From NCBI GenBank assembly GCA_024640845.1, contig JAHEEE010000001.1:44453-108452 (forward strand): a stretch of DNA of 64,000 nt, written 5' to 3'. The stretch comes from Myxococcales bacterium (lineage in GTDB: Bacteria > Myxococcota_A > Polyangia > Polyangiales > Houyiibacteriaceae). The notes beneath the pieces are model-generated. The model made no database searches and had not been told where the DNA came from. It saw only the letters and a list, made by a program, of their open reading frames with translations. Every line of letters begins with the position of its first letter. Position 1 is the first letter of the stretch. The position numbers and the translations under genes were made by a program. Positions 1 to 64,000 of the stretch are shown here, one piece after another.

Positions 1-122
1 ATGTTCGTGTAGTGCTGAGTACCGTCTGAACGCTTGCAAAGGTAGATGTCCGCGCGCGCGGAACCGCTCGCGCCTAGCAGCAGGCACGCGAAGGAGAGCA
101 TCGCCAGCGAGCGTCGAACCAT
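1..122 (-). CDS. Secreted protein with DUF4124-like N-terminus, cut by window edge
   Basis: Reading leftwards from an ATG at 122 gives 40 open codons to the window edge. Residues 1-24 look like a Sec signal peptide: Arg-Arg near the start, a Leu/Ala-rich core and an AxA-type end (SARA). The mature part begins DIYLCKRSDGTQHYTN, which resembles the DUF4124 pattern (D-I-Y-x-x-x-D-x-D-G-x-x-x-Y-T-N) often found ahead of a lytic transglycosylase domain. The catalytic part, if any, lies outside the window. It diverges from the AdoMet decarboxylase gene, leaving 77 nt between the two starts. The family call rests on one short motif. Confidence 0.6.
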   Translation of the reverse strand, partial: MVRRSLAMLSFACLLLGASGSARADIYLCKRSDGTQHYTN

Positions 123-199
123 CGAACGGGAGTGTATCTCTAGGGGCCAGGTCACGCCAAAACGCGCCTCCGGCGCTTGCACTTGCCGAGCATCTGCGC

Positions 200-1165
200 A
201 TGATGGGCGGTTCCATGGGCGCGCCGAGCTTTTTTGAAGGCCCCGAGAAGAAGCTGGAGGTGGTCGTGACCCCGGAGTTCGGTTCGTTGCGCGCGCTCGG
301 GGAGGATGTGTGGCGGAGTGTCGTCGAAGCAGCCGGTGCGAGAACTCTGTCGATTCAGAGCAACGAACACTGCGACGGATACCTGCTCTCGGAATCGAGC
401 CTCTTCGTCTATGACGATTGGTTCGCGATGATGACGTGTGGTCAGACGACGTTGGTCGACGCTTTCGAGGAGGTGCTGCGCTCGGTGCCAACCGACGCCG
501 TTGCATTTCTCGTTTACGAGAGAAAGAACGAGCACTACCCGGAGCACCAGCCGACGACTTTCTACGACGACGCGCGCCGACTTCAGGCGTTGGTGCCCGG
601 GCGAGCTATCCGCTTCGGCGACGAGCATGGCCACTACATCCAGATGTTTCACACGACCCGCCCGTTCATGCCTGAGACGACCGACCCAACCGTCGAAGTG
701 CTCATGCATGCTATCGACCGAAGCGTCGCGGAGCGTTTCATCAGCGGTCGCCCGGCCGCGCGCGAGGGCATGGCGGCGGAGCTCGGCCTCGACGCCATTC
801 TTCCTGGGTTCGTCACATCCGAACATGTCTTCGAACCCGCCGGATATTCCCTCAACGCGCTGAAAGGCGCAGAGTACTACACGGTCCACGTCACCCCAGA
901 GGATCTCGGGAGCTATGCTAGCTTCGAGACGAACTATGACTTCGGTGAAGGGCTCAACGATCTCGTCAGCTCCATCGTGGAGCTCTTCAAGCCCCGAGCG
1001 TTCGATGTGCTCACGTTCTTGCCGGACGCCGAGGCGAAGCTGTCCGTCGCCGGCTACTCGCTTGGCGATCACGTGGTCGATTCCTTGGGTGGGTACAGGG
1101 TCAGCTACTTCCAGTACTTCGTTCCGCCGACCGGCCCGCGACCCCCATACCGGCTGACTCTCTGA
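200..1165 (+). CDS. S-adenosylmethionine decarboxylase, eukaryotic (AMD1-like) type
   Basis: Makes decarboxylated AdoMet, the aminopropyl donor for spermidine synthesis. The 321-aa protein follows the eukaryotic proenzyme pattern rather than the small bacterial SpeD: FFEGPEKKLEV near the N-terminus; YLLSESS at 61-67, where cleavage between Glu65 and Ser66 would create the pyruvoyl group; TCG with Cys80; GYSLN with Ser217; and TVHVTPE with His230. These correspond to human Ser68, Cys82, Ser229 and His243. SFETN and VELFKP blocks are also kept. In-frame ATGs at 203 and 215 are alternative starts. nadB follows after 23 nt and metK, which supplies AdoMet, lies about 4 kb downstream. No spermidine synthase is visible in the window. 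Confidence 0.93.
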   Translation: MMGGSMGAPSFFEGPEKKLEVVVTPEFGSLRALGEDVWRSVVEAAGARTLSIQSNEHCDGYLLSESSLFVYDDWFAMMTCGQTTLVDAFEEVLRSVPTDAVAFLVYERKNEHYPEHQPTTFYDDARRLQALVPGRAIRFGDEHGHYIQMFHTTRPFMPETTDPTVEVLMHAIDRSVAERFISGRPAAREGMAAELGLDAILPGFVTSEHVFEPAGYSLNALKGAEYYTVHVTPEDLGSYASFETNYDFGEGLNDLVSSIVELFKPRAFDVLTFLPDAEAKLSVAGYSLGDHVVDSLGGYRVSYFQYFVPPTGPRPPYRLTL

Positions 1166-1188
1166 TGCTGTGTTAGACTGCGCGGTCC

Positions 1189-2799
1189 ATGCGCATCGAG
1201 TGCGACTACCTGGTGCTGGGTAGCGGAGTAGCCGGCCTCAGCTTCGCCCTCGAAGCGGCTCGCCACGGCCGTGTCACGATGGTCACGAAGCGGAGCCGGA
1301 CGGACTCGGCGACGAACTGGGCACAAGGCGGGATTGCGGCCGTGCTCGACCCCACGGACTCGTTCGAGGCGCATGTCGACGACACCATGGGCACCGGCGG
1401 AGGCCTCTCCCATCGGGACATCGTGGAGATGGTCGTACGCGACGGTCCCGCCAGAATCCACGAGCTGATGGACCTCGGGGCGCAGTTCAGTAGACGAGAA
1501 GAGGATCAAGCGCTCGACCTGACCCGCGAGGGGGGTCACAGCGCCCGGCGTGTCGTGCACGCTGGTGACATCACCGGTGAGGAGGTGCAGCGGGTCCTCG
1601 TCGACGCTGCGGCCGCGTCACCGAACATCGAGATCATGGAGCATCACATGGCGGTCGATCTCGTCGAGATGTCCAAATTCGGAGGAGCAAACCTTGTGGC
1701 TGGCGCCTACGTCCTCGACGAGAGGACTGGTGAGGTTCACACCTATCTAGCTCAAGCGACCGTTTTGGCCACGGGCGGCGCAGGCAAGGTCTACCTCTAC
1801 ACATCGAACCCGGACGTCGCCACCGGCGATGGGGTGGCGATGGCGTATCGCGCGGGCGCTGAGATCTCGAACATGGAGTTCTTTCAGTTCCACCCGACCT
1901 GCCTGTACCATCCAAAGGCCAAGAGCTTCTTGATCAGCGAGGCCCTCCGCGGCGAGGGAGGCATCCTTCGTTTGGCGAACGGGGAAGCGTTCATGAGTAG
2001 CCACCACGAGATGAAGGATCTCGCGCCCCGTGACGTCGTAGCGCGCGCCATCGACTTCGAGATGAAGCGCCGTGGCGACGAGTGCGTGTACCTGGATATG
2101 ACGCACGAGCCCGCTTCCTTCATCAAGGAGCGCTTTCCGAAGATCCATGCCCGCTGTCTCGAGTTCGGCATCGACATGACCAGCGCACCGATTCCCGTCG
2201 TTCCCGCTGCACACTATCTATGTGGCGGCGTCAGTGTCGACGAGCGGGGCAGCACCACGCTTGCGGGCCTCTGGGCCGTCGGTGAAGTCACCTGCACGGG
2301 CCTTCACGGGGCGAATCGCTTGGCTTCCAACTCTCTGCTCGAGGGGCTGGTGTACGGTCACCGTTCGGCGATCGCGGCCCGAGAGGCGCTGAAGACCGCC
2401 CCCTCGACGGCGTTGTTGGAGGTCCCGGACTGGGACGTCGGTGAAGCGGTACCGAGCGACGAGGCCGTGGTCGTGACGCAGAACTGGGACGAGATACGCC
2501 GGTTCATGTGGAACTATGTGGGCATCGTTCGCACCGATCGACGCTTGCGCCGAGCCTCGCGCCGCATCGGGATGCTCCAAGACGAAATCCGCGAGTACTA
2601 TTGGGCCCACTTGGTCAACCGCGACATGCTGGAGCTTCGCAACATCGCGGATGTCGCTGAGCTGATCATCCGTTGCGCCAGCGCCCGCAAAGAGAGTCGT
2701 GGTCTACATTACAATCTAGACTATCCCCACCCGGGTGAAGAGTGGGAAGGCGACACCCGCATCTCGAAAGACGCCGCACCGAGCATCGTCCACGTGTGA
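1189..2799 (+). CDS. nadB: L-aspartate oxidase (NAD biosynthesis)
   Basis: FAD enzyme that oxidises L-aspartate to iminoaspartate, the first step of bacterial de novo NAD synthesis. The 536-aa protein has the dinucleotide-binding GSGVAGLSFA loop near residue 12, the TNWAQGGIAAV block, the substrate-loop HEMKDLAPRDVVARAI region, FHPTC, and a C-terminal GLHGANRLASNSLLEGLVYG flavin segment. The length is normal for NadB. Succinate dehydrogenase flavoprotein is the main paralogue, but the substrate-loop region and the absence of sdhB/sdhC neighbours favour NadB. nadA and nadC are not in the window. Confidence 0.95.
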   Translation: MRIECDYLVLGSGVAGLSFALEAARHGRVTMVTKRSRTDSATNWAQGGIAAVLDPTDSFEAHVDDTMGTGGGLSHRDIVEMVVRDGPARIHELMDLGAQFSRREEDQALDLTREGGHSARRVVHAGDITGEEVQRVLVDAAAASPNIEIMEHHMAVDLVEMSKFGGANLVAGAYVLDERTGEVHTYLAQATVLATGGAGKVYLYTSNPDVATGDGVAMAYRAGAEISNMEFFQFHPTCLYHPKAKSFLISEALRGEGGILRLANGEAFMSSHHEMKDLAPRDVVARAIDFEMKRRGDECVYLDMTHEPASFIKERFPKIHARCLEFGIDMTSAPIPVVPAAHYLCGGVSVDERGSTTLAGLWAVGEVTCTGLHGANRLASNSLLEGLVYGHRSAIAAREALKTAPSTALLEVPDWDVGEAVPSDEAVVVTQNWDEIRRFMWNYVGIVRTDRRLRRASRRIGMLQDEIREYYWAHLVNRDMLELRNIADVAELIIRCASARKESRGLHYNLDYPHPGEEWEGDTRISKDAAPSIVHV

Positions 2800-2869
2800 G
2801 CATTCGCATTGGCGGACTGCTAGTTTGTGAATGCGCGAACCGTTCGTGCGCTTACTTCTCGGGGGAGAG

Positions 2870-3640
2870 ATGCGTTTCCTTCTTATCGTCCTAGTCGCAC
2901 TTGCCTGCTTGGTTTCGACATCCCGCGTCGACGCACAAAGCGCTTCCTCGCGTGACGGCAGGATCGAAGCGGCGAAGAAGGCCTTCGCAGTAGGAACGCG
3001 CGCATACGGCGAAGGCGACTTCGACACTGCGCTACACGAGTTTCGACGCGCCTACGAGCTGACCGAAAGCCCGGACTTGCTCTATAACATCGCGACGGTC
3101 TCGGACCGGATGCGCCTCGATGAGGAGGCGTTAGAGGCCTACGAGGGTTATCTTTCGGCGCGACCCAACTCGGTTGATCGCGAGCACGTTGCGAGTCGCA
3201 TCGACATCTTGCGTGATGCGATCGAAGCTCGCAGGCAGGCCGAAATCGACGCGGAGATCGAGGCCCGAAAGGCAGCCATCGAGGCGGCCGCTCGCGTGAA
3301 GGCAGAGCGCCCACTGACGCAATACGTGGGTCCGGGACCGGGCCCATGGATCACCATCGGGACCGGAGGCGCGACCCTCGTCGCAGGGGCCATACTATTC
3401 GGCCTCGGGCAGCGCGATCAGAATGCGGTCGAGAACGCTCCATCCGGCTCGAGTTATTCGACCGTGCAAGAGCAAGCCGACCGCGGGCCCAGGCGGACGA
3501 AAGCCGGCATCGCGTTGATGAGCGTTGGCGGCGCCGCCGTCGTCGGGGGACTGGTGTGGCAGCTCACCGGTGGCCACGAGGAGGCGATGCCCGAGATCAG
3601 CATCGGCCCAACCGGGATCTCCGTGAAAGGTAGGTTCTGA
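2870..3640 (+). CDS. Exported TPR-like membrane protein
   Basis: Function unknown. From the ATG at 2870 the protein opens with a clear signal peptide (MRFLLIVLVALACLV...VDAQ); an upstream in-frame ATG at 2831 would bury it. A helical region with tetratricopeptide character follows (A-x-x-x-F-x-x-G...Y-x-x-G-D-F-D-x-A-L-x-x-F-R-x-A-Y), then charged helix rich in Glu, Arg and Ala. Two hydrophobic stretches near the C-terminus (ITIGTGGATLVAGAILFGLG and MSVGGAAVVGGLVWQLT) look like membrane spans. Its stop overlaps the start of the next gene by one base (TGATG), so the two are probably cotranslated and work together at the envelope. Confidence 0.75.
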   Translation: MRFLLIVLVALACLVSTSRVDAQSASSRDGRIEAAKKAFAVGTRAYGEGDFDTALHEFRRAYELTESPDLLYNIATVSDRMRLDEEALEAYEGYLSARPNSVDREHVASRIDILRDAIEARRQAEIDAEIEARKAAIEAAARVKAERPLTQYVGPGPGPWITIGTGGATLVAGAILFGLGQRDQNAVENAPSGSSYSTVQEQADRGPRRTKAGIALMSVGGAAVVGGLVWQLTGGHEEAMPEISIGPTGISVKGRF

Positions 3641-4926
3641 TGCGACTACTCGCGGGACTCCTACTCTCGTTGCTCGCCCTCACGGGGTGCGACATCGCGA
3701 TCAAGAACGGCCTCTTTGCCTGTGGGCAGCCTTCGGACTGTCCCTCGGGCTATTTCTGTTGGAGTAGCGACAACCGTTGCTACGATTCCAAAGAGCCTCA
3801 GTGCGAGCCGAAGTCCTGCGAGCAGGTGATCGCGGAGTTCGGCTCGCTTGGAATCCCAATCGAGTGCGGCTCGCTCCCCGACGGCTGCGATGGCTCGGTC
3901 GATTGCGGCGGTTGCCCCGAAGGCGAGGTTTGCGGTGCCAACGGCCAGAACTTCCTTTGCGGCTGCGACGAGAACACATGCGCCACGTTTGGCACGGGCG
4001 CGAAATGCGGTTTCGTTCCCACTCGCTGCGGCGGCGAAGAGGAGGCGATCTTCTGCGGAAGCTGCCCCAACGCGGAGTTGGTGTGCGTCGACAATGAGTG
4101 CATCTGTCCTCCCGGGCAGAATTGCGACGACGAATGTGGCGGGCTCTGTGGTAATGAGGAGGTCTGCGTCGATGGCGAGTGCTGTACGCCAGCCTACCCA
4201 TGCGCCCAGAACGAGTGCTCTCCTCCAGGGGGCTTGCCGGATGGCTGCGGAGGCGTTGCGCACTGCCCGCCTTGCGGGGGTGATGAGGCCTGCGCCTTCG
4301 GAAGCAACCTGGTGTACCAGTGTCTCGGCGACTGCACCTGCGAGGCCCAGGGCGTCGAATGTGGGAGTGCGACACTCTGCGGCTCTCCGCGGCTCTGCGG
4401 GACCTGCGCCGACAATGGGTTTGGCGAGGGCTACCGTTGTGACGACGGACGGTGTGTTTGCGAGGATCCGTTCGAGTACAACGACACGTTCGACGCGTTT
4501 GCAAAGGTCTGCGGTGGGGGTGGCGTCAACTGCATGCAGGATGCTTGGAGCCTAAACCTGCAAGCCTCGCTCCACAGCGAAGACGACGTGGACCTCTACC
4601 TGCTCGAGGTGCTCGACTCCGGCACGCCGATCGTCGCGCAGGCCTACAACGGTCTCAGCGAGCGAGTTCTCTTCATGACGTACCTCTGCCCCGACGGCTT
4701 CGTCGGGATGGCGGCCTGCTCGGGAGAGGTCGACAGCCAGCAGGGCATCGAGTTCTGCACGTCGCGGGACGACTTCGTCGCCATCCAGCGCAGTTGCGAG
4801 CAGAGCACGAGCTCGCAGGTCGGAACGGTCTTGGTCGGCGTCGAGTCCAGGAACTTCCGTGATGATTGCGATCCTTACAGTCTGAAGATCCTCGCGACGT
4901 ACGGGCAGGAAATACCAACACTATAG
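3640..4926 (+). CDS. Cys-rich lipoprotein
   Basis: Function unknown. Residues 1-16 form a lipoprotein signal ending in the lipobox L-T-G-C, so Cys17 is probably lipidated. The mature part carries repeated short Cys modules (patterns like C-G-S-L-P-D-G-C-D-G-S-V-D-C-G-G-C and CPPG-NCDDECGGLCG), implying many disulphides in the periplasm or on the surface. The last about 150 residues have fewer Cys and begin EDPFEYNDTFDAFAKVCGG, a pattern typical of myxobacterial surface lipoproteins carrying a pre-peptidase-like beta domain. It is translationally coupled to the preceding TPR protein. The call as a lipoprotein is firm; any adhesin or protease-related role is a guess. Confidence 0.8.
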   Translation: MRLLAGLLLSLLALTGCDIAIKNGLFACGQPSDCPSGYFCWSSDNRCYDSKEPQCEPKSCEQVIAEFGSLGIPIECGSLPDGCDGSVDCGGCPEGEVCGANGQNFLCGCDENTCATFGTGAKCGFVPTRCGGEEEAIFCGSCPNAELVCVDNECICPPGQNCDDECGGLCGNEEVCVDGECCTPAYPCAQNECSPPGGLPDGCGGVAHCPPCGGDEACAFGSNLVYQCLGDCTCEAQGVECGSATLCGSPRLCGTCADNGFGEGYRCDDGRCVCEDPFEYNDTFDAFAKVCGGGGVNCMQDAWSLNLQASLHSEDDVDLYLLEVLDSGTPIVAQAYNGLSERVLFMTYLCPDGFVGMAACSGEVDSQQGIEFCTSRDDFVAIQRSCEQSTSSQVGTVLVGVESRNFRDDCDPYSLKILATYGQEIPTL

Positions 4927-4985
4927 AGACACTCACCCTGCTGTTTGACTACCGCGCCCGTCGCGGATAAGAGGCAACCGCCGAT

Positions 4986-6155
4986 ATGAGCCAATATCTG
5001 TTCACTTCCGAGTCCGTGACCGAAGGTCATCCAGACAAAATCTGCGACAAAGTCAGCGATTCGCTGCTCGATGCGTACCTCGCCCAAGATCCGAAATCAC
5101 GGGTTGCCGTCGAAACGATGGTGAAAACGGGCTTCGTGGTCTGCGGTGGTGAGGTCACGTCCAAGGCCACCATCGAGATCCCGAAAATCGTGCGAAAGGC
5201 GATCACGGAGATCGGCTACACGGACTCCTCCATGGGATTCGATGCCGAGACTTGTGGTGTCCTCGCTGCGGTCGAACAGCAGTCCCCTGACATCGCAAGG
5301 GGCGTCGATTCGAGCGCCAACAAGGAGCAGGGAGCCGGGGACCAAGGCCTCATGTTCGGATTTGCGGTCGACGAGACGCGGCAGCTCATGCCGATGCCTA
5401 TCGACCTCTCGCACAAGCTGGCACGCCGTCTCACCCAAGTTCGTAAGAAGAACATCATCGAGGGGCTTCGGCCCGATGGAAAGACCCAGGTCACGGTCGA
5501 ATACGAAGACGACAAGCCGCGTCGCTTCGACGCGATCGTGGTGTCGACTCAGCATGCCGAGGACGTCAAGCAGCGCTCGCTGCGCGATGCGATTATCGAG
5601 GAAGTCATCAAGCCGACACTTCCGGCGAAGATGATCGACAAGAAGACGAAGTTCCACATCAACCCGACTGGCCGCTTCGTCGTGGGTGGGCCGTACGGTG
5701 ATGCAGGTCTGACGGGCCGCAAGATCATCGTCGATACCTATGGTGGCATGGGCCGTCATGGCGGCGGCGCCTTCAGCGGAAAGGATCCGTCGAAGGTCGA
5801 CCGAAGCGCCGCGTACTTCGCCCGCTATGTCGCGAAGAACATCGTGGCATCCAAGATGGCGTCCAGGGCTGAGGTGCAGGTCGCATATGCAATCGGCGTC
5901 GCCAAGCCCATGGGCGTCTATGTGACCACTTTTGGGACCGGGGTCGTCCCTGACGAGCAGATCAGCAAGGTCGTCTCCAATTTGTTCGACTTCCGCCCTG
6001 CGGCCATCACCGAAACCTTGAACCTGCTTCGACCGATCTATGCGCCCACCGCAGCGTATGGGCACTTCGGCCGCACCGAGAAGACCTTCACTTGGGAGCG
6101 CACCGATCGCGCCGAAGAGCTTCGCGCGGCGCTGGCGCCCAAGCGCGGTCGCTAG
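4986..6155 (+). CDS. metK: S-adenosylmethionine synthetase
   Basis: Makes AdoMet from methionine and ATP in the cytosol. All family signatures are present: [14 protein letters not shown] at the N-terminus, the ATP-binding [12 protein letters not shown] block, and the [19 protein letters not shown] phosphate loop. The length of 389 aa matches MetK. The 59 nt between the lipoprotein stop and the ATG is too short to hold a SAM riboswitch, and I see none. The product feeds the AdoMet decarboxylase at the start of the window and the tRNA methyltransferase TrmH. Confidence 0.97.
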
Positions 6156-6190
6156 GGCTTCAGGTCGCGTCGGGCTACACTGCGCGCGCT

Positions 6191-7519
6191 ATGGCGGAAC
6201 CACCACTTTCTACAATCTCCGGTTGGGGCCGGCAGTCGGCCCTAGGGCGGGAGCTCGTCGGAGAAGACCTCGAGAAGCTGTCTCTGCGAGCGAGTCTGTC
6301 GCGAGGTCTGGGCCGCTCCTATGGCGATTCGTCTCTCCCTGCGGACGATCAACGGACCGTCCTGAACACGAGGTTTGCCGACCGAATCCTCCACTTCGAC
6401 CAAGAGACCGGTGCGATTCGCGCCGAGTCGGGACTCGCCTTGAGCGAGCTCAATCGGCTCTTGATGCCTCGTGGGTACTTCACGCCCGTCTCGCCTGGAA
6501 CGAGCTTCGTCACGCTCGGGGGATTGGTCGCAGCCGACGTGCACGGCAAGAACCAACACCGGGATGGAAACTTCGGAGATCACGTGACCGCGCTCAAGAT
6601 GCGCGTAGGCGACGGAAGCATCATCGAGTGCTCTCCTGAGGAGCACCCGGATCTCTTCTTTGCCACCGTCGGCGGGATGGGACTGACCGGGCACATCCTC
6701 GAGGTCGAGTTCGCGCTGCGTCGCATCCCGTCGGAATGGGTCTGGCAGGAGAACCGCCGAATCCACGATATCGACGAGTTCCAAGACGCGCTCGAAGAAG
6801 CGGCCTCGGAGTGGCCATACTCGATGGGTTGGATCGATTGCCTGGCGCGCGGAAAGAACATGGGTCGGGGGATTCTCATGACTGGGGATTGGGCCGAGCC
6901 CGAGCATGCGCCGCCGACGCCTCCGAAGCCGGGCTTTCGGCCGAGCTTGCGTTTCGATTTTCCCTCTTGGGCGCTCAACGGTTTGACCATTCGTGCCTTC
7001 AACGAGCTTTACTACCGCAAGCAATGGCGCCACGAATCGAGCGGGATCGTCAGCTATGCCTCCTTCACCTACCCACTCGATGCCATCCGCTCGTGGAATC
7101 GCATGTATGGGCGGCGCGGGTTCACCCAGTATCAATGCGTGCTTCCGCGCGAGGCGGGTCGCAGCTCCGCGCGGCGAGTGCTCGAGGTGCTCACCGCCCG
7201 CGGCGGGGCGTCGTTTCTTTGCGTCATCAAGGACTTCGGACGCGAGAGCTGCGGGCTGCTGTCATTTCCCCGCCCAGGGATCACGCTTGCCCTCGACATC
7301 GCCGTTCGGGACGACACCCAGGCCCTAGTCGACGCCCTCAACGAGCAGGTCCTCCGGGAGGGCGGGCGCATCTACCTTGCGAAGGACTCGTTCACGCGGC
7401 GCGAGCACTTCGAAGCGATGGAAGGAAAACGGCTCGACGAATTCAAGGCCGTTCGAGACCGTTGGGATCCAGAGCGACGGTTTCAGAGCGCACAGTCCGT
7501 GCGGTTGCTGGGGGACTAA
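6191..7519 (+). CDS. DprE1-like FAD oxidoreductase
   Basis: FAD-binding oxidase of the vanillyl-alcohol-oxidase family, closest by motif to mycobacterial DprE1, which oxidises decaprenyl-phosphoryl-ribose during arabinose-donor synthesis. I start it at the ATG at 6191 (442 aa), not the upstream in-frame ATG that overlaps metK. Visible matches are SRGLGRSYGDSS (FAD), SPGTSFVTLGGLVAADVHGKN with His119 (DprE1 His132), and IYLAKDS with Lys398 (DprE1 Lys418). Ala367, in TLALDI, falls where DprE1 has Cys387; the 31-residue spacing to the Lys is identical. A DprE2-like gene follows after one base, which supports a two-step epimerase. The exact substrate is inferred. Confidence 0.85.
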   Translation: MAEPPLSTISGWGRQSALGRELVGEDLEKLSLRASLSRGLGRSYGDSSLPADDQRTVLNTRFADRILHFDQETGAIRAESGLALSELNRLLMPRGYFTPVSPGTSFVTLGGLVAADVHGKNQHRDGNFGDHVTALKMRVGDGSIIECSPEEHPDLFFATVGGMGLTGHILEVEFALRRIPSEWVWQENRRIHDIDEFQDALEEAASEWPYSMGWIDCLARGKNMGRGILMTGDWAEPEHAPPTPPKPGFRPSLRFDFPSWALNGLTIRAFNELYYRKQWRHESSGIVSYASFTYPLDAIRSWNRMYGRRGFTQYQCVLPREAGRSSARRVLEVLTARGGASFLCVIKDFGRESCGLLSFPRPGITLALDIAVRDDTQALVDALNEQVLREGGRIYLAKDSFTRREHFEAMEGKRLDEFKAVRDRWDPERRFQSAQSVRLLGD

Positions 7520-7520
7520 C

Positions 7521-8258
7521 ATGAGAGTCGCGTTCTTGGGAGCAACGAAGGGGATGGGGCGGGCGCTCGCAAGGTTGATGGCAGAGCGGGGAGACTCGAT
7601 CTGCCTGCTCGGCAGGAACCCGGAAGACCTCGAACGAAGCGCGGCTGATTTGGGCGTGTACGGCAACGGCCCGGCAGTACCGTGCGTGCCGTGCGACCTC
7701 GAAAATCCCGAGTCGTTCACGACGGCAATCGAGAGCTCGAGTGAGGCGCTAGGAGGTCTCGATGCCGTGGTCGTCAGCGCCGGCGTCTTTGCACCGCAAG
7801 AAGAGCTCGAAGCCGATCCCGAGCTCGTAGAGAGGCTTCTTCGCGTCGATTTCACCAACACCGTCTTGTTCTGTGAGGCGGCGAAGAAAGCGCTGCTAGC
7901 AGAGGCTGCGGGAACCCTATGCGTGTTCAGCTCGGTCGCAGGGGAGCGCGGCCGCAAGCCCGTGATCATTTACGGAGCCGCGAAAGCAGGGCTCACCCGC
8001 TACCTCGAGGGCCTGGATCACAAGCACAACGGCGATGGGTTGCGCGTCGTCACTGTCAAGCCGGGGTTCGTCAAGACGAGCATGACCGCGGGCCTTCAGC
8101 CGCCGCCGTTTGCAGGCGAGCCGGAGGGCGTGGCTCGTCAGGTGCTACGCGCCATCGACCGAGGTACACCCGTGGTGTACACGCCCTCGATCTGGCGACT
8201 CATCATGGCGGTGATTCGGGCCCTGCCGCGGGCCGTCATGCGCAGGGTCGGGTTCTAG
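7521..8258 (+). CDS. DprE2-like short-chain dehydrogenase
   Basis: NAD(P)-dependent short-chain dehydrogenase of 245 aa. The cofactor loop GATKGMGRA lies at residues 7-15, NNAG is replaced by VSAG (85-88), and the catalytic Ser138-Tyr151-x3-Lys155 set is intact (YGAAK). It begins one base after the DprE1-like stop, so the pair is almost surely one transcript. In mycobacteria DprE1 and DprE2 together turn polyprenyl-phosphoryl-ribose into the arabinose form through a 2-keto intermediate; the gene pairing suggests the same here. The C-terminal hydrophobic stretch resembles the membrane-associated tail of DprE2. Its stop overlaps the stop of the convergent gene at 8255. Confidence 0.8.
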   Translation: MRVAFLGATKGMGRALARLMAERGDSICLLGRNPEDLERSAADLGVYGNGPAVPCVPCDLENPESFTTAIESSSEALGGLDAVVVSAGVFAPQEELEADPELVERLLRVDFTNTVLFCEAAKKALLAEAAGTLCVFSSVAGERGRKPVIIYGAAKAGLTRYLEGLDHKHNGDGLRVVTVKPGFVKTSMTAGLQPPPFAGEPEGVARQVLRAIDRGTPVVYTPSIWRLIMAVIRALPRAVMRRVGF

Positions 8259-8809
8259 GCTCGCGGCCTAGCGTTTTCCTCGATGAACTGAAGGATGTCG
8301 GGACGCGTCGCGCGGTACGCGGCGGCGACGTGAAGGCCGACGCTGAGCGTTCCGAATAGGACCAGCGCTCCGACAATGGCTGTAGCCGTGGTACCCGCTT
8401 CCTCGAGCGTCGAGGCGCTGAGGCTCCGCTGAATGTGTTGAGCAAGCGACGCGGTGTAGGCCACGATCCAAAGGACTTTTGCGGTGACTGCTTGCCTGAT
8501 CCACCACTGGGCAAGCCGCCTTCGCCAGCTCAGCAAGAAGCTCCCGATTAGCACCAACGCTGACACGACCACGTTGGCGGCTGCCATCGGTCGGCGATAC
8601 GGATTGCTCGCCCAGACCTCGATCATCTCCACCTGAATGTCGGTGAGCTCGGTCTCTCCTTCGTAGTAGTCGCGGGCGTTCTCCGGAATCGGCGCCAAGG
8701 AAAGGTCCGAGACCCCCATGATCAGCCCGGCAACCCCCAGCATGGTCAACAGCGTCGAAACCATGAGAATGGTGAGGATGACCCGTCTTTCGCTGGATTC
8801 GCTCGTCAT
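8255..8809 (-). CDS. Small integral membrane protein
   Basis: Function unknown. The 184-aa protein has about four hydrophobic helices: ILTILMVSTLLTMLGVAGLI, NVVVSALVLIGSFLLSW, VLWIVAYTASLA and TAIVGALVLFGTLSVGLHV. Between the first two is an acidic loop (YYEGETELTDIQVEMIEVW) that probably faces the periplasm. I recognise no family. It is convergent with the DprE2-like gene, sharing two stop-codon bases, and divergent from the RegB-like sensor gene 65 nt away, so it may share that gene's promoter region. Confidence 0.75.
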   Translation of the reverse strand: MTSESSERRVILTILMVSTLLTMLGVAGLIMGVSDLSLAPIPENARDYYEGETELTDIQVEMIEVWASNPYRRPMAAANVVVSALVLIGSFLLSWRRRLAQWWIRQAVTAKVLWIVAYTASLAQHIQRSLSASTLEEAGTTATAIVGALVLFGTLSVGLHVAAAYRATRPDILQFIEENARPRA

Positions 8810-8874
8810 CTTCGCGTCCGATCGTTGTAACCTGGCCGGCAGAAGCGATCGACCCCAAATCGCTAGGAGGAATG

Positions 8875-10611
8875 ATGTATTCCGAGACCACTCGCTCGAG
8901 CGTGTTCGCCGACTCCTTCGAGCGCGACGACTTCAGCGCGGACCGCATTCGCTGGCTCATCAAACTCAGATGGATTGCGATGGTGGGGGTCTTGCTGGCG
9001 ACGGGCTTTGCCGCCGCAGGCTATTTCCCGGGCGTCGCGTGGCCGGTCTTCTTGGTGGTCGTTGCGGCTGGCAGCACCTACAACTTGGTCTTGTTGCGGC
9101 GGGCCCCGGGTCCCGGGGCGGGCAAGCGAGCAGCGGTCTCACAGGCGCTGTTCGATTTGGGGCTCCTGACCGTCGTATTGTGGGCCGCCGGCGGCATCTT
9201 TTCGCCGTTCATCGCGTTCTACGTCTTTCACCTCGCGCTCATCGCCGTCCTTGGAGGTCCTGGCGCCACGTTGGTTGCGACGGCCGCGGCGTTCGTCGGC
9301 GCGGGATTCCTGGCACTCACCGAGTGGGTGCCAGCCTTGAAGATCGGCACCTGGGATCCGCCCCCACCGTGGGACACCATCGGGAACGTGGCTGCGTTTA
9401 CGACCACCGCCGGCGCGGTCGCTTACGTCGTGCTGCACGCGGTTCGCGAGCTGCGAGATCGGGAGCGGGCTCTCGCGACTGCACGCGATCAGGCGGAGCT
9501 GGAGTATCAAGTCATCTCGAACACGCTCGACGAGCTCAAGGCAGGGTTGGAAGTCGTCTCGGCTGACGGCCACATCGAGTGGCGCAACCGACTCGCCGAT
9601 GAGCTTGCCCCTCCGCCGACCGCGGAAGGCACTTGGGAGTGCCCCGTGAGCGCGAGGGCGTGCGAGACGGAGCCTGCGGGTCAGTGCCCCGTCCTGAGGG
9701 CCCGTGACCTTCGCGCCGAGGGGAGGTGTCGCTTTTCGGTGAAGGACCGCTGGTACGAGATGCTCTCGTTTCCGTTGGCGTCACGAGCCGAGGGTCGCAC
9801 TCGCATCATGAACCTGTACGTCGATCGGACGAAGATCCTACTTGCCGAGAGGCGGCTGCTTCATGCCGAACGTTTGGCGAGCTTGGGCCGCGTCGCGCAA
9901 GGCGTTGCGCACGAGCTCAACACACCCCTCGCAACCATCCGAACCCTTGCCGCCGATATGCGAGAGGCGATTCGCTCACTCGGTGGAGGAGAGGCTCTAC
10001 AATCCGACCTCGCCGAATCGGCGGCACTCATCCGCGACGAGACCGAGCGCCTCGGTCGAATCACACACTCGCTCCTGACCGGTGGCTCGCTACCGCGGCT
10101 TCGTTTGGACTCGGCCGCACCACTTCTACCGATCGTCGAGAGGGCGCGCGCACTGGTCTTCGCAGGCGCCCGTGATGGAGGGCCCACGCTCGAGATTGGC
10201 GAGGGTGTGGCGGAGCTAGTCGTGGCGGCCGATTTCGATCGTCTATTGCAGGTGCTGGTCAATCTGCTGCAGAACGCAGTAGACGCGAATCGCGAAGCAG
10301 GCGGCCGTTTGGTCTTGCTGTCCGCCAAACGACATGGACCGGCGGTGGAGATCATCGTCGAGGACGAAGGTGTGGGCCTGCAGGCAGACATCGAAGGCCG
10401 GCTTTTCGAGCCCTTCGCGACCACCAAACCACCAGGCGAAGGCACCGGGTTGGGACTTTATGCCTCGTACATGCTGGTGCAGACGATGGGCGGCGATCTC
10501 ACGATCGAAAACCGTGACCCGCGGGGAGCGTGCGCGCGAGTCCGTTTGCCCGCGGGTGCGCAGCCGCTTGCCAAAGAGCCTACGGTGCATAATCGTGCGC
10601 CACACGCATGA
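8875..10611 (+). CDS. RegB/PrrB-like sensor histidine kinase
   Basis: Membrane sensor kinase. An AGGAGG box lies four bases before the ATG at 8875, which I prefer over the ATG at 8872. The N-terminus has a six-helix-type membrane domain starting RWLIKLRWIAMVG; AGGIFSPFI around residues 106-114 resembles the quinone-sensing GGxxNPF loop of RegB with Asn replaced by Ser. A PAS-like linker follows with a Cys cluster (CPVSARAC...QCPV...GRC, spacing C-x6-C-x7-C-x13-C). The H-box AHELNTPLATI is of RegB type, and the ATPase domain has N, DEG and GEGTGLGLY boxes. It overlaps the response-regulator gene by four bases. Redox or quinone sensing is inferred. Confidence 0.88.
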   Translation: MYSETTRSSVFADSFERDDFSADRIRWLIKLRWIAMVGVLLATGFAAAGYFPGVAWPVFLVVVAAGSTYNLVLLRRAPGPGAGKRAAVSQALFDLGLLTVVLWAAGGIFSPFIAFYVFHLALIAVLGGPGATLVATAAAFVGAGFLALTEWVPALKIGTWDPPPPWDTIGNVAAFTTTAGAVAYVVLHAVRELRDRERALATARDQAELEYQVISNTLDELKAGLEVVSADGHIEWRNRLADELAPPPTAEGTWECPVSARACETEPAGQCPVLRARDLRAEGRCRFSVKDRWYEMLSFPLASRAEGRTRIMNLYVDRTKILLAERRLLHAERLASLGRVAQGVAHELNTPLATIRTLAADMREAIRSLGGGEALQSDLAESAALIRDETERLGRITHSLLTGGSLPRLRLDSAAPLLPIVERARALVFAGARDGGPTLEIGEGVAELVVAADFDRLLQVLVNLLQNAVDANREAGGRLVLLSAKRHGPAVEIIVEDEGVGLQADIEGRLFEPFATTKPPGEGTGLGLYASYMLVQTMGGDLTIENRDPRGACARVRLPAGAQPLAKEPTVHNRAPHA

Positions 10612-11945
10612 GTGGCAGTGTTCTGATCATCGACGACGATGGCGCGTTTCGCTTTGCGATGGCAAAGGCGCTGCGCCGTGGTGGCTATTCGGTCTCGGAG
10701 GCCAGCAGCGGTGAAGAGGCGGTCGAGGTGCTGCGCGGCAGCGCTCCGCCGGATGTCGCGCTGCTCGACCTCAAGATGAAGGGGATCGATGGGCTCGAGG
10801 TGCTGCGGCGCTGTGGCTCGATCCCGACGAGCGTCATCGTTCTGACCGGTCACGGAACAGTCAAGGCAGCGGTGGAGGCGATGCGACTGGGCGCGTTCTC
10901 ATTCCTCGAGAAGCCGATAGATGCCAACATGCTCAAGCCATTGTTGCGACAGGCCTTGGTCGAGCGCGGCGGCGAGGTGCCGGGTGCGCCATCGGAGACG
11001 ACCCCTTTAGTGGGGCCGAGCTCGGTCATGGAAGAGGTGCGTGACTTCGTGCGCACCGTCGCGCCTACCGACGAGACCGTCCTGATTTTCGGGGAAACGG
11101 GCACCGGAAAAGAGGTTGTAGCTCGCCAGATCCATGCGCAGAGCACGCGAAGCGACCGTCCGTTCGTTGCGATGAACGCCGCATGTGTCCCGCGGGAGCT
11201 CTTCGAGAGCGAGCTGTTTGGCCACAAGCGGGGCGCGTTTACGGGCGCTCAGAGCGATCGACTCGGCTTATTTCGAGAGGCAGATCGAGGGACTCTGTTC
11301 ATCGACGAGCTCGCTGAGCTTCCACTCGAGAGTCAGGCGAAGCTCCTACGGGCTATCGAGACAAAGACCATTCGTCCCGTCGGCGAGTCCGGGGAGACCG
11401 AGGTGGACGTGCGAATTGTAGCAGCCACCAATCGCGATCTTTGGGAAGAAACCCAAGCAGGTCGTTTTCGGGAGGACCTCTACTTTCGCTTGCAGGTGTT
11501 CCCCGTGCTCGTGCGTCCGCTTCGGGAGCGCCCCGACGACGTCGAGCCGCTGGCTGCGCATTTGCTTGCGCGCCTCGGCAAAAGCGACGTCAAACTCGAT
11601 GCAGAGGCGCTCGAGGTGCTCCGAGAATACGACTGGCCCGGCAACGTGCGCGAGCTTCTGAACGTCCTTCGACGCAGTTCCTTGTTCGCCATCTCGGACA
11701 CGATCGATGCGGATTTGGTTCGACGCATGATCGCTGCGAGCGTGTTCGGCAATGCGAGGGAGTCGGATGCGTCACAAGCCCCGAGCGACGGTACCCGCGC
11801 CAGCCTCGCCGAGGTCGAACGCGAGCACATCGAGCGCGTTTTGGGGGAAATGGGGGGCAACATCACCCGAGCCGCCGCCGCGCTCGGTATCGATCGACGC
11901 ACTCTGCAGAGGAAGCTGCGGGGGTACGGGATCGAGGCCCAGTAG
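10608..11945 (+). CDS. NtrC-family sigma-54 response regulator
   Basis: Phosphorylation-dependent activator of sigma-54 RNA polymerase, 445 aa. The receiver (1-115) has the acidic pocket D9-D11, phospho-acceptor D54, T80 and K102. The AAA+ domain has Walker A GETGTGKE (162-169), the sigma-54 contact loop GAFTGA (209-214), Walker B TLFIDEL and an arginine-finger region. The C-terminal Fis-type helix-turn-helix reads NITRAAAALGIDRRTLQRKLR. All key residues are intact. It overlaps the sensor gene by ATGA, so the two form a cognate pair. The usual RegB partner is a short REC-Fis protein; here the partner carries a full AAA+ module. Confidence 0.95.
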   Translation: MSGSVLIIDDDGAFRFAMAKALRRGGYSVSEASSGEEAVEVLRGSAPPDVALLDLKMKGIDGLEVLRRCGSIPTSVIVLTGHGTVKAAVEAMRLGAFSFLEKPIDANMLKPLLRQALVERGGEVPGAPSETTPLVGPSSVMEEVRDFVRTVAPTDETVLIFGETGTGKEVVARQIHAQSTRSDRPFVAMNAACVPRELFESELFGHKRGAFTGAQSDRLGLFREADRGTLFIDELAELPLESQAKLLRAIETKTIRPVGESGETEVDVRIVAATNRDLWEETQAGRFREDLYFRLQVFPVLVRPLRERPDDVEPLAAHLLARLGKSDVKLDAEALEVLREYDWPGNVRELLNVLRRSSLFAISDTIDADLVRRMIAASVFGNARESDASQAPSDGTRASLAEVEREHIERVLGEMGGNITRAAAALGIDRRTLQRKLRGYGIEAQ

Positions 11946-11988
11946 GATAGCGAAAGCGACAGTGTTACTGCTAGTGTCGGTGCCAGCG

Positions 11989-13179
11989 ATGTCCGTCCTC
12001 TTCTCCTATGCCTTTCGCCCGCTGTTCCTCCTCGCGACGCTCTACGCGATCGTGATCGTTCCTTTCTGGGTTGCGGCCTGGCTAGGGGCGCATTCCGCGC
12101 CGACGTTGCTTGGCGCGCCGACGTGGTGGCATGCGCACGAAATGATTTTCGGGTTCGCTGGCGCGGCGGTTGGAGGATTCGCCCTCACGGCGGTTGCGAC
12201 ATGGACGAAGCGACCGCCCGTAGCGGGCGCGCCGCTAGTGGCCCTTGTCGCACTTTGGAGCGCCTCGCGTGTCCTCTTCCTCCTTCCTTTCGAAGGGGTG
12301 CTCATACCCGCGGCCGCTGCCGACGTCGGATACGGAGCGCTGCTATTTGCGCTCATGAGTCGCGAGGTCATCGCGGCCCGTAGCCATCGCAACTACAAGG
12401 TCCTCCTCATCTTGGCCTTGTTTCCGTTAACGAATGCGCTGTTCTTCATGGGGGTGTCGGCCCATGCGCCGTGGACGGTTGCGACGTTGTTGGCAGGCAT
12501 GTGGTTGCTCGTCCTGCTGATCAACCTGATCGGGGGACGAATCATCCCTGGCTTTACGCGTAATTGGCTGAGGCTGCGGACTCCGGCGAGGCAGGACGGA
12601 CCAGCGGCGCTGCCACCCGCCTTCAATCGCCTCGACTTGGCTGCCACTGTGATGTTGGTCGGTTTCGCCGTTGCCCACGTTGCTGGCTTTCCCGCGCGAT
12701 TGACGGCGGGGCTAGGGGCCATCGCCGCGGCGCTCATGATCGTTCGCCTCGCACGTTGGGAAGGCCAGAGGACGTTCAGCGAGCCCTTGGTGTGGGTTCT
12801 TCATGTGGCGTTCGGGTGGATTCCGGTTGGCATCCTGCTGTTGAGTGCGGCCGAGCTCGGCTGGGGGCCTCGGACGGCCGGTGTCCACGCCCTGACGAGC
12901 GGCGCGATCACCACCATGATCGTCGCCGTCGCGAGCCGAGCCGCACTCGGCCACACAGGCCGCGCATTGCAAAGCCATCCGCTGCTGACTGCAGCCTATG
13001 TGCTGATCACGCTTGCCGCCGTGACCCGGGTCGCCGCGACGGCGGGTCCGGCGGCGCGCATCTTGCTCATGATCTCGGCTACGGCGTGGACCGCCGGCTT
13101 CCTCAGCTTCGCTTGGCGATACGTCCCGATTTTGACACAGAAGAAGATGATGAGGCCGGGATCGCTGCCAACGGTGTAG
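11989..13179 (+). CDS. NnrS family membrane protein
   Basis: NnrS proteins are haem/copper-binding inner-membrane proteins linked to nitric oxide tolerance and denitrification. This 397-aa protein has about twelve hydrophobic helices and the family blocks SYAFRPLFLLATLYA at the N-terminus, WWHAHEMIFGFAGAA, and GGRIIPGFTRNWL. I start at the ATG at 11989; a GTG at 11962 would add nine hydrophobic residues. It lies 43 nt after the NtrC-like gene on the same strand, so it may be cotranscribed with, or be a target of, the RegB-like/NtrC-like pair. No denitrification enzymes are in the window. Confidence 0.88.
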   Translation: MSVLFSYAFRPLFLLATLYAIVIVPFWVAAWLGAHSAPTLLGAPTWWHAHEMIFGFAGAAVGGFALTAVATWTKRPPVAGAPLVALVALWSASRVLFLLPFEGVLIPAAAADVGYGALLFALMSREVIAARSHRNYKVLLILALFPLTNALFFMGVSAHAPWTVATLLAGMWLLVLLINLIGGRIIPGFTRNWLRLRTPARQDGPAALPPAFNRLDLAATVMLVGFAVAHVAGFPARLTAGLGAIAAALMIVRLARWEGQRTFSEPLVWVLHVAFGWIPVGILLLSAAELGWGPRTAGVHALTSGAITTMIVAVASRAALGHTGRALQSHPLLTAAYVLITLAAVTRVAATAGPAARILLMISATAWTAGFLSFAWRYVPILTQKKMMRPGSLPTV

Positions 13180-13232
13180 GTTTGGCAACATCTACCCACC
13201 CGCACCGGACCCCGAGCGGGATCGCGGACGAG

Positions 13233-14828
13233 CTACTCCCCCGGCAGCACCACCGTAAACAGCGTCCGCCCGGGCTTCGACTCCACGTCGATTCGACCGC
13301 CGTGCTCGGAGACGATGCGTTGGGTGATCGCGAGTCCTAGGCCAGTGCCAGTTTCCTTGCTCGTGTAGTACGGCTCGAAGATGGCGTCGGCCTGGTTGGC
13401 CGCAATGCCGCGTCCGTTGTCCTCGACCGAGATGTACACCGTGCCCTTACGTTGTTCGACGCTCACCGACACCTTGCCGCCTCCGCCGGGATGGGCCTCG
13501 GCCGCTGCGTCACGTGCGTTCTGAATCAGATTGTGGAGGACTTGGATCATCTGGTCGGGGTCGACGAACGCCTCGACGGGTTCCGCGGGCAGGCGCACGG
13601 TGGCGGGGGCTGCGCCCTCTGCGTGTAGTGACGCAGCTTGGGAAACCGTTTCCCTGAGATCGGTCTTACGCAGCTTCGGGGAGGGTAGCCGCGCGAATCG
13701 GCTGAACTCGTCGACGATGTGTCGCAGTCGCTCCACTTCCTGGAGGATCGTTTTCGTCGATTCGTCGAAGAGAGCGTCGAACTCCTCGTGAGACCGTGCG
13801 TGTGCCTTGCGGAGCGTCTCAATCGACAAGCGAATCGGGGAAAGCGGATTCTTGAGCTCGTGAGCCAAGCTCTTGGCGATGTCTTGCCACGCGGCGACTC
13901 GCTCGGTCTGCCGTAGTTGCACCCTCGCGTCTCGTAGGTCGCGGGTCATACGGTTGAACGCAGTTGCGGTCGCGGGAAACGCGCCTCCCAAGTCGTCGCG
14001 GAGCGTGGTGTCGAAGTCTCCTAGGCCCACACGCGTAGCGGCCGCGGTAAGCTCGTCGACCGACGACTGAAGCCACCGATTGAGATAGCCGCCGAAGAGA
14101 AGCGCAAGCCCGATGGAAAGAACTGTCACGCAAGCGATCCACAGAAGCAGCGGAGGTGCACGACGATCGAGACGAGAGCGCCAGAGCACCACACCCTGTC
14201 GGACGCCTTCTGAGTCGACCAGCTCGGCGAGAACCACATCGCCGTCACTCGCCTCGCCGGCCACGAGGATCTGCTCCGGGTCCGCACCCCTGAGCGTCGA
14301 GACTCGGTGCGCGCCGATGACAGTGAGGGCCGCCCCCCCGCGCGCGATCGAACATGCCCGCGCGACGAATCTTTGATTCTCTTGGCTGCCGAGCAACAGC
14401 GCGAAGTCCCGATCTTTGGCCTCACGGGCACGGCGAACGAGCTCAGAGCCGTCTCGCCCCAGCACCCTTTCCCGATGGCCAGTCGCGACCACTTCTCCGT
14501 CCAGCGAATCGACGACCCACAACGCGTCGAGGCCGGCAGCTTCCATCACACCTCGAAACAAGCGCCCATAGTCGAGCTGAGGGGGGGCCTCGATCGCACG
14601 CTGCTCGAGAACGGCGTCGATCGCGAGGTCGTCTCGGCAAAGCCGGGCAACCGCCGCGCCCCGCTGGGCGCCGAGCTCCTCGAGCCGGACTCGGGCGAGC
14701 TTGGCCTCGCTCGTCGTTGCGCCTGAGCTCGAGCCCGACACGCCCAGCCACACGATCGCCGTGAGCGCGACCGGGATGATCGCCGCCAAGGCAAAGAGAA
14801 CGGCAGCGCGAGTCGCGAACGGCGTCAT
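13233..14828 (-). CDS. NtrY-like sensor histidine kinase
   Basis: Membrane histidine kinase of 531 aa. It has an N-terminal membrane helix (8-30), a periplasmic sensor domain of about 190 residues, a second helix (about 227-248), a HAMP-like linker with TRVGLGDFDTTL, then the dimerisation domain with phospho-accepting His323 in LAHELKNPLSPIRLS, as in NtrY-type kinases. The ATPase domain has N-box NLIQNARDAAAEA, DNGRGI, and GTGLGLAI. Its start overlaps the PBP1A stop by four bases, so it is cotranscribed with a cell-wall synthase. No response regulator gene is adjacent; the partner is encoded elsewhere. Confidence 0.9.
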   Translation of the reverse strand: MTPFATRAAVLFALAAIIPVALTAIVWLGVSGSSSGATTSEAKLARVRLEELGAQRGAAVARLCRDDLAIDAVLEQRAIEAPPQLDYGRLFRGVMEAAGLDALWVVDSLDGEVVATGHRERVLGRDGSELVRRAREAKDRDFALLLGSQENQRFVARACSIARGGAALTVIGAHRVSTLRGADPEQILVAGEASDGDVVLAELVDSEGVRQGVVLWRSRLDRRAPPLLLWIACVTVLSIGLALLFGGYLNRWLQSSVDELTAAATRVGLGDFDTTLRDDLGGAFPATATAFNRMTRDLRDARVQLRQTERVAAWQDIAKSLAHELKNPLSPIRLSIETLRKAHARSHEEFDALFDESTKTILQEVERLRHIVDEFSRFARLPSPKLRKTDLRETVSQAASLHAEGAAPATVRLPAEPVEAFVDPDQMIQVLHNLIQNARDAAAEAHPGGGGKVSVSVEQRKGTVYISVEDNGRGIAANQADAIFEPYYTSKETGTGLGLAITQRIVSEHGGRIDVESKPGRTLFTVVLPGE

Positions 14829-17242
14829 GGTGCGGCCATGCCGCCAAGCACCCGCTCTTCGCGGGGCGCTCGAGAACCCTCCGTCGACGTGCTTTCCACT
14901 TCCTCGTCGAACTGCTCCATCAGGAAGAGGTTCGGATCGGCCACATCGGGAGGACGAGCCACCTCGACCGGTACGGTGCCCGAGAGGAACACCTCATCGA
15001 CTGCATCCTCTTGGCCCGGATACGCCAAGAGGCCCGACGCCGGGTCGATTCGCGCGGTGATGACACCGCTGGGCATGGCGAAATCGGTTTCTTTCGGCGT
15101 CTTGTCCGCCGCGCCCATGACGTCGATCCAGATCGGCAGCGCCGTCCTGGTGCCCGTTTCGCGCGTGCCGAGGGAGCGCTGGTCATCGAAGCCCACCCAC
15201 ACGCCGACCACGACGGATGGCGAGTAGCCGACGAACCAGGCGTCACGCGCATCGTTGCTGGTTCCCGTCTTTCCGACGACCGCGCGCTCGAGGCGCTGGG
15301 CAGGGGCTCCAGTGCCCTCCGTCACCACGCTGCGCAGCATGCTGGTCATCACGTACGCCTCACTCGGGTCCATCACGTCGCGCGCCGGCTCGACGGGCGG
15401 GAGCGGCACCTGCGTACCGTCCGGAGCGATGATCCGCGATACCAGCCGGGCGGGCGCCCAGCGTCCGCCCGCGGCGAAGGTTGCGTAGGCATTCGTCAGC
15501 TCGATGGGGCGCACGCCGCTGGCTCCGAGGGCGAGGGCCATATCCTCTTCGAGCTTGGTCGTGATTCCGTCCTGGCGCGCGAACTCTGCGACGTCCGCGA
15601 CCCCAATGTCCTCGACGACCCGAATCGCGACCATGTTGATCGAGCGGGCGAGCGCCTGACGAAGACGGACCGCCCCTTGGTAGTTCCACTGCTCGTAGTT
15701 GCTCGGCTTCCATTCGTCGTAGACCGCCGGTGCGTCGACCACAAGAGATGCAGGGGTGAACCGGCGTGATTGGATCGCGCGGGCATAGACGATCGGCTTG
15801 AACGTACTGCCGGGCTGCCGAATCGCTTGCGTCGCGCGGTTGAAGCCGCTCTGCGCCGCGAAGCTGCCGATCAGCGCCAAGACGTCGCGCGAACGCGGTT
15901 CGATGACGACCACGGCGCCCTCCGGACCACGTTCGAGGCGTGCTACGGCTGGGTCTTCGTCAGTTCCCATCTGCGTGATCGATACCGGGAAGAGATCGCC
16001 TTTCCTGGTGAACTCGGGGGCGGCGAGCCGTTCAGGGTTGTGCCGAGCGGCATCCTTCATTCGGAGGATCGCCGGGTGACCCGCTACGTTCAGGCGTATC
16101 TGCTCGTTCTCCGTATCGACGCCGGTGACTTTGGCAAAGTACGTTCGCCCCATTCGGAGCTCGTCGACGGGCGGGCTTGCTTTCGGCGCCCGTCGCTTCT
16201 TGCTGCGGATCGGGCCGCGATACCCCTGGCGCTCATCGACCGCGATCAGCCCTCGTTGCAGCGCCGTGCGCGCTTGGCGCTGCAGCGAGAGATCGATCGT
16301 GGTGTACACCTTGTAGCCGCCGGCGCCAAGCGCGTCTTCGCCCGCCGCATCGCGGAGCGCGCGGCGCGCGATCGACAACACCTCTGGCGCAGCCCCGGAT
16401 CCCTCGGACAACGGCACAGGCTCGACCTTCGTATTGCGCGCTGCTTCGATCGCCTTCTTGCTCAGGTCCGGCCAATACACGTCCCGCTTCGCTTCGAGCT
16501 GAGAGAGAACGTATTGCTGCCTCCGGCGCGCAGCCTCGGGATTGCTCCGCGGTGACAAGTGGGTCGGCGCCTGCGGAACCCCGGCCAGGAGTGTCGCTTC
16601 AGCCAGCGTCAGATCGCTCGCATTTTTCTCGAAGTAGTACCGCGCGGCCTCTTGAATCCCGTACCGCCCGTGTCCGAAGTTCACGTTGCTCAGGTAGAGG
16701 TGCAGAATCTCGTCCTTGGTGAGCTCGTTTTCGAGCCTCCGCGCGAGGATCAGCTCCCGCACCTTGCGCGAAATCGTGCGTTCCGGCGTCAGCAGCATCA
16801 GCTTGACCACCTGCTGGGTGATCGTGCTGCCGCCCTGAGCCGCGCGGCCCTCCAGGATATCTCGTCCCACAGCGCGCAAGATCCCGTAGTAGTCGAGCCC
16901 CTCGTGCTCGTAAAAATCGGCGTCCTCGGCCGCGAGGACGGAGAGCACGACGTTTCTCGGCACCTGGGACATTGGAATCACGGTTCGGCGCTCTGTGAAG
17001 ATCTCTCCGATGACCTTCTTGTTCCGGTCGTAGACGCGGGTGGTCTGCGGCGGCTTGTAGTCGCGCAGGCTGCTGACCGAGGGGAGATCTCGACTGAAGT
17101 ATGCGTACGCGCCAAGAACAGCGAGCGCGCCTACCACGAGGGTCGCGCCCAAGAGCCTTGGTAGCACCGAGCGTCGTTGGCTAGACCGCTTCTTGCGCTT
17201 CGCCCCCTTGTGCGTCTTTTTCTGCGTTCGCTTCCCTGCCAT
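14825..17242 (-). CDS. Bifunctional penicillin-binding protein 1A
   Basis: Class A PBP that polymerises and cross-links peptidoglycan; 805 aa. A Lys/Arg-rich cytoplasmic tail precedes one membrane anchor (about 30-50). The glycosyltransferase domain has EDADFYEHEGLDYYG with catalytic Glu106, GGSTITQQ and an RKVREL block. The transpeptidase domain has the SxxK box GSTFKP (Ser479, Lys482), SxN at 534-536, and KTGTSND (Lys658). An OB-like insert lies between the domains, as in PBP1A. It is followed, with a four-base overlap, by the NtrY-like kinase. Naming it mrcA would rest on the 1A-like layout alone. Confidence 0.94.
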   Translation of the reverse strand: MAGKRTQKKTHKGAKRKKRSSQRRSVLPRLLGATLVVGALAVLGAYAYFSRDLPSVSSLRDYKPPQTTRVYDRNKKVIGEIFTERRTVIPMSQVPRNVVLSVLAAEDADFYEHEGLDYYGILRAVGRDILEGRAAQGGSTITQQVVKLMLLTPERTISRKVRELILARRLENELTKDEILHLYLSNVNFGHGRYGIQEAARYYFEKNASDLTLAEATLLAGVPQAPTHLSPRSNPEAARRRQQYVLSQLEAKRDVYWPDLSKKAIEAARNTKVEPVPLSEGSGAAPEVLSIARRALRDAAGEDALGAGGYKVYTTIDLSLQRQARTALQRGLIAVDERQGYRGPIRSKKRRAPKASPPVDELRMGRTYFAKVTGVDTENEQIRLNVAGHPAILRMKDAARHNPERLAAPEFTRKGDLFPVSITQMGTDEDPAVARLERGPEGAVVVIEPRSRDVLALIGSFAAQSGFNRATQAIRQPGSTFKPIVYARAIQSRRFTPASLVVDAPAVYDEWKPSNYEQWNYQGAVRLRQALARSINMVAIRVVEDIGVADVAEFARQDGITTKLEEDMALALGASGVRPIELTNAYATFAAGGRWAPARLVSRIIAPDGTQVPLPPVEPARDVMDPSEAYVMTSMLRSVVTEGTGAPAQRLERAVVGKTGTSNDARDAWFVGYSPSVVVGVWVGFDDQRSLGTRETGTRTALPIWIDVMGAADKTPKETDFAMPSGVITARIDPASGLLAYPGQEDAVDEVFLSGTVPVEVARPPDVADPNLFLMEQFDEEVESTSTEGSRAPREERVLGGMAAP

Positions 17243-17312
17243 CTCGTCCGCCGGCGCCTATAGCATCCCCCGCTACGCGCCATCTCCCCTAATTCATGAC
17301 ACTTCGGGGACG

Positions 17313-18005
17313 CTAATCATTCCCAGTCGACCGCGCGAGGATTTCATCGGCGTTTTTCACGGAATTCATGAGGAATCTCGCTAGCAATTCACGCTGACGC
17401 GGGGGCGTCAAGCGCGATCTACCATCGTGCGCGAGCGTCTGCAGGGTGATCGCAGCGGCTACCGAGATGTTGAGGCTCTCGACGAAACCACGCATCGGAA
17501 TCGTGAACGTGCCGTCCGCCAGCGCCCGCATCTCTTCGGATACGCCATGGTGCTCGTTCCCAAAGACCACCGCCAGGCGGTGCACGTTGCGAAGGCCTTC
17601 GGGTGTCGTCTCTCCATCCATCGTCGCTACGTAGATCGCGTACCCATCGGCCCTCAAGCGCCGTGCGCAGGCTTCGGCCGTCTCATATCGTGTGACGTCG
17701 AGCCAACGCTGGGTTCCCTTCGAGACGCCACGCGAGGCGCGAAAGCCCTGCTCGCCCACGATCGCATGAACGTTTTGTACGCCGAAAGCGTCCGCGCTTC
17801 GGAGCACGGCGCTGGAGTTGTGCGGGTCGCCGATTCGATCGAGGACGATGGCCAGGTCATCCGTCCGTCCAGCGACGACCTGCTCCATGCGCTGCAAACG
17901 CTCCGGCGTCACGACCCCGCGAAGCGCTTCGACCACCTGCTCGGCAGGCCGCTCCAATGGAGGAGGGCCCTCGATTTCGATGACGTCTGGATCGTCGGCG
18001 CGCAC
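17313..18005 (-). CDS. trmH: tRNA (guanosine(18)-2'-O)-methyltransferase
   Basis: SpoU/SPOUT-class methyltransferase that 2'-O-methylates G18 of tRNAs using AdoMet. The three SPOUT motifs are present: DPHNSSAVLRSADAFG, VVFGNEHHGVS and ESLNISVAAAITL. The 230-aa length fits TrmH with short extensions. It starts with GTG at 18005, directly after the stop of the secreted-protein gene, so it is the last member of the ECF sigma operon (19706 to 17313). A housekeeping tRNA enzyme placed behind a sigma/anti-sigma pair is unusual, but may simply reflect dense packing. Confidence 0.9.
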   Translation of the reverse strand: MRADDPDVIEIEGPPPLERPAEQVVEALRGVVTPERLQRMEQVVAGRTDDLAIVLDRIGDPHNSSAVLRSADAFGVQNVHAIVGEQGFRASRGVSKGTQRWLDVTRYETAEACARRLRADGYAIYVATMDGETTPEGLRNVHRLAVVFGNEHHGVSEEMRALADGTFTIPMRGFVESLNISVAAAITLQTLAHDGRSRLTPPRQRELLARFLMNSVKNADEILARSTGND

Positions 18006-18518
18006 CTATTTCGTGGTCTTCTTGGGGTCGACCGTCACACCGACGACGAGCGTCCCGCCCTGATAGCTTTGTCCGGCCACGAAGAAGGGATCCCCCGCCG
18101 AGGCCACGACCTGCAGCAGGGGCAGATAGTCCGACTTGTTGGGTCGGTTGATCGCCGCCCGAACTTTGTAGCGCCCGTCCGGCATGATGCGAAGCAGGGT
18201 GAGCTTGAGGCGTCGTCCGTTCGGAAGGGAGACAAACGCATCTTTACCCGGTGTCAGCGTGAGCTTGGGCCGCGAGAGGATCTTCATCGAGCGGAACGAA
18301 TTGAAGGGTGGCCGTCGCAGCGCGGTCAGCTTCTTCAGTGCGGGATCGATCTCTCCGTCTTCCTCTTTTGCGAGCACCACCAGCACTTCGGCCGGCACGT
18401 TGGCGCTGGCTTCCCGATCCGGCTTCGCAAGCGTGCTGCCCTGCGCGGACACGCCGTTGGTGAAAAGAAGCGCTCCCAACGACAGCGCCATCAAGAGCCC
18501 ACGTCCACTCGCGCTCAT
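18006..18518 (-). CDS. Secreted protein in ECF sigma operon
   Basis: Function unknown. From the ATG at 18518 the 170-aa protein has a signal peptide (MSASGRGLLMALSLGALLFTNGVSAQ) and a mature part with basic beta-rich character, including KLTLTPGKDAFVSLPNGRRLKLTLL and a C-terminal GGTLVVGVTVDPKK. Its start overlaps the anti-sigma stop by four bases. Position suggests a periplasmic component of the signal sensed by the anti-sigma factor, or an output of it. No Cys and no enzymatic motif are visible. Confidence 0.78.
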   Translation of the reverse strand: MSASGRGLLMALSLGALLFTNGVSAQGSTLAKPDREASANVPAEVLVVLAKEEDGEIDPALKKLTALRRPPFNSFRSMKILSRPKLTLTPGKDAFVSLPNGRRLKLTLLRIMPDGRYKVRAAINRPNKSDYLPLLQVVASAGDPFFVAGQSYQGGTLVVGVTVDPKKTTK

Positions 18519-19045
18519 GGCATCCCCACTTCTTCGTCGTCGATCCAGATCACGGCCAACGACTCGCCCGCGCCGCCTTCGACGTTGAAGATCGTTCCGG
18601 TATTGGCTCCGAAGTCGACCTCGAGCACCTCGGTGCCTCTCGCCATCTCGTCTCCGGGCGGCGTTTCCTTCCCGGGCCATGTCACGACGGCCAGGAAGAT
18701 CGCCGCGGCCGCTGCGAATCCCATGGCAACCGCACCCCAGACGCGCCGCTCTCGGCCGCCCGGAACCACGCGAAGCACAGGTGGCGCTACGACCTTCGGC
18801 TCGGGCACGGAAGGGGCGCTGATCTCAGCTTCGATTCGAGCAAAAAGGGCGTCCGAGTCGATCGCTCCGGACCACTCGCTCGATACGGTCTTCATCGCGT
18901 CACGAATCTGTTCCCACTCGTGAAGCTGCGCCTTGCCCTCTGCCGAGCTCTGCAGGTCGCGACGAACCGCGGCCTCTTCTTCTGGAGCGAGCTCTCCATC
19001 GAAGAACATCTGAAGCCGGTCGTCTTCTGTCTTCGCGCTCTGCAT
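18515..19045 (-). CDS. Anti-sigma factor-like membrane protein, no zinc motif
   Basis: Probable membrane anti-sigma factor for the ECF sigma factor directly upstream; its ATG at 19045 follows the sigma stop by one base. The cytoplasmic N-terminus (DDRLQMFFDGELAPEEEAAVRRDLQ) matches the anti-sigma domain pattern. One membrane helix (WGAVAMGFAAAAAIFLAVV) precedes a short periplasmic domain ending IWIDDEEVGMP. The usual zinc-binding His-x3-Cys-x2-Cys is absent, and the protein has no Cys at all, so thiol-redox sensing by this protein is unlikely. A longer start at 19087 would overlap the sigma gene. Confidence 0.82.
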   Translation of the reverse strand: MQSAKTEDDRLQMFFDGELAPEEEAAVRRDLQSSAEGKAQLHEWEQIRDAMKTVSSEWSGAIDSDALFARIEAEISAPSVPEPKVVAPPVLRVVPGGRERRVWGAVAMGFAAAAAIFLAVVTWPGKETPPGDEMARGTEVLEVDFGANTGTIFNVEGGAGESLAVIWIDDEEVGMP

Positions 19046-19046
19046 C

Positions 19047-19706
19047 TCAGTCCTCGGAAGCCTCCTCACCCGCGAGGTAGGGCGCAAGTGCGTTCTGCAT
19101 CTTTTTTCTAGCGTGGAAAAGCCGGCTCATGATCGTGCCTTTCGGAACTCCGAGTGTCTCGGCCATCTCCTCGTAGCTCATTCCCTCGATCTCTCGGAGC
19201 ACGATCACCGCACGGTGGTGCTCCGGCAACTCTTGAAGGGCGACTTGAATGGCTCCGCCAAGCTCCCGGCGCAACGCCGCTTTGCCCGGATTAGCGTCCG
19301 TCACGTTCGGTACTAGGGCGCCGTCTCCAGCAACCTCGCTCTCCTCGTGCAGGGCGCGCTCGTCGAAGTCTAGGCTCTTTCGCCTGTTCGTGCGTCTGAC
19401 ATGGTCGATCGAGACATTCATGACGATCCGATAAAGCCAAGTGTAGAAGCTAGAGCTGCCCTGGAACTTGTGGATGTTCTTATGAACCTTGACGAATGCC
19501 TCCTGGACGGCGTCCAGAGCGTCGTCCTGGTTCTTGAGGACGCCCATGGCCACGGCAAACGCACGCCGATGATACTTCTCGAACAGTGTTCGAAAAGCCG
19601 CAGAGTCTCCTGCTTGTACGCGTTGTACCAGGTCATGATCGCCCTTGGTGGAAGAGGCCTCTCGGGCCTCCTCAGATTTGGACGCGCTGGACAGCGGTTG
19701 ATTCAC
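19047..19706 (-). CDS. ECF RNA polymerase sigma factor
   Basis: Extracytoplasmic-function (sigma-70 group 4) factor of 219 aa. Region 2 is clear (DSAAFRTLFEKYHRRAFAVA, DALDAVQEAFVKVHKN, SSSFYTWLYRIVMNVSIDHVRR) and region 4 reads LPEHHRAVIVLREIEGMSYEEMAETLGVPKGTIMSRLFHARKK. The start is a GTG at 19706 with GAGGAT upstream. It heads a four-gene overlapping run with an anti-sigma protein, a secreted protein and trmH. The gene diverges from pcrA; I could not identify a convincing autoregulated promoter in the 131-nt gap. Confidence 0.94.
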   Translation of the reverse strand: MNQPLSSASKSEEAREASSTKGDHDLVQRVQAGDSAAFRTLFEKYHRRAFAVAMGVLKNQDDALDAVQEAFVKVHKNIHKFQGSSSFYTWLYRIVMNVSIDHVRRTNRRKSLDFDERALHEESEVAGDGALVPNVTDANPGKAALRRELGGAIQVALQELPEHHRAVIVLREIEGMSYEEMAETLGVPKGTIMSRLFHARKKMQNALAPYLAGEEASED

Positions 19707-19837
19707 CCAAGATCCTCGACGTTTTCAAGGGGTTAGTCGCCGTCGCGACCCACTTTGGAAGGTCTACGCGCAAAACGGCGGCATGGCCAGCTTTCCGATG
19801 CGAAGCGGACCGAGAATCTTCGTTTTTGCCTGGTTTA

Positions 19838-22039
19838 ATGGAGGCGTACAGCTACGTTGAGTCCGTGCTGGACCTGGGCGCTCTGAATTCTCGCCAGCGC
19901 GAGGCGGTCGTACACGAGGGGGGGCCGCTCGTCGTCTTTGCGGGCGCCGGTAGCGGCAAGACTCGGGTCATCACCTATCGGGTCGCGCACCTGATCTCGG
20001 AGCACGGGGTCGCCCCCTGGCAGATTCTTGCAGTCACCTTCACGAACAAGGCGGCGGGCGAGATGCGCCAGCGGCTTCTGGGCCTGCTCGGTGAGGAGGG
20101 CTCCGCCGTTCGCGTCGGCACGTTTCACGCCACTTGCGCCAGGCTCCTCCGCCGCCACGGGCAGAGCACCGGGCTCTCCAAAGACTTCACAATCTACGAC
20201 GACCAGGACCAGCTCGCGCTCGTCAAACGGGTGCTCCGTGACCTCGGTCTCGACGAGAAGCGCTACCAGCCGAAGCCGATGGCGGGCCGTATCAATCGCG
20301 CCAAGCAGGAAGTACAGGGGCCGGACGACATCGAGACGCCGGACGCTTGGTCGGAGGTGGTCCGCAAGGTCTACACCACCTACGAGGAACGGCTACATCA
20401 AGCGAACGCGCTCGACTTCGGGGATCTGATCTACCGCACCGTCCGCGCCCTGGAGACTGACGAAGTGTTTCGCGCCGAGGTCGTGGGCCGTTTCTCCCAT
20501 GTCCTCGTCGACGAGTTTCAGGACACCAACCAGGCCCAGTTCCGACTCGTTCGGCTGCTCGCAGAGGGGCACCGAAACCTCTCAGTCGTCGGTGACGACG
20601 ATCAGAGCATCTATCGCTGGCGCGGGGCCGACCGACGCAACATTCTCGACTTCCGCGCGTCTTTCCCGGATGCGACTCTCGTCAAGCTCGAGCAAAACTA
20701 CCGATCGACGAAGCGAATCCTCCGCTCCGCCAATGCGGTGATCACCAGAAACGCCGAGCGGGAACCGAAAGAGCTCTGGACCGACAACGAGGAAGGCGAT
20801 GCAGTGCTCGTGGTGCGCACGATGGACGAGCGCGACGAGGCCCGTCTGGTGCTCCGCGGCGTTCGCGAGCTCTCGTCTCAGGGCCGAAGCTTATCGGACG
20901 TCGCGGTCTTCTACCGGACCCACGCTCAGTCGCGCGTGATCGAAGAGGCGCTACGCGGTGCGAATATCGGCTACCGAATCGTTGGTGGCATGCGCTTCTA
21001 CGACCGCGCCGAGGTGAAAGATCTTCTCGCCTACCTTCGGGTGATGGCGAACCCCGCTGATGACATGAGCCTGCTGCGCATCATCAATACGCCGGCGCGC
21101 GGCATCGGTAAAACGACGATCACGCGCCTGCTCGACCACGCAGCGGGGCAGGGCAAGGGGCTCACCGAAATTCTGGGCGAGGGTGCCATCGGGGGGATCG
21201 GCAATGCCGCCGCAAAGCGCCTTGCCAGCTTCCATCGCTTGATGGCCGAGCTTCGCGACGTCGCGCTGTCGGGAGCGCCGCTCGGCGAGATCGGCGCCGA
21301 GGTGGTGAACCAAAGCGGGTACGCTGAAATGCTCCGCCATGATGATTCGGTCGAGGCGGACGCGCGATTCCAGAACGTACAAGAGCTCATCGCGTCGATG
21401 GACGAGTTCCAGCGCGAGCACCCGGACGCCTCGCTCGGCGACTTCCTCGAGAACGTCACTCTGCAGACCTCCGCGGACGAGCAGACTGACGGCGACCGCG
21501 TCACCTTGATGACCGTCCACGCCGCCAAGGGCTTGGAGTTCCCGATCGTGATGGTGACCGGACTCGAAGAACAGGTCTTCCCGTTCAAGGGCATCGATCC
21601 CTGGGAAGACCCAGAAGAGCTCGAGGAAGAGCGACGGCTCGCCTACGTGGCGTTCACGCGGGCCGAGGAGAGGCTAATTCTGAGCTTCGCCGCGGTCCGA
21701 CGGATCTTCGGCCAGCAACGCGTCGGGATTCCTTCCCGGTTCCTCACCGAGCTTCCGAGCGAGGATGTCGAGTGGATTGGAGGGCGGACGAGCTCACCGT
21801 CGGCTTCGGCGCCTCGCGAGGAACGGCGCCACGAGCCCGACGAGAGCTACGTGGACTACAGCGAGGGCTCGGATCTATCGGGCCTCGAAGGGCTGCGCCG
21901 CGGAATGCAGGTGCGGCACCCGAAGTTCGGCGTGGGGGAAGTCAAGGAGGTGACGCCGGGCTCGCCACCAAGGGTGTCGGTCCGGTTCCCAGGGTGGGGA
22001 ACGCGAAAGATCATTGCAAGCTATCTCGAACCCGCATAG
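19838..22039 (+). CDS. UvrD/PcrA/Rep-type superfamily 1 DNA helicase
   Basis: 3'-5' DNA helicase of 733 aa for repair and replication restart. It has the Q motif LNSRQREAV, Walker A GAGSGKT, motif Ia TFTNKAAGEM, DEFQDTN (motif II), GDDDQSIYRWRGA (III), QNYRST (IV), the VTLMTVHAAKGLEFP block (V) and VAFTRAEERL (VI). The C-terminus ends in the PcrA-type Tudor-like segment GMQVRHPKFGVGEVKEVTPGS. I start at the ATG at 19838, the first Met consistent with the family N-terminus. The C-terminal segment favours PcrA/UvrD over Rep. Confidence 0.95.
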   Translation: MEAYSYVESVLDLGALNSRQREAVVHEGGPLVVFAGAGSGKTRVITYRVAHLISEHGVAPWQILAVTFTNKAAGEMRQRLLGLLGEEGSAVRVGTFHATCARLLRRHGQSTGLSKDFTIYDDQDQLALVKRVLRDLGLDEKRYQPKPMAGRINRAKQEVQGPDDIETPDAWSEVVRKVYTTYEERLHQANALDFGDLIYRTVRALETDEVFRAEVVGRFSHVLVDEFQDTNQAQFRLVRLLAEGHRNLSVVGDDDQSIYRWRGADRRNILDFRASFPDATLVKLEQNYRSTKRILRSANAVITRNAEREPKELWTDNEEGDAVLVVRTMDERDEARLVLRGVRELSSQGRSLSDVAVFYRTHAQSRVIEEALRGANIGYRIVGGMRFYDRAEVKDLLAYLRVMANPADDMSLLRIINTPARGIGKTTITRLLDHAAGQGKGLTEILGEGAIGGIGNAAAKRLASFHRLMAELRDVALSGAPLGEIGAEVVNQSGYAEMLRHDDSVEADARFQNVQELIASMDEFQREHPDASLGDFLENVTLQTSADEQTDGDRVTLMTVHAAKGLEFPIVMVTGLEEQVFPFKGIDPWEDPEELEEERRLAYVAFTRAEERLILSFAAVRRIFGQQRVGIPSRFLTELPSEDVEWIGGRTSSPSASAPREERRHEPDESYVDYSEGSDLSGLEGLRRGMQVRHPKFGVGEVKEVTPGSPPRVSVRFPGWGTRKIIASYLEPA

Positions 22040-22065
22040 CGCGGCGGCGCGTCGGCGGGCCACTG

Positions 22066-22362
22066 TTACGAATCCGACTTCGCGCTCGTCTTCGGCTTCG
22101 CGGTGCTCTTCGAGTCGGTTGTCGTCGTCGTCGTCGAGCTCGGCTCGCTCTTGGGGGCCGTGCTCTTCGACCGGTTCGAGGGCCCCGAGTACAAATCGGA
22201 TTCCCAACCGCCGCCCTTCAGGATGAAGCCGCCGCCGCCGATCATCCGGCGGGCCTTGTTCTTCCCGCACTTCGGGCACTTCTTCAGTGGCTTTTCGGTG
22301 ATGCGCTGCTGGCGCTCGAACTCGTGGCCGCAGGCGTCGCAGGCGTAATCATAGGTCGGCAT
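22066..22362 (-). CDS. FmdB-type zinc-ribbon regulatory protein
   Basis: Small 98-aa protein. The N-terminus MPTYDYACDACGHEFE followed by CPKCGK is the FmdB/CxxC_CxxC_SSSS zinc-ribbon pattern with all four Cys. Glycine-rich GGGGFILKGGGW follows, then a Ser/Thr/Lys-rich tail with six Thr in a row, probably disordered. Family members are annotated as regulators, but the function is poorly known. The start at 22362 is preferred over 22380 because MPTYxY is the family start. Convergent with pcrA, 26 nt apart. Confidence 0.87.
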   Translation of the reverse strand: MPTYDYACDACGHEFERQQRITEKPLKKCPKCGKNKARRMIGGGGFILKGGGWESDLYSGPSNRSKSTAPKSEPSSTTTTTTDSKSTAKPKTSAKSDS

Positions 22363-22409
22363 GGCGAAGTTGGCCGCCAACTTAAGCGGACCGGCGTCGC
22401 TGTCAAGGT

Positions 22410-23198
22410 CTAGCGCTCGCGGCGCTTGAGCCCTTCGAGAGCCTCTTCCAGCTCGGCGAGCTCCTCTTCCTCGTACTGCTCCTCGGCGGTGGCCACCCGG
22501 GCGGCCAAAGGTGGGGTCTCGGCCGGCAGGAGGCCCATCTTGCGCTTGAGCGCCTCGAGCTCGAGATCCGCTCCGGCCGTGGCTTCCAGCTCGGAGAAGC
22601 GGTGCTTGAGAATGTCGCCGGTGTACTGCTCGGCCATCTCGGCGCCGGCTTCGGCCTCGGCCTCCATCTGATCGATCTGCTGGGCCATGCGGTCGAAGGT
22701 CTCGAAGGCGCTTGCATCCGTGAGGCCGCTCATCGTCTCCTGGATGCTCTTCATCGCTTCAGCGCGCCGCTTGCGCGCAACCAAAACGTTCTTCTTTCGT
22801 TGGGCCTCGCCGATCTTGTTATTGAGGGCCTTCAGGGCCGTTTTGAGTTGATCGGTGAACGTCTTTTGACGCTCCCATTGCTCCTGATACTGGGCAGCGA
22901 TCGCGTCGTGCTCCTTCTTTCGGAGTAGCGCCTCTTTCGCGAGCGCGTCGTCTCCGGAGCGAACCGCTAGCATGGCCTTTTGCTCCCACTCCTGCGACTT
23001 CTTCGCCTCGTTGCTGAACTGCTTCTGGAGGCGCTTCTCGTCGGCGATGGCGACGGCGACTTGCTTCTTCGCTTCCACCAACTGCTGATTCATGTCGATG
23101 ATGACCTGATTCAGCATCTTTTCTGGATCTTCGCTCTTGTTGATGAGGTCGTTGAGGTTGCTCTTGATTAGTTGCGCGAGGCGGCTGAGAAATCCCAT
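22410..23198 (-). CDS. PspA/IM30 family membrane-stress protein
   Basis: ESCRT-III-like coiled-coil protein that protects the inner membrane. The 262-aa sequence starts with amphipathic helix MGFLSRLAQLIKSNLNDLIN, then DPEKMLNQVIIDMNQQL, long coiled-coil helices (EAKKQVAVAIADEKRLQKQ... to ...VARKRRAEAMKSIQETM) and an acidic C-terminus (EEQYEEEELAELEEALEGL). It follows a YbjN-like gene and a GNAT-like gene on the same strand. No pspF or sigma-54 promoter was recognised nearby, so control differs from the enterobacterial Psp system. Confidence 0.92.
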   Translation of the reverse strand: MGFLSRLAQLIKSNLNDLINKSEDPEKMLNQVIIDMNQQLVEAKKQVAVAIADEKRLQKQFSNEAKKSQEWEQKAMLAVRSGDDALAKEALLRKKEHDAIAAQYQEQWERQKTFTDQLKTALKALNNKIGEAQRKKNVLVARKRRAEAMKSIQETMSGLTDASAFETFDRMAQQIDQMEAEAEAGAEMAEQYTGDILKHRFSELEATAGADLELEALKRKMGLLPAETPPLAARVATAEEQYEEEELAELEEALEGLKRRER

Positions 23199-23210
23199 GG
23201 TCGTGTCCCC

Positions 23211-23603
23211 TTAGGTAGCGGCCCGGAACTTGGTCAGTTTTTCGTAGTGGTTGGCCAGGGCGAGCGAGAAGTCATCGAGCACCGCTTGAAGCTCGTTGAA
23301 GTCTAGGTTCTCCACCTCGAGTGTGCAGGTGAGCACGATCGCGTCTTCGGAGATACCATACGAGCCGTGAACGAGGTCGGTCGCGTTCAGCTTCAGCAAC
23401 TCCCGGAACAGCGCGGCCTCATCTTTCACGCCGGAGAGATCGAGCACTTTCACACGAAATAGGAGGAGGGGCCCAGCGATCTTGATGGCGATGTTCTCGC
23501 CCAAGCTGCTGTCGCGGACCAGCCACATGTCGTCGTCGCCGACGACTTCGTACTGAACTTCGGCGCGAGAGAGATAGGATTCGATGTCCTCGCGCGACCG
23601 CAT
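23211..23603 (-). CDS. YbjN-like domain protein
   Basis: 130-aa cytoplasmic protein that resembles the YbjN/type III secretion chaperone-like fold: an N-terminal helix (REDIESYLSRAEV), a strand pattern with DDMWLVRD...NIAIKIAGPLLLFRVKVLDL, then FRELLKLNATDLVHGSYGISEDAIVLTCTLEVENLDFNEL and a long C-terminal helix. It sits 12 nt upstream of pspA and one base after the stop of the GNAT-like gene, so the three are one operon. Role in membrane stress is inferred from the neighbours; the family assignment is by pattern only. Confidence 0.7.
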   Translation of the reverse strand: MRSREDIESYLSRAEVQYEVVGDDDMWLVRDSSLGENIAIKIAGPLLLFRVKVLDLSGVKDEAALFRELLKLNATDLVHGSYGISEDAIVLTCTLEVENLDFNELQAVLDDFSLALANHYEKLTKFRAAT

Positions 23604-23604
23604 T

Positions 23605-24510
23605 TTACTCGTACTCCTCGCCAGTGGCGCTCGCGAGCTTGCGAGTCCACAGAATTGCGTCGCTCCGAGTGTCGTCCGAGTTCAGAACGCCTTGCGCGAG
23701 AAGCCCCGTCTTCCGGTAGCCTGCGGCGACGAACGCCGTAGAGATCTCGACGTTGTCGTGTGGCGCGAAGGCAAACGCTGAGACAATGCCCCGCTCTCGG
23801 AGATCGTCGCCAAGCGTGCGAAGCGCCGCGATCACCGCGAGGGTCTCGTTGTCCGTAGTTGGAAGCCGCAGGATCTCGACGAGTGCATGTCCAAAGCAAT
23901 CCTGGAACTCCGCGGAGATGTAGTTGGTCTTGCTGCGGCGAACGCTAGCGTCGTAGTACACGCGCTGCGCGTCGCGGCCGAACATGTCGAACGCCCCGAA
24001 GGCTGGCCCTTTGCGCCATGCGGCATCGCGAGCGGACAAAGCATCCTTCTCGGAGGCGCTGCGGACCGACGCGCCCTTGATCTTCTCGGGGATGTCTTTC
24101 GCAGCCTTCTTCGCGGCGTTGATCGTCCGCTCGGCGAGCTTGGCATTCGCGTCGCTCACTTCGACTGACGCTGTCTTGTCGCCGATCACGCAGCCGCAGA
24201 GGTGGCCATCGCTCCTCTTGTAGAAGCCGGGGATCGTACCTTCGCGGACGAAGCCGACGCGGGTCCAAGACGACACCTCGTCTTTTTCGACCAGCGTGAT
24301 GACCTTTTCGACCTTCTCTTCGGTCGCGACCGATTGAATGTAGAGCCGTTTGGCCGGAAGCGCGCCAGCGCGGAAGTCCACCACGCGAATCGAGCGCGTC
24401 CGGCGGTTCAACAACAGGCAAAGATAGGCGCTATCGCTCCTGAAATAGAGCTCTTCGACGTTCGGCTTCTTCTTCGTTCGTTTCGCGGCAGCAGCTTTCG
24501 CTTGAACCAT
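23605..24510 (-). CDS. GNAT-like (AblB-related) acetyltransferase-like protein
   Basis: 301 aa from the ATG at 24510. The first half contains KVEKVITLVEKDEV...GFVREGTIPGFYKRSDGHLCG, which resembles the 'GF-x-x-E-x-x-I-P-G-F-Y' block of beta-lysine N-acetyltransferases (AblB). The second half (NYISAEFQDCFGHALVEIL...RTLGDDLRERGIVSAFAFAPHDNVEISTAFVAAGYRKTG) reads like the end of a GNAT fold. A Lys/Ala-rich segment (AERTINAAKKAAKDIPEKIKG) lies between. The substrate is unknown and the acetyl-CoA loop is not clean. It heads the operon with the YbjN-like gene and pspA. Confidence 0.55.
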   Translation of the reverse strand: MVQAKAAAAKRTKKKPNVEELYFRSDSAYLCLLLNRRTRSIRVVDFRAGALPAKRLYIQSVATEEKVEKVITLVEKDEVSSWTRVGFVREGTIPGFYKRSDGHLCGCVIGDKTASVEVSDANAKLAERTINAAKKAAKDIPEKIKGASVRSASEKDALSARDAAWRKGPAFGAFDMFGRDAQRVYYDASVRRSKTNYISAEFQDCFGHALVEILRLPTTDNETLAVIAALRTLGDDLRERGIVSAFAFAPHDNVEISTAFVAAGYRKTGLLAQGVLNSDDTRSDAILWTRKLASATGEEYE

Positions 24511-24544
24511 GGGTGCAGACGTAGTGTGGCGATCCCATCGTGTC

Positions 24545-24581
24545 AAAAGGAAGGGGCAGGCTCGCGATGCGAACCTGCCCC
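24545..24581 (-). terminator. Intrinsic terminator after triple-DsbA gene
   Basis: On the minus strand an 8-bp stem (GGGGCAGG/CCTGCCCC) continues through one mismatch into a TCGC/GCGA inner stem and is followed by TTCCTTTT. It lies 22 nt after the DsbA-like stop and before the GNAT-like gene, separating the two units. Confidence 0.7.
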
Positions 24582-24603
24582 CGTCCCTCGAACCTGAGCC
24601 CGA

Positions 24604-26595
24604 CTATTCGAGCGCGGCGTCGATGGCTGCCTTGAATGCCGGGTAAGGCTGGGCACCTTGGAGCAGCTTGCCGTTGATGAAGAAGGATGGGGTGCCGATG
24701 CGCGCCCCGGCTTTGGCGATGGCTGCGATGTCGGCGTCGACCGCAGCCTTGTGCTTGCCCGAGTCGAGGGCGGCCTTGAACGCCTTCATGTCGATTCCGC
24801 CGATCTCCTCAGCGAATTTCTCGAGGTTCTCCCGAGAAAGCGCCTTCTGGTTCTGGAAGAGGAGGTCGTGGTACGCCCAGAACGCCTTGTCGCCCTTCTG
24901 AGCAAACACCTCCCGAGCCGCCTCGGCCGCCGGGTGTGCGTCCTTGTGGAAAGGCAGCGGGTAGTCACGCCAGACGATCTTGACCTTGTCACCGTACTCC
25001 TTGAGCACCTGGGCGACGGTCGGGTTGACCCGCCCGCAGAACGGGCACTGGAAGTCGCTGAACTCCTGAATCACGACCTTCGCGTTGGCCGCACCCTTGG
25101 TCGGGGCCTTCTTGGGAACGGGGATGTCGTAGACCTTGTTGGCGTCCGGTGCCGCCGCGGCCGGCGCGGTCTTTGGTCCGGTCTCGCCCTTGGCGATGAT
25201 CGTCTCGTAGACCTTGGCCCGCGGGGTACCCTTTTCTACGAGCGCCTTGGCCTTCGCCAGCTCCTCGTCGACGAGCGATGTGAACGCGGCGAGTGGCTGC
25301 GCACCGCGGAGGTTGCGGCCATTGATGAAGAATGCAGGGGTCCCACGAGCGCCGAGGCTGCTGGCCAAGGTCTGCTGTGCCTGGATCGTTTTGGCGTACT
25401 TGTCGTCAGCCAGCGCCTTCTTCAGCTTGGACGCGTTGAGACCGATTTCCTTGCCCCACTTTTCGAGGTTGTCGGTCGTGAGCGCCTTCTGGTTGGCGAA
25501 CAGCTTCTCGTGCATCGCCCAGAATGCCTTGTCGCCCTTCTGCGCATGTGCCTCGAGCGCAGCGGTGGCCGCAGGCTTGGCGTTTTTGTGGAACGGAAGC
25601 GGGTTGTTCATCCAGACGATCCGGACGTCCTTGCCATACTTGTCCTGCACCTGCTTGAGCGTCGGCTCAACGCGGCCGCAGAAGGGACACTCGAAGTCGC
25701 TGAACTCCACAATCGTCACGAGCGCATCGTCCGGGCCCTTCTGTGGCTCGTCGCCCTTGAGCGGAACCTTGTAGACAGCCTTCGGATCGGGCTGACCAGC
25801 ACGCTGAGCTGGCTTCTGTTCTTCCGGGGCAGCGGCCTTGGTCTTGGCGTCCTTGATGATGGTCGCGTAGAGCTGCTCCTTTTTCACGCCCTTCGCCATC
25901 AGTGCTTCGGCCTTGCCGATCTCCTCGTCGATGATTGCCTTGAACGAAGGGAAAGGCATCGCGCCGCGCAGCTGGCGGCCGTTGACGAAGAAGTATGGCG
26001 TGCCGCGAGCACCAAAGGTGTTGGCGACGGCCTGGTCCTCGCTGATCACCTTCGCATGGGTCCCCTCGTCGAGGGCCTTCTTGACCTTGTCCATGTCGAG
26101 GCCGGCAGCTTTGGCGTAGTCCTCGAGCTCAGCCCGGCCTAGCGCTTTCTGGTTCTCGAACAGCACGTCGTGCAACTCCCAGAACTTGTCGTTGCCGCCC
26201 TGTGCGAACGCCTCCATCGCCACGGCGGCGGCGGGGGCGGCGTTGTTGTGGAACGCCAGTGGGTTGTTTCGCCATACGATGCGGACCTTGTCACCGTAGG
26301 TTTCCTCGATTTGCTTCATCGTCGGAAGAACCCGGGCGCAGAAGGGGCACTGGAACTCGCTGAACTCGACGATGGTGACGAGCGCATCGCTCGGGCCCTT
26401 CGAGGGCTGGGCGCTGGTGACCGGAACTTTGAACCGTTCCGCGTCGTCCGCGATCTTCACGTCCGCGGCCTGCGCTTCTTCCGCGACCTCGGATGTGCCG
26501 GTATCCGTGCCGGAGCGCGAACCAACGACGTGTCCGAGCATGAACCCGCCAATGGCCATGACGATGGCCAACAATACAGATGAACCTTTACTCAT
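24604..26595 (-). CDS. Exported protein with three tandem DsbA-like thioredoxin domains
   Basis: Probable periplasmic thiol-disulphide protein of 663 aa. From the ATG at 26595 (AGGATAG upstream) residues 4-25 form a signal anchor (SSVLLAIVMAIGGFMLGHVV). Three homologous DsbA-type domains follow, each with a CPFC redox motif (Cys83/86, Cys303/306, Cys517/520) preceded by EFS[ED]F and a later cis-Pro loop (GTP at 198-200, 418-420, 634-636) and FFxNGxxLxGAxP. Ala/Pro/Lys-rich linkers (about 250-275 and 470-500) join them. A single such domain is normal in DsbA and in the exported 'thioredoxin domain' family. The partner (DsbB or VKOR) is not in the window. Confidence 0.9.
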   Translation of the reverse strand: MSKGSSVLLAIVMAIGGFMLGHVVGSRSGTDTGTSEVAEEAQAADVKIADDAERFKVPVTSAQPSKGPSDALVTIVEFSEFQCPFCARVLPTMKQIEETYGDKVRIVWRNNPLAFHNNAAPAAAVAMEAFAQGGNDKFWELHDVLFENQKALGRAELEDYAKAAGLDMDKVKKALDEGTHAKVISEDQAVANTFGARGTPYFFVNGRQLRGAMPFPSFKAIIDEEIGKAEALMAKGVKKEQLYATIIKDAKTKAAAPEEQKPAQRAGQPDPKAVYKVPLKGDEPQKGPDDALVTIVEFSDFECPFCGRVEPTLKQVQDKYGKDVRIVWMNNPLPFHKNAKPAATAALEAHAQKGDKAFWAMHEKLFANQKALTTDNLEKWGKEIGLNASKLKKALADDKYAKTIQAQQTLASSLGARGTPAFFINGRNLRGAQPLAAFTSLVDEELAKAKALVEKGTPRAKVYETIIAKGETGPKTAPAAAAPDANKVYDIPVPKKAPTKGAANAKVVIQEFSDFQCPFCGRVNPTVAQVLKEYGDKVKIVWRDYPLPFHKDAHPAAEAAREVFAQKGDKAFWAYHDLLFQNQKALSRENLEKFAEEIGGIDMKAFKAALDSGKHKAAVDADIAAIAKAGARIGTPSFFINGKLLQGAQPYPAFKAAIDAALE

Positions 26596-26608
26596 ATCTC
26601 TATCCTCA

Positions 26609-26626
26609 CGCCGCTCTTGCGCGGCG
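26609..26626 (-). other. Hairpin in triple-DsbA leader
   Basis: CGCCGC/GCGGCG six-base stem with six-base loop, ending about 13 nt before the ATG at 26595. It could affect translation or be the remnant of an upstream signal. No further support. Confidence 0.35.
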
Positions 26627-26671
26627 AGCTTCAAATTGAAAACTCACGTTCAATACGAACGAACCAGTCGC

Positions 26672-26698
26672 TAAAAGGCCGCGCCACGAGGGGCGGCC
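26672..26698 (-). terminator. Intrinsic terminator after small secreted-protein gene
   Basis: Minus strand: GGCCGC/GCGGCC stem with ten-base loop followed by TTTT, starting five bases after the stop of the 26703-27059 gene. It separates that gene from the triple-DsbA gene downstream. Confidence 0.6.
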
Positions 26699-26702
26699 GA
26701 CA

Positions 26703-27059
26703 CTAGCGAGGAGGCCGGTCGACTCTGCGTGAGTGCTCGGTTTGCGCGTGGCCGTGGTCCGACATGTCCAACAGGACGCCGGCGCTCGGCGGCGCATCCC
26801 AACGAATCGGTTGTGCCCAGCTCATCACGACGGGCACGAGCGCATTCACGGCGGTTCCGTGTGTGCTCGCCGGCATGCAGCGCGGGTCGTCGGAGCGTTC
26901 ACACCACAGTGGGGGTGCCAAAGGCTCTTCGCGAATCGTCGCGCCGTCGGTGCAGCCCTCGTCAGATAGCCGATCGCACATGCAGTCCGCAGCGTTCGCG
27001 GACGCTGCGTCGAGCAAGAGCAAGGCTCCGACAGCCAGCACCTGGAGTAGGGTCTTCAT
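26703..27059 (-). CDS. Small secreted protein, Cys-containing
   Basis: Function unknown. The ATG at 27059 gives 118 aa with a signal peptide (MKTLLQVLAVGALLLLDAASANA) and a short mature chain with Cys at ADCMCDRLSDEGC and later WCERSDDPRCM; five cysteines, so at least one must be free or pair between chains. It lies just upstream of the triple-DsbA gene on the same strand but is separated by a terminator-like hairpin. Being a secreted Cys protein next to an oxidoreductase, it might be a client. No ribosome site is obvious. Confidence 0.6.
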   Translation of the reverse strand: MKTLLQVLAVGALLLLDAASANAADCMCDRLSDEGCTDGATIREEPLAPPLWCERSDDPRCMPASTHGTAVNALVPVVMSWAQPIRWDAPPSAGVLLDMSDHGHAQTEHSRRVDRPPR

Positions 27060-27127
27060 GAAAGGCGAAAACAAAGTCTACCGCTCCGTCATCTGTCTGC
27101 AACAAATCACGGAAACCGCCGCGAATG

Positions 27128-27204
27128 GGGGGGTGAAACCGGTGGTGTAGGATGTCGGATACTGGGAGAGGAGAGAGTACACTTGGTGACCGGTTTCACC
27201 CCCC
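27128..27204. repeat. 16-bp perfect inverted repeat, 77-bp element
   Basis: GGGGGGTGAAACCGGT at 27128-27143 is repeated exactly in reverse complement at 27189-27204. Inside, GTGTA (27145-27149) can pair with TACAC (27178-27182), extending the helix. The loop is purine-rich (GGGAGAGGAGAGAG). It lies 33 nt past the AmgK-like stop, in a 178-nt gap with no gene. It could be a processing or termination structure or a small mobile element; there is no T-run and no clear target duplication. Confidence 0.7.
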
Positions 27205-27237
27205 TTGCTCAATCGGTCAACACTCGCCCTTTTCCCT

Positions 27238-28305
27238 CTATTCCATCGAAGAGGCAGGTTCGACCACGGCATCGGGAAAGCCCGGGATCGCCCGCCTCAG
27301 GAGCTCATTCAGTGCGCCGAGCCCCGGCGCTCGTTCGAGAGCGCGGCCCACATACACCAGACTTTGTGGGAACCATTGAAGGAAGCTGGGGTTCTTACGG
27401 ACTCGGTCGATATAGACGAAGCGCCCGGCGTCCTTCAGTTTCCTCTGAAGGGCCACCCACCAGAACTCCCGATGAAGCACGCCAGGGTCGATATGACGCA
27501 GCGCGGCATAGCGTGCGATCATCGCTGCCTGAAGCTCGACGTCGAGCGCCACGTAGGAGTCGCAGAGGAGCGCGACCAGGTCGTAGACTCGCGGTCCGAC
27601 CAAAGCGTCTTGAAAATCGATCAGTGCGAGAGTGCCATCCGGCCGCACCATCAGGTTCTTGGACTGGTAGTCGCGATGGACGAAGCCATAAGGCGCAGCC
27701 TCGATGCGATCGGCGATCGTCGCGAAGGCACGCTGAAGGGTGACCTCATCGCTCCGGTCGAGGTCACCGAACAGCGCCCGCAGGCCCCATTGTCGGAAGT
27801 GATCGAGCTCCCAATCGAGCAGCGCCCGATCGAAGCGGCGCCGCGTCACGATCGACTCCTCGGGAAGCTCCTGGCAGCGTGCGTGGAGCTCGGCGAGCAG
27901 GTCGATCGCCGCGCCGTAGAGCGCCGTCCACCGCTCGGGCCGAGTGCGAGCGAGTGCCTCGTGTAAAGTCACATCCCCGAGGTCCTCGAGAAGGACCACT
28001 CCATGGTCGAGGTCCTCCGCGTAGATCGCAGGAACCGGAAGCCCCCGGGACGCGAGGAGCTCCGCGACCTCGAGGAAAGGCAAGCGCGCGGGCGTCAACG
28101 TCGCGCCACCCTCGTCGCTTCGAAAGGCGTCTTCAGGAAGCTGCATCACGATCAGATCGGACGGGAGGTTCGGCCCCGCGTGCTCGATGTGTGCGCGGTA
28201 GTAGCTGCGCGTCGACGCATCCCCCCGAAGACGGACCAACTGCGCACGAGGCGCGGGCTCGCCATAGAGATCCCTGAGCGCACGTTCGAGATGCGGCTTC
28301 GACAT
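27238..28305 (-). CDS. Aminoglycoside-phosphotransferase-fold kinase, AmgK-like
   Basis: 355-aa kinase resembling N-acetylmuramate/N-acetylglucosamine anomeric kinase AmgK (COG3178), which recycles peptidoglycan sugars. Visible features: RGDASTRSYYR at the N-terminus, VLLEDLGDVTLHEAL, RRFDRALLDWELDHF, the catalytic loop FVHRDYQSKNLMV and the Mg-binding LIDFQDALVGP, all as in AmgK. The usual neighbour murU is absent. NagZ, which acts upstream in wall recycling, is elsewhere in this window. Divergent from the Ser/Thr kinase gene. Confidence 0.82.
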   Translation of the reverse strand: MSKPHLERALRDLYGEPAPRAQLVRLRGDASTRSYYRAHIEHAGPNLPSDLIVMQLPEDAFRSDEGGATLTPARLPFLEVAELLASRGLPVPAIYAEDLDHGVVLLEDLGDVTLHEALARTRPERWTALYGAAIDLLAELHARCQELPEESIVTRRRFDRALLDWELDHFRQWGLRALFGDLDRSDEVTLQRAFATIADRIEAAPYGFVHRDYQSKNLMVRPDGTLALIDFQDALVGPRVYDLVALLCDSYVALDVELQAAMIARYAALRHIDPGVLHREFWWVALQRKLKDAGRFVYIDRVRKNPSFLQWFPQSLVYVGRALERAPGLGALNELLRRAIPGFPDAVVEPASSME

Positions 28306-28370
28306 GAGCCGATAAAGAGTACGTCAGTCGGGCGGGATTGGAAAAAGAGAGGTATGTTCCTCCCGCGGAG

Positions 28371-29219
28371 ATGCCCAAGTCGACTGCGATCGCCATCGGA
28401 ACGATTTTGGCCGGGCGCTATGAGCTCGTCGCCGAGCTGGCGCTCGGCGGTCTGGGGACTGTGTACGAGGCGGTCGATCGCGCGGAAGGCGGCAAGGCCG
28501 CGGTCAAGGTCCTCCATGCGAGGCATCTTGCGAACGACGCGATGCGCCGCCGCTTTCGCCGCGAGGGCGCGGCGCTCAAAGCGCTCGATCACCCTGCGAT
28601 CGTCGGTTTACTCGAGCTCGAGGTGGATGCCGGTGGACTCGTGTATCTCGTCACCGAGTACGTTGAAGGCGAGACACTGGTCGAGCGGCTATCGGCTGGG
28701 CCTCTGGCCATCGAGGAGGCCGATGTGCTGGTCGCGGCGCTTTGCGGTGGCATAGGCGCAGCCCACGCATACGGGATCCTCCACGGCGATCTCAAGCCCG
28801 CAAACGTGTTGTGGGGGAGCGACGAGCACGGCCTCTCACCTCGGTTGGTGGACTTCAGCGCGTCGAAGATCCTAGGCTTGGACCGCCTGACAGCGACCGG
28901 TGAAATCAGCGGAACGCCTGCGTACATGGCGCCAGAGGTGCTCACTGGCAAAGCCGATGTCGATGAGCGCATCGACATTTATGGGCTCGGGGTGCTCCTC
29001 TACGAGGCGCTCGGCGGTGAGCAGCCATTTCACGACGGCCATGTGGGGAGGCTCCTGATGAAGATCGACGCCGGTGATTGTCTCCCACTCGATGCCATCG
29101 CCGACGTGTCGGCCGCGGTCTCCGCCGTCGTCGCGCGCGCGATGCACCGCGACAAGAGCTACCGATATCCAAGCGTGCAGGAGCTCGAGGCCGCCTGGGA
29201 TGAGGCGCGGCGACAATGA
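28371..29219 (+). CDS. Hanks-type Ser/Thr protein kinase with altered HRD and DFG
   Basis: Cytosolic kinase domain only, 282 aa from the ATG at 28371 (a TTG at 28338 would add 11 residues). The glycine loop LALGGLGTVYEAV and VAIK-type Lys46 (AAVKVL) are present, as are YMAPE and DIYGLGVLLYE. The catalytic loop reads HGDLKPANV (138-146), with Gly for the usual Arg, so activation-loop control is probably lost. The Mg loop is DFS rather than DFG (161-163), but the metal-binding Asp is kept. No membrane segment or sensor domain. It overlaps the RsmG-like gene by ATGA. Confidence 0.88.
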   Translation: MPKSTAIAIGTILAGRYELVAELALGGLGTVYEAVDRAEGGKAAVKVLHARHLANDAMRRRFRREGAALKALDHPAIVGLLELEVDAGGLVYLVTEYVEGETLVERLSAGPLAIEEADVLVAALCGGIGAAHAYGILHGDLKPANVLWGSDEHGLSPRLVDFSASKILGLDRLTATGEISGTPAYMAPEVLTGKADVDERIDIYGLGVLLYEALGGEQPFHDGHVGRLLMKIDAGDCLPLDAIADVSAAVSAVVARAMHRDKSYRYPSVQELEAAWDEARRQ

Positions 29220-29824
29220 GCGATCGAGATCTAATCTCGCAGCTATGCGATGCGGTCGGAATGAGCGCGCCGGACCGATGGAGGGACTACTTCGATCTGG
29301 TGAAAGTGTGGGGAGCCAAGACCGATCTTACGTCGGCGCGCACCGACCCCGAGCTTGCCGAGATCCTGTTTCTCGACGCCGCGATGGTGATCAAGGCGAG
29401 TTGGTGCCCTTCCGGAGCAAGTCTCGTGGACGTCGGAGCGGGTGTCGGAGCACCGACGATCCCGATCCTCTCGTACGACGAGACGCTGAGCGGCGCCTTG
29501 ATCGAGCCGCGGCGTATTCGAACGACGTTTCTCAGGACGGCTGCAGGCTTGCTCGACATCGCCACACGCACGCGCGTCCTCGAGGCCAAGATCGATCCAG
29601 CGAACCCTTCCCTTGAAGGAACGCCCTTCAGCATCGCGCTGTCGCGAGCGACGTTCGGGCCGGACGAGTGGCTGCAGATCGGATCCAAGCTTGCCAAGGA
29701 GGTCTGGGTACTGACCGCGGGCACCGAGCCGACCCAGCCGAACGACCTGGAGCAAGTTCGCCGCCTCGACTACACCGTGCCGTCGAGCGGCGCCCCAAGA
29801 ACCATCCTCGCGTATCGTGGCTGA
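29216..29824 (+). CDS. RsmG (GidB)-like methyltransferase
   Basis: 202-aa class I methyltransferase-like protein. The motif I region is SLVDVGAGVGAPTIPIL, followed by SGALIEPRRIRTTFLRTAAGLL, which matches the layout of RsmG, the 16S rRNA m7G527 methyltransferase. The N-terminus (YFDLVKVWGAKTDLTSARTDPELAEILFLDA) also fits. Later motifs are weaker than in E. coli RsmG, so substrate identity is uncertain. It is coupled by overlap to a Ser/Thr kinase and faces the rpmH-yidC cluster, near which rsmG often lies. Confidence 0.7.
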   Translation: MSDRDLISQLCDAVGMSAPDRWRDYFDLVKVWGAKTDLTSARTDPELAEILFLDAAMVIKASWCPSGASLVDVGAGVGAPTIPILSYDETLSGALIEPRRIRTTFLRTAAGLLDIATRTRVLEAKIDPANPSLEGTPFSIALSRATFGPDEWLQIGSKLAKEVWVLTAGTEPTQPNDLEQVRRLDYTVPSSGAPRTILAYRG

Positions 29825-29845
29825 CGCTGCAGCCAGCAGGCGGAA

Positions 29846-29963
29846 GCGCGAGCCGAAGGCGAAGCCCGGCGCGAATGTGCCGCCAAGCTCGAGCGAAGCG
29901 ACGAGCGCGGAGGGAGGACTACGCGGTGGGGGTGGGCGGGTCGGATGTAACTAAACCAGACCA
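29846..29963 (+). repeat. Structured repeat family, copy A
   Basis: First of three related copies. It begins 21 nt after the RsmG-like stop. Hairpins: I, GCC-GAA-GGC (29852-29860); II, CGGCGC-GAAT-GTGCCG (29867-29882); III, GCTCG (29887-29891) with CGAGC (29902-29906) around AGCGAAGCGA. The G-rich tail GGAGGGAGGACTACG...GGGGGTGGGCGGGT ends TAACTAAACCAGACCA. Stem II contains a G-T pair that is a wobble only when read on the plus strand. See copies B and C. Confidence 0.8.
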
Positions 29964-30002
29964 GGCCGCCGGCCGGATCACCGCCCTCACCATACCCAAA
30001 AC

Positions 30003-30548
30003 CTACCGTCGGCGTCTGGCCGGAATGATCTGGATCCGCCTTCGCGTGCCCTCGCCTTGCGACATCGTGCTGACGCCCTCGAACTTCGCGAGAGACATAT
30101 GGATGACGCGGCGGTCGCGCGCGTTCATCGGTTGAAGCGTAACGACCTTGCCTTCGTTCAAGGCGCGCTCAGCTTGGCGTTTGGCCATCGAGACGAGGCC
30201 ATCGTCGTGACGTTCGCGGTAATCACCCGAGTCGACCACCACATGCCGGCGGCCTTCGGGGAAACGATTGACCATTTTGTTGATGAGAAACTGGAGCGCA
30301 TCGAGTGTGGCGCCCTTCTTTCCGATCACGCGCCCGGAGTCTTCGCCGGTTGCGTTCAGCTCGATGCGTTCCGCGTCCGAGCGAATCTCGACCTGTACGT
30401 CGAGATCCATCAGGTTGATGAGCTCTTCCAAGATCTCGGCAGCCTCTTCGGCTTTACCGTCCCCAGCGAATTGGGCTGGGTCTTCCTGGTCGGAAGGTTG
30501 ATCGAGAAACAGGGCGCCATCGCGTGGCTTGTTCTTAAGCTCGTCCAC
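30003..30548 (-). CDS. khpB: KhpB/Jag-type RNA-binding protein (KH and R3H)
   Basis: 181-aa RNA-binding protein. I place the start at a GTG at 30548, inside the end of yidC, with AGAAGAGGA six to seven bases upstream; no in-frame ATG gives a sensible N-terminus. The KH domain has IELNATGEDSGRVIGKKGATLDALQFLINKMVN (the GxxG loop is GKKG) and the R3H domain has PMNARDRRVIHMSLAKFEGVSTMSQGEGTRRRI. The N-terminal Jag domain is reduced to a short acidic stretch. It overlaps yidC by 14 nt, the normal order in the rpmH-rnpA-yidD-yidC-jag cluster. Confidence 0.9.
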   Translation of the reverse strand: MDELKNKPRDGALFLDQPSDQEDPAQFAGDGKAEEAAEILEELINLMDLDVQVEIRSDAERIELNATGEDSGRVIGKKGATLDALQFLINKMVNRFPEGRRHVVVDSGDYRERHDDGLVSMAKRQAERALNEGKVVTLQPMNARDRRVIHMSLAKFEGVSTMSQGEGTRRRIQIIPARRRR

Positions 30549-32325
30549 GTCGAGTCCTCTTCTTTCCGCGGGGCTTCGCCCGCTTCGGTGCGGCGGCGTT
30601 CGAGTCGTCAGCCGCTTGATCGTCGTCGCCATCATCGTCGCCATCGTCGTCGGTGGCGAGGAGCGGCGGCCCTTGGTCCATCTTCCAGTACATGTACCGC
30701 TGCTGCGTGATCCCAACGGCCGAGCTGGTCACCATATAGAGACACAGGCCGGTGGGGAGCAGCAACATGAAGAACGTCATCATCAGCGGCATCGCGTAGA
30801 GCATCACCTTCGCTTGGGTCGCGTCCATCTGCACAGGGGTCAACTTCTGCTGAATGAACATCAGCGCGCCGAGCGTGATGGGTAGGACGTAGAAGGGGTC
30901 CGGCGATGAGAGGTCGGTCCACCAGAGCACGAAGGGCGCATGGTAAAGCTCGATGCTGGTCGAGAGAGTTTGGTAGAGGGCGAAGAAAATCGGCATCTGC
31001 AGGAGCACCGGCAAGCAGCCACCCAGCGGGTTGACCTTGTGCTTGCGCCAGAGCTCCATCATCGCAGCGCCCTTCTTTTCGCGGTCGTCCTTGTAGAGCT
31101 CGTTGATCTTGTCGATTTCGGGCTTGAGTGCCCGCTGCTTTGCCATGTTCTTGAACTGTGGAATCACAGCCGGCAGCAGCAGGACTCGGACGAGCAATGT
31201 GAGCAGAACGATCGCGAAGCCCCAATTGCCGACGAAGCCATAGATGGCGCGGAGCAACCAACTCATCCCGCGCGCGATGAAGCTGAACCAACCGAGGTCG
31301 ATGACGTTGGTTGCCTGGTGACCGAAAGTCTCGAGTGCGTCGTAGTCCTTCGGCCCCGCGTAGACGGCCGTGCGGAAGGTCGCAGTCGTGCCGGGCGCGA
31401 GCTGTTGAGGCGCGTAGACCAGCCTCGATTCGAATAAGCTTCCGTCAGGGTCTTGGACGGTCCCGCCGCGGTCGGAGGAGAGTAGATCGCAGCGTTCGGC
31501 CGTTGCACCTTCTGGCGCGGCGATGATCGCGAAGTACACGCTGCTGAGCGCGACGAACTCGACACCGGGTCCGAAGCTGTGCGGCTGCATCGGACGGGTT
31601 TCGTCTTCGCTCAGCAGGCCCTCGCGATCTTCGCGAATCGTCTCCTCGCCGTACTGACAAATGCCGTGGCTCAGTGCAGGGGAGGGGCGCCCAAAGAAAC
31701 CGCCCTTCTCGGCTTCGCGGCGCACGTAGTGGGCCGAAGTAATTCCGAGCCCGATCGACTTGCTGCTCGATGCATCGTTGCGGACCTCGATCGCGGAGAG
31801 GAGCTGATAGGGGGGCTCCGCGAGCTCCCACGTTCGTGTGACCGATACACCGTCACCCGCCCAATGGAAACGCACTCGATCTTTCGTGGCTTCGGCGACC
31901 GACCAAACAGCGTCTGCTGGAATCGTGACGCCGGACAACTCCGGGGCGAGGGGCAGATACTGCTCCTTCTCCGTCGTGACGAGCTCGTGATGATTGCCGT
32001 CGGCGTCGAGGTATCGGTCTCCCTTGACCTTGAGGCTCACCATCGCGGTGTTGAAGTTGGTGAACGATGCGATGACGCGGTCATTCTCGAGCTCGTAGCG
32101 CTGCTCGGCGTCCGCTCGCGCCGCTGCGTCAGATGGAGCAACCGCCGCTGCTGCTGCTGCTGCCCCTGTCGCTGTCGCTGTCGCGGATGCGGACGCGGAC
32201 GCGGACGCCGGCGTGGGTTCCGGGGGAGGCGGTTTCGGCGCGAAGTATTGATAGGTGAGCAGGACTCCGAGCCCGATCAGGGGCAGCATCATCAGCCAGA
32301 TGGGCGGGTTCTTCCGATCATCCAT
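30535..32325 (-). CDS. yidC: Membrane protein insertase YidC
   Basis: Inserts and folds inner-membrane proteins, alone or with Sec. The 596-aa protein has an N-terminal membrane helix ([19 protein letters not shown]), a low-complexity linker of alternating Ala-Ser and Ala-Thr (about 38-62), the periplasmic P1 beta domain, then the conserved five-helix core ([31 protein letters not shown]..., [20 protein letters not shown]..., [19 protein letters not shown]). The core Arg is kept in LLVRVLLLP. The C-terminus is Lys/Arg-rich. Gram-negative type by its P1 domain. Confidence 0.96.
32152..32215. repeat. Short tandem repeats encoding the YidC linker
   Basis: Runs of GCT, CTGTCG-type and GCGGAC-type units encode the Ala-Ser/Ala-Thr linker between the first helix and P1 domain of YidC. 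Units are multiples of three, so slippage would change linker length without breaking the frame. Confidence 0.65.
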
Positions 32326-32578
32326 GATGCGCCTCGTGTGAGCATCGTGCGTGCTGCCGATCCGGATGTGGCGGGGGATCGAAACCGCCCGGGTTGAACG
32401 GGTGGCAGCGCCCGATGCGCTTGATGCCGAGCCAGGATCCGCGCAGGGCGCCGAAGCGCTCGATGCAGGTAGCCGTGTAGTGCGAACACGATGGTTCGAA
32501 GCGACAAGACGGGCCGAGCAGGCGTGAAAGCGTGAGCTGGTAAACGCGGATCAGAAGCAGAAGCACGGCGCGGATCAT
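32318..32578 (-). CDS. yidD: Membrane protein insertion efficiency factor YidD
   Basis: 86-aa protein with the family core [34 protein letters not shown] and [17 protein letters not shown], including the conserved Cys. It overlaps rnpA upstream by four bases and yidC downstream by eight, the standard arrangement. The C-terminus ([16 protein letters not shown]) is His-rich. Confidence 0.94.
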
Positions 32579-32967
32579 CGGGATGCCTCTGGCTGAAGCT
32601 TAGGTGCAGCGCGGTGCAACTCGGCGAGGAGGGCTTCGTAGGTGATTCCCTTGGCTTCGCGCTTCGCGATGAAGACGATGTCGTGAGACGCCGGAAACAG
32701 CTTCCGGTTACGGCGGAAGACCTCGCGTACGACCCGCTTGATGCGGTTTCGTTGGACGGCGTTTCCCACTTTCTTCGTCACGGTGATCCCAACTCGTGTG
32801 TTTGGTAGTGCATTTGGTCGGACGAAGAGAAGAAAGCGGGGGGTGTGAATGCGTCGCCCGCTGAGTTGTACTTGTCTGAATTCGTAACGCTTCTTCAGCC
32901 GATCGGCGCTACGAAACCGCTGCGTTTCGCCGCTCGCTGCCCCCGTCGTTCCAGATGCACGAGGCAT
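32575..32967 (-). CDS. rnpA: Ribonuclease P protein component
   Basis: Protein subunit of RNase P, which trims tRNA 5' ends. The 130-aa protein has [52 protein letters not shown] (the RNR signature) and [12 protein letters not shown]. The N-terminal extension of about 20 residues is unusual. It starts 18 nt after rpmH. Confidence 0.95.
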
Positions 32968-32985
32968 CTTCGCACGTATTTTCCG

Positions 32986-33135
32986 CTACTTTTTGTAGCA
33001 GGAGACGGTGAGGTTCTTACGCCCCTTACGACGGCGTGCGTTGATCACGGCCCGACCGCCTCTGGTCTTCATACGCGCGCGGAACCCGTGTGTCCGAAGA
33101 CGGCGCTTACGATGTGGTTGATAGGTCCGCTTCAC
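32986..33135 (-). CDS. rpmH: 50S ribosomal protein L34
   Basis: 49-aa basic ribosomal protein: [21 protein letters not shown] then [19 protein letters not shown], a full-length match to L34. Start is GTG at 33135 with GGGAG nine bases upstream; the stop is TAG at 32986. First gene of the rpmH-rnpA-yidD-yidC-khpB operon. dnaA and an origin, often next to rpmH, are not here; radC is the upstream neighbour. Confidence 0.97.
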
Positions 33136-33165
33136 AACTAATGCTCCCGAGAAATAGAGGGCGCG

Positions 33166-33194
33166 AAGAAAGCACGACGCTGGGGGGGTGTCAA
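33166..33194 (-). promoter_or_regulatory. Possible sigma-70 promoter for rpmH
   Basis: Minus strand: TTGACA at 33194-33189, a perfect -35 box, then a 17-nt spacer and a weak -10 TTTCTT at 33171-33166. It lies in the 69-nt gap between radC stop and rpmH start. The -35 is strong; the -10 matches at only three positions. Confidence 0.45.
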
Positions 33195-33204
33195 GCCGCC
33201 CCGG

Positions 33205-33900
33205 TCAGCGACGAAGGCACGCCGAAGGGCCTGATTTTACAGGGGTACTCGGCCAGTGTCCGGCGTCCCGGAGGCTGGTGTAGCGCCCATTGCCTACGAC
33301 GAGGTGATCGAGGATGCGGATATCGAGCAGGGAGCCTGCCTCGACGAGGCGCTCCGTGAGCTCGAGATCCTGAGGGCTCGGCTCAGGATCGCCGCTCGGG
33401 TGATTGTGGAGGAAGATCGCGCCTGACGCGGACTCCGAGATCAGCAGACGGAACACCTCGGACGGGTCGATCTGACAGCTCGTTCGCCCCCCGCGAGCGA
33501 CCTCGCGCTGGGCTCTGGGGCGGTTCTTGGCGTCCACCGAAATCACCAGAAACCGCTCGACGCGACTCGCCATCAGCGAGCGCCCGTAGCGGGCAAACAC
33601 CGCTTCGCTGTTGGAGAGCGGCGCGGCCTGTTCCTCCGGAAAGGTGAGGGCGCGGAGCCCCGCTTCGAAGGCCGCTGCCAGGCGCGCCGCCTTGGCCGGG
33701 CCGACGCCCGACAGCTCGACCAGCTCAGTCACGCTCATGCGCCTCAGCGCCCAGAGGCCTCCTGTTTCTCGGAGGAGCCGGGAGGCCAACGAACCGACCT
33801 CCTCCCCGGCGCGGCCGGTGCCGAGGAGCACGGCGAGCAGCTCGGCATCGGAAAGAGCGGCGGCGCCGCGGTAGGCAAGACGTTCACGAGGACCAGGCAT
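33205..33900 (-). CDS. radC: RadC/JAB-domain protein
   Basis: 231 aa from the ATG at 33900. The N-terminal RERLAYRGAAALSDAELLAVLLGTG and helix-hairpin-helix LVELSGVGPAKAARLAAA precede a JAMM metalloprotease-like domain with IFLHNHPSGDPEPSPQD. The conserved His, His, Ser and Asp of JAMM are present. The true function of RadC proteins is unsettled, despite the DNA-repair name. The N-terminus is a little shorter than usual; an upstream non-ATG start is possible. Confidence 0.88.
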   Translation of the reverse strand: MPGPRERLAYRGAAALSDAELLAVLLGTGRAGEEVGSLASRLLRETGGLWALRRMSVTELVELSGVGPAKAARLAAAFEAGLRALTFPEEQAAPLSNSEAVFARYGRSLMASRVERFLVISVDAKNRPRAQREVARGGRTSCQIDPSEVFRLLISESASGAIFLHNHPSGDPEPSPQDLELTERLVEAGSLLDIRILDHLVVGNGRYTSLRDAGHWPSTPVKSGPSACLRR

Positions 33901-34019
33901 GAAGGGAGCGGTTGCATGGGGTGTGCCGGTCGCAAGTTCGCGAAATCCGCGCAGTTGTGTCCATCGGAACGGCGTCTTGCATCCGGTCGCCGGCGGCCGC
34001 CCTTTCGTCAGCGTGAGTG

Positions 34020-34958
34020 TCAGAACTCCGCGATGGCCTCGTGGACCCGCGCATCGTGGGCCGGGATGATCAGCAGCTCTGGATTGGCCTGCTGCAGCTG
34101 GTGCAACAGAACTAGTTGGTCGCGAACCGCTTTCGCGTCCGAGTCGACCATCCGTCTTGCAAGCCAGGGCTTTTCGGCGGGCCAGTCGACGCCTTCTTTC
34201 GTCCACGACGTGTCTCCGATGATCAAGGCGCGTTTGCCCGAGGCGTCGGTTACGAAGACGCCAACCGACCCCGGCGTATGCCCAGGCATCGGAACGATCA
34301 CCACGCTCCCGTCGCCGTAGAAGTCCTGGCTCTCGTCGAACGGGCCGTAGGGGCCGCTCGTGAAGCTCGGCTCGTGAAGCTCGAATGGAGCGGCAGCCTC
34401 GAGCTCGCGGTACAGTTTCCCCCCCTCGTCATCCGAGCGCGCGTACGCGAGCTCCTCTGGCGTGATCCACACCGGCACGCTTCGAAGGTCGGCAAGCCCG
34501 CTGACGTGATCCCAGTGGGAATGCGTCAACACGATTCCGCCGAGGTCGGACGCTTCGACACCGCGCGCACTGAGAGCGTCGATGGTGGGTTGTCGGACAG
34601 TCAGCTCGGCAAGAGCTCTCATCAAGAGCGGTGTCGTGCCCAAATGCGCGGTGACGTCCCGACCAACGCCGGCGTCGATCAGCAATATCCCTCGCGGATG
34701 CTCCACGACGAACGCGCCAATCCCGGTTATGAACTGCTTCAATAAGGACCCGCCCCGAACACTGAACGCCTCTCGCGACGTCATCTCCGCCCCACGAATC
34801 ATCGACAACGAGACGCCTTCGACAGCAATGGCATCCGGCACCACCGGCCCAGCGACCTCAGGCACGGGCAGAGGCCGCTTGACGAAGGTCCAGGCGAGCG
34901 CTGCGAGCAGGGCCACCAAGATTAGCGAAGCGAATTTGATCGTCACACGGCGGAGCAT
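34020..34958 (-). CDS. Membrane-anchored metallo-beta-lactamase-fold hydrolase
   Basis: 312 aa from the ATG at 34958. An N-terminal helix (FASLILVALLAALAWTFV) anchors it facing the periplasm. The MBL fold has the zinc motif THSHWDHVSGL, a later PMPGHTPGSVGVFV (third His) and LIIGDTSW (bridging Asp), with a final HDARVH. The layout resembles N-acyl-homoserine-lactone lactonases, but many MBL hydrolases look similar, so the substrate is open. Upstream lies the large repeat-filled gap; a three-way-junction element ends 51 nt before its start. Confidence 0.82.
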   Translation of the reverse strand: MLRRVTIKFASLILVALLAALAWTFVKRPLPVPEVAGPVVPDAIAVEGVSLSMIRGAEMTSREAFSVRGGSLLKQFITGIGAFVVEHPRGILLIDAGVGRDVTAHLGTTPLLMRALAELTVRQPTIDALSARGVEASDLGGIVLTHSHWDHVSGLADLRSVPVWITPEELAYARSDDEGGKLYRELEAAAPFELHEPSFTSGPYGPFDESQDFYGDGSVVIVPMPGHTPGSVGVFVTDASGKRALIIGDTSWTKEGVDWPAEKPWLARRMVDSDAKAVRDQLVLLHQLQQANPELLIIPAHDARVHEAIAEF

Positions 34959-35009
34959 ACCAGCTAGCCCCCTCGCTGATGCAGGACGCCCGGGCGTCGA
35001 GGTACACAC

Positions 35010-35196
35010 GGGGCTCGGAAAAACGCGATAGGGGTTTCACGGGACGGGGCGGCCTGCAAAGGTGGCCCGTAGAACTGGGGAGGTCAGGCCACGCACGCCG
35101 CCCCTCGGTGCGGCGCGCCAATCGGGGGTGGTTGCTGTCGTGCCGATTGTCACTTCGCACGCCCGCTCCAACCCCTACCGCGTTTTTCCGAGCCCC
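35010..35196. repeat. 187-bp element with 27-bp terminal inverted repeats
   Basis: Arms at 35010-35036 and 35170-35196 match at 26 of 27 positions (begin GGGGCTCGGAAAAACGCG). Inside are two further stems: GGGGCGGC (35046-35053) with GCCGCCCC (35097-35104), and AATCGG (35120-35125) with CCGATT (35143-35148). Together they make a three-way junction. The single mismatch (35028 A, 35178 C) would be a G-U pair on the minus strand, the strand of the metallo-beta-lactamase gene 51 nt downstream. No clear target duplication flanks it. Could be a MITE-like element or a structured leader. Confidence 0.75.
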
Positions 35197-35275
35197 TTAT
35201 GAACGACTCCTTGCGTCAGAAGGGCTGCGACGGTGTGTGCACGTGGAAGACCCAATTCACAAGACATGCGCGGTA

Positions 35276-35397
35276 GCGCGAGCCGGAACGGCGAAGCCCG
35301 GCGCAAGTGCGCCGGCAAGCCCCAAGCGAAGCGAAGGGGCGCGCAGGGAGGATTACGTGGCGGGGGTGGGCGGGTCGGATGTAACTAAACCAAACCA
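35276..35397 (+). repeat. Structured repeat family, copy B
   Basis: Second copy. Hairpins: I, GCCG-GAA-CGGC (35282-35292); II, CCGGCGC-AAGT-GCGCCGG (35298-35315, seven pairs); III, GCCCC (35319-35323) with GGGGC (35336-35340) around AAGCGAAGCGAA. The tail AGGGAGGATTACGTGGCGGGGGTGGG continues to TAACTAAACCAAACCA. Compared with copies A and C the stem bases differ but stay paired while loops and tail are constant. Confidence 0.82.
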
Positions 35398-35435
35398 GCT
35401 CCCCAACCCGCCGACCACTCTCCGGCAAGCAACCC

Positions 35436-35553
35436 GCGAGCCCGCAGGGCGAAGCCCGGCGCGAATGCGCCGCCAAGCGCGAGCGAAGCGAGTGCCGCGG
35501 AGGGAGGATTACGCGGCGGGGGTGGGTGGGTGGACATTAACTAAACCAAACCA
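35436..35553 (+). repeat. Structured repeat family, copy C
   Basis: Third copy, 38 nt after copy B in the same orientation. Hairpins: I, GCCC-GCA-GGGC (35440-35450); II, CGGCGC-GAAT-GCGCCG (35457-35472); III, GCGC (35477-35480) with GTGC (35492-35495, one G-T) around GAGCGAAGCGA. The tail GGAGGGAGGATTACGCGGCG...TAACTAAACCAAACCA matches the others except GGACAT in place of CGGATG. Confidence 0.82.
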
Positions 35554-35604
35554 CGCCACAGGCCCAACCCACCGCCGAAGCCAGCAATCAACCGCCGCCA
35601 ACCC

Positions 35605-37272
35605 TTACTTCTTGAAGAACTTCCCAAAAATACTCGGCCGCTTGCTGTCGCCCCTGGGCGGAGGGGCGCTCGAGCGGCCGCGGGCTTTGCGCATCTCGCC
35701 GACCCGGACCTCGCGCAGCGCTTCGAGGTTCTTCGGGTCGAGCTTTGCAACCTTCTTGAAGTGCTTGTGGGCCTTGTCGTGGTCGCCCATTCGCTTCAGG
35801 AAATGCGCCCGCGTGAAATGGCCGTGCACGTGATCCGGATTGAGCTGGAACGTGGTGCGCAGCAGACTTCGGATTTCGTTGGCGACTTCTTCATTTTCGA
35901 CCCCATCACGGAGAAGGAGAATCCACGCCTTCATGGCGGGGTAGTCCGCCTCTTTACGCACGACACTCATCGCCGCGTCACAAATCTCGATCGCCTCGTC
36001 GTATCGGCGCCGCTTGACCAGGATGTCGACCTTCTGGAAGTTGATGGCGGCTTCGACCATCACGTTCAGCTTCCGCTCGGACTCGGGGGTACCACCGCCC
36101 TGCATCACGGTCTTCTGATAGGCCGAGCGCTTGTTCGTGTCGCTGAGGGTATCGTTCGCCACCGTGACCAGGTGGAAGATCTCCTCTACCCACGGACGGA
36201 GCGGGCTCAGCTCGGCCGGAAGCCGGTCGGGATGCCACTTCTTCGCCAGCGTCATGTACTTGCTGCGGATGTCTTTTTCATCTGCCGACTCCCGGACGCC
36301 GAGCATCTCGAAGTAGTTCTGCCGGTCCATCATACTGATGATTCGCGAGATCTCTTCCCAGCGCTTCTGGTGCTTTTCACTCAGGCCTGGAGGCGGCGGA
36401 GGGGGCATGTCTCGCGGAGCGACGATCTCGCCCGACAAAGTCTTGGCGGGCGGCAGGTTGCTCAGCGAAGCCGGCAGCACGGAGTCCCCACCGGGTAGAC
36501 CCGGTATGTGGGAGTCTCGCATTCCGGGAATCGAGGAAATGCGGTTGCGAGGCGGCGGCATGCTCCCGGATGACTGCGACGGTCGGGCAGGCGGCGTCGA
36601 CTTACGCGCCGCATCCTGCGACGAGGCCGCGGCTTTCAGCTTCTGCTGCGACACGGGTCGGTAGACCTCGAGGCAGTCCGAGATCGCCAGCAAGTAGAGC
36701 ATGCGTTGCGCGAGCTTCGGGTCACCAAATTGCTCGATCAGGATTGCAGCGGTGGCGGGCTCTGCGCGCATGAGCTCGATGAACGCCATCTCGTTGGACT
36801 GGAGTCCGAGCCTGTTGAGCGGCGCGCCCTTCTTGACACGCTGACGCTCGAGGCCGAGCTTGCGTAACACTTTGGTCACCGCGTTGTTGGGGACGTCGCC
36901 CCGCAGCGAGGTCGCGATCAATGCCAGGATGTCGACCTGTCCGCGCAGCGTTCCCGGACCGTCGCCGACGAGATCGGCCTCATAGAAAGCGTACGGACTG
37001 TGGTCGCGCTGGAAGATGGTGAGCATCGCGCGCTCGAGGTCGGCGGCGGGGTCGAGGAAGCGTCCGATGGCGGGCGCACCCGCTCGAAACAGGATTCGGT
37101 CTTGCCCCGGACGCTCATCATCGGGCCAGACGGCGAGGGTGCCCGAAAGCCCTTTCTTCTGGATCGATAGAAGGACGTGCCCGAATGGGGTGGCGCTCAG
37201 CGAGCCCTCCGCCAGCGGCTTTGGGACAGACGATGTCAAAGCTCGATGCTCCAAGGAATTACAGGGTGACAT
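35605..37272 (-). CDS. DUF4388-like/DnaJ/TPR protein
   Basis: Cytosolic multi-domain protein, 555 aa from the ATG at 37272; earlier in-frame starts up to 37341 are possible. The N-terminal about 200 residues (EGSLSATPFGHVLLSIQKKGLSGTLAVW) resemble DUF4388/PATAN, a domain common in myxobacterial signalling proteins. A Pro/Ser-rich linker follows, then a J-domain (NYFEMLGVRESADEKDIRSKYMTLAKKWHPDRLP) with an intact HPD. The C-terminus has TPR-like repeats (NPDHVHGHFTRAHFLKRMGDHDKAHKHFKKVAKLDPKN). Probably recruits Hsp70 to a particular client; which one is unknown. Confidence 0.83.
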   Translation of the reverse strand: MSPCNSLEHRALTSSVPKPLAEGSLSATPFGHVLLSIQKKGLSGTLAVWPDDERPGQDRILFRAGAPAIGRFLDPAADLERAMLTIFQRDHSPYAFYEADLVGDGPGTLRGQVDILALIATSLRGDVPNNAVTKVLRKLGLERQRVKKGAPLNRLGLQSNEMAFIELMRAEPATAAILIEQFGDPKLAQRMLYLLAISDCLEVYRPVSQQKLKAAASSQDAARKSTPPARPSQSSGSMPPPRNRISSIPGMRDSHIPGLPGGDSVLPASLSNLPPAKTLSGEIVAPRDMPPPPPPGLSEKHQKRWEEISRIISMMDRQNYFEMLGVRESADEKDIRSKYMTLAKKWHPDRLPAELSPLRPWVEEIFHLVTVANDTLSDTNKRSAYQKTVMQGGGTPESERKLNVMVEAAINFQKVDILVKRRRYDEAIEICDAAMSVVRKEADYPAMKAWILLLRDGVENEEVANEIRSLLRTTFQLNPDHVHGHFTRAHFLKRMGDHDKAHKHFKKVAKLDPKNLEALREVRVGEMRKARGRSSAPPPRGDSKRPSIFGKFFKK

Positions 37273-37371
37273 ATCGAACACGTCAGTGACATATTCAGGT
37301 CGCCGAGAAGCACAGAACCACATCAAGATCCGTAATTCCAAGGCTTCCGGGCAACACCCCTGATAATTCCA

Positions 37372-38871
37372 TCAGTCCGTGATCGTCCAGCCGGTGCCTT
37401 CGGTGCTGTCGAGCAGCTCGACCCCCTTCGCCACGAGCTCGCCCCGGATCCGGTCCGCCTCCGCGAAATCTTTTAGGTTTCGGGCCTCGGTCCGCGCCTC
37501 GATTTGCGCCTCGATCCACCCCGCATCGAGGCCACGCGCCTTGGCGCGCCGATCGCGAATTCGAAGAAGGACCGCGCTGGGGTCCTGGGTGCCCAGGCCG
37601 AGCTCCACCCCAAGGGCCTCAAAGCCTCGGTTCGCGGCGGCCACCGCCTCGCGAGAGGCCTTGCCCTTCTTGCGCATCGCCTGGTCGCAGAGCTCGTTTA
37701 CCGTCTTGAGGAAGTCGGCCAGTTTCGCGAGCGCGACTGGCATGTTGAGGTCGTCATCCAATGCTCCGCGAAGAGCTCCGGGGAACTCCGCAAGCTCTTT
37801 TGGAACAGGCCCATCGCCATCCACGATTCGCTTCTCCGGTAGGTCGGCGAGGCGTCGCTTGGTCTTGTAGACGTAGGCCACTCGGCGCTCCGCCTCTTCG
37901 AACTGTGGAAACCCAGTGACGTTTCCGGCGTCGTCGAGCGTCCAGTCGAGATTGAGCGGTGCGCGGTAGTGCACCGTCATCATGAAGTAGCGAATCGCCT
38001 CGGGCTCCACACGATCGAACAAGTCGCGCGCGGTGAAGAAATTTCCGAGGCTCTTGCTCATCTTCTCCTTGTCGACTTCGACGAAGCCGTTGTGCATCCA
38101 GCAGCGCGAGAACGGCGCGCCCGTGGCCGCTTCGCTTTGGGCGATTTCGTTTTCATGGTGAGGGAAGACCAGGTCGAGCCCGCCACCGTGGAGATCGAGT
38201 GTGTCGCCGAGGTGCTTCATCGACATGGCGGAGCACTCGATGTGCCAACCCGGGCGCCCTCGTCCCCAGGGGCTCTCCCATCCCCAAGCGCCTTCATCGC
38301 TCTTCTTCCAAAGGGCGAAGTCCGCTGGGTGCCGCTTTCGCGTGGCCTGTGTTTCGTCGAGGCGCTCGCTGGCACCGACCTTCATCTGTCCGAGGTCGCG
38401 ATGGCTCAGCTTTCCGTACTGAGGAAATGACTCGACCGAGAAATACACGTCACCGTCGGATACGTAGGCGTGCTCGCCATCGATGAGCCGTTGCACGAGC
38501 GCGAGGATGTCCCCGAGATGTGTGCTCACGCGCGGCTCGACGTCGGGGTCGAGGTTGCCGAGCCGGTGCATGTCCTCCGCGTACGCGTTTGCGAACCGCG
38601 TGGCGAGCTCGGTGGGCTCGGTGCCCGTCTCTGCCGCGCGTTTGAGGATCTTGTCGTCCACGTCGGTGATGTTGCGGACGTAGGTGACTTCGAGCCCGTT
38701 GCTCCGGAGATGACGAACGAGAACGTCGTAGACCACGTAGCAGCGGGCGTGGCCGAGGTGCGCGTAGTCGTAGACGGTCGGCCCGCAGACATAGATGCGC
38801 GCGTGGCCGGGCTCAGCTGGCTCGAACGGCTCTTTTTTCCCTGTCAGGGTGTTGTGCAGGCGAACACTCAT
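37372..38871 (-). CDS. cysS: Cysteinyl-tRNA synthetase
   Basis: Class I aminoacyl-tRNA synthetase, 499 aa, charging tRNA-Cys. The HIGH motif is HLGH in CGPTVYDYAHLGHARCYVVYD, zinc ligands occur in CGPTV and in the GWHIECSAMS block, and KMSKS reads KEKMSKSLGNF. The C-terminus has the DALR-like domain ending DSTEGTGWTITD. Divergent from hisD, with 82 nt between starts. Confidence 0.96.
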   Translation of the reverse strand: MSVRLHNTLTGKKEPFEPAEPGHARIYVCGPTVYDYAHLGHARCYVVYDVLVRHLRSNGLEVTYVRNITDVDDKILKRAAETGTEPTELATRFANAYAEDMHRLGNLDPDVEPRVSTHLGDILALVQRLIDGEHAYVSDGDVYFSVESFPQYGKLSHRDLGQMKVGASERLDETQATRKRHPADFALWKKSDEGAWGWESPWGRGRPGWHIECSAMSMKHLGDTLDLHGGGLDLVFPHHENEIAQSEAATGAPFSRCWMHNGFVEVDKEKMSKSLGNFFTARDLFDRVEPEAIRYFMMTVHYRAPLNLDWTLDDAGNVTGFPQFEEAERRVAYVYKTKRRLADLPEKRIVDGDGPVPKELAEFPGALRGALDDDLNMPVALAKLADFLKTVNELCDQAMRKKGKASREAVAAANRGFEALGVELGLGTQDPSAVLLRIRDRRAKARGLDAGWIEAQIEARTEARNLKDFAEADRIRGELVAKGVELLDSTEGTGWTITD

Positions 38872-38953
38872 GTCGGCGAAGTTGGAGCACTTTCCGCCCC
38901 GAAGGGCAAGGTTGCGCGGTTGACCAGGTCCGCCGGACGGCTAGAACCAGCAA

Positions 38954-40225
38954 ATGCTCACGATCTACGAACGGGGCCAGCCCGGCTATGAAGACACGCT
39001 AGCGTCTTTGAGCCGGCGAGGCGACGAAGATCTCGCGCGGGTCGAGCCCGCCGTGCGCGAGATCCTCGATGCTGTGCGTGAGCGGGGCGATGAGGCCGTC
39101 CTCGACTACACCGAGCGTTTCGACGGCCGCCGACCCGAGAGCTTGGTCTTGACGAGGGACACCTGGCTGCGCGAAGCAGGCAAGGTCGACCCCGCAGTCA
39201 GAGAAGCGCTTCGCGCAGCAGGCGACCGGATTCGCCGCTATCACGAGCACCAGCGCGAAAGCGGTTTCATCTACGAAGAGGACGGCATCCGACTCGGCCA
39301 GCGGGTGCAGCCGGTGGCGGCGGCTGCGGTGTACGCTCCTGGCGGCAAAGCTCGCTATCCGTCGACGGTTCTCATGACTGCGATTCCGGCCACCGTCGCC
39401 GGCGTTCAGCGCATCGTCTTGATCACGCCGAACCCGACCCCGGAGATCTTGGCGGCAGCCGAGGTTTCGGGCGTGACCGAGGTCGTCGACGCGGGCGGCG
39501 CCCAGGCCATCGGAGCGGTCGCCTACGGCACACAATCGATCGCCCAGGTCGACAAAGTCGTCGGTCCCGGCAACATCTACGTCGCCTGCGCAAAGCGTTT
39601 GGTATTTGGGGCCGTCGATATCGATTCGATCGCAGGCCCAAGCGAGATCTTAATCGTTGCAGACGATGGGGCCGATCCGGAGGTCGTCGCGGCCGATCTG
39701 CTTTCGCAGGCGGAGCACGACGAGGCTGCGTATCCGATGCTCGTGACGTTGTCGCGATCGCAGGCCGATGCGGTCGATGCTGCCGTCGAGCGTCAACTCG
39801 CGTCGTTGCCCCGGGAAGCGATCGCAGGGGAGGCGGTCCGAAACAATGGATACTGCTTCGTCGTCAGAGACCTCGAAGAGGCGGGCCGCGTGGCGACGAC
39901 CTTGGCCGCCGAGCACTTGAGTCTTTCCGTGAGCGACCCGGACGCACTCCTTCCCAGCATCGGTGCCGCGGGCGCGATCTTCCTGGGCTACAATACGCCG
40001 GAGGCCGCGGGTGACTATGCTGCTGGGCCGAGTCACGTGCTCCCTACGGGTGGTGCGGTGCGTTTCGCCTCGCCTCTTGGCGTTTATGATTTCGTCGTCC
40101 GGTCGTCGTTGATTTGCTACTCCCGCGCGGCCATCTCGAAGCAGGGAGACCTGCTCGAAAGCCTCGCGCGTCTCGAGGGGCTCGAAGCGCACGCGCGCGC
40201 GGTGGCGATTCGACGAGCCGAGTGA
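38954..40225 (+). CDS. hisD: Histidinol dehydrogenase
   Basis: Zinc enzyme that carries out the last two oxidations of histidine synthesis. The 423-aa protein has YAPGGKARYPSTVLMTAIPA, GPGNIYVACAKRLVFG, DSIAGPSEILIVAD, the SQAEHDEAAYP zinc/catalytic block and GPSHVLPTGG. Length is typical. No other his genes are in the window, so the pathway is split across the chromosome. ttcA follows after 5 nt. Confidence 0.96.
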   Translation: MLTIYERGQPGYEDTLASLSRRGDEDLARVEPAVREILDAVRERGDEAVLDYTERFDGRRPESLVLTRDTWLREAGKVDPAVREALRAAGDRIRRYHEHQRESGFIYEEDGIRLGQRVQPVAAAAVYAPGGKARYPSTVLMTAIPATVAGVQRIVLITPNPTPEILAAAEVSGVTEVVDAGGAQAIGAVAYGTQSIAQVDKVVGPGNIYVACAKRLVFGAVDIDSIAGPSEILIVADDGADPEVVAADLLSQAEHDEAAYPMLVTLSRSQADAVDAAVERQLASLPREAIAGEAVRNNGYCFVVRDLEEAGRVATTLAAEHLSLSVSDPDALLPSIGAAGAIFLGYNTPEAAGDYAAGPSHVLPTGGAVRFASPLGVYDFVVRSSLICYSRAAISKQGDLLESLARLEGLEAHARAVAIRRAE

Positions 40226-40230
40226 CGTCG

Positions 40231-41016
40231 ATGGTTGCAGCATCGACGCTCCCCGAGTACCCATCTCGCGTGGGGCAAGCCACTCTGGAAAAGCGACTCG
40301 CTCACGAGATGGGACGATGCATCGCCGACTTCGAGCTCATCGAGCAGGGCGATCGGGTGATGGTCGCGATCAGCGGCGGCAAGGACAGTTACACTCTTCT
40401 GCATCTCCTCGAACGCGCCCGTCAACGCGCCCCCGTTCCGTTCGACATCATCGCGGTACACCTCGATCAAGGTCAACCGGGCTATGATGGTACGCGGCTC
40501 GAAGCGTGGTTACGCGACAACGACTATCAGCACCACATCCTTCGCGAGGACACCTACCAGCTGGTGACGAAGCGAATCCCCGAGGGAAAGACCTACTGCA
40601 GCATGTGCTCCCGACTTCGTCGCGGGATTTTGTACAATGCGGCAGAGCGCCTAGGCTGCACGAAGATCGCGCTCGGGCACCATCGCGACGACGCGATTGA
40701 AACCTTGATGCTGAACTTGATGTTCAACGGTGCGCTGAGCGCGATGCCGGCGAAACTTCGGAGCGCAGATGGGCGCAACACGGTGATTCGTCCCCTTCTC
40801 TATTCGTCCGAGAGGGACATCGCAGCGTACGCCGCAGGTCTCGATTTCCCGATCATGCCCTGCAACCTCTGTGGCTCGCAGGAGAATCTTTGGCGGCAAG
40901 AGGTCAAGCAACTGCTCGACGACATCGAGCAGCGCGTTCCGCAGGTGCGGCAGAGCATGCTCGCTGCGCTGAAGAACGTCCATGCGACTCACCTCCTCGG
41001 AACGAGCGAGGTCTGA
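40231..41016 (+). CDS. ttcA: tRNA 2-thiocytidine(32) synthetase
   Basis: ATP-dependent enzyme that thiolates C32 of some tRNAs using a [4Fe-4S] cluster. The 261-aa protein has the PP-loop SGGKDSYTLLHLL, CSMCSRLRRG and CNLCGSQ (two CxxC pairs for the cluster), and GHHRDDAIET. Starts at ATG 40231. Its stop shares one base with the next gene's ATG (TGATG). TtcA rather than TilS because of the two CxxC motifs. Confidence 0.94.
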   Translation: MVAASTLPEYPSRVGQATLEKRLAHEMGRCIADFELIEQGDRVMVAISGGKDSYTLLHLLERARQRAPVPFDIIAVHLDQGQPGYDGTRLEAWLRDNDYQHHILREDTYQLVTKRIPEGKTYCSMCSRLRRGILYNAAERLGCTKIALGHHRDDAIETLMLNLMFNGALSAMPAKLRSADGRNTVIRPLLYSSERDIAAYAAGLDFPIMPCNLCGSQENLWRQEVKQLLDDIEQRVPQVRQSMLAALKNVHATHLLGTSEV

Positions 41017-42128
41017 TGCGGCACCTTGCGGCCACCGCTGCCCTGCTCCTCCTCGCAACGGCGACGTCCGCCTCCGCGCAAGACATCACTGCCCAGCCCA
41101 TCAATACCGAGCAATTCCGGCCGGCGCTCGACCGCTTCGGGTTTCTCGGTATCAACGGAAGTGGGACTCTTGGGCACGGCCGGTGGAACACGGGTCTGAC
41201 CACCTGGTACTCGAACCGTCCGCTTCGCATCAACTCCGGCGGCACCAGTGAGCAGGTCATCGACAATCGGATGACGGGTGACTTCTTTGCGGAGGTTGGG
41301 CTGTTCGGTCGATGGTCCCTGGCATTGGAAGTGCCGCTGGTGTTCTACCAAACAGGAGAGACCAGCCAACCGGTCAACGGCAACACGTCGTTTACCGGCT
41401 TCGCCGTCGAGGACCCACGCTTCACGACCAAGATTCGGTTGCTGGGGAAGAAGACGGAGCAGGCCCAGGACCGGCCGGACGGTCCTGGACTCGGGCTCCT
41501 GCTCACGATTCCCGTCCCGATCGGGAGCACGAGCATGTACGTAAGCGAAGGCCAGTTCACCTTCGATGCACAGCTCCTCGGGGACTTTCATCTGATCGGC
41601 ATCGGAGCCGGCACCATGCTTGGTTGGCGTTATCGTGTGAACGAGCGCGAGTTCGGCGCGGACACGCTCGGACAAGAGATGCTGTATGGCTTTGCGCTCA
41701 AGCCGCCTATACCTCCCGCCAAGGATCTCGTCGGCCTTCTCGAGCTTCGCGGCACGACGACGTTTCGTGGACGCAGCACCAACACGCTCGAGGGCGATAT
41801 CGGCGTTCGCTGGACGAAGAATCACGTGACGCTGACCGCCGCGGTCGGCATGGGTTTCATCCGCGGGCTCGGCCAACCGCGTTTTCGCGCGGTTGCCGGT
41901 GTGATGTGGTCACCTGCAACCAATGACATGGATGCCGACGGCATTCCCGATTCCAGCGACCAATGTCCGCGCTTGCCCGAAGACATCGACGGCTTCGAAG
42001 ATGATGACGGTTGCATGGACCCCGACAACGACAACGACTTCATCCCCGACGTAGACGACAAGTGCCCCAACGAAGAGGCGATCGAGGGAAGGGATCTAGA
42101 TGAAGACGGGTGCACTGATCCGGAGTAG
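41016..42128 (+). CDS. Outer-membrane beta-barrel with thrombospondin type 3 repeats
   Basis: 370-aa exported protein with a signal peptide (MRHLAATAALLLLATATSASAQ). The body alternates strands typical of a porin-like barrel. The last about 55 residues are calcium-binding thrombospondin type 3 repeats (DMDADGIPDSSDQCPRLPEDIDGFEDDDGC and later). In myxobacteria such repeats normally lead into a C-terminal OmpA peptidoglycan-binding domain; here the frame stops right after DLDEDGCTDPE, with no OmpA domain. The end overlaps the next gene by 29 nt. It is translationally coupled to ttcA. Confidence 0.83.
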   Translation: MRHLAATAALLLLATATSASAQDITAQPINTEQFRPALDRFGFLGINGSGTLGHGRWNTGLTTWYSNRPLRINSGGTSEQVIDNRMTGDFFAEVGLFGRWSLALEVPLVFYQTGETSQPVNGNTSFTGFAVEDPRFTTKIRLLGKKTEQAQDRPDGPGLGLLLTIPVPIGSTSMYVSEGQFTFDAQLLGDFHLIGIGAGTMLGWRYRVNEREFGADTLGQEMLYGFALKPPIPPAKDLVGLLELRGTTTFRGRSTNTLEGDIGVRWTKNHVTLTAAVGMGFIRGLGQPRFRAVAGVMWSPATNDMDADGIPDSSDQCPRLPEDIDGFEDDDGCMDPDNDNDFIPDVDDKCPNEEAIEGRDLDEDGCTDPE

Positions 42129-42747
42129 CGGCTCGCTGACGCTGACGCTGACGCTGACGCTGACGCTGTCTTGCACTCCACAAGGGGATCCTGGCATCGG
42201 GGCCGGCTACGTCGACGACTTCGAGCGGGCAGCGCTGGGCAAGGACTACGACAAGACAGGGGGTAACTGGCGGATCGATGACGGACAGCTTCGGGTCAAC
42301 GGCGCGAAGAATCACCCTTTGTGGCTTCTACGAACCCTGCCTCGGGAGGTCCGGATCGAGCTCGATGTGCGGAGCGAGAGCCCGGAGGGCGACATCAAAG
42401 TCGAGCTATTTGGTGATGGGGCGTCGTACGCAAAGTCCGATCGGTACGAGGCGAGCGGCTATGTGATCATCTTTGGTGGGTGGAACAATTCGAAGAACGT
42501 TCTGGCCCGAATGGACGAGCACGGCATCGACCGAGTCATCGGCCCCGCCCGCAAGGTCGTGCCAGGAAGGACTTACCACTTCCGAATCGAGCGGGTTGGT
42601 GGCACTCTGACGGTGTGGGTGGATGACGAGGTTTTGCTGGAAATGGCCGACCCCGAGCCCCTCGGAGGTCGCGGGCACGACCATTTCGGGTTCAATAACT
42701 GGCAATCCGACCTCTGGTTCGACAATTTGGAGGTGACGCCGCTCTGA
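42100..42747 (+). CDS. Lipoprotein with concanavalin/LamG-like domain
   Basis: 215-aa lipoprotein of unknown function. The signal peptide core is SLTLTLTLTLTLSC with Cys25 as the lipidated residue; it is encoded by a hexanucleotide tandem repeat. The mature part (VDDFERAALGKDYDKTGGNWRIDDGQLRVNGAKNHPLWL...RIELDVRSES...YHFRIERVGGTLTVWVDDEVLLEM) looks like a jelly-roll carbohydrate-binding fold, DUF1080/LamG-like. It starts inside the end of the outer-membrane protein gene (29-nt overlap). Confidence 0.75.
   Translation: MKTGALIRSSGSLTLTLTLTLTLSCTPQGDPGIGAGYVDDFERAALGKDYDKTGGNWRIDDGQLRVNGAKNHPLWLLRTLPREVRIELDVRSESPEGDIKVELFGDGASYAKSDRYEASGYVIIFGGWNNSKNVLARMDEHGIDRVIGPARKVVPGRTYHFRIERVGGTLTVWVDDEVLLEMADPEPLGGRGHDHFGFNNWQSDLWFDNLEVTPL
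42135..42170 (+). repeat. GCTGAC hexanucleotide tandem repeat in a signal peptide
   Basis: Five exact GCTGAC units and a sixth GCTGTC. In the lipoprotein frame each unit adds Leu-Thr to the hydrophobic core of the signal peptide, so slippage would change its length by two residues and keep the frame. Confidence 0.85.
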
Positions 42748-42757
42748 CGGACGAGCC

Positions 42758-43627
42758 ATGACGCCGAAGGAATTCGAAATCACGCTAGCGGACGCCGAGG
42801 TGCAGCTTTCGCGCATCAAGCATCTCTACGAGCAGTGGTTTCAAGGAATCGAACGGATCGAACCGCAGATCGCGCGCAAGCAGATGGAGCGTACGATTCA
42901 CCTGCTCCGCAAGGAGCAGCCCCGCAACACTGCGCTCCGCTTCCGTTTTCAGACCCTCATTCAGCGCTACACCACTCTGCAGACGTACTGGCGGCGGATC
43001 GGACGACAGATTGAAGAAGGGACCTATCGTCGCGACCTGTTGCGCGCGCGGCGCCGGCGCGACGCGGCGCGGGCAGAGAGAGAGGCGAACCGCAACCGTC
43101 GAAGCAGCAGCCCTCTCGAGCTCGACCCCAGCCAAGACATGGACGTCGACCAACTAATCGAACAGGCGAGCGACCGCATGGACGAGCTTTTGAAGGCACC
43201 TTCGCGAGGGTCGAACGCCAAGTCCCTCGATCTCGACGAGTCCAACGCCGCACGGGTGTCGCGGCCCACGTCCAGCCCCGACGCCGGTGCGCCCTCGGCC
43301 ACGTTCGCCAAGCCGCAGTCGAACAGGCCGCAGCCGACGCGTCCCCGACCAAATCCTGCCGTCACTCCCGCCCGGAAGCCAGCTCCACCGATCCCCTCGC
43401 GCGCGAAAGGCCCTGGCGATGCCCGAATGCGACAGATCTACGAGAGCTACGTCGAGGCCAAGCGCCGCAACAACGAGCGCACGGACAAGGTCGACTACGA
43501 GACGGTTGCGAAGAGTCTGAAGAAGATGGTGCCCAAGCTCGACCGCAAGCACAAAGGCAAGCGAATCGATTTCACGGTGGTCGTCAAGGACGGCAAGGTT
43601 GGCATCAAGCCGGTCGTGAAGAAGTAG
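42758..43627 (+). CDS. MXAN_5187-like conserved myxobacterial protein
   Basis: 289 aa, function unknown. The N-terminal about 115 residues are strongly helical and basic (RIKHLYEQWFQGIERIEPQIARKQMERTIHLLRKEQPRNTALRFRFQTLIQRYTTLQTYWRRIGRQIEEGTYRR), then a Ser/Pro/Asp-rich disordered middle (about 120-220), and a C-terminal domain (IYESYVEAKRRNNERTDKVDYETVAKSLKKMVPKL...[20 protein letters not shown]) that I recall as the MXAN_5187 C-terminal domain. It seems confined to Myxococcota and relatives. Starts 10 nt after the lipoprotein; its end overlaps the convergent hflX by 23 nt. Confidence 0.75.
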   Translation: MTPKEFEITLADAEVQLSRIKHLYEQWFQGIERIEPQIARKQMERTIHLLRKEQPRNTALRFRFQTLIQRYTTLQTYWRRIGRQIEEGTYRRDLLRARRRRDAARAEREANRNRRSSSPLELDPSQDMDVDQLIEQASDRMDELLKAPSRGSNAKSLDLDESNAARVSRPTSSPDAGAPSATFAKPQSNRPQPTRPRPNPAVTPARKPAPPIPSRAKGPGDARMRQIYESYVEAKRRNNERTDKVDYETVAKSLKKMVPKLDRKHKGKRIDFTVVVKDGKVGIKPVVKK

Positions 43628-45275
43628 GCTCGTCGCTTGTCAGCATCGGATGGGTGACCTCCAAGCGATCGTCGATCGCGCGTTTCAGCGGTAAGAGTGA
43701 CTCCGGCTGTAACGCGCTCACAGGAACGCCTCGGTTTGCCAGCGTGGCCTGCGGGACTTCGAGCAGGTCGCACTTGTTGAACACCAGAATGCGCGGGATC
43801 CGCTCGAGTCCGAGGTCGACGAGGAGCTTTTCGGTCGTTTCGATGTGCTCGCTCCGGCAGGGGTCGGACGCGTCGATCACGTGAAGTAGCAGGTCGGCGT
43901 CCTGGGTCTCGTCGAAGGTCGCGCGAAACGCGGCGAACAAGTCCTTGGGCAAATCTCGGATAAAGCCCACCGTGTCGGTCACGATGATCTCCCGACCCGA
44001 TGGGAGTCTCGACGAGCGCGAGCGCGTGTCGAGTGTCGCAAAGAGCTTGTCCTCGACGAGGACGTCGCTTCCGGTCAGCGCGTTCAGCAAAGTGCTCTTG
44101 CCGGCGTTGGTATATCCGACGATGGCGACCGTTGGAGTCCCGCTCCGCTTGCGTTTCGATCGGCGCTGTTCGCGTTGTCGGCTCAGTCGCTTGAGCTGAG
44201 ATTGAAGGCGGGTGATGCGCTCACGAGCGCGGCGTCGCCCGACCTCGAGCTTCGTTTCGCCTGGGCCTCTCCCTCCGATCCCTCCGGTAAGGCGCGACAA
44301 CGCATCGTCCCGTTGCCCGAGACGCGGCAGCAAGTAGCGCATTTGAGCCAATTCCACCTGCAGCTTACCGTCGCTGCTTTCTGCATGTTGCGCGAAAATG
44401 TCTAAGATTAGTTGGGTCCGGTCGATGACCTTGAGGTCGGTCATCGCGGCGATGTTGCTTGCTTGGGCGGGTCGCAGATTGCGGTCGAAGATGAGCGTTT
44501 CGGCGTCGAGCTGCATCGCCCGGATCACCACGTCTTCTAACTTGCCCCGACCGAGCGCATACCGTGGGTCGACACGGTCGCGCACTTGGAGCACGCGGTC
44601 GACTACTTCCACCCCAGCGGTGCGCGCGAGCTCTTCCAGCTCTTTGAGGGAATCCTCCGCTTGGCCGGCGCTTCGCTTGTCGCAAACATGCACGAGGATC
44701 GCGCGGCCGTCCTTGGCGCTGACGCCGCGCGCGCGCGCCGCGCGCGCAAACTCCTGCTCGAGCGTTTCGATGATTTCTGCCGGATTGGCGCGGGCCTTCG
44801 CGTAGGGAATCGGCCCGAACGTTCGAAACGGCGGCTCGTTGGTCTCTTCGAGCGAGGGGAAGTTGTGGCCGTAGTAGACGCAGAGCGCACGCTCTTCACC
44901 TGGCGCGAGGCAGATCGCGACGATCATGTCGAGCCGCAAGCGTGTGAGGTCGACGAGATCGTCTCGGCTGAGAGGTTCGTTGCGAAGGTGGGTGTGGATC
45001 AACCGCACTCCGCGCAGGCGGCCTGCGCCGGCACGCATACGGCCCACGTCGGGGAGCATGAGCTTCGACGCGTCGCCGACGATGACGTGGTGCACGCGGC
45101 CCCCTCGGTCGACCAAGACTCCCACTTGCCGCCCCGTCGAGTGGGAGACCCCGACGAGCGCGCGAGTCAGATCCGGGGTCGTGAGGCGGTCGAGCGGGAT
45201 GCGTCTGCGATAGATGCGTTGAAGCGCCTTCGTTTCCGAGGGGCTGAGTCCACTGGTGTCTCCGTAAATCTCCAA
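43605..45275 (-). CDS. hflX: GTPase HflX
   Basis: Ribosome-binding GTPase involved in rescue of stalled or hibernating ribosomes. The 556-aa protein has the HflX N-terminal domain ([37 protein letters not shown]), [24 protein letters not shown], and the G domain with [25 protein letters not shown] and NKCD. About 170 extra residues at the N-terminus give the longer form seen in several bacteria. Start is TTG at 45275 with GAGGAA upstream, 12 nt after the DUF2804 stop. Confidence 0.94.
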
Positions 45276-45287
45276 CGGTTCCTCGCC

Positions 45288-46280
45288 TCACCACACCGAC
45301 AGGTGGGTCTCTACGACACCAAACGCGCCCGTGATGTCGTGGCCGAGCACGCGTCCGATGAACCTGCCATATGGCTGCACGAAGTCGGTACGAACGAGCC
45401 CAAAGTTCGTGTGCTCCTCCCGGGCTCCAAAAGGCTCGAACTCGATCTCGATTTCGTCAGCATCGATGCTGCGGATTTTCCAGGACTGAGTCTTCGGGCG
45501 CTCGGGCACCTCGAAGACGACCCCGGACAATCGCTGCACCTTCCCGTCGATCCACAACGCGTTCTCGACTGAGTGCCCGCGTTCGTCCTCGTACACCTGT
45601 GCCGAGAGATTGAGACCGACGGGCGTACCATCCGCGAGGAACGCGCTGAGCGACGCCCACTTCCATTCGGTGATCCGACTGGCCTGCGAGCGGGTCCAGT
45701 CGCTGGTCGCGAGCCCGCCGTCGAGGTGAATCGGGCGCGCGCCGAGCTCCAACTGCCCCGAAACCGGCCAACCGGCGGCCTTGTGCGTGTAAGCGACGCG
45801 GCCTGGTCCGAGCCGGTGCAACATCGCAAGTGAATCTCGAGACTCGATGTGCGCGCGCCCGCGCAAGCGCTCGGAGCCGAGCGGGAGGTCGAGCTCGACA
45901 CTCCAGCCGTTGTTCGCTTCGACGGATACCGATGCGCCCCGGCTGTGCCATGAGGTCGTCCCGCGTACGGAGCTTGGCGCGAACGACAAAGCAGCGCCGA
46001 GCGGGGAGAGCACGCCGTGCTCTACCGCAGGTCTCAGCTCTACACGGTCGACCGCGTATGCGAATAGGTTGGCGACGTAGCCGAGTTGCACCATGCCCAT
46101 CGCGACGAACCATTCTTGCGTAGTGAACGATAGGTAATGCCACTCCTTGAGGCGGTAGCGTTTCCAAACGCTCGTGTTCATGTCCGCCACCTCGAACGGG
46201 GTGCGGTAGACGCCGAGTTGCCACTGGTTGCCAGCGACAAAAGAGGTCGGGGCCTCGGGGAGTGGACGGGCTGCGTTCAT
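45288..46280 (-). CDS. DUF2804 family protein
   Basis: 330-aa protein of unknown function. The pattern RLKEWHYLSFTTQEWFVAMGMVQLGYVANLFAYAVD near the N-terminus, a beta-rich body, and the C-terminal RFIGRVLGHDITGAFGVVETHLSVW fit DUF2804. The fold is likely lipocalin/AttH-like by analogy. Its start overlaps the nagZ stop by four bases and hflX follows closely, so nagZ-DUF2804-hflX is one operon. Confidence 0.78.
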   Translation of the reverse strand: MNAARPLPEAPTSFVAGNQWQLGVYRTPFEVADMNTSVWKRYRLKEWHYLSFTTQEWFVAMGMVQLGYVANLFAYAVDRVELRPAVEHGVLSPLGAALSFAPSSVRGTTSWHSRGASVSVEANNGWSVELDLPLGSERLRGRAHIESRDSLAMLHRLGPGRVAYTHKAAGWPVSGQLELGARPIHLDGGLATSDWTRSQASRITEWKWASLSAFLADGTPVGLNLSAQVYEDERGHSVENALWIDGKVQRLSGVVFEVPERPKTQSWKIRSIDADEIEIEFEPFGAREEHTNFGLVRTDFVQPYGRFIGRVLGHDITGAFGVVETHLSVW

Positions 46281-47368
46281 GCGAGCTGCCGGAGGCGTTC
46301 TTCGACGGCCCTGGCCTGACGACTCTCTAGCGCGTTTTTCAGGGGGACGGCAGGAGGCAGACCGTCAATGCGGCGCCGGAGGGCGTCGGCGCGGCTTCGA
46401 GCCTCGTCGAGGCGGGCCTCGAACGCTGGGCTTCGGTTGGCCTCGGCGGCGAGCGTCTCGCGAAGTCGGGAAGCGGCATCGAGGTCAGAGCAGACCAAGA
46501 GAAGGTCGCAGCCGGCTTCGATTGCCAGGAGGCCCGCTTCCTCGACCGAGTAGCGGTCGCTGACGGCCTTCATTTCCAGGTCGTCGGAGAAGACGGCGCC
46601 ATCGAAACCGAGGTCTTGCCGCAGAAGGTCGGTGATCACACCGGACGACATGGTCGCGGGCACGCTGGAGTCGAGTTGCTCGAACAGCACATGTGCTGTC
46701 ATCAACGCCGGGAGTCTCCCAACGGCCGCTCGAAACGGACGAAGCTCGACCTGGTCGAGTCGCGCGCGGTCATGACGGAGTCTTGGTAAAGCGAGGTGGC
46801 TGTCGAGGTCGGTATCGCCGTGACCGGGGAAGTGCTTGCCGCACGACAACACGCCGCCCTCGTGAAGCCCTTCTGCGAATGCGAGCGCGTGCTCGATGAC
46901 GGAGCTCGCCGTATTTCCGAACGCGCGATCGCCAATCACGGGGTTGAGTGGGTTCGTGTCGACGTCGAGGACTGGCGCGAAGTTTAAATTGACACCGATC
47001 GCTCGAAGCTGTTGGCCGAGCACTATGGCCGCGTCTCGTGTGAGCTGCGGATCAGCGGCAGAGCCGAGCGCTCGCATCGGCGGCAGTCGCAACAGAGGAT
47101 CGCCAAAACGCGCGACACGTCCGCCTTCTTGATCGACGCTCACCAAGATTGGAAGTGAATCGTTGCTGAGGTTCCGACACGACGCGATCAACGACGCGGC
47201 TTGCTCCACGTGCTCGATGTTGCGCTTGAAAAGGATCAATCCCGCTACGGTTTTCGCAGCGAGCCACCGTTGAAGCTCGTCGGGTGCTTCCACGCCGTGA
47301 AATCCGCACACGATGACGCTGCCCGCCGTTCTTTCTAGCTCGCTCATTATCTTGGGGGACGGTAGCAT
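46277..47368 (-). CDS. nagZ: Beta-N-acetylglucosaminidase (NagZ-like, GH3)
   Basis: Glycoside hydrolase family 3 enzyme that removes GlcNAc from wall muropeptides. It has SVDQEGGRVARF, NLNFAPVLDVD, the catalytic loop CGKHFPGHGDTDLDSH (general acid His/Asp) and the nucleophile Asp in VFSDDLEMKAV. Length of 363 aa is normal. The ATG at 47368 lacks a ribosome site; an in-frame ATG at 47347 is equally possible. No signal peptide, so cytosolic, as expected for NagZ. It feeds the same recycling pathway as the AmgK-like kinase at 27238. Confidence 0.92.
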   Translation of the reverse strand: MLPSPKIMSELERTAGSVIVCGFHGVEAPDELQRWLAAKTVAGLILFKRNIEHVEQAASLIASCRNLSNDSLPILVSVDQEGGRVARFGDPLLRLPPMRALGSAADPQLTRDAAIVLGQQLRAIGVNLNFAPVLDVDTNPLNPVIGDRAFGNTASSVIEHALAFAEGLHEGGVLSCGKHFPGHGDTDLDSHLALPRLRHDRARLDQVELRPFRAAVGRLPALMTAHVLFEQLDSSVPATMSSGVITDLLRQDLGFDGAVFSDDLEMKAVSDRYSVEEAGLLAIEAGCDLLLVCSDLDAASRLRETLAAEANRSPAFEARLDEARSRADALRRRIDGLPPAVPLKNALESRQARAVEERLRQLA

Positions 47369-47423
47369 TGAGCTTAGATTGCCGTCAGGGGCGCATGTTG
47401 CTAAGACTCGCTAACAGCTTCAC

Positions 47424-47444
47424 GGCCCACTGCTTTTTTGGGCC
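47424..47444 (+). other. Hairpin next to pcnB start
   Basis: GGCCCA (47424-47429) pairs with TGGGCC (47439-47444) around a T-rich nine-base loop; it ends 12 nt before the ATG and no separate Shine-Dalgarno is visible. It may restrain translation of pcnB or end transcription from upstream. Confidence 0.4.
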
Positions 47445-47456
47445 CATTGGTATTCG

Positions 47457-48812
47457 ATGACCCGAGTGATAGATTCAGACTTCGGTCAACGGGACGACCA
47501 GGAGCGAGCCACGCTCGCCGAAGATCCTCCCGAACCTGTTGTCTACGCGCATGAGATTCCAAGACGTCTGGTCGACCCCGACGCGGCCAAGGTGATTAGA
47601 CGCCTGAACCGTCACGGCCACACGGCCTACTTGGTTGGCGGTGGTGTCCGCGACCTGATGCTTGGTCGCAAGCCCAAAGACTTCGACGTCGCGACGAGCG
47701 CGCGCCCTTACGAGGTGCGGGACCTCTTTCGGAACTGCCGCGTCATCGGGCGCCGGTTTCGCCTTGCCCACGTGCTATTCTCGGGCGGCAAGGTGATCGA
47801 GGTCGCGACCTTTCGGAGAGATCCGTCGCAGCACTACGAGATCATCAAGCCTAAGCTCGCCCGCGAGATTCCGCTCTGTGCGGGCCCGGAGCCAGTCCGT
47901 CTGATCCCAGCCAAGACCTCGATCACCGAAGGCGATGACACCGACCTGCTCATCACCAATGACAACGTGTTCGGGGAGCCGCATGAAGACTCGATTCGCC
48001 GCGACTTCACCATCAATGGGTTGTTTTACGATCTCGAGCGTGGCGAGGTGATCGATTTCGTGGGCGGCGTTGCCGATCTGGAAGACCACCTCCTTCGCAC
48101 GATCGGTGACCCCAACGTGCGCTTCCGAGAGGATCCGGTACGGATTCTGCGCGCAATCAAGTTCAGCGCTCGACTCGACATGGGCCTCGACCCCGAGGTG
48201 TATGACGGCATGGTGAGACATCGCGGCGATCTCCGACGCGCGGCCGCGCCGCGGGTTCTCGAAGAGCTCTTGCGGTTTCTCCGCGGAGGCGCGGCGCACC
48301 GCTCCTTGTTCCTTTCGTGGGATGTCGGGGTGCTCAGCGAGATTCTGCCAGAGGTCGCATCGTTCCTCGATGATGACCACGGAGGCGCCGAGCTCACGTT
48401 CGGCCGCCTCACGGCGGTCGACGCATTGGCTGCCGAGGATCGCCTCCCAGGTGATGCCGTGTTGCTCGCCGCCGTCCTGCTTGGGCCCATCGACGAAGCG
48501 CTCGAAGGTGTGTCAGACGTTCCGGTCGCATACGAGGAGTTCGTCCGAGAGCTTTCGCTTCGACTGTCACTACCTCGCCGCCTCAAGGATCGAATTCGCC
48601 TCCTCACGATGGCGCAGCGGCGCCTTCGGACGGGCCGGATTCAGTCGATCTCGAGGCGCGAGTATTTCGCGGACGCCGCGACGCTATTCGCGCTGGACCG
48701 CATCGCGCGAGGCGAAGATCTCCCCACGTGGGCCCGCGACCCTGGGGAAGCCGTGTACGATTCCGAACCGCGCACACGCCGCCGCCGTCGTCGTCGCCGG
48801 CCGCGAAGCTAG
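47457..48812 (+). CDS. pcnB: Poly(A) polymerase PcnB-like nucleotidyltransferase
   Basis: 451-aa nucleotidyltransferase. The head domain has YLVGGGVRDLMLGRKPKDFDVATSARP with the catalytic Asp pair, NCRVIGRRFRLAHVLF, and RRDFTINGLFYDLERGEVIDFVGG. The NCR[LV]xGRRFRLAH form separates poly(A) polymerase I from CCA-adding enzymes, so it probably adds 3' A tails that start RNA decay. The C-terminus is Arg-rich (RTRRRRRRRRPRS), as in PcnB. Its stop overlaps the stop of the convergent gene by four bases. Confidence 0.88.
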   Translation: MTRVIDSDFGQRDDQERATLAEDPPEPVVYAHEIPRRLVDPDAAKVIRRLNRHGHTAYLVGGGVRDLMLGRKPKDFDVATSARPYEVRDLFRNCRVIGRRFRLAHVLFSGGKVIEVATFRRDPSQHYEIIKPKLAREIPLCAGPEPVRLIPAKTSITEGDDTDLLITNDNVFGEPHEDSIRRDFTINGLFYDLERGEVIDFVGGVADLEDHLLRTIGDPNVRFREDPVRILRAIKFSARLDMGLDPEVYDGMVRHRGDLRRAAAPRVLEELLRFLRGGAAHRSLFLSWDVGVLSEILPEVASFLDDDHGGAELTFGRLTAVDALAAEDRLPGDAVLLAAVLLGPIDEALEGVSDVPVAYEEFVRELSLRLSLPRRLKDRIRLLTMAQRRLRTGRIQSISRREYFADAATLFALDRIARGEDLPTWARDPGEAVYDSEPRTRRRRRRRRPRS

Positions 48813-50152
48813 TCGGCACGGTCGACGATGAGCTCGAACGCGCGTTCGTTGGCGCTGACGTCCGCTTCGTCTGCATCCGGCAACCGGTTCGATAGATTGG
48901 TCACGACGAACAGAATCCGAGTGGTCTTCTCTTGGAGCTCGATCGGAACGTACGCGTGTGGGGTGACTGTGGTGGGCGGAGCCACGATACGCTGAATCTC
49001 ATGACCGAGGGCGTCGAGCTGCATCGCCACGAACGACCAGCGGACGCCGTATTCACCTCGTAACCATGCGCGAAGGGCCTTGGCATCCTTCCACGCCGGT
49101 GCGTCCATTACGACATAGGCGCTGCCGAAAGCCTGAAGCGGCGTGCGTACGCTCACCTTGCTAGGGGTGCGTGTCATCGTTCTGCTCAATGGCACGCGAG
49201 CGTCCCCATCGATCGCAGCGAGAGGCCAATCGTCGGGCTCGTGGCGCCCGACGAACCATCGGAGCACGGCGAGGTCCTCGACGTTGTCGAGCAAACGGTC
49301 ACCGCTTCGCTCTACCGCGGTCTCGGTGGCCGACCACAGATCGGGGTCGGCACGGAGCTCGGCCCCCTCCCAGGTCCGCTGTGTTGCGAGCGCCCACACG
49401 TCACGCACAAAATGTCCCCCCTCGCCATCGTGCCGCGCGGAGAGGTACGCGAGCCATAGCGCACCACCCGCGCCGCTGCCGCTCGCCCCGGCGACCCACG
49501 AGCGGAATGGCTCTGCTTGTTGCTCGTGCACCGCGTCGTCACACCCGAATCGTCCTGTGAGCTCCCACGTCAGCCAAGCAGCCGTCGCGCGCCTCCACGT
49601 CTGCGCCTCTGCCGGATCCGAGCTCAAAAGCATCGCTTCCGCGTATGCTTCGGTCACGCATGCTTCGAGCAAGGCCTCCGGCACCGCCGGTCCAAGCACC
49701 GCGAACACCGACGCCCGATCGAGATAGGTCCAAGGGACGAGCCCATCGGAGTAGGCTCCGCTCGGGAGGGCCGACGTCAAGTACAGGTCGAGTTGGGGAC
49801 CACCACCGAGGTCGCCATCTGAAACCGGCTGTGGCCAACCAAGCGCATCGAGTCTCCCCCGTGCATACTCGAGCGCGCGCAGGGCCCGCTTCGAAGCCTC
49901 GGGCGGGACGCTCGGATCGGCATGCACCGCGAGCAGGGCGTACGGGGAGCGTGATACGGCTTGCGCCTGACTGGGCCGGGGAGTCGGGTCAGGCGCGGGG
50001 GTTCGAGGCCCTGTCCACACCCGCGAAGTCATCGCGACGATCGCCTCGGCCATTTCATCCGCACCCAACAGATCCCCCTGCGCGAGCGCGTTTTGCGTCT
50101 GCATGGCAATCGTCAGGGCGACCCACCCGAGGTTTGATTTCACCCATGGCAT
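48809..50152 (-). CDS. Secreted protein, unknown function
   Basis: 447 aa from the ATG at 50152, with a short signal peptide (MPWVKSNLGWVALTIAMQTQNALAQ). The body contains LEYARGRLDALGWPQPVSDGDLGGGPQLDLYLTS and a middle helical region (TAAWLTWELTGRFGCDDAV) that recalls the layout of myxobacterial secreted proteins with a metalloprotease-like fold, but there is no HExxH motif. The C-terminal half is beta-rich (YVPIELQEKTTRILFVVTNLSN). I do not recognise a family. Confidence 0.72.
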   Translation of the reverse strand: MPWVKSNLGWVALTIAMQTQNALAQGDLLGADEMAEAIVAMTSRVWTGPRTPAPDPTPRPSQAQAVSRSPYALLAVHADPSVPPEASKRALRALEYARGRLDALGWPQPVSDGDLGGGPQLDLYLTSALPSGAYSDGLVPWTYLDRASVFAVLGPAVPEALLEACVTEAYAEAMLLSSDPAEAQTWRRATAAWLTWELTGRFGCDDAVHEQQAEPFRSWVAGASGSGAGGALWLAYLSARHDGEGGHFVRDVWALATQRTWEGAELRADPDLWSATETAVERSGDRLLDNVEDLAVLRWFVGRHEPDDWPLAAIDGDARVPLSRTMTRTPSKVSVRTPLQAFGSAYVVMDAPAWKDAKALRAWLRGEYGVRWSFVAMQLDALGHEIQRIVAPPTTVTPHAYVPIELQEKTTRILFVVTNLSNRLPDADEADVSANERAFELIVDRAD

Positions 50153-50200
50153 TTGACACGATCCGCCTATACCTTCTACATCCAGGCTGGAGGGGGACCT

Positions 50201-50749
50201 ATGCACGACGGCCGTTTCGATCCTAGCGGCTTCTACGAATTCAACCTGACCGGGGGGACTGTGCGCACGCGAGCTGGCGAGCGCGTGGTCATCCTCAGCG
50301 AGGGTGTGCTCTCGGCGTTGGTCGAGGCGGCTGCGCGCGATGGCGATCTCACGCCGCTAAGGAGGCTCGGGGAGCTTCTCGGTGAACAGGTGCTGAGCGG
50401 ATTGGACCGGCCGGCATCCGTGCTTTCGGCCGAGTCGGTGCTTGGACACACGTCCGCGGTGACTGCGCTCTTTGGCTGGGGCCGTCTCGCGTTCGAACGC
50501 TGGGGTCCAGCCCTCGTGATCGCGCTTCGCGACAAGCCGGAGCTCGACGAAGACGAGCTAGGCGCCGCCGCATTGCTCGGGGGCATGTTCTCCGAGATCT
50601 CGCAGCGGCAGGTCTCCTGCGTTCCGACCGGCGATTCCAAGTTCATCATGGTGGACTTCGAAGTCGCCGAAACGGTGTGGGGTTGGTACAAGGACGGAGC
50701 GGATTTGCCTGCCATCGTGGGCATGCTCGAGAGCAAGAGGGCGTCATGA
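50201..50749 (+). CDS. Hypothetical protein upstream of coaX
   Basis: 182 aa; function unknown. The ATG at 50201 is preceded by GGAGGGGGACCT. The sequence has a beta N-terminus (FYEFNLTGGTVRTRAGERVVILSE), a helical middle (LLGEQVLSGLDRPASVLSAESVLGHTSAVTALFGWGRLAFERWGPAL) and a C-terminus FIMVDFEVAETVWGWYKDGADLPAIVGMLESKR. No Cys-rich, membrane or enzymatic motif. Overlaps the next gene by ATGA; that gene ends directly at coaX, so the three form an operon. Confidence 0.75.
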   Translation: MHDGRFDPSGFYEFNLTGGTVRTRAGERVVILSEGVLSALVEAAARDGDLTPLRRLGELLGEQVLSGLDRPASVLSAESVLGHTSAVTALFGWGRLAFERWGPALVIALRDKPELDEDELGAAALLGGMFSEISQRQVSCVPTGDSKFIMVDFEVAETVWGWYKDGADLPAIVGMLESKRAS

Positions 50750-51261
50750 GCAATCGCGAAGACAGACTTCGATCACTGCTCGACAAGGTGCGAGCCAAGC
50801 GTCCAGGAGAGCGAACGCCTCACGCCGCGGACGCGCTCGAACGAATTCGGACGGCTTCCGGAACGACCGCCGCCGCGGTAGCGCCATCGTCACCACCGAT
50901 GCCGCCTGCCCCTCAGCGAACTCCCGTGCCGAGCGCGTTTCCCACGCAGGCCGCCCCGCAGCCGCTCCCCGATCCCCTCACGTCGCCGGCTCTCGACAGT
51001 CCCTCGCGCTACTCGTCACAGCCGCCCCGCGTCGAGCGGCCCCTTTCCGTCGAACCGCGCGAACATTCGGTTCGTCCGGTTTCGGCAACTCCGTCGGCAC
51101 GGTCCGCACCGCCCGCGTCGAGACGTCCTGAGTCGATTCGGCCGCAGAGCGTGGCGCCGACCGGCCAACCGGTCGTTTATGCAACCGACCCGCCCGAGTT
51201 TCCGCGGCCAAAGACCTTCGGGGATCTCCTCGAGCTCACTCTGTCATTGCGACCCCGCTAG
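50746..51261 (+). CDS. Pro/Ser-rich disordered protein
   Basis: 171 aa. Residues 1-30 are a charged helix (NREDRLRSLLDKVRAKRPGERTPHAADALERI); most of the rest is Pro, Ser, Ala and Arg with repeated short phrases (SIRPQSVAP, RPVSATPSARS), certainly disordered. It ends in a small ordered-looking segment (FPRPKTFGDLLELTLSLRPR). Probably a scaffold or adaptor for the preceding protein. Its stop abuts the coaX ATG. Confidence 0.7.
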   Translation: MSNREDRLRSLLDKVRAKRPGERTPHAADALERIRTASGTTAAAVAPSSPPMPPAPQRTPVPSAFPTQAAPQPLPDPLTSPALDSPSRYSSQPPRVERPLSVEPREHSVRPVSATPSARSAPPASRRPESIRPQSVAPTGQPVVYATDPPEFPRPKTFGDLLELTLSLRPR

Positions 51262-52026
51262 ATGCTTCTGGTCGTCGACGTCGGCAATACGCACACCGTA
51301 CTCGGCCTCTACGACGAGGAACGCTTGGTCCACGACTTCCGAATCGAGACGGCCAAAGGACGCACGAGCGACGAGTACCACGTGTTGCTGCTGAGCCTGC
51401 TCGATCTGGCGGGGGTAAAACGGGCCGAGGTACGGGCCAGCATTCTGGCGTCCGTGGTTCCATCGTTCAACGACACCGTAATCAACGCGGTCGATCGGGC
51501 CTTCGATCACGAGATCATGGTCGTTGGTCCCGGAATCAAGACCGGCATGCCGGTGCTGTACGAGAATCCGCGCGAGGTGGGCGCTGACCGGGTGGTCAAC
51601 GCGGTCGCAGCCTACGAGCGGGTCAAGGGCGCCGCCATCGTCGTCGATTTCGGTACTGCGACAACCTTCGACTGCATCTCGGAAAAAGGGGAGTACCTGG
51701 GCGGCTCCATCGCGCCTGGCATGCAAATCAGCGCAAGTGCGCTCTTTTCGCGAGCCGCGAGGCTTCCCCGGAGCGAGATCGCCCGGCCGCCGCGGGCCAT
51801 CGGACGCAACACGGTTCACTCGATGCAGTCGGGGATCGTGTTCGGCTACGTGGGTTTGGTCGACGGTCTGGTGCGGCGCCTCGCCGAGGAGATGGGAGGC
51901 GAGGCCGCCGTGATTGCCACCGGAGGGCTTGCCCGCCTCATCGAACCCGATAGCGAGACAATCGAAGAGGTAGACGAGTTTCTGACCCTAGAGGGGCTCA
52001 GGCTGATCTATCTCAGAAACGTCTGA
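51262..52026 (+). CDS. coaX: Type III pantothenate kinase
   Basis: First step of coenzyme A synthesis. The 254-aa protein has the ASKHA phosphate-1 loop DVGNTHTVLGLY, GADRVVNAVAA, the phosphate-2 loop VVDFGTATTFD and GGSIAPGMQISASAL with the adenosine loop VIATGGLARLI. Complete. Starts directly after the stop of the Pro-rich gene. birA, its frequent neighbour, is absent. Confidence 0.96.
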   Translation: MLLVVDVGNTHTVLGLYDEERLVHDFRIETAKGRTSDEYHVLLLSLLDLAGVKRAEVRASILASVVPSFNDTVINAVDRAFDHEIMVVGPGIKTGMPVLYENPREVGADRVVNAVAAYERVKGAAIVVDFGTATTFDCISEKGEYLGGSIAPGMQISASALFSRAARLPRSEIARPPRAIGRNTVHSMQSGIVFGYVGLVDGLVRRLAEEMGGEAAVIATGGLARLIEPDSETIEEVDEFLTLEGLRLIYLRNV

Positions 52027-52041
52027 GCCAAGGGGTCGCGC

Positions 52042-52692
52042 TCAAGGCCGCATCAACAAGGCCATTGCAATCACGCTGATTGCGACAACCAGGGCTGCCA
52101 GCGAGTAGACAGCCATCTCGCCACGCCCAAGCTTGGCGTCGGTTGATCGAAGCTCAGGGCTCGACGCGCGCGGGCGCGATGGCCTGGACTCTCGGGGCGG
52201 GGGAGGCGCGCTCGGTCGCTCGTTCCCTATGGGGAGAAGCTCCACATGCGCATCAGGGCCGCTCTGTATCGTCGCCAGCTCGGCGTCGAGCTCCAAGGGG
52301 CCGTGTGGCGACATCTGCTCCGACAGCATCCGCCGGGCGTAGTCGGCAGTCAGCCGCGCCGACATCGTTTGCGCTACGGGGACTCCAACCTCGATTGTGA
52401 GGCGATACCCGCCGAGGTCGATCGAGTCGTTCGGGCGAAGGGCCTTGGGGCGTCCGGCAGCGATGGGGACCTCGTTGACCCGGGTACCGTTGGTCGAGCC
52501 CTCGTCGAATAGCGCATAGCCCGCACCTTGCGTTCGGATGCTCGCGTGAGTCCCGCTGACCGCGGCATGGGGTAGCTGAACATCCGCACTCCGCGAGCGG
52601 CCGATGACGATTCGAGACTGCGCGAACTCGTAGACGAACGTCGACGCCTCCGTCTTCGGCCAAAGCGATTGAACCTTGATCCGCACACCCAT
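52042..52692 (-). CDS. FHA-domain membrane protein
   Basis: 216 aa from the ATG at 52692. The forkhead-associated domain binds phosphothreonine; key residues are visible in VIGRSRSADVQLPHAAVSGTHASI (Gly-Arg, Ser, His) and STNGTRVNE. A Pro/Arg/Ser-rich linker leads to a C-terminal membrane helix (MAVYSLAALVVAISVIAMALLM), so this is tail-anchored with the FHA domain inside the cell. Such proteins often read out Hanks kinases, and two are encoded in this window. Confidence 0.86.
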   Translation of the reverse strand: MGVRIKVQSLWPKTEASTFVYEFAQSRIVIGRSRSADVQLPHAAVSGTHASIRTQGAGYALFDEGSTNGTRVNEVPIAAGRPKALRPNDSIDLGGYRLTIEVGVPVAQTMSARLTADYARRMLSEQMSPHGPLELDAELATIQSGPDAHVELLPIGNERPSAPPPPRESRPSRPRASSPELRSTDAKLGRGEMAVYSLAALVVAISVIAMALLMRP

Positions 52693-52820
52693 CGCAGCCG
52701 CCAAGACTGCGACTGCGGTCCATCGTGGTCAAGGAAGCGGGTTGCAGAAAAGTGGACGCTCGCGCGTAGTTTTGGGACCAGTCGAGGTGGCGCGGCTCGT
52801 GTCGTGTTGGAGAGCATTCG

Positions 52821-54371
52821 ATGAACACATCAGCGGGATACTATCAAGCACCTCGGCCGCCCCGCGTGCCGCTCGACGAGGTCCTGATCAAGCTCCACCC
52901 GGAGGGCTACCACCAAGCGTTCGAAGCCGATGCGATCAATGTAGGTGCGGGTGGCATCTCGATGCGCGCCTCCGTATTGCCGCAGATCGGCTCGACGCTC
53001 CGCTGTCAGCTCGACAACCCTGTCGGGGGCGAAGCGATTGAAATGATCGGTCGCGTCGTGTGGGCACACGAGAGCGGCGAGCATGCGGGCGAGTTTGGGA
53101 TCCGCTTCACCCATCTGTCGAACGACGACCAGACACGCATCGAGGCACTAATCCAGCGGTGGGGGCGTACGTCGGCCACGGCGCCTGGGGTCACGCTACA
53201 CCTCGATGGTGTCGATTCGGCAATCGTTGCCGAGCTTCAGTCGGAGACGGACACCGTGTTGACCGTCGAGCAGCCGTTGCCCTTCCTCGCGATCGGCAGT
53301 GGGATGGTGAACGCGAGCGCGGGTCGACGCGGTCACCTCGAGGCCGTCGAGCTCCGGATGGACGCGGAGACACCGAAGTTGGTGCTGAGCATTGCCTATG
53401 AGGTCCTCGGCGAGCGTGAATCCAACGCCATCGAAGAAGCAGGGCGGGATACCATGCCCGATGAGCCACCCGTCATTCGGGCGAGTCGACCTTCTGACGA
53501 GGTCCGGATGCACGACACACCGCGCGTGATCAGGTACGACCGGTCAGAGGAGGACGCTGCACGTGAATCGATCGGTGATCGGCTGCGCACCTACGGCAAG
53601 TCCGCGATAGATCAGCTCGCCACCACCGCGGGCAGCGCTCGAAGTGCCGTGACCGAAGTGTTCGTCCCTCGTGCCGGCGCCGCCATCAGGGACTTTTTCG
53701 CGCTGATCTCACGCTTCGTCGGCGCGCTCCGCGCCCGCCTCGACGAGAAGCCGCGCCGCCAACAAGTCCCACGGAGCGAGGCTGCCCGTGCGCACTTGAA
53801 GAACACCCGACGGAGCGGGCGCCGCTACCTTATGCTCGCCGCCATGATCGCGGGGATCGTCGCGGCAGGGTGGGGGATCTACCTGTGGGCCGCGGGGTCG
53901 GTGACAGGGGCAGCGGCAGAGCCAGCGAAAACGTCAGAGTCGGCGCCGGCGAAAGCCCCAGCGCCGGCGAAAGCGCCAGCGAGAACTTCAGAATCGGCGA
54001 AAGCGTCCGTGTCATCAAAGGCCGCAGCCATTCCCGTGCAGGGGCCTCCGCTTGCTCCCGAAAAGGTGAAGGGCGTCGCGTTTGGAGCAGACGCCGTGCC
54101 TCATGGCGAGAAGTACGTGTTGCGGATGAGTAACCCGGTCGTCGAGATGGACGGCATCGTCGAAGAAGATGGGTTCTCCGTGACCATTCCAGGGAGCCTC
54201 TCGCTATCGCGGGCGGGTCCCATTGCCGCCGCGCACCCCGATGTCGAGCATGCCAGTATCCTCAATCGAGGGGACTTCTCCGAGCTTACGATTCGCTTCG
54301 TCGCCGGACGCCGGCCTGCGTACCGCGTTGAAGCACGCGGGCCCGTTGTCGAGATCACGATTTCCAGGTGA
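52821..54371 (+). CDS. PilZ-domain membrane protein with periplasmic tail
   Basis: 516 aa, start at ATG 52821 with GGAGAG upstream. The N-terminal about 110 residues are a PilZ-type fold (ADAINVGAGGISMRAS, RVVWAHESGEHAGEFGIRFTHLSNDDQTRIEAL). The c-di-GMP motif is partial: NxGxxG instead of [DN]xSxxG, so binding is uncertain. A helix about 333-355 crosses the membrane. After an Ala/Pro/Lys/Ser repeat linker (EPAKTSESAPAKAPAPAKAPA) comes a C-terminal beta domain (YVLRMSNPVVEMDGIVEED...FVAGRRPAYRVEARGPVVEITI) that looks like an AMIN domain, which binds wall. Confidence 0.78.
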   Translation: MNTSAGYYQAPRPPRVPLDEVLIKLHPEGYHQAFEADAINVGAGGISMRASVLPQIGSTLRCQLDNPVGGEAIEMIGRVVWAHESGEHAGEFGIRFTHLSNDDQTRIEALIQRWGRTSATAPGVTLHLDGVDSAIVAELQSETDTVLTVEQPLPFLAIGSGMVNASAGRRGHLEAVELRMDAETPKLVLSIAYEVLGERESNAIEEAGRDTMPDEPPVIRASRPSDEVRMHDTPRVIRYDRSEEDAARESIGDRLRTYGKSAIDQLATTAGSARSAVTEVFVPRAGAAIRDFFALISRFVGALRARLDEKPRRQQVPRSEAARAHLKNTRRSGRRYLMLAAMIAGIVAAGWGIYLWAAGSVTGAAAEPAKTSESAPAKAPAPAKAPARTSESAKASVSSKAAAIPVQGPPLAPEKVKGVAFGADAVPHGEKYVLRMSNPVVEMDGIVEEDGFSVTIPGSLSLSRAGPIAAAHPDVEHASILNRGDFSELTIRFVAGRRPAYRVEARGPVVEITISR

Positions 54372-54375
54372 GCGT

Positions 54376-55767
54376 CTATTTCGAGCTTGCGATCGGCTTG
54401 AAGAAGCGCTGCCCGCCACGTTCGATGTAAAGGAGCGCCTTCCCATCGCGGAGTGCCGTGCGTACATCACCTACCGAGGCGACCTCTTTTCGATCCGCTT
54501 GGAGGATGATGTCGCCCGGTTGCAGTCCAGCCCGGTCGGCATCGGAGCCTGGTAGGACGGCCCCGACGACGACACGCCCGTCGCCCTCGTAGCGAAGCCG
54601 GGCACGGAGTTGAGGCGTGAGCTGCTCGAGCCTGAGCCCGAGCATGCCGGTTCCTTGCGCGCCCTGTCCTTGCACCGCAGCACGCTCCTCGGCCGGTCGT
54701 TCTCCGGTGACCAGCAGCAAGTTCTTGACCTCGTCCCCACGGCGGATCTCGAGTGATAGACGCTCGCCGACTCCATGACGAAGGACGGTCCGCAGCAGGT
54801 CGTGACCTTCCCGTATTTGCGTGTCGCCAACCGCGGTGACGACGTCACCCGCTTGCAGACCTGCCTTTTGCGCCGGTCCGTTGGGGACCACGCCATTGAT
54901 CAAGGCGCCACCGTCGAAGCTTCCTCCGAGGTACGAGGCGAGCTCGGGCGTGATCTCTTGGAACGACACACCGAGCCACGCGCGCTTGACCGAGCCGCTT
55001 TGGATGAGCTGTTCTGCGACTCGCTGCGCGATCTCAGACGGGATGGCGAAACCGATCCCCGACCCTCGTCCGATGATCATCGTGTTGATCCCCAGCACTT
55101 GTCCGTGCAAATCGACGAGCGGACCGCCTGAGTTTCCCGGATTGATGCTCGCGTCGGTTTGGAGGTAGTCCTCGATCTCGTTCGCGCCAATGCCGCCACG
55201 GCCCTTCGCGCTAAGCACACCCGTGGTCACGGTGTAGTCGAGCCCAAACGGGGATCCGATCGCGATCACGAACTGTCCGACGCGCGCTCGCTCGGAGGAG
55301 GCGAACTCGGCCTGCGGAAGCCCCGTGGCTTCGATCTTCAGCATTGCGAGATCGGTGGCGGAGTCGCTGCCCACGAGCGTCGCGGGATAGCTCTTGCCAT
55401 TCTGGAGGCGCACGTCGATTCGGCTCGCCTCTGCAACGACGTGGTTGTTGGTCAGGATGTAGCCGTCCGACCGAAGGATGATTCCGGACCCGCCTCCGCG
55501 CACGATACCCCCGCGCCCCTGGCCTCCGAAGAAGAAGGGGATACCGTCGTTTTGCGGCCGACTCACCTCGACTTGGATGCTGACGACCGACGGCGAGACC
55601 GATTCGGCGACGGAGGTCAACGCTGTTTCGAACGCGACCGCGCGCGACAGAGCATCCTCGTCGATTACCGCATTCCCGGGCGAGGCCGCTGCCGTTCCGA
55701 GCGCGACCACCATAAGCGTCGCCCCGAGCACCAAGGCCCAAGGCTTCCGAAACATGGTTCCGATCAT
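54376..55767 (-). CDS. Do-type (HtrA/DegP) periplasmic serine protease
   Basis: Periplasmic protease/chaperone with two PDZ domains, 463 aa. GGAGG lies eight bases before the ATG at 55767, which beats the ATG six bases upstream. A signal peptide (about 8-30) leads to a trypsin-like domain with His109 (TNNHV), Asp139 (SATDLAML) and Ser213 (GNSGGPL). PDZ1 starts at AWLGVSFQEITPEL and PDZ2 at GMLGLRLEQLTPQL. A Gly-rich LA loop (FFFGGQGRGGIVRGG) is short. It lies 108 nt after the adjacent histidine kinase on the same strand. Confidence 0.95.
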   Translation of the reverse strand: MIGTMFRKPWALVLGATLMVVALGTAAASPGNAVIDEDALSRAVAFETALTSVAESVSPSVVSIQVEVSRPQNDGIPFFFGGQGRGGIVRGGGSGIILRSDGYILTNNHVVAEASRIDVRLQNGKSYPATLVGSDSATDLAMLKIEATGLPQAEFASSERARVGQFVIAIGSPFGLDYTVTTGVLSAKGRGGIGANEIEDYLQTDASINPGNSGGPLVDLHGQVLGINTMIIGRGSGIGFAIPSEIAQRVAEQLIQSGSVKRAWLGVSFQEITPELASYLGGSFDGGALINGVVPNGPAQKAGLQAGDVVTAVGDTQIREGHDLLRTVLRHGVGERLSLEIRRGDEVKNLLLVTGERPAEERAAVQGQGAQGTGMLGLRLEQLTPQLRARLRYEGDGRVVVGAVLPGSDADRAGLQPGDIILQADRKEVASVGDVRTALRDGKALLYIERGGQRFFKPIASSK

Positions 55768-55875
55768 CAACATTACCTCCCTATTGCGCCAGGAACCCTC
55801 GGGGCAATGGTTTGATTCCACCCTTTGCTTGGCTGCCGGAGGCGGGTGAGCGGAAAAATTAGTAATTACAAAATC

Positions 55876-57570
55876 TTAGTCGACCGGGCAGGGCAGGGTT
55901 ACGACGACGACCGTGCCGACGCCCATCTCGCTGTCGATCTCGATGCTGCCGCCGTGGCGCTCGACGATGCTCTTGACGATCGAGAGCCCGAGGCCGGTCC
56001 CCTTGCCGCGCCGTCGCGTCGAGAAGAAAGGCTCGAACACGCGCTTCATATCGTCGGATCCGATGCCGACACCATTGTCCTCGACGCGGACGTGCACACG
56101 GTCGCGGCCGAGAAGGCGCGTCGTCAGCCGGATCTCGCCGCCTTCGTCGTGAGCCGCGTTGCATGCGTTGGTGATCAGATTGACGAACACTTGATGTAGC
56201 TGCCCGGGTACCGCGCGCACCTTCGGTAGGTTGTCTCCGTAGTCGCGCACGATCGTCGCCCCGGATTCGCGAATGACATGCTCGCAAAATCCGACAGCCT
56301 CCTCGAGGACATCGTTGAGCACGAGCGGATGGGCCTCCTCTTTCGAGGGGCGAGCGTACGTCAATAGGTTGCGCGTGAACGACATGATCCGGTCGGAGCT
56401 CCGAAGGATTCGCTCGACTCGTTTGAGGTCGTCGTCCTCGGCGCCGCTTCGGGTGAGCTTGCTGAGAAGGTACTCGCCGTAAACCGAGATGCTCGTAAGC
56501 GGGTTGTTGATCTCGTGGACGATGCCCGCCGCAAGTTGGCCCAGGGTGGCGAGCTTCTCGGCGTGAATCACTTGACCCTCGAGCTCTCGAACCTCGGTAC
56601 GATCCTGCCCGATTGCGATCACGCCAGCGACCCGTCCTTCGGAATCGAGAATGGGAGAGAGGGTGAATTGGAGTCGTGCGTTACCACCTCCGGCCTTGGG
56701 GAGGCGCAACTCGAACGGGGGCACTTCGCGGCCTCGGATCGCATTGACGAACGCAGAAAGAACCCGGGTGCGGTCACTCTGGCCGGCCAACTGCAACACA
56801 TCCTTTGCGGCAAGTTGATCGCGATTGAGACCGGTAATTCGAACGAAAGCACTACTCACGACCCGAATGTTCCTATCGCGGCCCACCACCAGGACGGGAA
56901 TATTCGCGTGTTCGAGCAGCTTCTCCAGGTAGTCGCGCAGGTGGAGCGCCTCGCGCCTCAGGCGGCCACTCTCGATCGCTGCGCTCGCCTGAGAGGCGGT
57001 CATCAACAGCGCGTCTTCCAGCCGCGGCGGGAGAGGCATTCCGCGCTCGAGCTCTGCGGCGAGTACGCCAATCACCTCCCCAGCGATCGACAGGGGCACA
57101 TCTAGCCCGTCCGCCGGAAACTCCGGGTCGTTCGGACCTGCAACGAGAATCGGCTCGTACGTTCGCCGCAACCTCATCCCAGGCGGCTCCGAGGCTGGTT
57201 GTGGCAGACCCGCCCGCAACAACCCTGCTTCGGTGATCGCGACTTCTTGCGCTGCCTCCGGCCGAACGTGGTGAGTGGTCGCCTGTACGATAGCGGCGTC
57301 CTCCGCGGTCCGAGGCGAGAGCCGCATCGCAAATCGCGTCGTCGGATACAAGCGCTCGAGCGCGTGCACGTACGCGCGCAGGGTCTTCTCGTCGGTTGCA
57401 AACCCGCGGGTCTCGCGCGAGGCCTCATTTAGCGACTCGAGGATCTGCGGCATCGTAGGACCGCTGACGCCACGCTGCCGCGGCTGGACGATCGACTTCA
57501 CGGCCGAGACGCGAGGTTCCAGGCTCTGCCGAGTCGGGGTCGGGGGTTTCCGGTGTGCCGAATCGTCCAC
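55876..57570 (-). CDS. GAF-PAS histidine kinase
   Basis: Soluble sensor kinase, 564 aa, GTG start at 57570. A GAF-like region (about 40-200), a PAS domain (about 210-330, ILVVGRDRNIRVVSSAFVRITG-type), the phospho-accepting His352 in GIVHEINNPLTSISVYGEYLL, and a full ATPase domain: NLITNACNAAHDEGG, VEDNGVGIG, FFSTRRRGKGTGLGLSIV. No membrane helix. It starts 3 nt after the stop of a second kinase that lacks the ATPase domain and precedes htrA. No response regulator is adjacent on this strand. Confidence 0.92.
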   Translation of the reverse strand: MDDSAHRKPPTPTRQSLEPRVSAVKSIVQPRQRGVSGPTMPQILESLNEASRETRGFATDEKTLRAYVHALERLYPTTRFAMRLSPRTAEDAAIVQATTHHVRPEAAQEVAITEAGLLRAGLPQPASEPPGMRLRRTYEPILVAGPNDPEFPADGLDVPLSIAGEVIGVLAAELERGMPLPPRLEDALLMTASQASAAIESGRLRREALHLRDYLEKLLEHANIPVLVVGRDRNIRVVSSAFVRITGLNRDQLAAKDVLQLAGQSDRTRVLSAFVNAIRGREVPPFELRLPKAGGGNARLQFTLSPILDSEGRVAGVIAIGQDRTEVRELEGQVIHAEKLATLGQLAAGIVHEINNPLTSISVYGEYLLSKLTRSGAEDDDLKRVERILRSSDRIMSFTRNLLTYARPSKEEAHPLVLNDVLEEAVGFCEHVIRESGATIVRDYGDNLPKVRAVPGQLHQVFVNLITNACNAAHDEGGEIRLTTRLLGRDRVHVRVEDNGVGIGSDDMKRVFEPFFSTRRRGKGTGLGLSIVKSIVERHGGSIEIDSEMGVGTVVVVTLPCPVD

Positions 57571-57573
57571 CGC

Positions 57574-58962
57574 TCAGCCCTTCGTCCCTGGCTCGCGCGT
57601 CGCATCTGCTGCGCGGTCCAAATCGAATATCTTCTGATGACCGACATAGGCGGTCGTCTCGTATCGCGTGATCTTGCCGATCTTGCGAACGATGTCCGCC
57701 ATTCGTTCCGCCTCGCGGATCAACACATCGGCGGCTTTGGCGGCGGCCGAGTCCGGCTCGGACTGTCGCTGCAGCAGCTCGGCATAGGCCATCATGCTGG
57801 TGAGCGGCTGATTGAGCTCGTGCGCCGCGGTCCCTGCAAGCTCGGCGAGAACCCCCTGTTTTTCATTGAATGCGAGCTTCTTTTGCGCTTCGGCAAGTCG
57901 CTCCTCGACCCGAACGCGATCACGAAGGTCAGCGAAGATCAGAACGATCGCCGAGGGCTCCCCATGCTCGTAGATCAGCGAAGCCGAGAGTTGCACCGGA
58001 ATCTGTTCGCCGTAGACGTCGAGCAGGTCGAGCATCGTGGGCTCGAGTCGTCCTTCGCCTCCGTGCTCGGGCGCCAACAACCGTTGCATCACGAGGTCTG
58101 CAGAAGAGCGGCCGAGGAGATCTTCCAACCCTAGGTGGCCGAGCACATCCGACACATGTCGCCCCGAGATCTTCTCCGCACTCGGGTTGAACAGGACGAC
58201 CCGCTGGTCGATATCGGTCGCCACGATCGCGTCGACGCTTGCGTCGATCAACGACTCCAAGAACTCCATCGTCTTGAGGAGCTCTCGCTCCGTCTCGCGT
58301 TGGTCGGTGACATCCTCGAAGGAGATGACCGTATGGTCTTCGGCACCAATCAGCGGTGCAAACGAGCAACTGCAAGTGATCTCCGTGCCATCGCGCCGCA
58401 CGAGCTGGACGTCCATTCCCCGAGGATACTGTCCATTCCCGAGGGCCCCTCGGATCCGCGGAAGGTCCTTCGGCGACACGATTTGGCCGATGTCATTCGG
58501 TGAAACGGTTTCCTCACGATGCCCGACGATCTCGTAGGACCGCGGGTTTGCGAACACCATCTCCAGATCGGGGCCGACGACGACGATACCGAGCGCCATC
58601 GACGCAAACGTCTTGGCATAGCGGCGTCGAAGGCTTTCGAGCGGCGAGCGAGCGAGCAGTCTTTCCAGCCGCGCTACGAGCTCGTCGCGCCGCACCGGAC
58701 GGAACAGGATGTCGTCGGACAGCTGCTCCAAGCCTTCTGGAAGCACCTCGTCCACGATCAGGAGCACGGGCTTCCCACGGGGCGGCGTCCACTCCATCAC
58801 CTGCGGATCCGCTCCGTCGAGGACCAGGACTTCCTGCTGCAGGACTCCCTCCCCAGCCTGTTCCGGCGCCAGTCGTTCCACCGACCACGCGCTGCTCTCG
58901 AGAGCTGCGGTGAGCTTTCGATAGAGGGTTGGATCACTTGAAATCAGCGCCAGCGCGGCCAT
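57574..58962 (-). CDS. PAS-PAS histidine kinase lacking the ATPase domain
   Basis: 462 aa. Residues 1-105 look like a degenerate receiver (ISSDP, VLVLDG, but no acidic pair and no conserved Lys), then two PAS domains (about 115-225 and 232-350), then a HisKA helix with His381 in AGTAAHELNQPLTSMMAYAELL. The frame ends 81 residues later (RYETTAYVGHQKIFDLDR...), right where the ATPase domain should begin. No N, G1 or G2 box occurs in any frame before the next gene, which has its own sensor, so this is not a frameshift. It could dimerise with, or be phosphorylated in trans by, the next kinase. Confidence 0.88.
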   Translation of the reverse strand: MAALALISSDPTLYRKLTAALESSAWSVERLAPEQAGEGVLQQEVLVLDGADPQVMEWTPPRGKPVLLIVDEVLPEGLEQLSDDILFRPVRRDELVARLERLLARSPLESLRRRYAKTFASMALGIVVVGPDLEMVFANPRSYEIVGHREETVSPNDIGQIVSPKDLPRIRGALGNGQYPRGMDVQLVRRDGTEITCSCSFAPLIGAEDHTVISFEDVTDQRETERELLKTMEFLESLIDASVDAIVATDIDQRVVLFNPSAEKISGRHVSDVLGHLGLEDLLGRSSADLVMQRLLAPEHGGEGRLEPTMLDLLDVYGEQIPVQLSASLIYEHGEPSAIVLIFADLRDRVRVEERLAEAQKKLAFNEKQGVLAELAGTAAHELNQPLTSMMAYAELLQRQSEPDSAAAKAADVLIREAERMADIVRKIGKITRYETTAYVGHQKIFDLDRAADATREPGTKG

Positions 58963-59041
58963 GTGTTTTGCAGCCTACCAGAGACCACCCCACTGGTGGC
59001 TCTTTCGGGACGGGTGTGTAACCTTGGCCGACACGGGGCAC

Positions 59042-59848
59042 GTGGCAAAGCCGATTGGCATCTTCGATTCCGGGCTGGGCGGCCTGACTGTCGCTCGCGC
59101 CATCCGTGCGGCGCTTCCCGCGGAAGACCTCGTGTATCTCGGGGACACAGCCCGCGTACCGTACGGGACACGCAGCGCCGAAACCGTGATCAAATATGCG
59201 ATCGGCTGCGCCGAACGGCTGCTGAGCTATGATATCAAGCTCCTCGTCGTCGCTTGCAACACCGCCAGCGGTGTTGCGCTTGGGGAGCTCGAGGCGCGGT
59301 TGAGCATCCCCGTTCTCGGAGTGATTCAGCCGGGCGCAAAGGCCGGCGTGCAGGCCACGCGAAGCGGCCGCATCGGCGTCTTGGCCACTTCGGGCACTGT
59401 CGCTTCGGGAGCCTATGAGCGCGCAATTCACTCGGAAAACAGCGCAATGCGCGTCTTTGCACAGGCCGCGCCATTGTTCGTTCCCCTCGCCGAGGAGGGT
59501 TGGGTGACCGGCGCGGTGCCGAGGCTCGCCGCCGAACGATACCTCCAGCCGCTGGTTGAAGTCGACGTCGACACGATCGTCCTCGGCTGCACCCACTATC
59601 CACTCCTCAACGAGACGATTCACGATGTTGCCGCAGAGCTCCTCGGCCACGACGTGGTCGTGGTGGATAGCGCCGAAGCAACCGCGTCCGCGCTTCGTGA
59701 AACGGTCGACACGGGTGTGGCGGAGTCAGGCACGGCGGGGGAGCTTCGGATTCTAGTCACGGACCTGCCGGGCCAGTTCGCGTCGTCGGCCTCCAGATTC
59801 CTCGGGAAACCCGTCCAGGGGCTCGATATCCAAGCAATCGACCTTTGA
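59042..59848 (+). CDS. murI: Glutamate racemase
   Basis: Supplies D-glutamate for peptidoglycan. I start at the GTG at 59042, giving 268 aa beginning AKPIGIFDSGLGGLTVARAI; the upstream ATG at 58961 would put 27 unmatched residues before the family start. The two catalytic cysteines are Cys72 (VACNTASG) and Cys183 (GCTHYPLL), with Asp9-Ser10 also in place. Divergent from the kinase gene at 58962. Confidence 0.95.
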   Translation: MAKPIGIFDSGLGGLTVARAIRAALPAEDLVYLGDTARVPYGTRSAETVIKYAIGCAERLLSYDIKLLVVACNTASGVALGELEARLSIPVLGVIQPGAKAGVQATRSGRIGVLATSGTVASGAYERAIHSENSAMRVFAQAAPLFVPLAEEGWVTGAVPRLAAERYLQPLVEVDVDTIVLGCTHYPLLNETIHDVAAELLGHDVVVVDSAEATASALRETVDTGVAESGTAGELRILVTDLPGQFASSASRFLGKPVQGLDIQAIDL

Positions 59849-59875
59849 GACTGGATATTACAGTGTCACCGCTAT

Positions 59876-59889
59876 AGTATGTAAATACT
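59876..59889. promoter_or_regulatory. Small palindrome upstream of kinase-receiver gene
   Basis: AGTAT-GTAA-ATACT, inside a short AT-rich patch (59855-59893) directly before the ATG of the kinase-receiver gene. Unusual for this GC-rich window and could be an operator or part of a promoter; TATAGT at 59873 is a possible -10. No -35 at proper distance is clear. Confidence 0.3.
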
Positions 59890-59892
59890 GAT

Positions 59893-61209
59893 ATGCGGGA
59901 TATGGGGGGACATGCCATTGCCGCGAGCGAGCCGCCGATGGGTGAGGAGAACCGAATCTTCGCCACGGGTGAGCTGCTCGATGGTGTCTATGAGATCATG
60001 CAGCTTCTCGGGCGGGGAGGCATGGGGCAGGTCTTCGAGGCGCACGACCACTTACTCAACCGACGGGTGGCGATCAAGGCGGCTTGGCCCAACCCGTTGA
60101 GCCCTCCGCTTCGAAACGAAGCGCGCGCGCTCGCGGCGTTCCAGCACCCGAGCCTGGTCAGTGTGCACACGCTCGGTGAGCACCGGGGGATCGACTACCT
60201 CGTCATGGAGCGGGTGTATGGCGTGTCGCTCACGCAGCACGCGTCGACGCGATGGGGGAGCGGGCAGAAGTTCACACCTGCGGAGGTCGTTCAGATCGTC
60301 TTGCCTGCGGCTGAGGGGCTGAGCGTCGTCCACCGCGCCGGCTTGGTGCATCGCGATATCAAGCCGGACAACATCATGCTCACACCGGTGCACCGCGTCG
60401 TGCTGATGGATTTCGGCCTGGTTCTCCCGGAGTTCGATGTGAACGGTCAGCAACGAGTCGCCGGGTCGCCTCCTTACATGGCGCCCGAAGCGCTGCTCAA
60501 CACGGCCGAACCGGGAAGCGGGCACCTCGTGGACATTTTTGGGCTCGGCGTCCTCGCGTACGAGCTTCTCACGGGTGAGCGTCCGTATACAGGCTCGACG
60601 ATTCGAGAAGTCATCGCAGCGCACGAGCGAGGCCAGCCGGTGCCGCTTGCCGAAGCGCGAACCGATTGCCCGCTGGGGCTCTCTCAAGTCGTGCACGAGA
60701 TGCTCAACCCGAATCCGCAACTGCGCGTGCAAAGCGCGGAGGCAGCGGCGTGGCACATGCGCGCGGTGCTCGAGAACCGTTCCCAGAGCGACGCAATGCC
60801 GTTGAGTCGGTTCAAACCGCTATCGGTGCTCATCGTCGATGATGACGTCGACCTAGCGAAGATCCTCGCCTTTTATGTTCGTCAGATCATCGGGCGCGCG
60901 GATATTCGCGTCGCACATGACGGCGAAGAAGCTCTGCGAGAGGTTCAACGAGAAGAGCCGGACGTGATGTTGCTCGATCTTCACATGCCTCGGATGAACG
61001 GAGTCGAGGTCTGCATGCAACTCAAGGGCGAGGGGCTCGCGCAGAGCTGCTCGATCATCTCGGTCAGTGCCGGGGCTCAAGAGCACGACGTGCAGCTTCT
61101 GCACCAACTCGGCATTCACCACTTCCTCGAGAAGGGTTCCAACCTGCGTGAGCGTCTACGGACGGTGTTCGGAGAGCTGTGTGGGGACCGGGTTCTGGCC
61201 ACCGACTGA
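59893..61209 (+). CDS. Ser/Thr protein kinase fused to response-regulator receiver
   Basis: 438-aa cytosolic protein joining two signalling systems. Kinase (about 33-295): LLGRGGMGQVFEA, Lys62 (AIK), catalytic HRDIKPDN (153-160), DFG (173-175), SPPYMAPEA and DIFGLGVLAYELL, all intact. Receiver (about 309-430): acidic pocket D316-D318, phospho-acceptor D362 in LLDLHMPRMNG, Ser390/392 in place of Thr, and Lys414. No output domain follows. It lies about 1 kb from the two histidine kinases on the other strand of the murI gene. The receiver may gate the kinase. Confidence 0.93.
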   Translation: MRDMGGHAIAASEPPMGEENRIFATGELLDGVYEIMQLLGRGGMGQVFEAHDHLLNRRVAIKAAWPNPLSPPLRNEARALAAFQHPSLVSVHTLGEHRGIDYLVMERVYGVSLTQHASTRWGSGQKFTPAEVVQIVLPAAEGLSVVHRAGLVHRDIKPDNIMLTPVHRVVLMDFGLVLPEFDVNGQQRVAGSPPYMAPEALLNTAEPGSGHLVDIFGLGVLAYELLTGERPYTGSTIREVIAAHERGQPVPLAEARTDCPLGLSQVVHEMLNPNPQLRVQSAEAAAWHMRAVLENRSQSDAMPLSRFKPLSVLIVDDDVDLAKILAFYVRQIIGRADIRVAHDGEEALREVQREEPDVMLLDLHMPRMNGVEVCMQLKGEGLAQSCSIISVSAGAQEHDVQLLHQLGIHHFLEKGSNLRERLRTVFGELCGDRVLATD

Positions 61210-61230
61210 CCACGCCCCTAGAGTTCCGCC

Positions 61231-61728
61231 GTGGCCGACGTGGACGCATCGGTATCTACGCTGAGAAAATGGGCTGAGTGGATCGTCGCCCTCCTGGACG
61301 ACCGATTCCGCATTCCTGGGACGGACTTGCGGTTCGGTCTCGATCCGATCATCGGAATCGTGTTTCCGGGAATCGGCGATGCAGTAACGGGGACTGGATC
61401 GATTGGCCTTCTGACGCTAGCGGTGCAGCGCGGTGTTCCTCGTGTGGTCCTCTGGAGGATGGTGAATAACATCGTGATCGATATGATTTTCGGCTCGCTT
61501 CCGATCGTCGGCGATATCTTCGACGTGGCGTTCAAAGCCAATCGACGAAACCTCGAGCTCATCCGCGAGCACGAGAGCCCTGGCTCGAAGGCGTCTCTCT
61601 CAGACTACGTCGTCGTGGCGATCGGTGTCAGCGTCGCGATCTTGAGCATCCTCGTGCCGCTCGTGGCGGTGTTCTACCTCGGCTTCAACTACGGGCCGGA
61701 GCTCATCGAGCGCCTTCGGCTTCGTTGA
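61231..61728 (+). CDS. DUF4112 membrane protein
   Basis: 165 aa starting at GTG 61231. The block LDDRFRIPGTDLRFGLDPIIGIVFPGIGDAVTG and the later NIVIDMIFGSLPIVGDIFDVAFKANRRNLELI define DUF4112. Two or three hydrophobic stretches, the last (VVVAIGVSVAILSILVPLVAVFYLGF) a clear membrane helix. Function unknown. The end overlaps the convergent coiled-coil gene by 26 nt. Confidence 0.85.
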   Translation: MADVDASVSTLRKWAEWIVALLDDRFRIPGTDLRFGLDPIIGIVFPGIGDAVTGTGSIGLLTLAVQRGVPRVVLWRMVNNIVIDMIFGSLPIVGDIFDVAFKANRRNLELIREHESPGSKASLSDYVVVAIGVSVAILSILVPLVAVFYLGFNYGPELIERLRLR

Positions 61729-61978
61729 GCCGCTCCTCAGTCTCGCGGAGCTCACGTTCGAGATGGCGAATTCGCCGGTGCATCGCGCGCAGGTCCTTCT
61801 GGGTGGCGAGGTTGAGTCGGCCTGCCACGCGCTGGAGCTGTCGGTCGGCCGCGCCCTCGACACGGCCCCGCAAGCGAAACGCTCGAACGACGAGATCCTG
61901 CACACGCGGGTCTCGCATGAGCTCGCTGACCCGCGGATCCTGCATCAGCCTGAATACACGTTCCTTGAGGCGGCTCAT
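61703..61978 (-). CDS. Small coiled-coil protein
   Basis: 91 aa, basic and almost all helix. It begins SRLKERVFRLMQDPRVSELMRDPRVQDLVVRAFRLRGRV, with two related DPRV phrases, and ends in a heptad-like coiled coil (DLRAMHRRIRHLERELRETEERLNEAE). The C-terminal pattern recalls phasin-like or PHA-granule regulators, though this is weak. It starts 13 nt after the SCP2 gene stop, forming a two-gene unit. Confidence 0.65.
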   Translation of the reverse strand: MSRLKERVFRLMQDPRVSELMRDPRVQDLVVRAFRLRGRVEGAADRQLQRVAGRLNLATQKDLRAMHRRIRHLERELRETEERLNEAEGAR

Positions 61979-61991
61979 CGTCCGGCCGTGA

Positions 61992-62315
61992 CTAGCCGAT
62001 CACCGACTGCAGCTTGGTTGCGAGCAGCGCGTTTCCAGTGACCTTGATCCTGCCTTGCATGAAGAACTGCATCGCGGAGCCGGGCTTCTCCGTCATCGCC
62101 TTCCAATCGTCAGTCGACAGCTCGATCGTGCATTCGGCATTGCCGAAATCGCCCTCGCTCACCCCGGGCGCATCCTTCATGTTCACCGTCCAGACGCCGC
62201 CGCCTTCGCCGTTGACCTTGAAGAGGAAGACCGCATCGACCGCTTTGGCTCTGTCGAGATCGCGCTCGATCGATTGGGGGATGTTTCGTGTGAATGAAGT
62301 CTGCGCGTCGGGCAT
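61992..62315 (-). CDS. SCP2 sterol-binding-domain protein
   Basis: 107 aa from the ATG at 62315. The fold pattern FLFKVNGEGGGVWTVNMKDAPGVSEGDFGNAECTIELSTDDWKAMTEKPGSAMQFFMQGRIKVTGN is a clear SCP2 domain, which binds lipids in a hydrophobic tunnel. The bacterial role is unclear. Located upstream of the coiled-coil gene. Confidence 0.88.
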   Translation of the reverse strand: MPDAQTSFTRNIPQSIERDLDRAKAVDAVFLFKVNGEGGGVWTVNMKDAPGVSEGDFGNAECTIELSTDDWKAMTEKPGSAMQFFMQGRIKVTGNALLATKLQSVIG

Positions 62316-62367
62316 TGGAAGAGGGTGAGCTAACAACGCGCCCCAAACCCTGTCAAGCCGTCCGCGT

Positions 62368-62898
62368 TCAGGTTCCCGTTCCTAGATCCTGCGCGAGGTA
62401 TGCGAGAATGACCTCATCGAGCGTCTTTTCGGTCAACACTTCGTGACCGAAGGGCGCCGGTGGCGCCTGCGACACGCGACGGTGCGATCCACTACCTGGG
62501 CGGATCTGCTCGTAGGTGGGCGAGCCCTCGACCAAACGAGCCGCCGCGTGTTCCAGGACCTCTGTGCTCAGCTCCCCCGTCGGCACTTCATCCGACTCGG
62601 GTGCCTCGACCGCGGCCGGTGGCGCGTCCTCGTCATAGAGGCCATCGCGGAGCGCGATGAACACCCGCTTGTGCTGCTCTTGCATGAGCTTCTTCACCAC
62701 GACCGAGAGGTTGTCCGCCTGCAGGTGTTCCTTGTAGGAGGTCTTCTCCGAAGCGAGGATGCGGCCGCCGTCGGCGAAAAGCTGCGTGATGACGTGCGGC
62801 CGCTTCACACCCGAATCCTCGGTTTGAATGTGATACAGCTTTCCCTTATGGCGCACGTTCGTGTTGTATCCCACGAGCGGTGAAGGACTCGCTGCCAT
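62368..62898 (-). CDS. Conserved myxobacterial hypothetical protein
   Basis: 176 aa. The N-terminal about 95 residues are compact (YNTNVRHKGKLYHIQTEDSGVKRPHVITQLFADGGRILASEKTSYKEHL then KKLMQEQHKRVFIALRDGLYDED), which I recall as a recurrent myxobacterial family without known function. The rest is acidic and low-complexity, ending in LTEKTLDEVILAYLAQDL. No membrane segment. Divergent from the final gene. Confidence 0.78.
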   Translation of the reverse strand: MAASPSPLVGYNTNVRHKGKLYHIQTEDSGVKRPHVITQLFADGGRILASEKTSYKEHLQADNLSVVVKKLMQEQHKRVFIALRDGLYDEDAPPAAVEAPESDEVPTGELSTEVLEHAAARLVEGSPTYEQIRPGSGSHRRVSQAPPAPFGHEVLTEKTLDEVILAYLAQDLGTGT

Positions 62899-62915
62899 CT
62901 CGAAATCATATCCCA

Positions 62916-62940
62916 GAAAGAGGGGGCTGACCCCTTTTTC
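62916..62940. other. Palindrome between divergent genes
   Basis: GAAA and GGGG pair with CCCC and TTTC around GCTGA, giving an imperfect hairpin with T-run on the plus strand. A GGGGTCAG-CCCC phrase like this is scattered in many bacterial genomes. It sits in the shared promoter gap of the last two genes, where a terminator would be unexpected. Confidence 0.4.
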
Positions 62941-62968
62941 AAGAGGTTAAGGACCGACGCACCAACTC

Positions 62969-64000
62969 ATGGCTTCAAACAAGAGGAAAAAGACCCACGT
63001 ACGACCGCTCCTGCCGCGCCCCGGGGCTCGCTACACCTGCTTCGGTGACGGCCTTTGCTGTACGGATATCCACGGCATCGGCCCGCTCACCAAAAAGGAG
63101 TGCGCTCAGATGCGTCGTATCGACCGCAAGTCGGCGGGCTGGAATGACGACCACGACGACTACATGCTCAACACGGCTGCCGACGGCGGTTGCGTCTTCT
63201 TGATGAGCGATCAGCGCTGTTCGGTTCACGCGGAGCACGGCGCCGACGCCAAGCCGGAAGGATGCCGGCGCTTCCCGCTCGGCCTCGTGGCGACGCCGGT
63301 TGGCGGCCGCATCACCACAGATCACCGGTGCCCCTGCCGAACGATGGGCGAGCGTCCCGACATCGAGCCGGCGGCGGTGGAGCCGTCGGTCACCGACGGC
63401 GGCCGTCTGATCGCCGATCGACACATCAAGCGGATCCCGTTGCGAGCGAAGAAGGAGATCAAGTTCTCGGAATGGGAGCCGATCGAAGCGGAGTACCTGC
63501 GCAGGCTTCGAAGCCGCGAGCCGCTGATGGACATCCTGGACGCCGAGCCATTTCCGACGCTTCGAGGCAGCAGTTGGGACAAGCAAGCCGACGAGTTCAT
63601 CGGCGCGCGCGACGGCTCCCAGTTTGGTGTCGCAATGGCGTGGGTCGGCGATACGATAAGCGCACTCCAAAACGGTCACAGCCCTAGGCCGCCAGGTCGG
63701 CCTTGGTCAGGCGCGTTCGACCGCGCGCAGGCGCGATCCCCTAAGCCGCAAACGAGCCGCGAGGTGTTCGGCGACTGGTTGGCGGACGAGGTGTGGGCTC
63801 TCAAGTGGGCGGAGGACTACCACTTTGCTCTCGCGCGAGCGGAGCTCGCCACGCGCCTGACCATCGCGGAGGACATCTGCGCCCGGCTTCGTGCGTCAGG
63901 CGCGCGTGCCGATCGCGCGGCCGCGGAGGCGGTGATGATGCTCGAGGTGGTCGGCGAATCGGACTTCTGGACCGAGATCAAGGACCGCATGCGCGTCTCA
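62969..64000 (+). CDS. YkgJ-like Cys-cluster protein, cut by window edge
   Basis: 344 open codons from the ATG at 62969 to the window end. The N-terminal about 110 residues hold a Cys cluster typical of the YkgJ (CxxxCxxC-type zinc/iron) family: Cys24, Cys30-Cys31 (CFGDGLCC), Cys75, Cys84 and Cys99 (EGCRRFPL). A basic to mixed middle (RRLRSREPLMDILDAEPFPTL) and a helical C-terminus follow, still open at 64000. The metal-site role is inferred from family knowledge; the C-terminal function is unknown. Confidence 0.78.
   Translation, partial: MASNKRKKTHVRPLLPRPGARYTCFGDGLCCTDIHGIGPLTKKECAQMRRIDRKSAGWNDDHDDYMLNTAADGGCVFLMSDQRCSVHAEHGADAKPEGCRRFPLGLVATPVGGRITTDHRCPCRTMGERPDIEPAAVEPSVTDGGRLIADRHIKRIPLRAKKEIKFSEWEPIEAEYLRRLRSREPLMDILDAEPFPTLRGSSWDKQADEFIGARDGSQFGVAMAWVGDTISALQNGHSPRPPGRPWSGAFDRAQARSPKPQTSREVFGDWLADEVWALKWAEDYHFALARAELATRLTIAEDICARLRASGARADRAAAEAVMMLEVVGESDFWTEIKDRMRVS

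Follow-up and report, generated by a model that had tools for sequence, protein, structure and literature searches.

A REP is a palindrome of 20-50 bases with a conserved tetranucleotide, usually GTAG, immediately before it (PMC8266576), and in REP systems the RAYT gene has a copy of the repeat on either side, the two being in inverted orientation (PMC2817692). Streptococcal BOX elements are composite, modular and intergenic, with a variable number of tandem units and predicted stem-loops (PMC3049150). Interspersed repeats are common in bacteria, but few show so clearly a conserved multi-hairpin fold as the one described here, and it is rarer still for such a repeat to have a divergent relative in a second family that shares its layout. 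Three copies (A, B, and C) lie in a window of 64,000 nucleotides from a 4.1 Mb MAG that holds about 65-79 copies in all; the carriers are soil and sediment bacteria of the Myxococcota. These copies belong to a family of fold-conserved interspersed repeats that is real and previously uncatalogued: at gathering score, Rfam 15 matched nothing but unrelated tRNAs, and a literature search found no description, in keeping with the preliminary description, which knew of no named family with such a layout.

The repeat resembles the REP/BIME/REPIN systems (RAYT/TnpA-REP) in several respects. It is high-copy, intergenic, and palindromic, pairing is preserved between variants through complementary stem changes, inverted pairs and placement at gene ends are seen, and the genus encodes PF01797 proteins. 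In contrast to the single palindrome of a REP, however, the unit is about 110-140 bases long and contains three to four hairpins. A conserved GTAG directly before the palindrome was not found; GNAG before the first hairpin varies and is missing in second copies, and on the minus strand GTAR lies at least 6 bases before the first hairpin. Nor are the PF01797 genes flanked by the repeat, unlike RAYT genes flanked by REPs. The repeat thus lacks two defining features of true REPs and falls outside the strict definition of a REP. Compared by description, BOX elements share its modularity, intergenic position, tandem units and predicted stem-loops, but the modules here are the repeat and a palindrome, X, that is unrelated to it, and the unit is not tied to an insertion sequence by terminal inverted repeats. 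MITEs are likewise short, non-coding, dispersed and patchy between relatives; no terminal inverted repeats were seen in the aligned copies of the repeat, and the adjoining X repeat is the more MITE-like of the two.

On the plus strand, each unit consists of an optional 5' hairpin (GCGC-GGNA-GCGC, which forms in many copies), H1 (general form GCC[C/G]-GNA-[G/C]GGC), a linker of constant sequence (GAAGC), H2 (GGCGC-loop-GCGCC), H3, a core, a G-rich stretch and finally a tail rich in A and C. The stems I, II, and III of the preliminary description are those of H1, H2, and H3. H3 has a variable stem on a constant AGC-GAA-GC tip, then an AA/GC internal loop and an outer covarying pair, and is followed by the near-invariant core AGGGAGGAYTACG. 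Copy A (about 29840-29963, plus strand), identified like copy B from sequence, BLAST and alignment, is a single unit between two genes assigned by Pfam, rsmG/gidB (plus strand, ending at 29824) and jag/khpB (minus strand, ending at 30003). Copies B and C form a direct pair on the plus strand with a core-to-core spacing of 156, between genes for a metallo-beta-lactamase-fold protein and a DnaJ/TPR protein (Pfam). Copy B (35260-35397) is a full unit, CAAGACATG to ...TAACTAAACCAAACCA, whereas sequence and alignment place copy C at about 35433-35553 without the 5' hairpin.

In copy B (all features on the plus strand), H1 is GCCG-GAA-CGGC with a GNA triloop (35282-35292), its closing pair covarying between C-G and G-C, and H2 is GGCGC-AAGT-GCGCC (35300-35313), its stem nearly invariant and its loop variable in length. 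H3 spans 35315-35344, with a covarying stem, the constant GC-GAA-GC tip, the AA/GC internal loop and, from the covariation analysis, outer pairs 35315-35344 and 35316-35343. The unpaired, near-invariant core AGGGAGGATTACG follows at 35345-35357 and the G-rich stretch (GGCGGGGGTGGGCGGGTCGG), which is conserved in the f12 family discussed below, at 35359-35380; this stretch may form a G-quadruplex.

The paired stems, constant loops, G-rich tails and TAACTAAACCARACCA ends first described for the three copies were all present, the end motif occurring three times in the window where chance would give 0.12. Several details required correction: copy B is real but starts about 16 bases further 5', at CAAGACATGCGCGG (35260); the ACCA end holds for copies A, B, and C but is not general, many copies running on ...AAACCTCCCGACGCCAATCGCG; and stem III is paired as stated but longer, with a covarying C-G/G-C pair and a constant C-G pair outside the AA/GC loop. 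The arms of stem III in copy C match only when shifted in register (GCGC/GTGC), as if two stem types had been joined into a chimera; its G-T pair is therefore weak evidence.

Covariation strongly indicates that the fold matters. In a structure-blind scan of 179 distinct copies (131 alignment columns, background-corrected mutual information on all pairs), ranks 1-4 and 7 were the stem pairs 64-77, 62-79, 57-84, 28-32, and 63-78, while ranks 5 and 6 were cross-terms inside the same stem; the top covarying stem pairs were 93-99% complementary. Among 46 diverse copies, 98.5% of the structure cells were paired and the stated structure had a covariation score of 0.228, compared to 0.054 (sd 0.009) after shuffling, a null that ignores the shared ancestry of the copies, and at most 0.039 when slid. 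The 3-bp stem of H3 occurs as ten different perfectly complementary sequences around its constant loop and is paired (G-T allowed) in 158/176 copies, whereas randomly dealt arms paired in 52 on average and in 69 at most. The closing pair of H1 and the outer pair of H3 occur in all four combinations, so one inherited split does not account for the data. Pairing is kept while stems vary, as first proposed from three copies, and the fold is conserved by matched stem changes. Copies are many and covariation is strong, the opposite of the few copies and missing covariation named at the outset as grounds for abandoning the idea.

Hairpins with tiny loops are hot spots of template-switch mutation, and if the repeat spread selfishly or neutrally, template switching across its hairpins would keep the arms complementary without selection on the fold; copy C, the seeming chimera, could have been repaired in this way. 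Mismatched stems are rare, however (18/176), and the loops, internal loop and core are constant across genera, which would need selection or strict recognition. We therefore regard this explanation as very improbable.

The family is far more widespread than the window. Within its own genome, BLAST found 53 places, the exact core AGGGAGGAYTACG occurs 65 times and a covariance model, R1, gave 79 matches; the true number may be higher, since repeats break assemblies and several copies lie at contig ends. The search for further copies proposed in the preliminary description thus succeeded, with R1 matching 15 of the 19 genus genomes (79, 59, 53, 37, 36, 30, 24, 19, 10, 9, 9, 8, 8, 7, and 4 matches). 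It gave zero matches in the genus members G001, G008, G016, and G018, two of which are rated 100% complete, and zero in 15 genomes from other genera of the same family. Over 290 genomes of the class, R1 matched outside the genus only weakly, and there only four genomes of f12, another family of the order. When 184 genomes of the order were searched with a motif, matches came only from the genus and from three of those f12 genomes, with zero control-motif matches among the matches listed. A second covariance model built from f12 sequences alone (R2) gave 4-21 matches per genome in five f12 genomes from three genera, and in return weakly recovered the genus copies and nothing else. These reciprocal searches link the genus repeat and the f12 repeat as diverged relatives with the same layout. 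Although the stems of the f12 units differ, the GAGCGAAGCGA tip, GGAGGAYT[A/C]CGG and a G-rich tail are all retained, GGAGGAYTACG of the core being common to both; 31 f12 copies are subfamily-structured, and in G217 (f12) four units are spaced 154-168 bases apart, near the usual spacing in the host genome. Public records carrying the genus motif are MAGs labeled Myxococcales, Deltaproteobacteria or Polyangiaceae and some "uncultured bacteria". Weak BLAST matches in other genera (L153-L157) were set aside as apparent chance resemblances within coding sequence. An origin in phages or plasmids was also rejected, as viral contigs, phages and plasmids gave no match to the repeat. The 400-odd matches in 20 genomes amount to a natural experiment.

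We analyzed the placement of the copies relative to genes called with a simple, uncurated codon-usage caller, counting tandem copies separately and some genomes possibly twice; the figures are thus descriptive. The intergenic position noted for the window copies is general: 64/67 copies in the host genome, 141/142 in other genus genomes and 31/32 in f12 lie outside called genes. Direct pairs are frequent in the host genome, with core-to-core spacings of 145-156 (mostly 154), and the 5' ends face each other in 6/6 close inverted pairs. Convergent flanks far outnumber divergent ones (72 vs 9), while between co-directional genes repeat orientation shows no significant bias (43 vs 28). The tail points towards a gene end in 157/210 cases (45/63, 91/121, and 21/26 by set), and its median distance from the convergent gene's stop codon is 57, 47, and 0 bases, respectively. 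An FtsK/KOPS-like polarity was considered and dismissed, since the copies listed for the single-contig genome G014 alternate in direction throughout.

Such placement would suit a portable gene-end element, either a Rho-type terminator or an mRNA 3'-end stabilizer, with copies kept for that role; seen from the convergent gene on the tail side, the minus strand presents a C-rich, G-poor stretch and then strong hairpins. In the genus, however, gene ends are also favored on the 5' side (33:16 and 71:28), most of the pattern is explained by promoter avoidance, and this function predicts neither tandem pairs nor the absence of copies in congeners. We consider it improbable as an account of the family, although a function at gene ends is possible; the placement fits promoter avoidance, as for REPs.

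Whether the fold acts as DNA or as RNA was assessed from loops and mismatches. A GNA loop is present in H1 of 160/169 copies and the GC-GNA-GC tip in H3 of 137/159, but only 46/173 copies have a GNA loop in H2. GNA and GNNA loops on G-C stems are extraordinarily stable mini-hairpins in DNA (PMC4686876); the triloops of H1 and H3 therefore mildly favor a single-stranded-DNA fold over RNA, and we lean to the former. The G-T pairs that had been taken as a clue to an RNA read rightwards proved uninformative in the larger set, stem mismatches over 179 copies comprising 9 G-T vs 6 A-C, and the copies point both ways between co-directional genes. Coding by the repeat appears unlikely, because H2 loops differ between copies by single bases (GAA vs GAAT) and frames are not kept; a GTG after GGAGGA is lost in the many copies where C replaces T.

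The main rival explanation is a structured RNA, with copies transcribed or acting within the 3' region of neighboring transcripts, where a protein would perhaps see the GGGAGGAYUACG core together with the unvarying loops and the AA/GC internal loop. Selection on RNA typically leaves covariation alongside constant loops and a constant core, as found here, and the layout persists across two families despite different stems. Against this stand the lack of a significant orientation bias between co-directional genes, the lack of an Rfam relative, the DNA-type triloops and the complete congeners that manage without the repeat. Single-sequence folding energies were also unremarkable, as expected of GC-rich sequence (z = 0.45 as DNA and -0.36 as RNA), so that a single copy folds no better as RNA than its shuffles. 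On balance, an RNA seems rather unlikely. Were the fold to act as RNA, it would define a new high-copy RNA family; acting as single-stranded DNA, it would offer a new substrate class for enzymes that handle such strands.

Comparison of orthologous loci bears on past movement. The rsmG-jag gap, which holds copy A in the window, contains no repeat in G001, G004, G007, and G018, where -1 to 27 bases separate the conserved flanks, and a fifth congener has an unrelated tandem repeat instead. At the locus of copies B and C, the same two neighbors lie 63-74 bases apart in G003 and G015. The copy most similar in sequence to a given one lies within the same genome at a frequency of 0.62, vs 0.28 expected. 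Target-site duplications were not found between congeners only about 75% identical, a distance at which neither these nor the exact ends could be defined. Together, patchy presence, repeat-free orthologous gaps, pairs and likeness within genomes support past dispersal, as judged from sequence comparison. The core, which is more constant than expected of decaying mobile copies, hints at selection on individual copies. Relative to its DnaJ/TPR neighbor, the metallo-beta-lactamase-fold gene of the window has the reverse orientation from that in G003 and G015 (34020-35600), and copies B and C sit at one breakpoint of this inversion.

We then consider which protein might mobilize the repeat. A RAYT/IS200 partner was rejected, as PF01797 occurs in 13/19 genus genomes without its presence tracking the repeat, and the repeat is missing from all 20 PF01797 loci of the genus. 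PF04986 (IS91-type Y2 transposase) was not found in G000, the host genome, or in 12/19 genus genomes, 9 of which 12 carry the repeat; an IS91/Helitron-like non-autonomous element was discarded because the Y2 transposase is absent from the host genome. An all-against-all comparison of 502 neighboring genes revealed no recurrent transposase or nuclease family; those that recurred were ordinary cellular genes, some being the same locus in several assemblies. As four genus genomes lack the repeat, the gene for a mobilizing protein could be sought by comparing gene content. Separately, a 216-aa IS200-like (RAYT-type) gene at L053 (G000:C81) is bracketed by inverted GGGGACAGG/CCTGTCCCC motifs, and a similar motif pair occurs at L178.

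The preliminary description named two origins, structured RNA and REP-like mobile DNA; patchy and intergenic occurrence, orientation without significant bias, pairs and empty gaps favor the second, in a broad rather than a strict REP sense. We give even chances to the repeat being a non-autonomous REP/MITE-like mobile DNA family that acts through a folded single strand. When single-stranded, the plus strand or its complement would fold into three GC-rich hairpins, with a fourth in many copies, and this row would be followed by the unpaired core GGGAGGAYTACG and the G-rich tail. A protein encoded elsewhere would recognize the loops and core of the folded strand and move or copy the repeat, leaving stems free to change if pairing is kept, and copies would survive where genes stay joined to their promoters. 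More tentatively, and with greater doubt, the family may represent an uncatalogued mobile element or RNA defined by its fold, in which GNA-tipped hairpins with free stem turnover accompany a constant GGAGGAYTACG core and G-rich tail in two Myxococcota families, and which is moved or used by a non-RAYT protein.

Other repeats occur near the copies. Repeat X, an imperfect palindrome of ~200 bases that lies 5' of copy B (35002-35204, no strand assigned), is MITE-like and dispersed, has the ends GGGGCTCGGAAAAACGCG / CGCGTTTTTCCGAGCCCC and is also found at L312-L327. It is fused 5' of the fold-conserved repeat at roughly 35 loci of the host genome, and in G001 it is present alone. A further hairpin repeat, GACCCCGTAAAGTGACTTCGTCACCACGGGGC, lies 3' of copies at L115, L124, L114, and others, and runs of a GACGCT unit recur. 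At L423 (G207:C259:18000-34000), diverged copies of the fold-conserved repeat, partly in a tandem of three, lie among at least nine closely spaced, same-strand tRNA genes with Uma2 and HNH endonuclease genes nearby; this region is possibly a mobile tRNA array.
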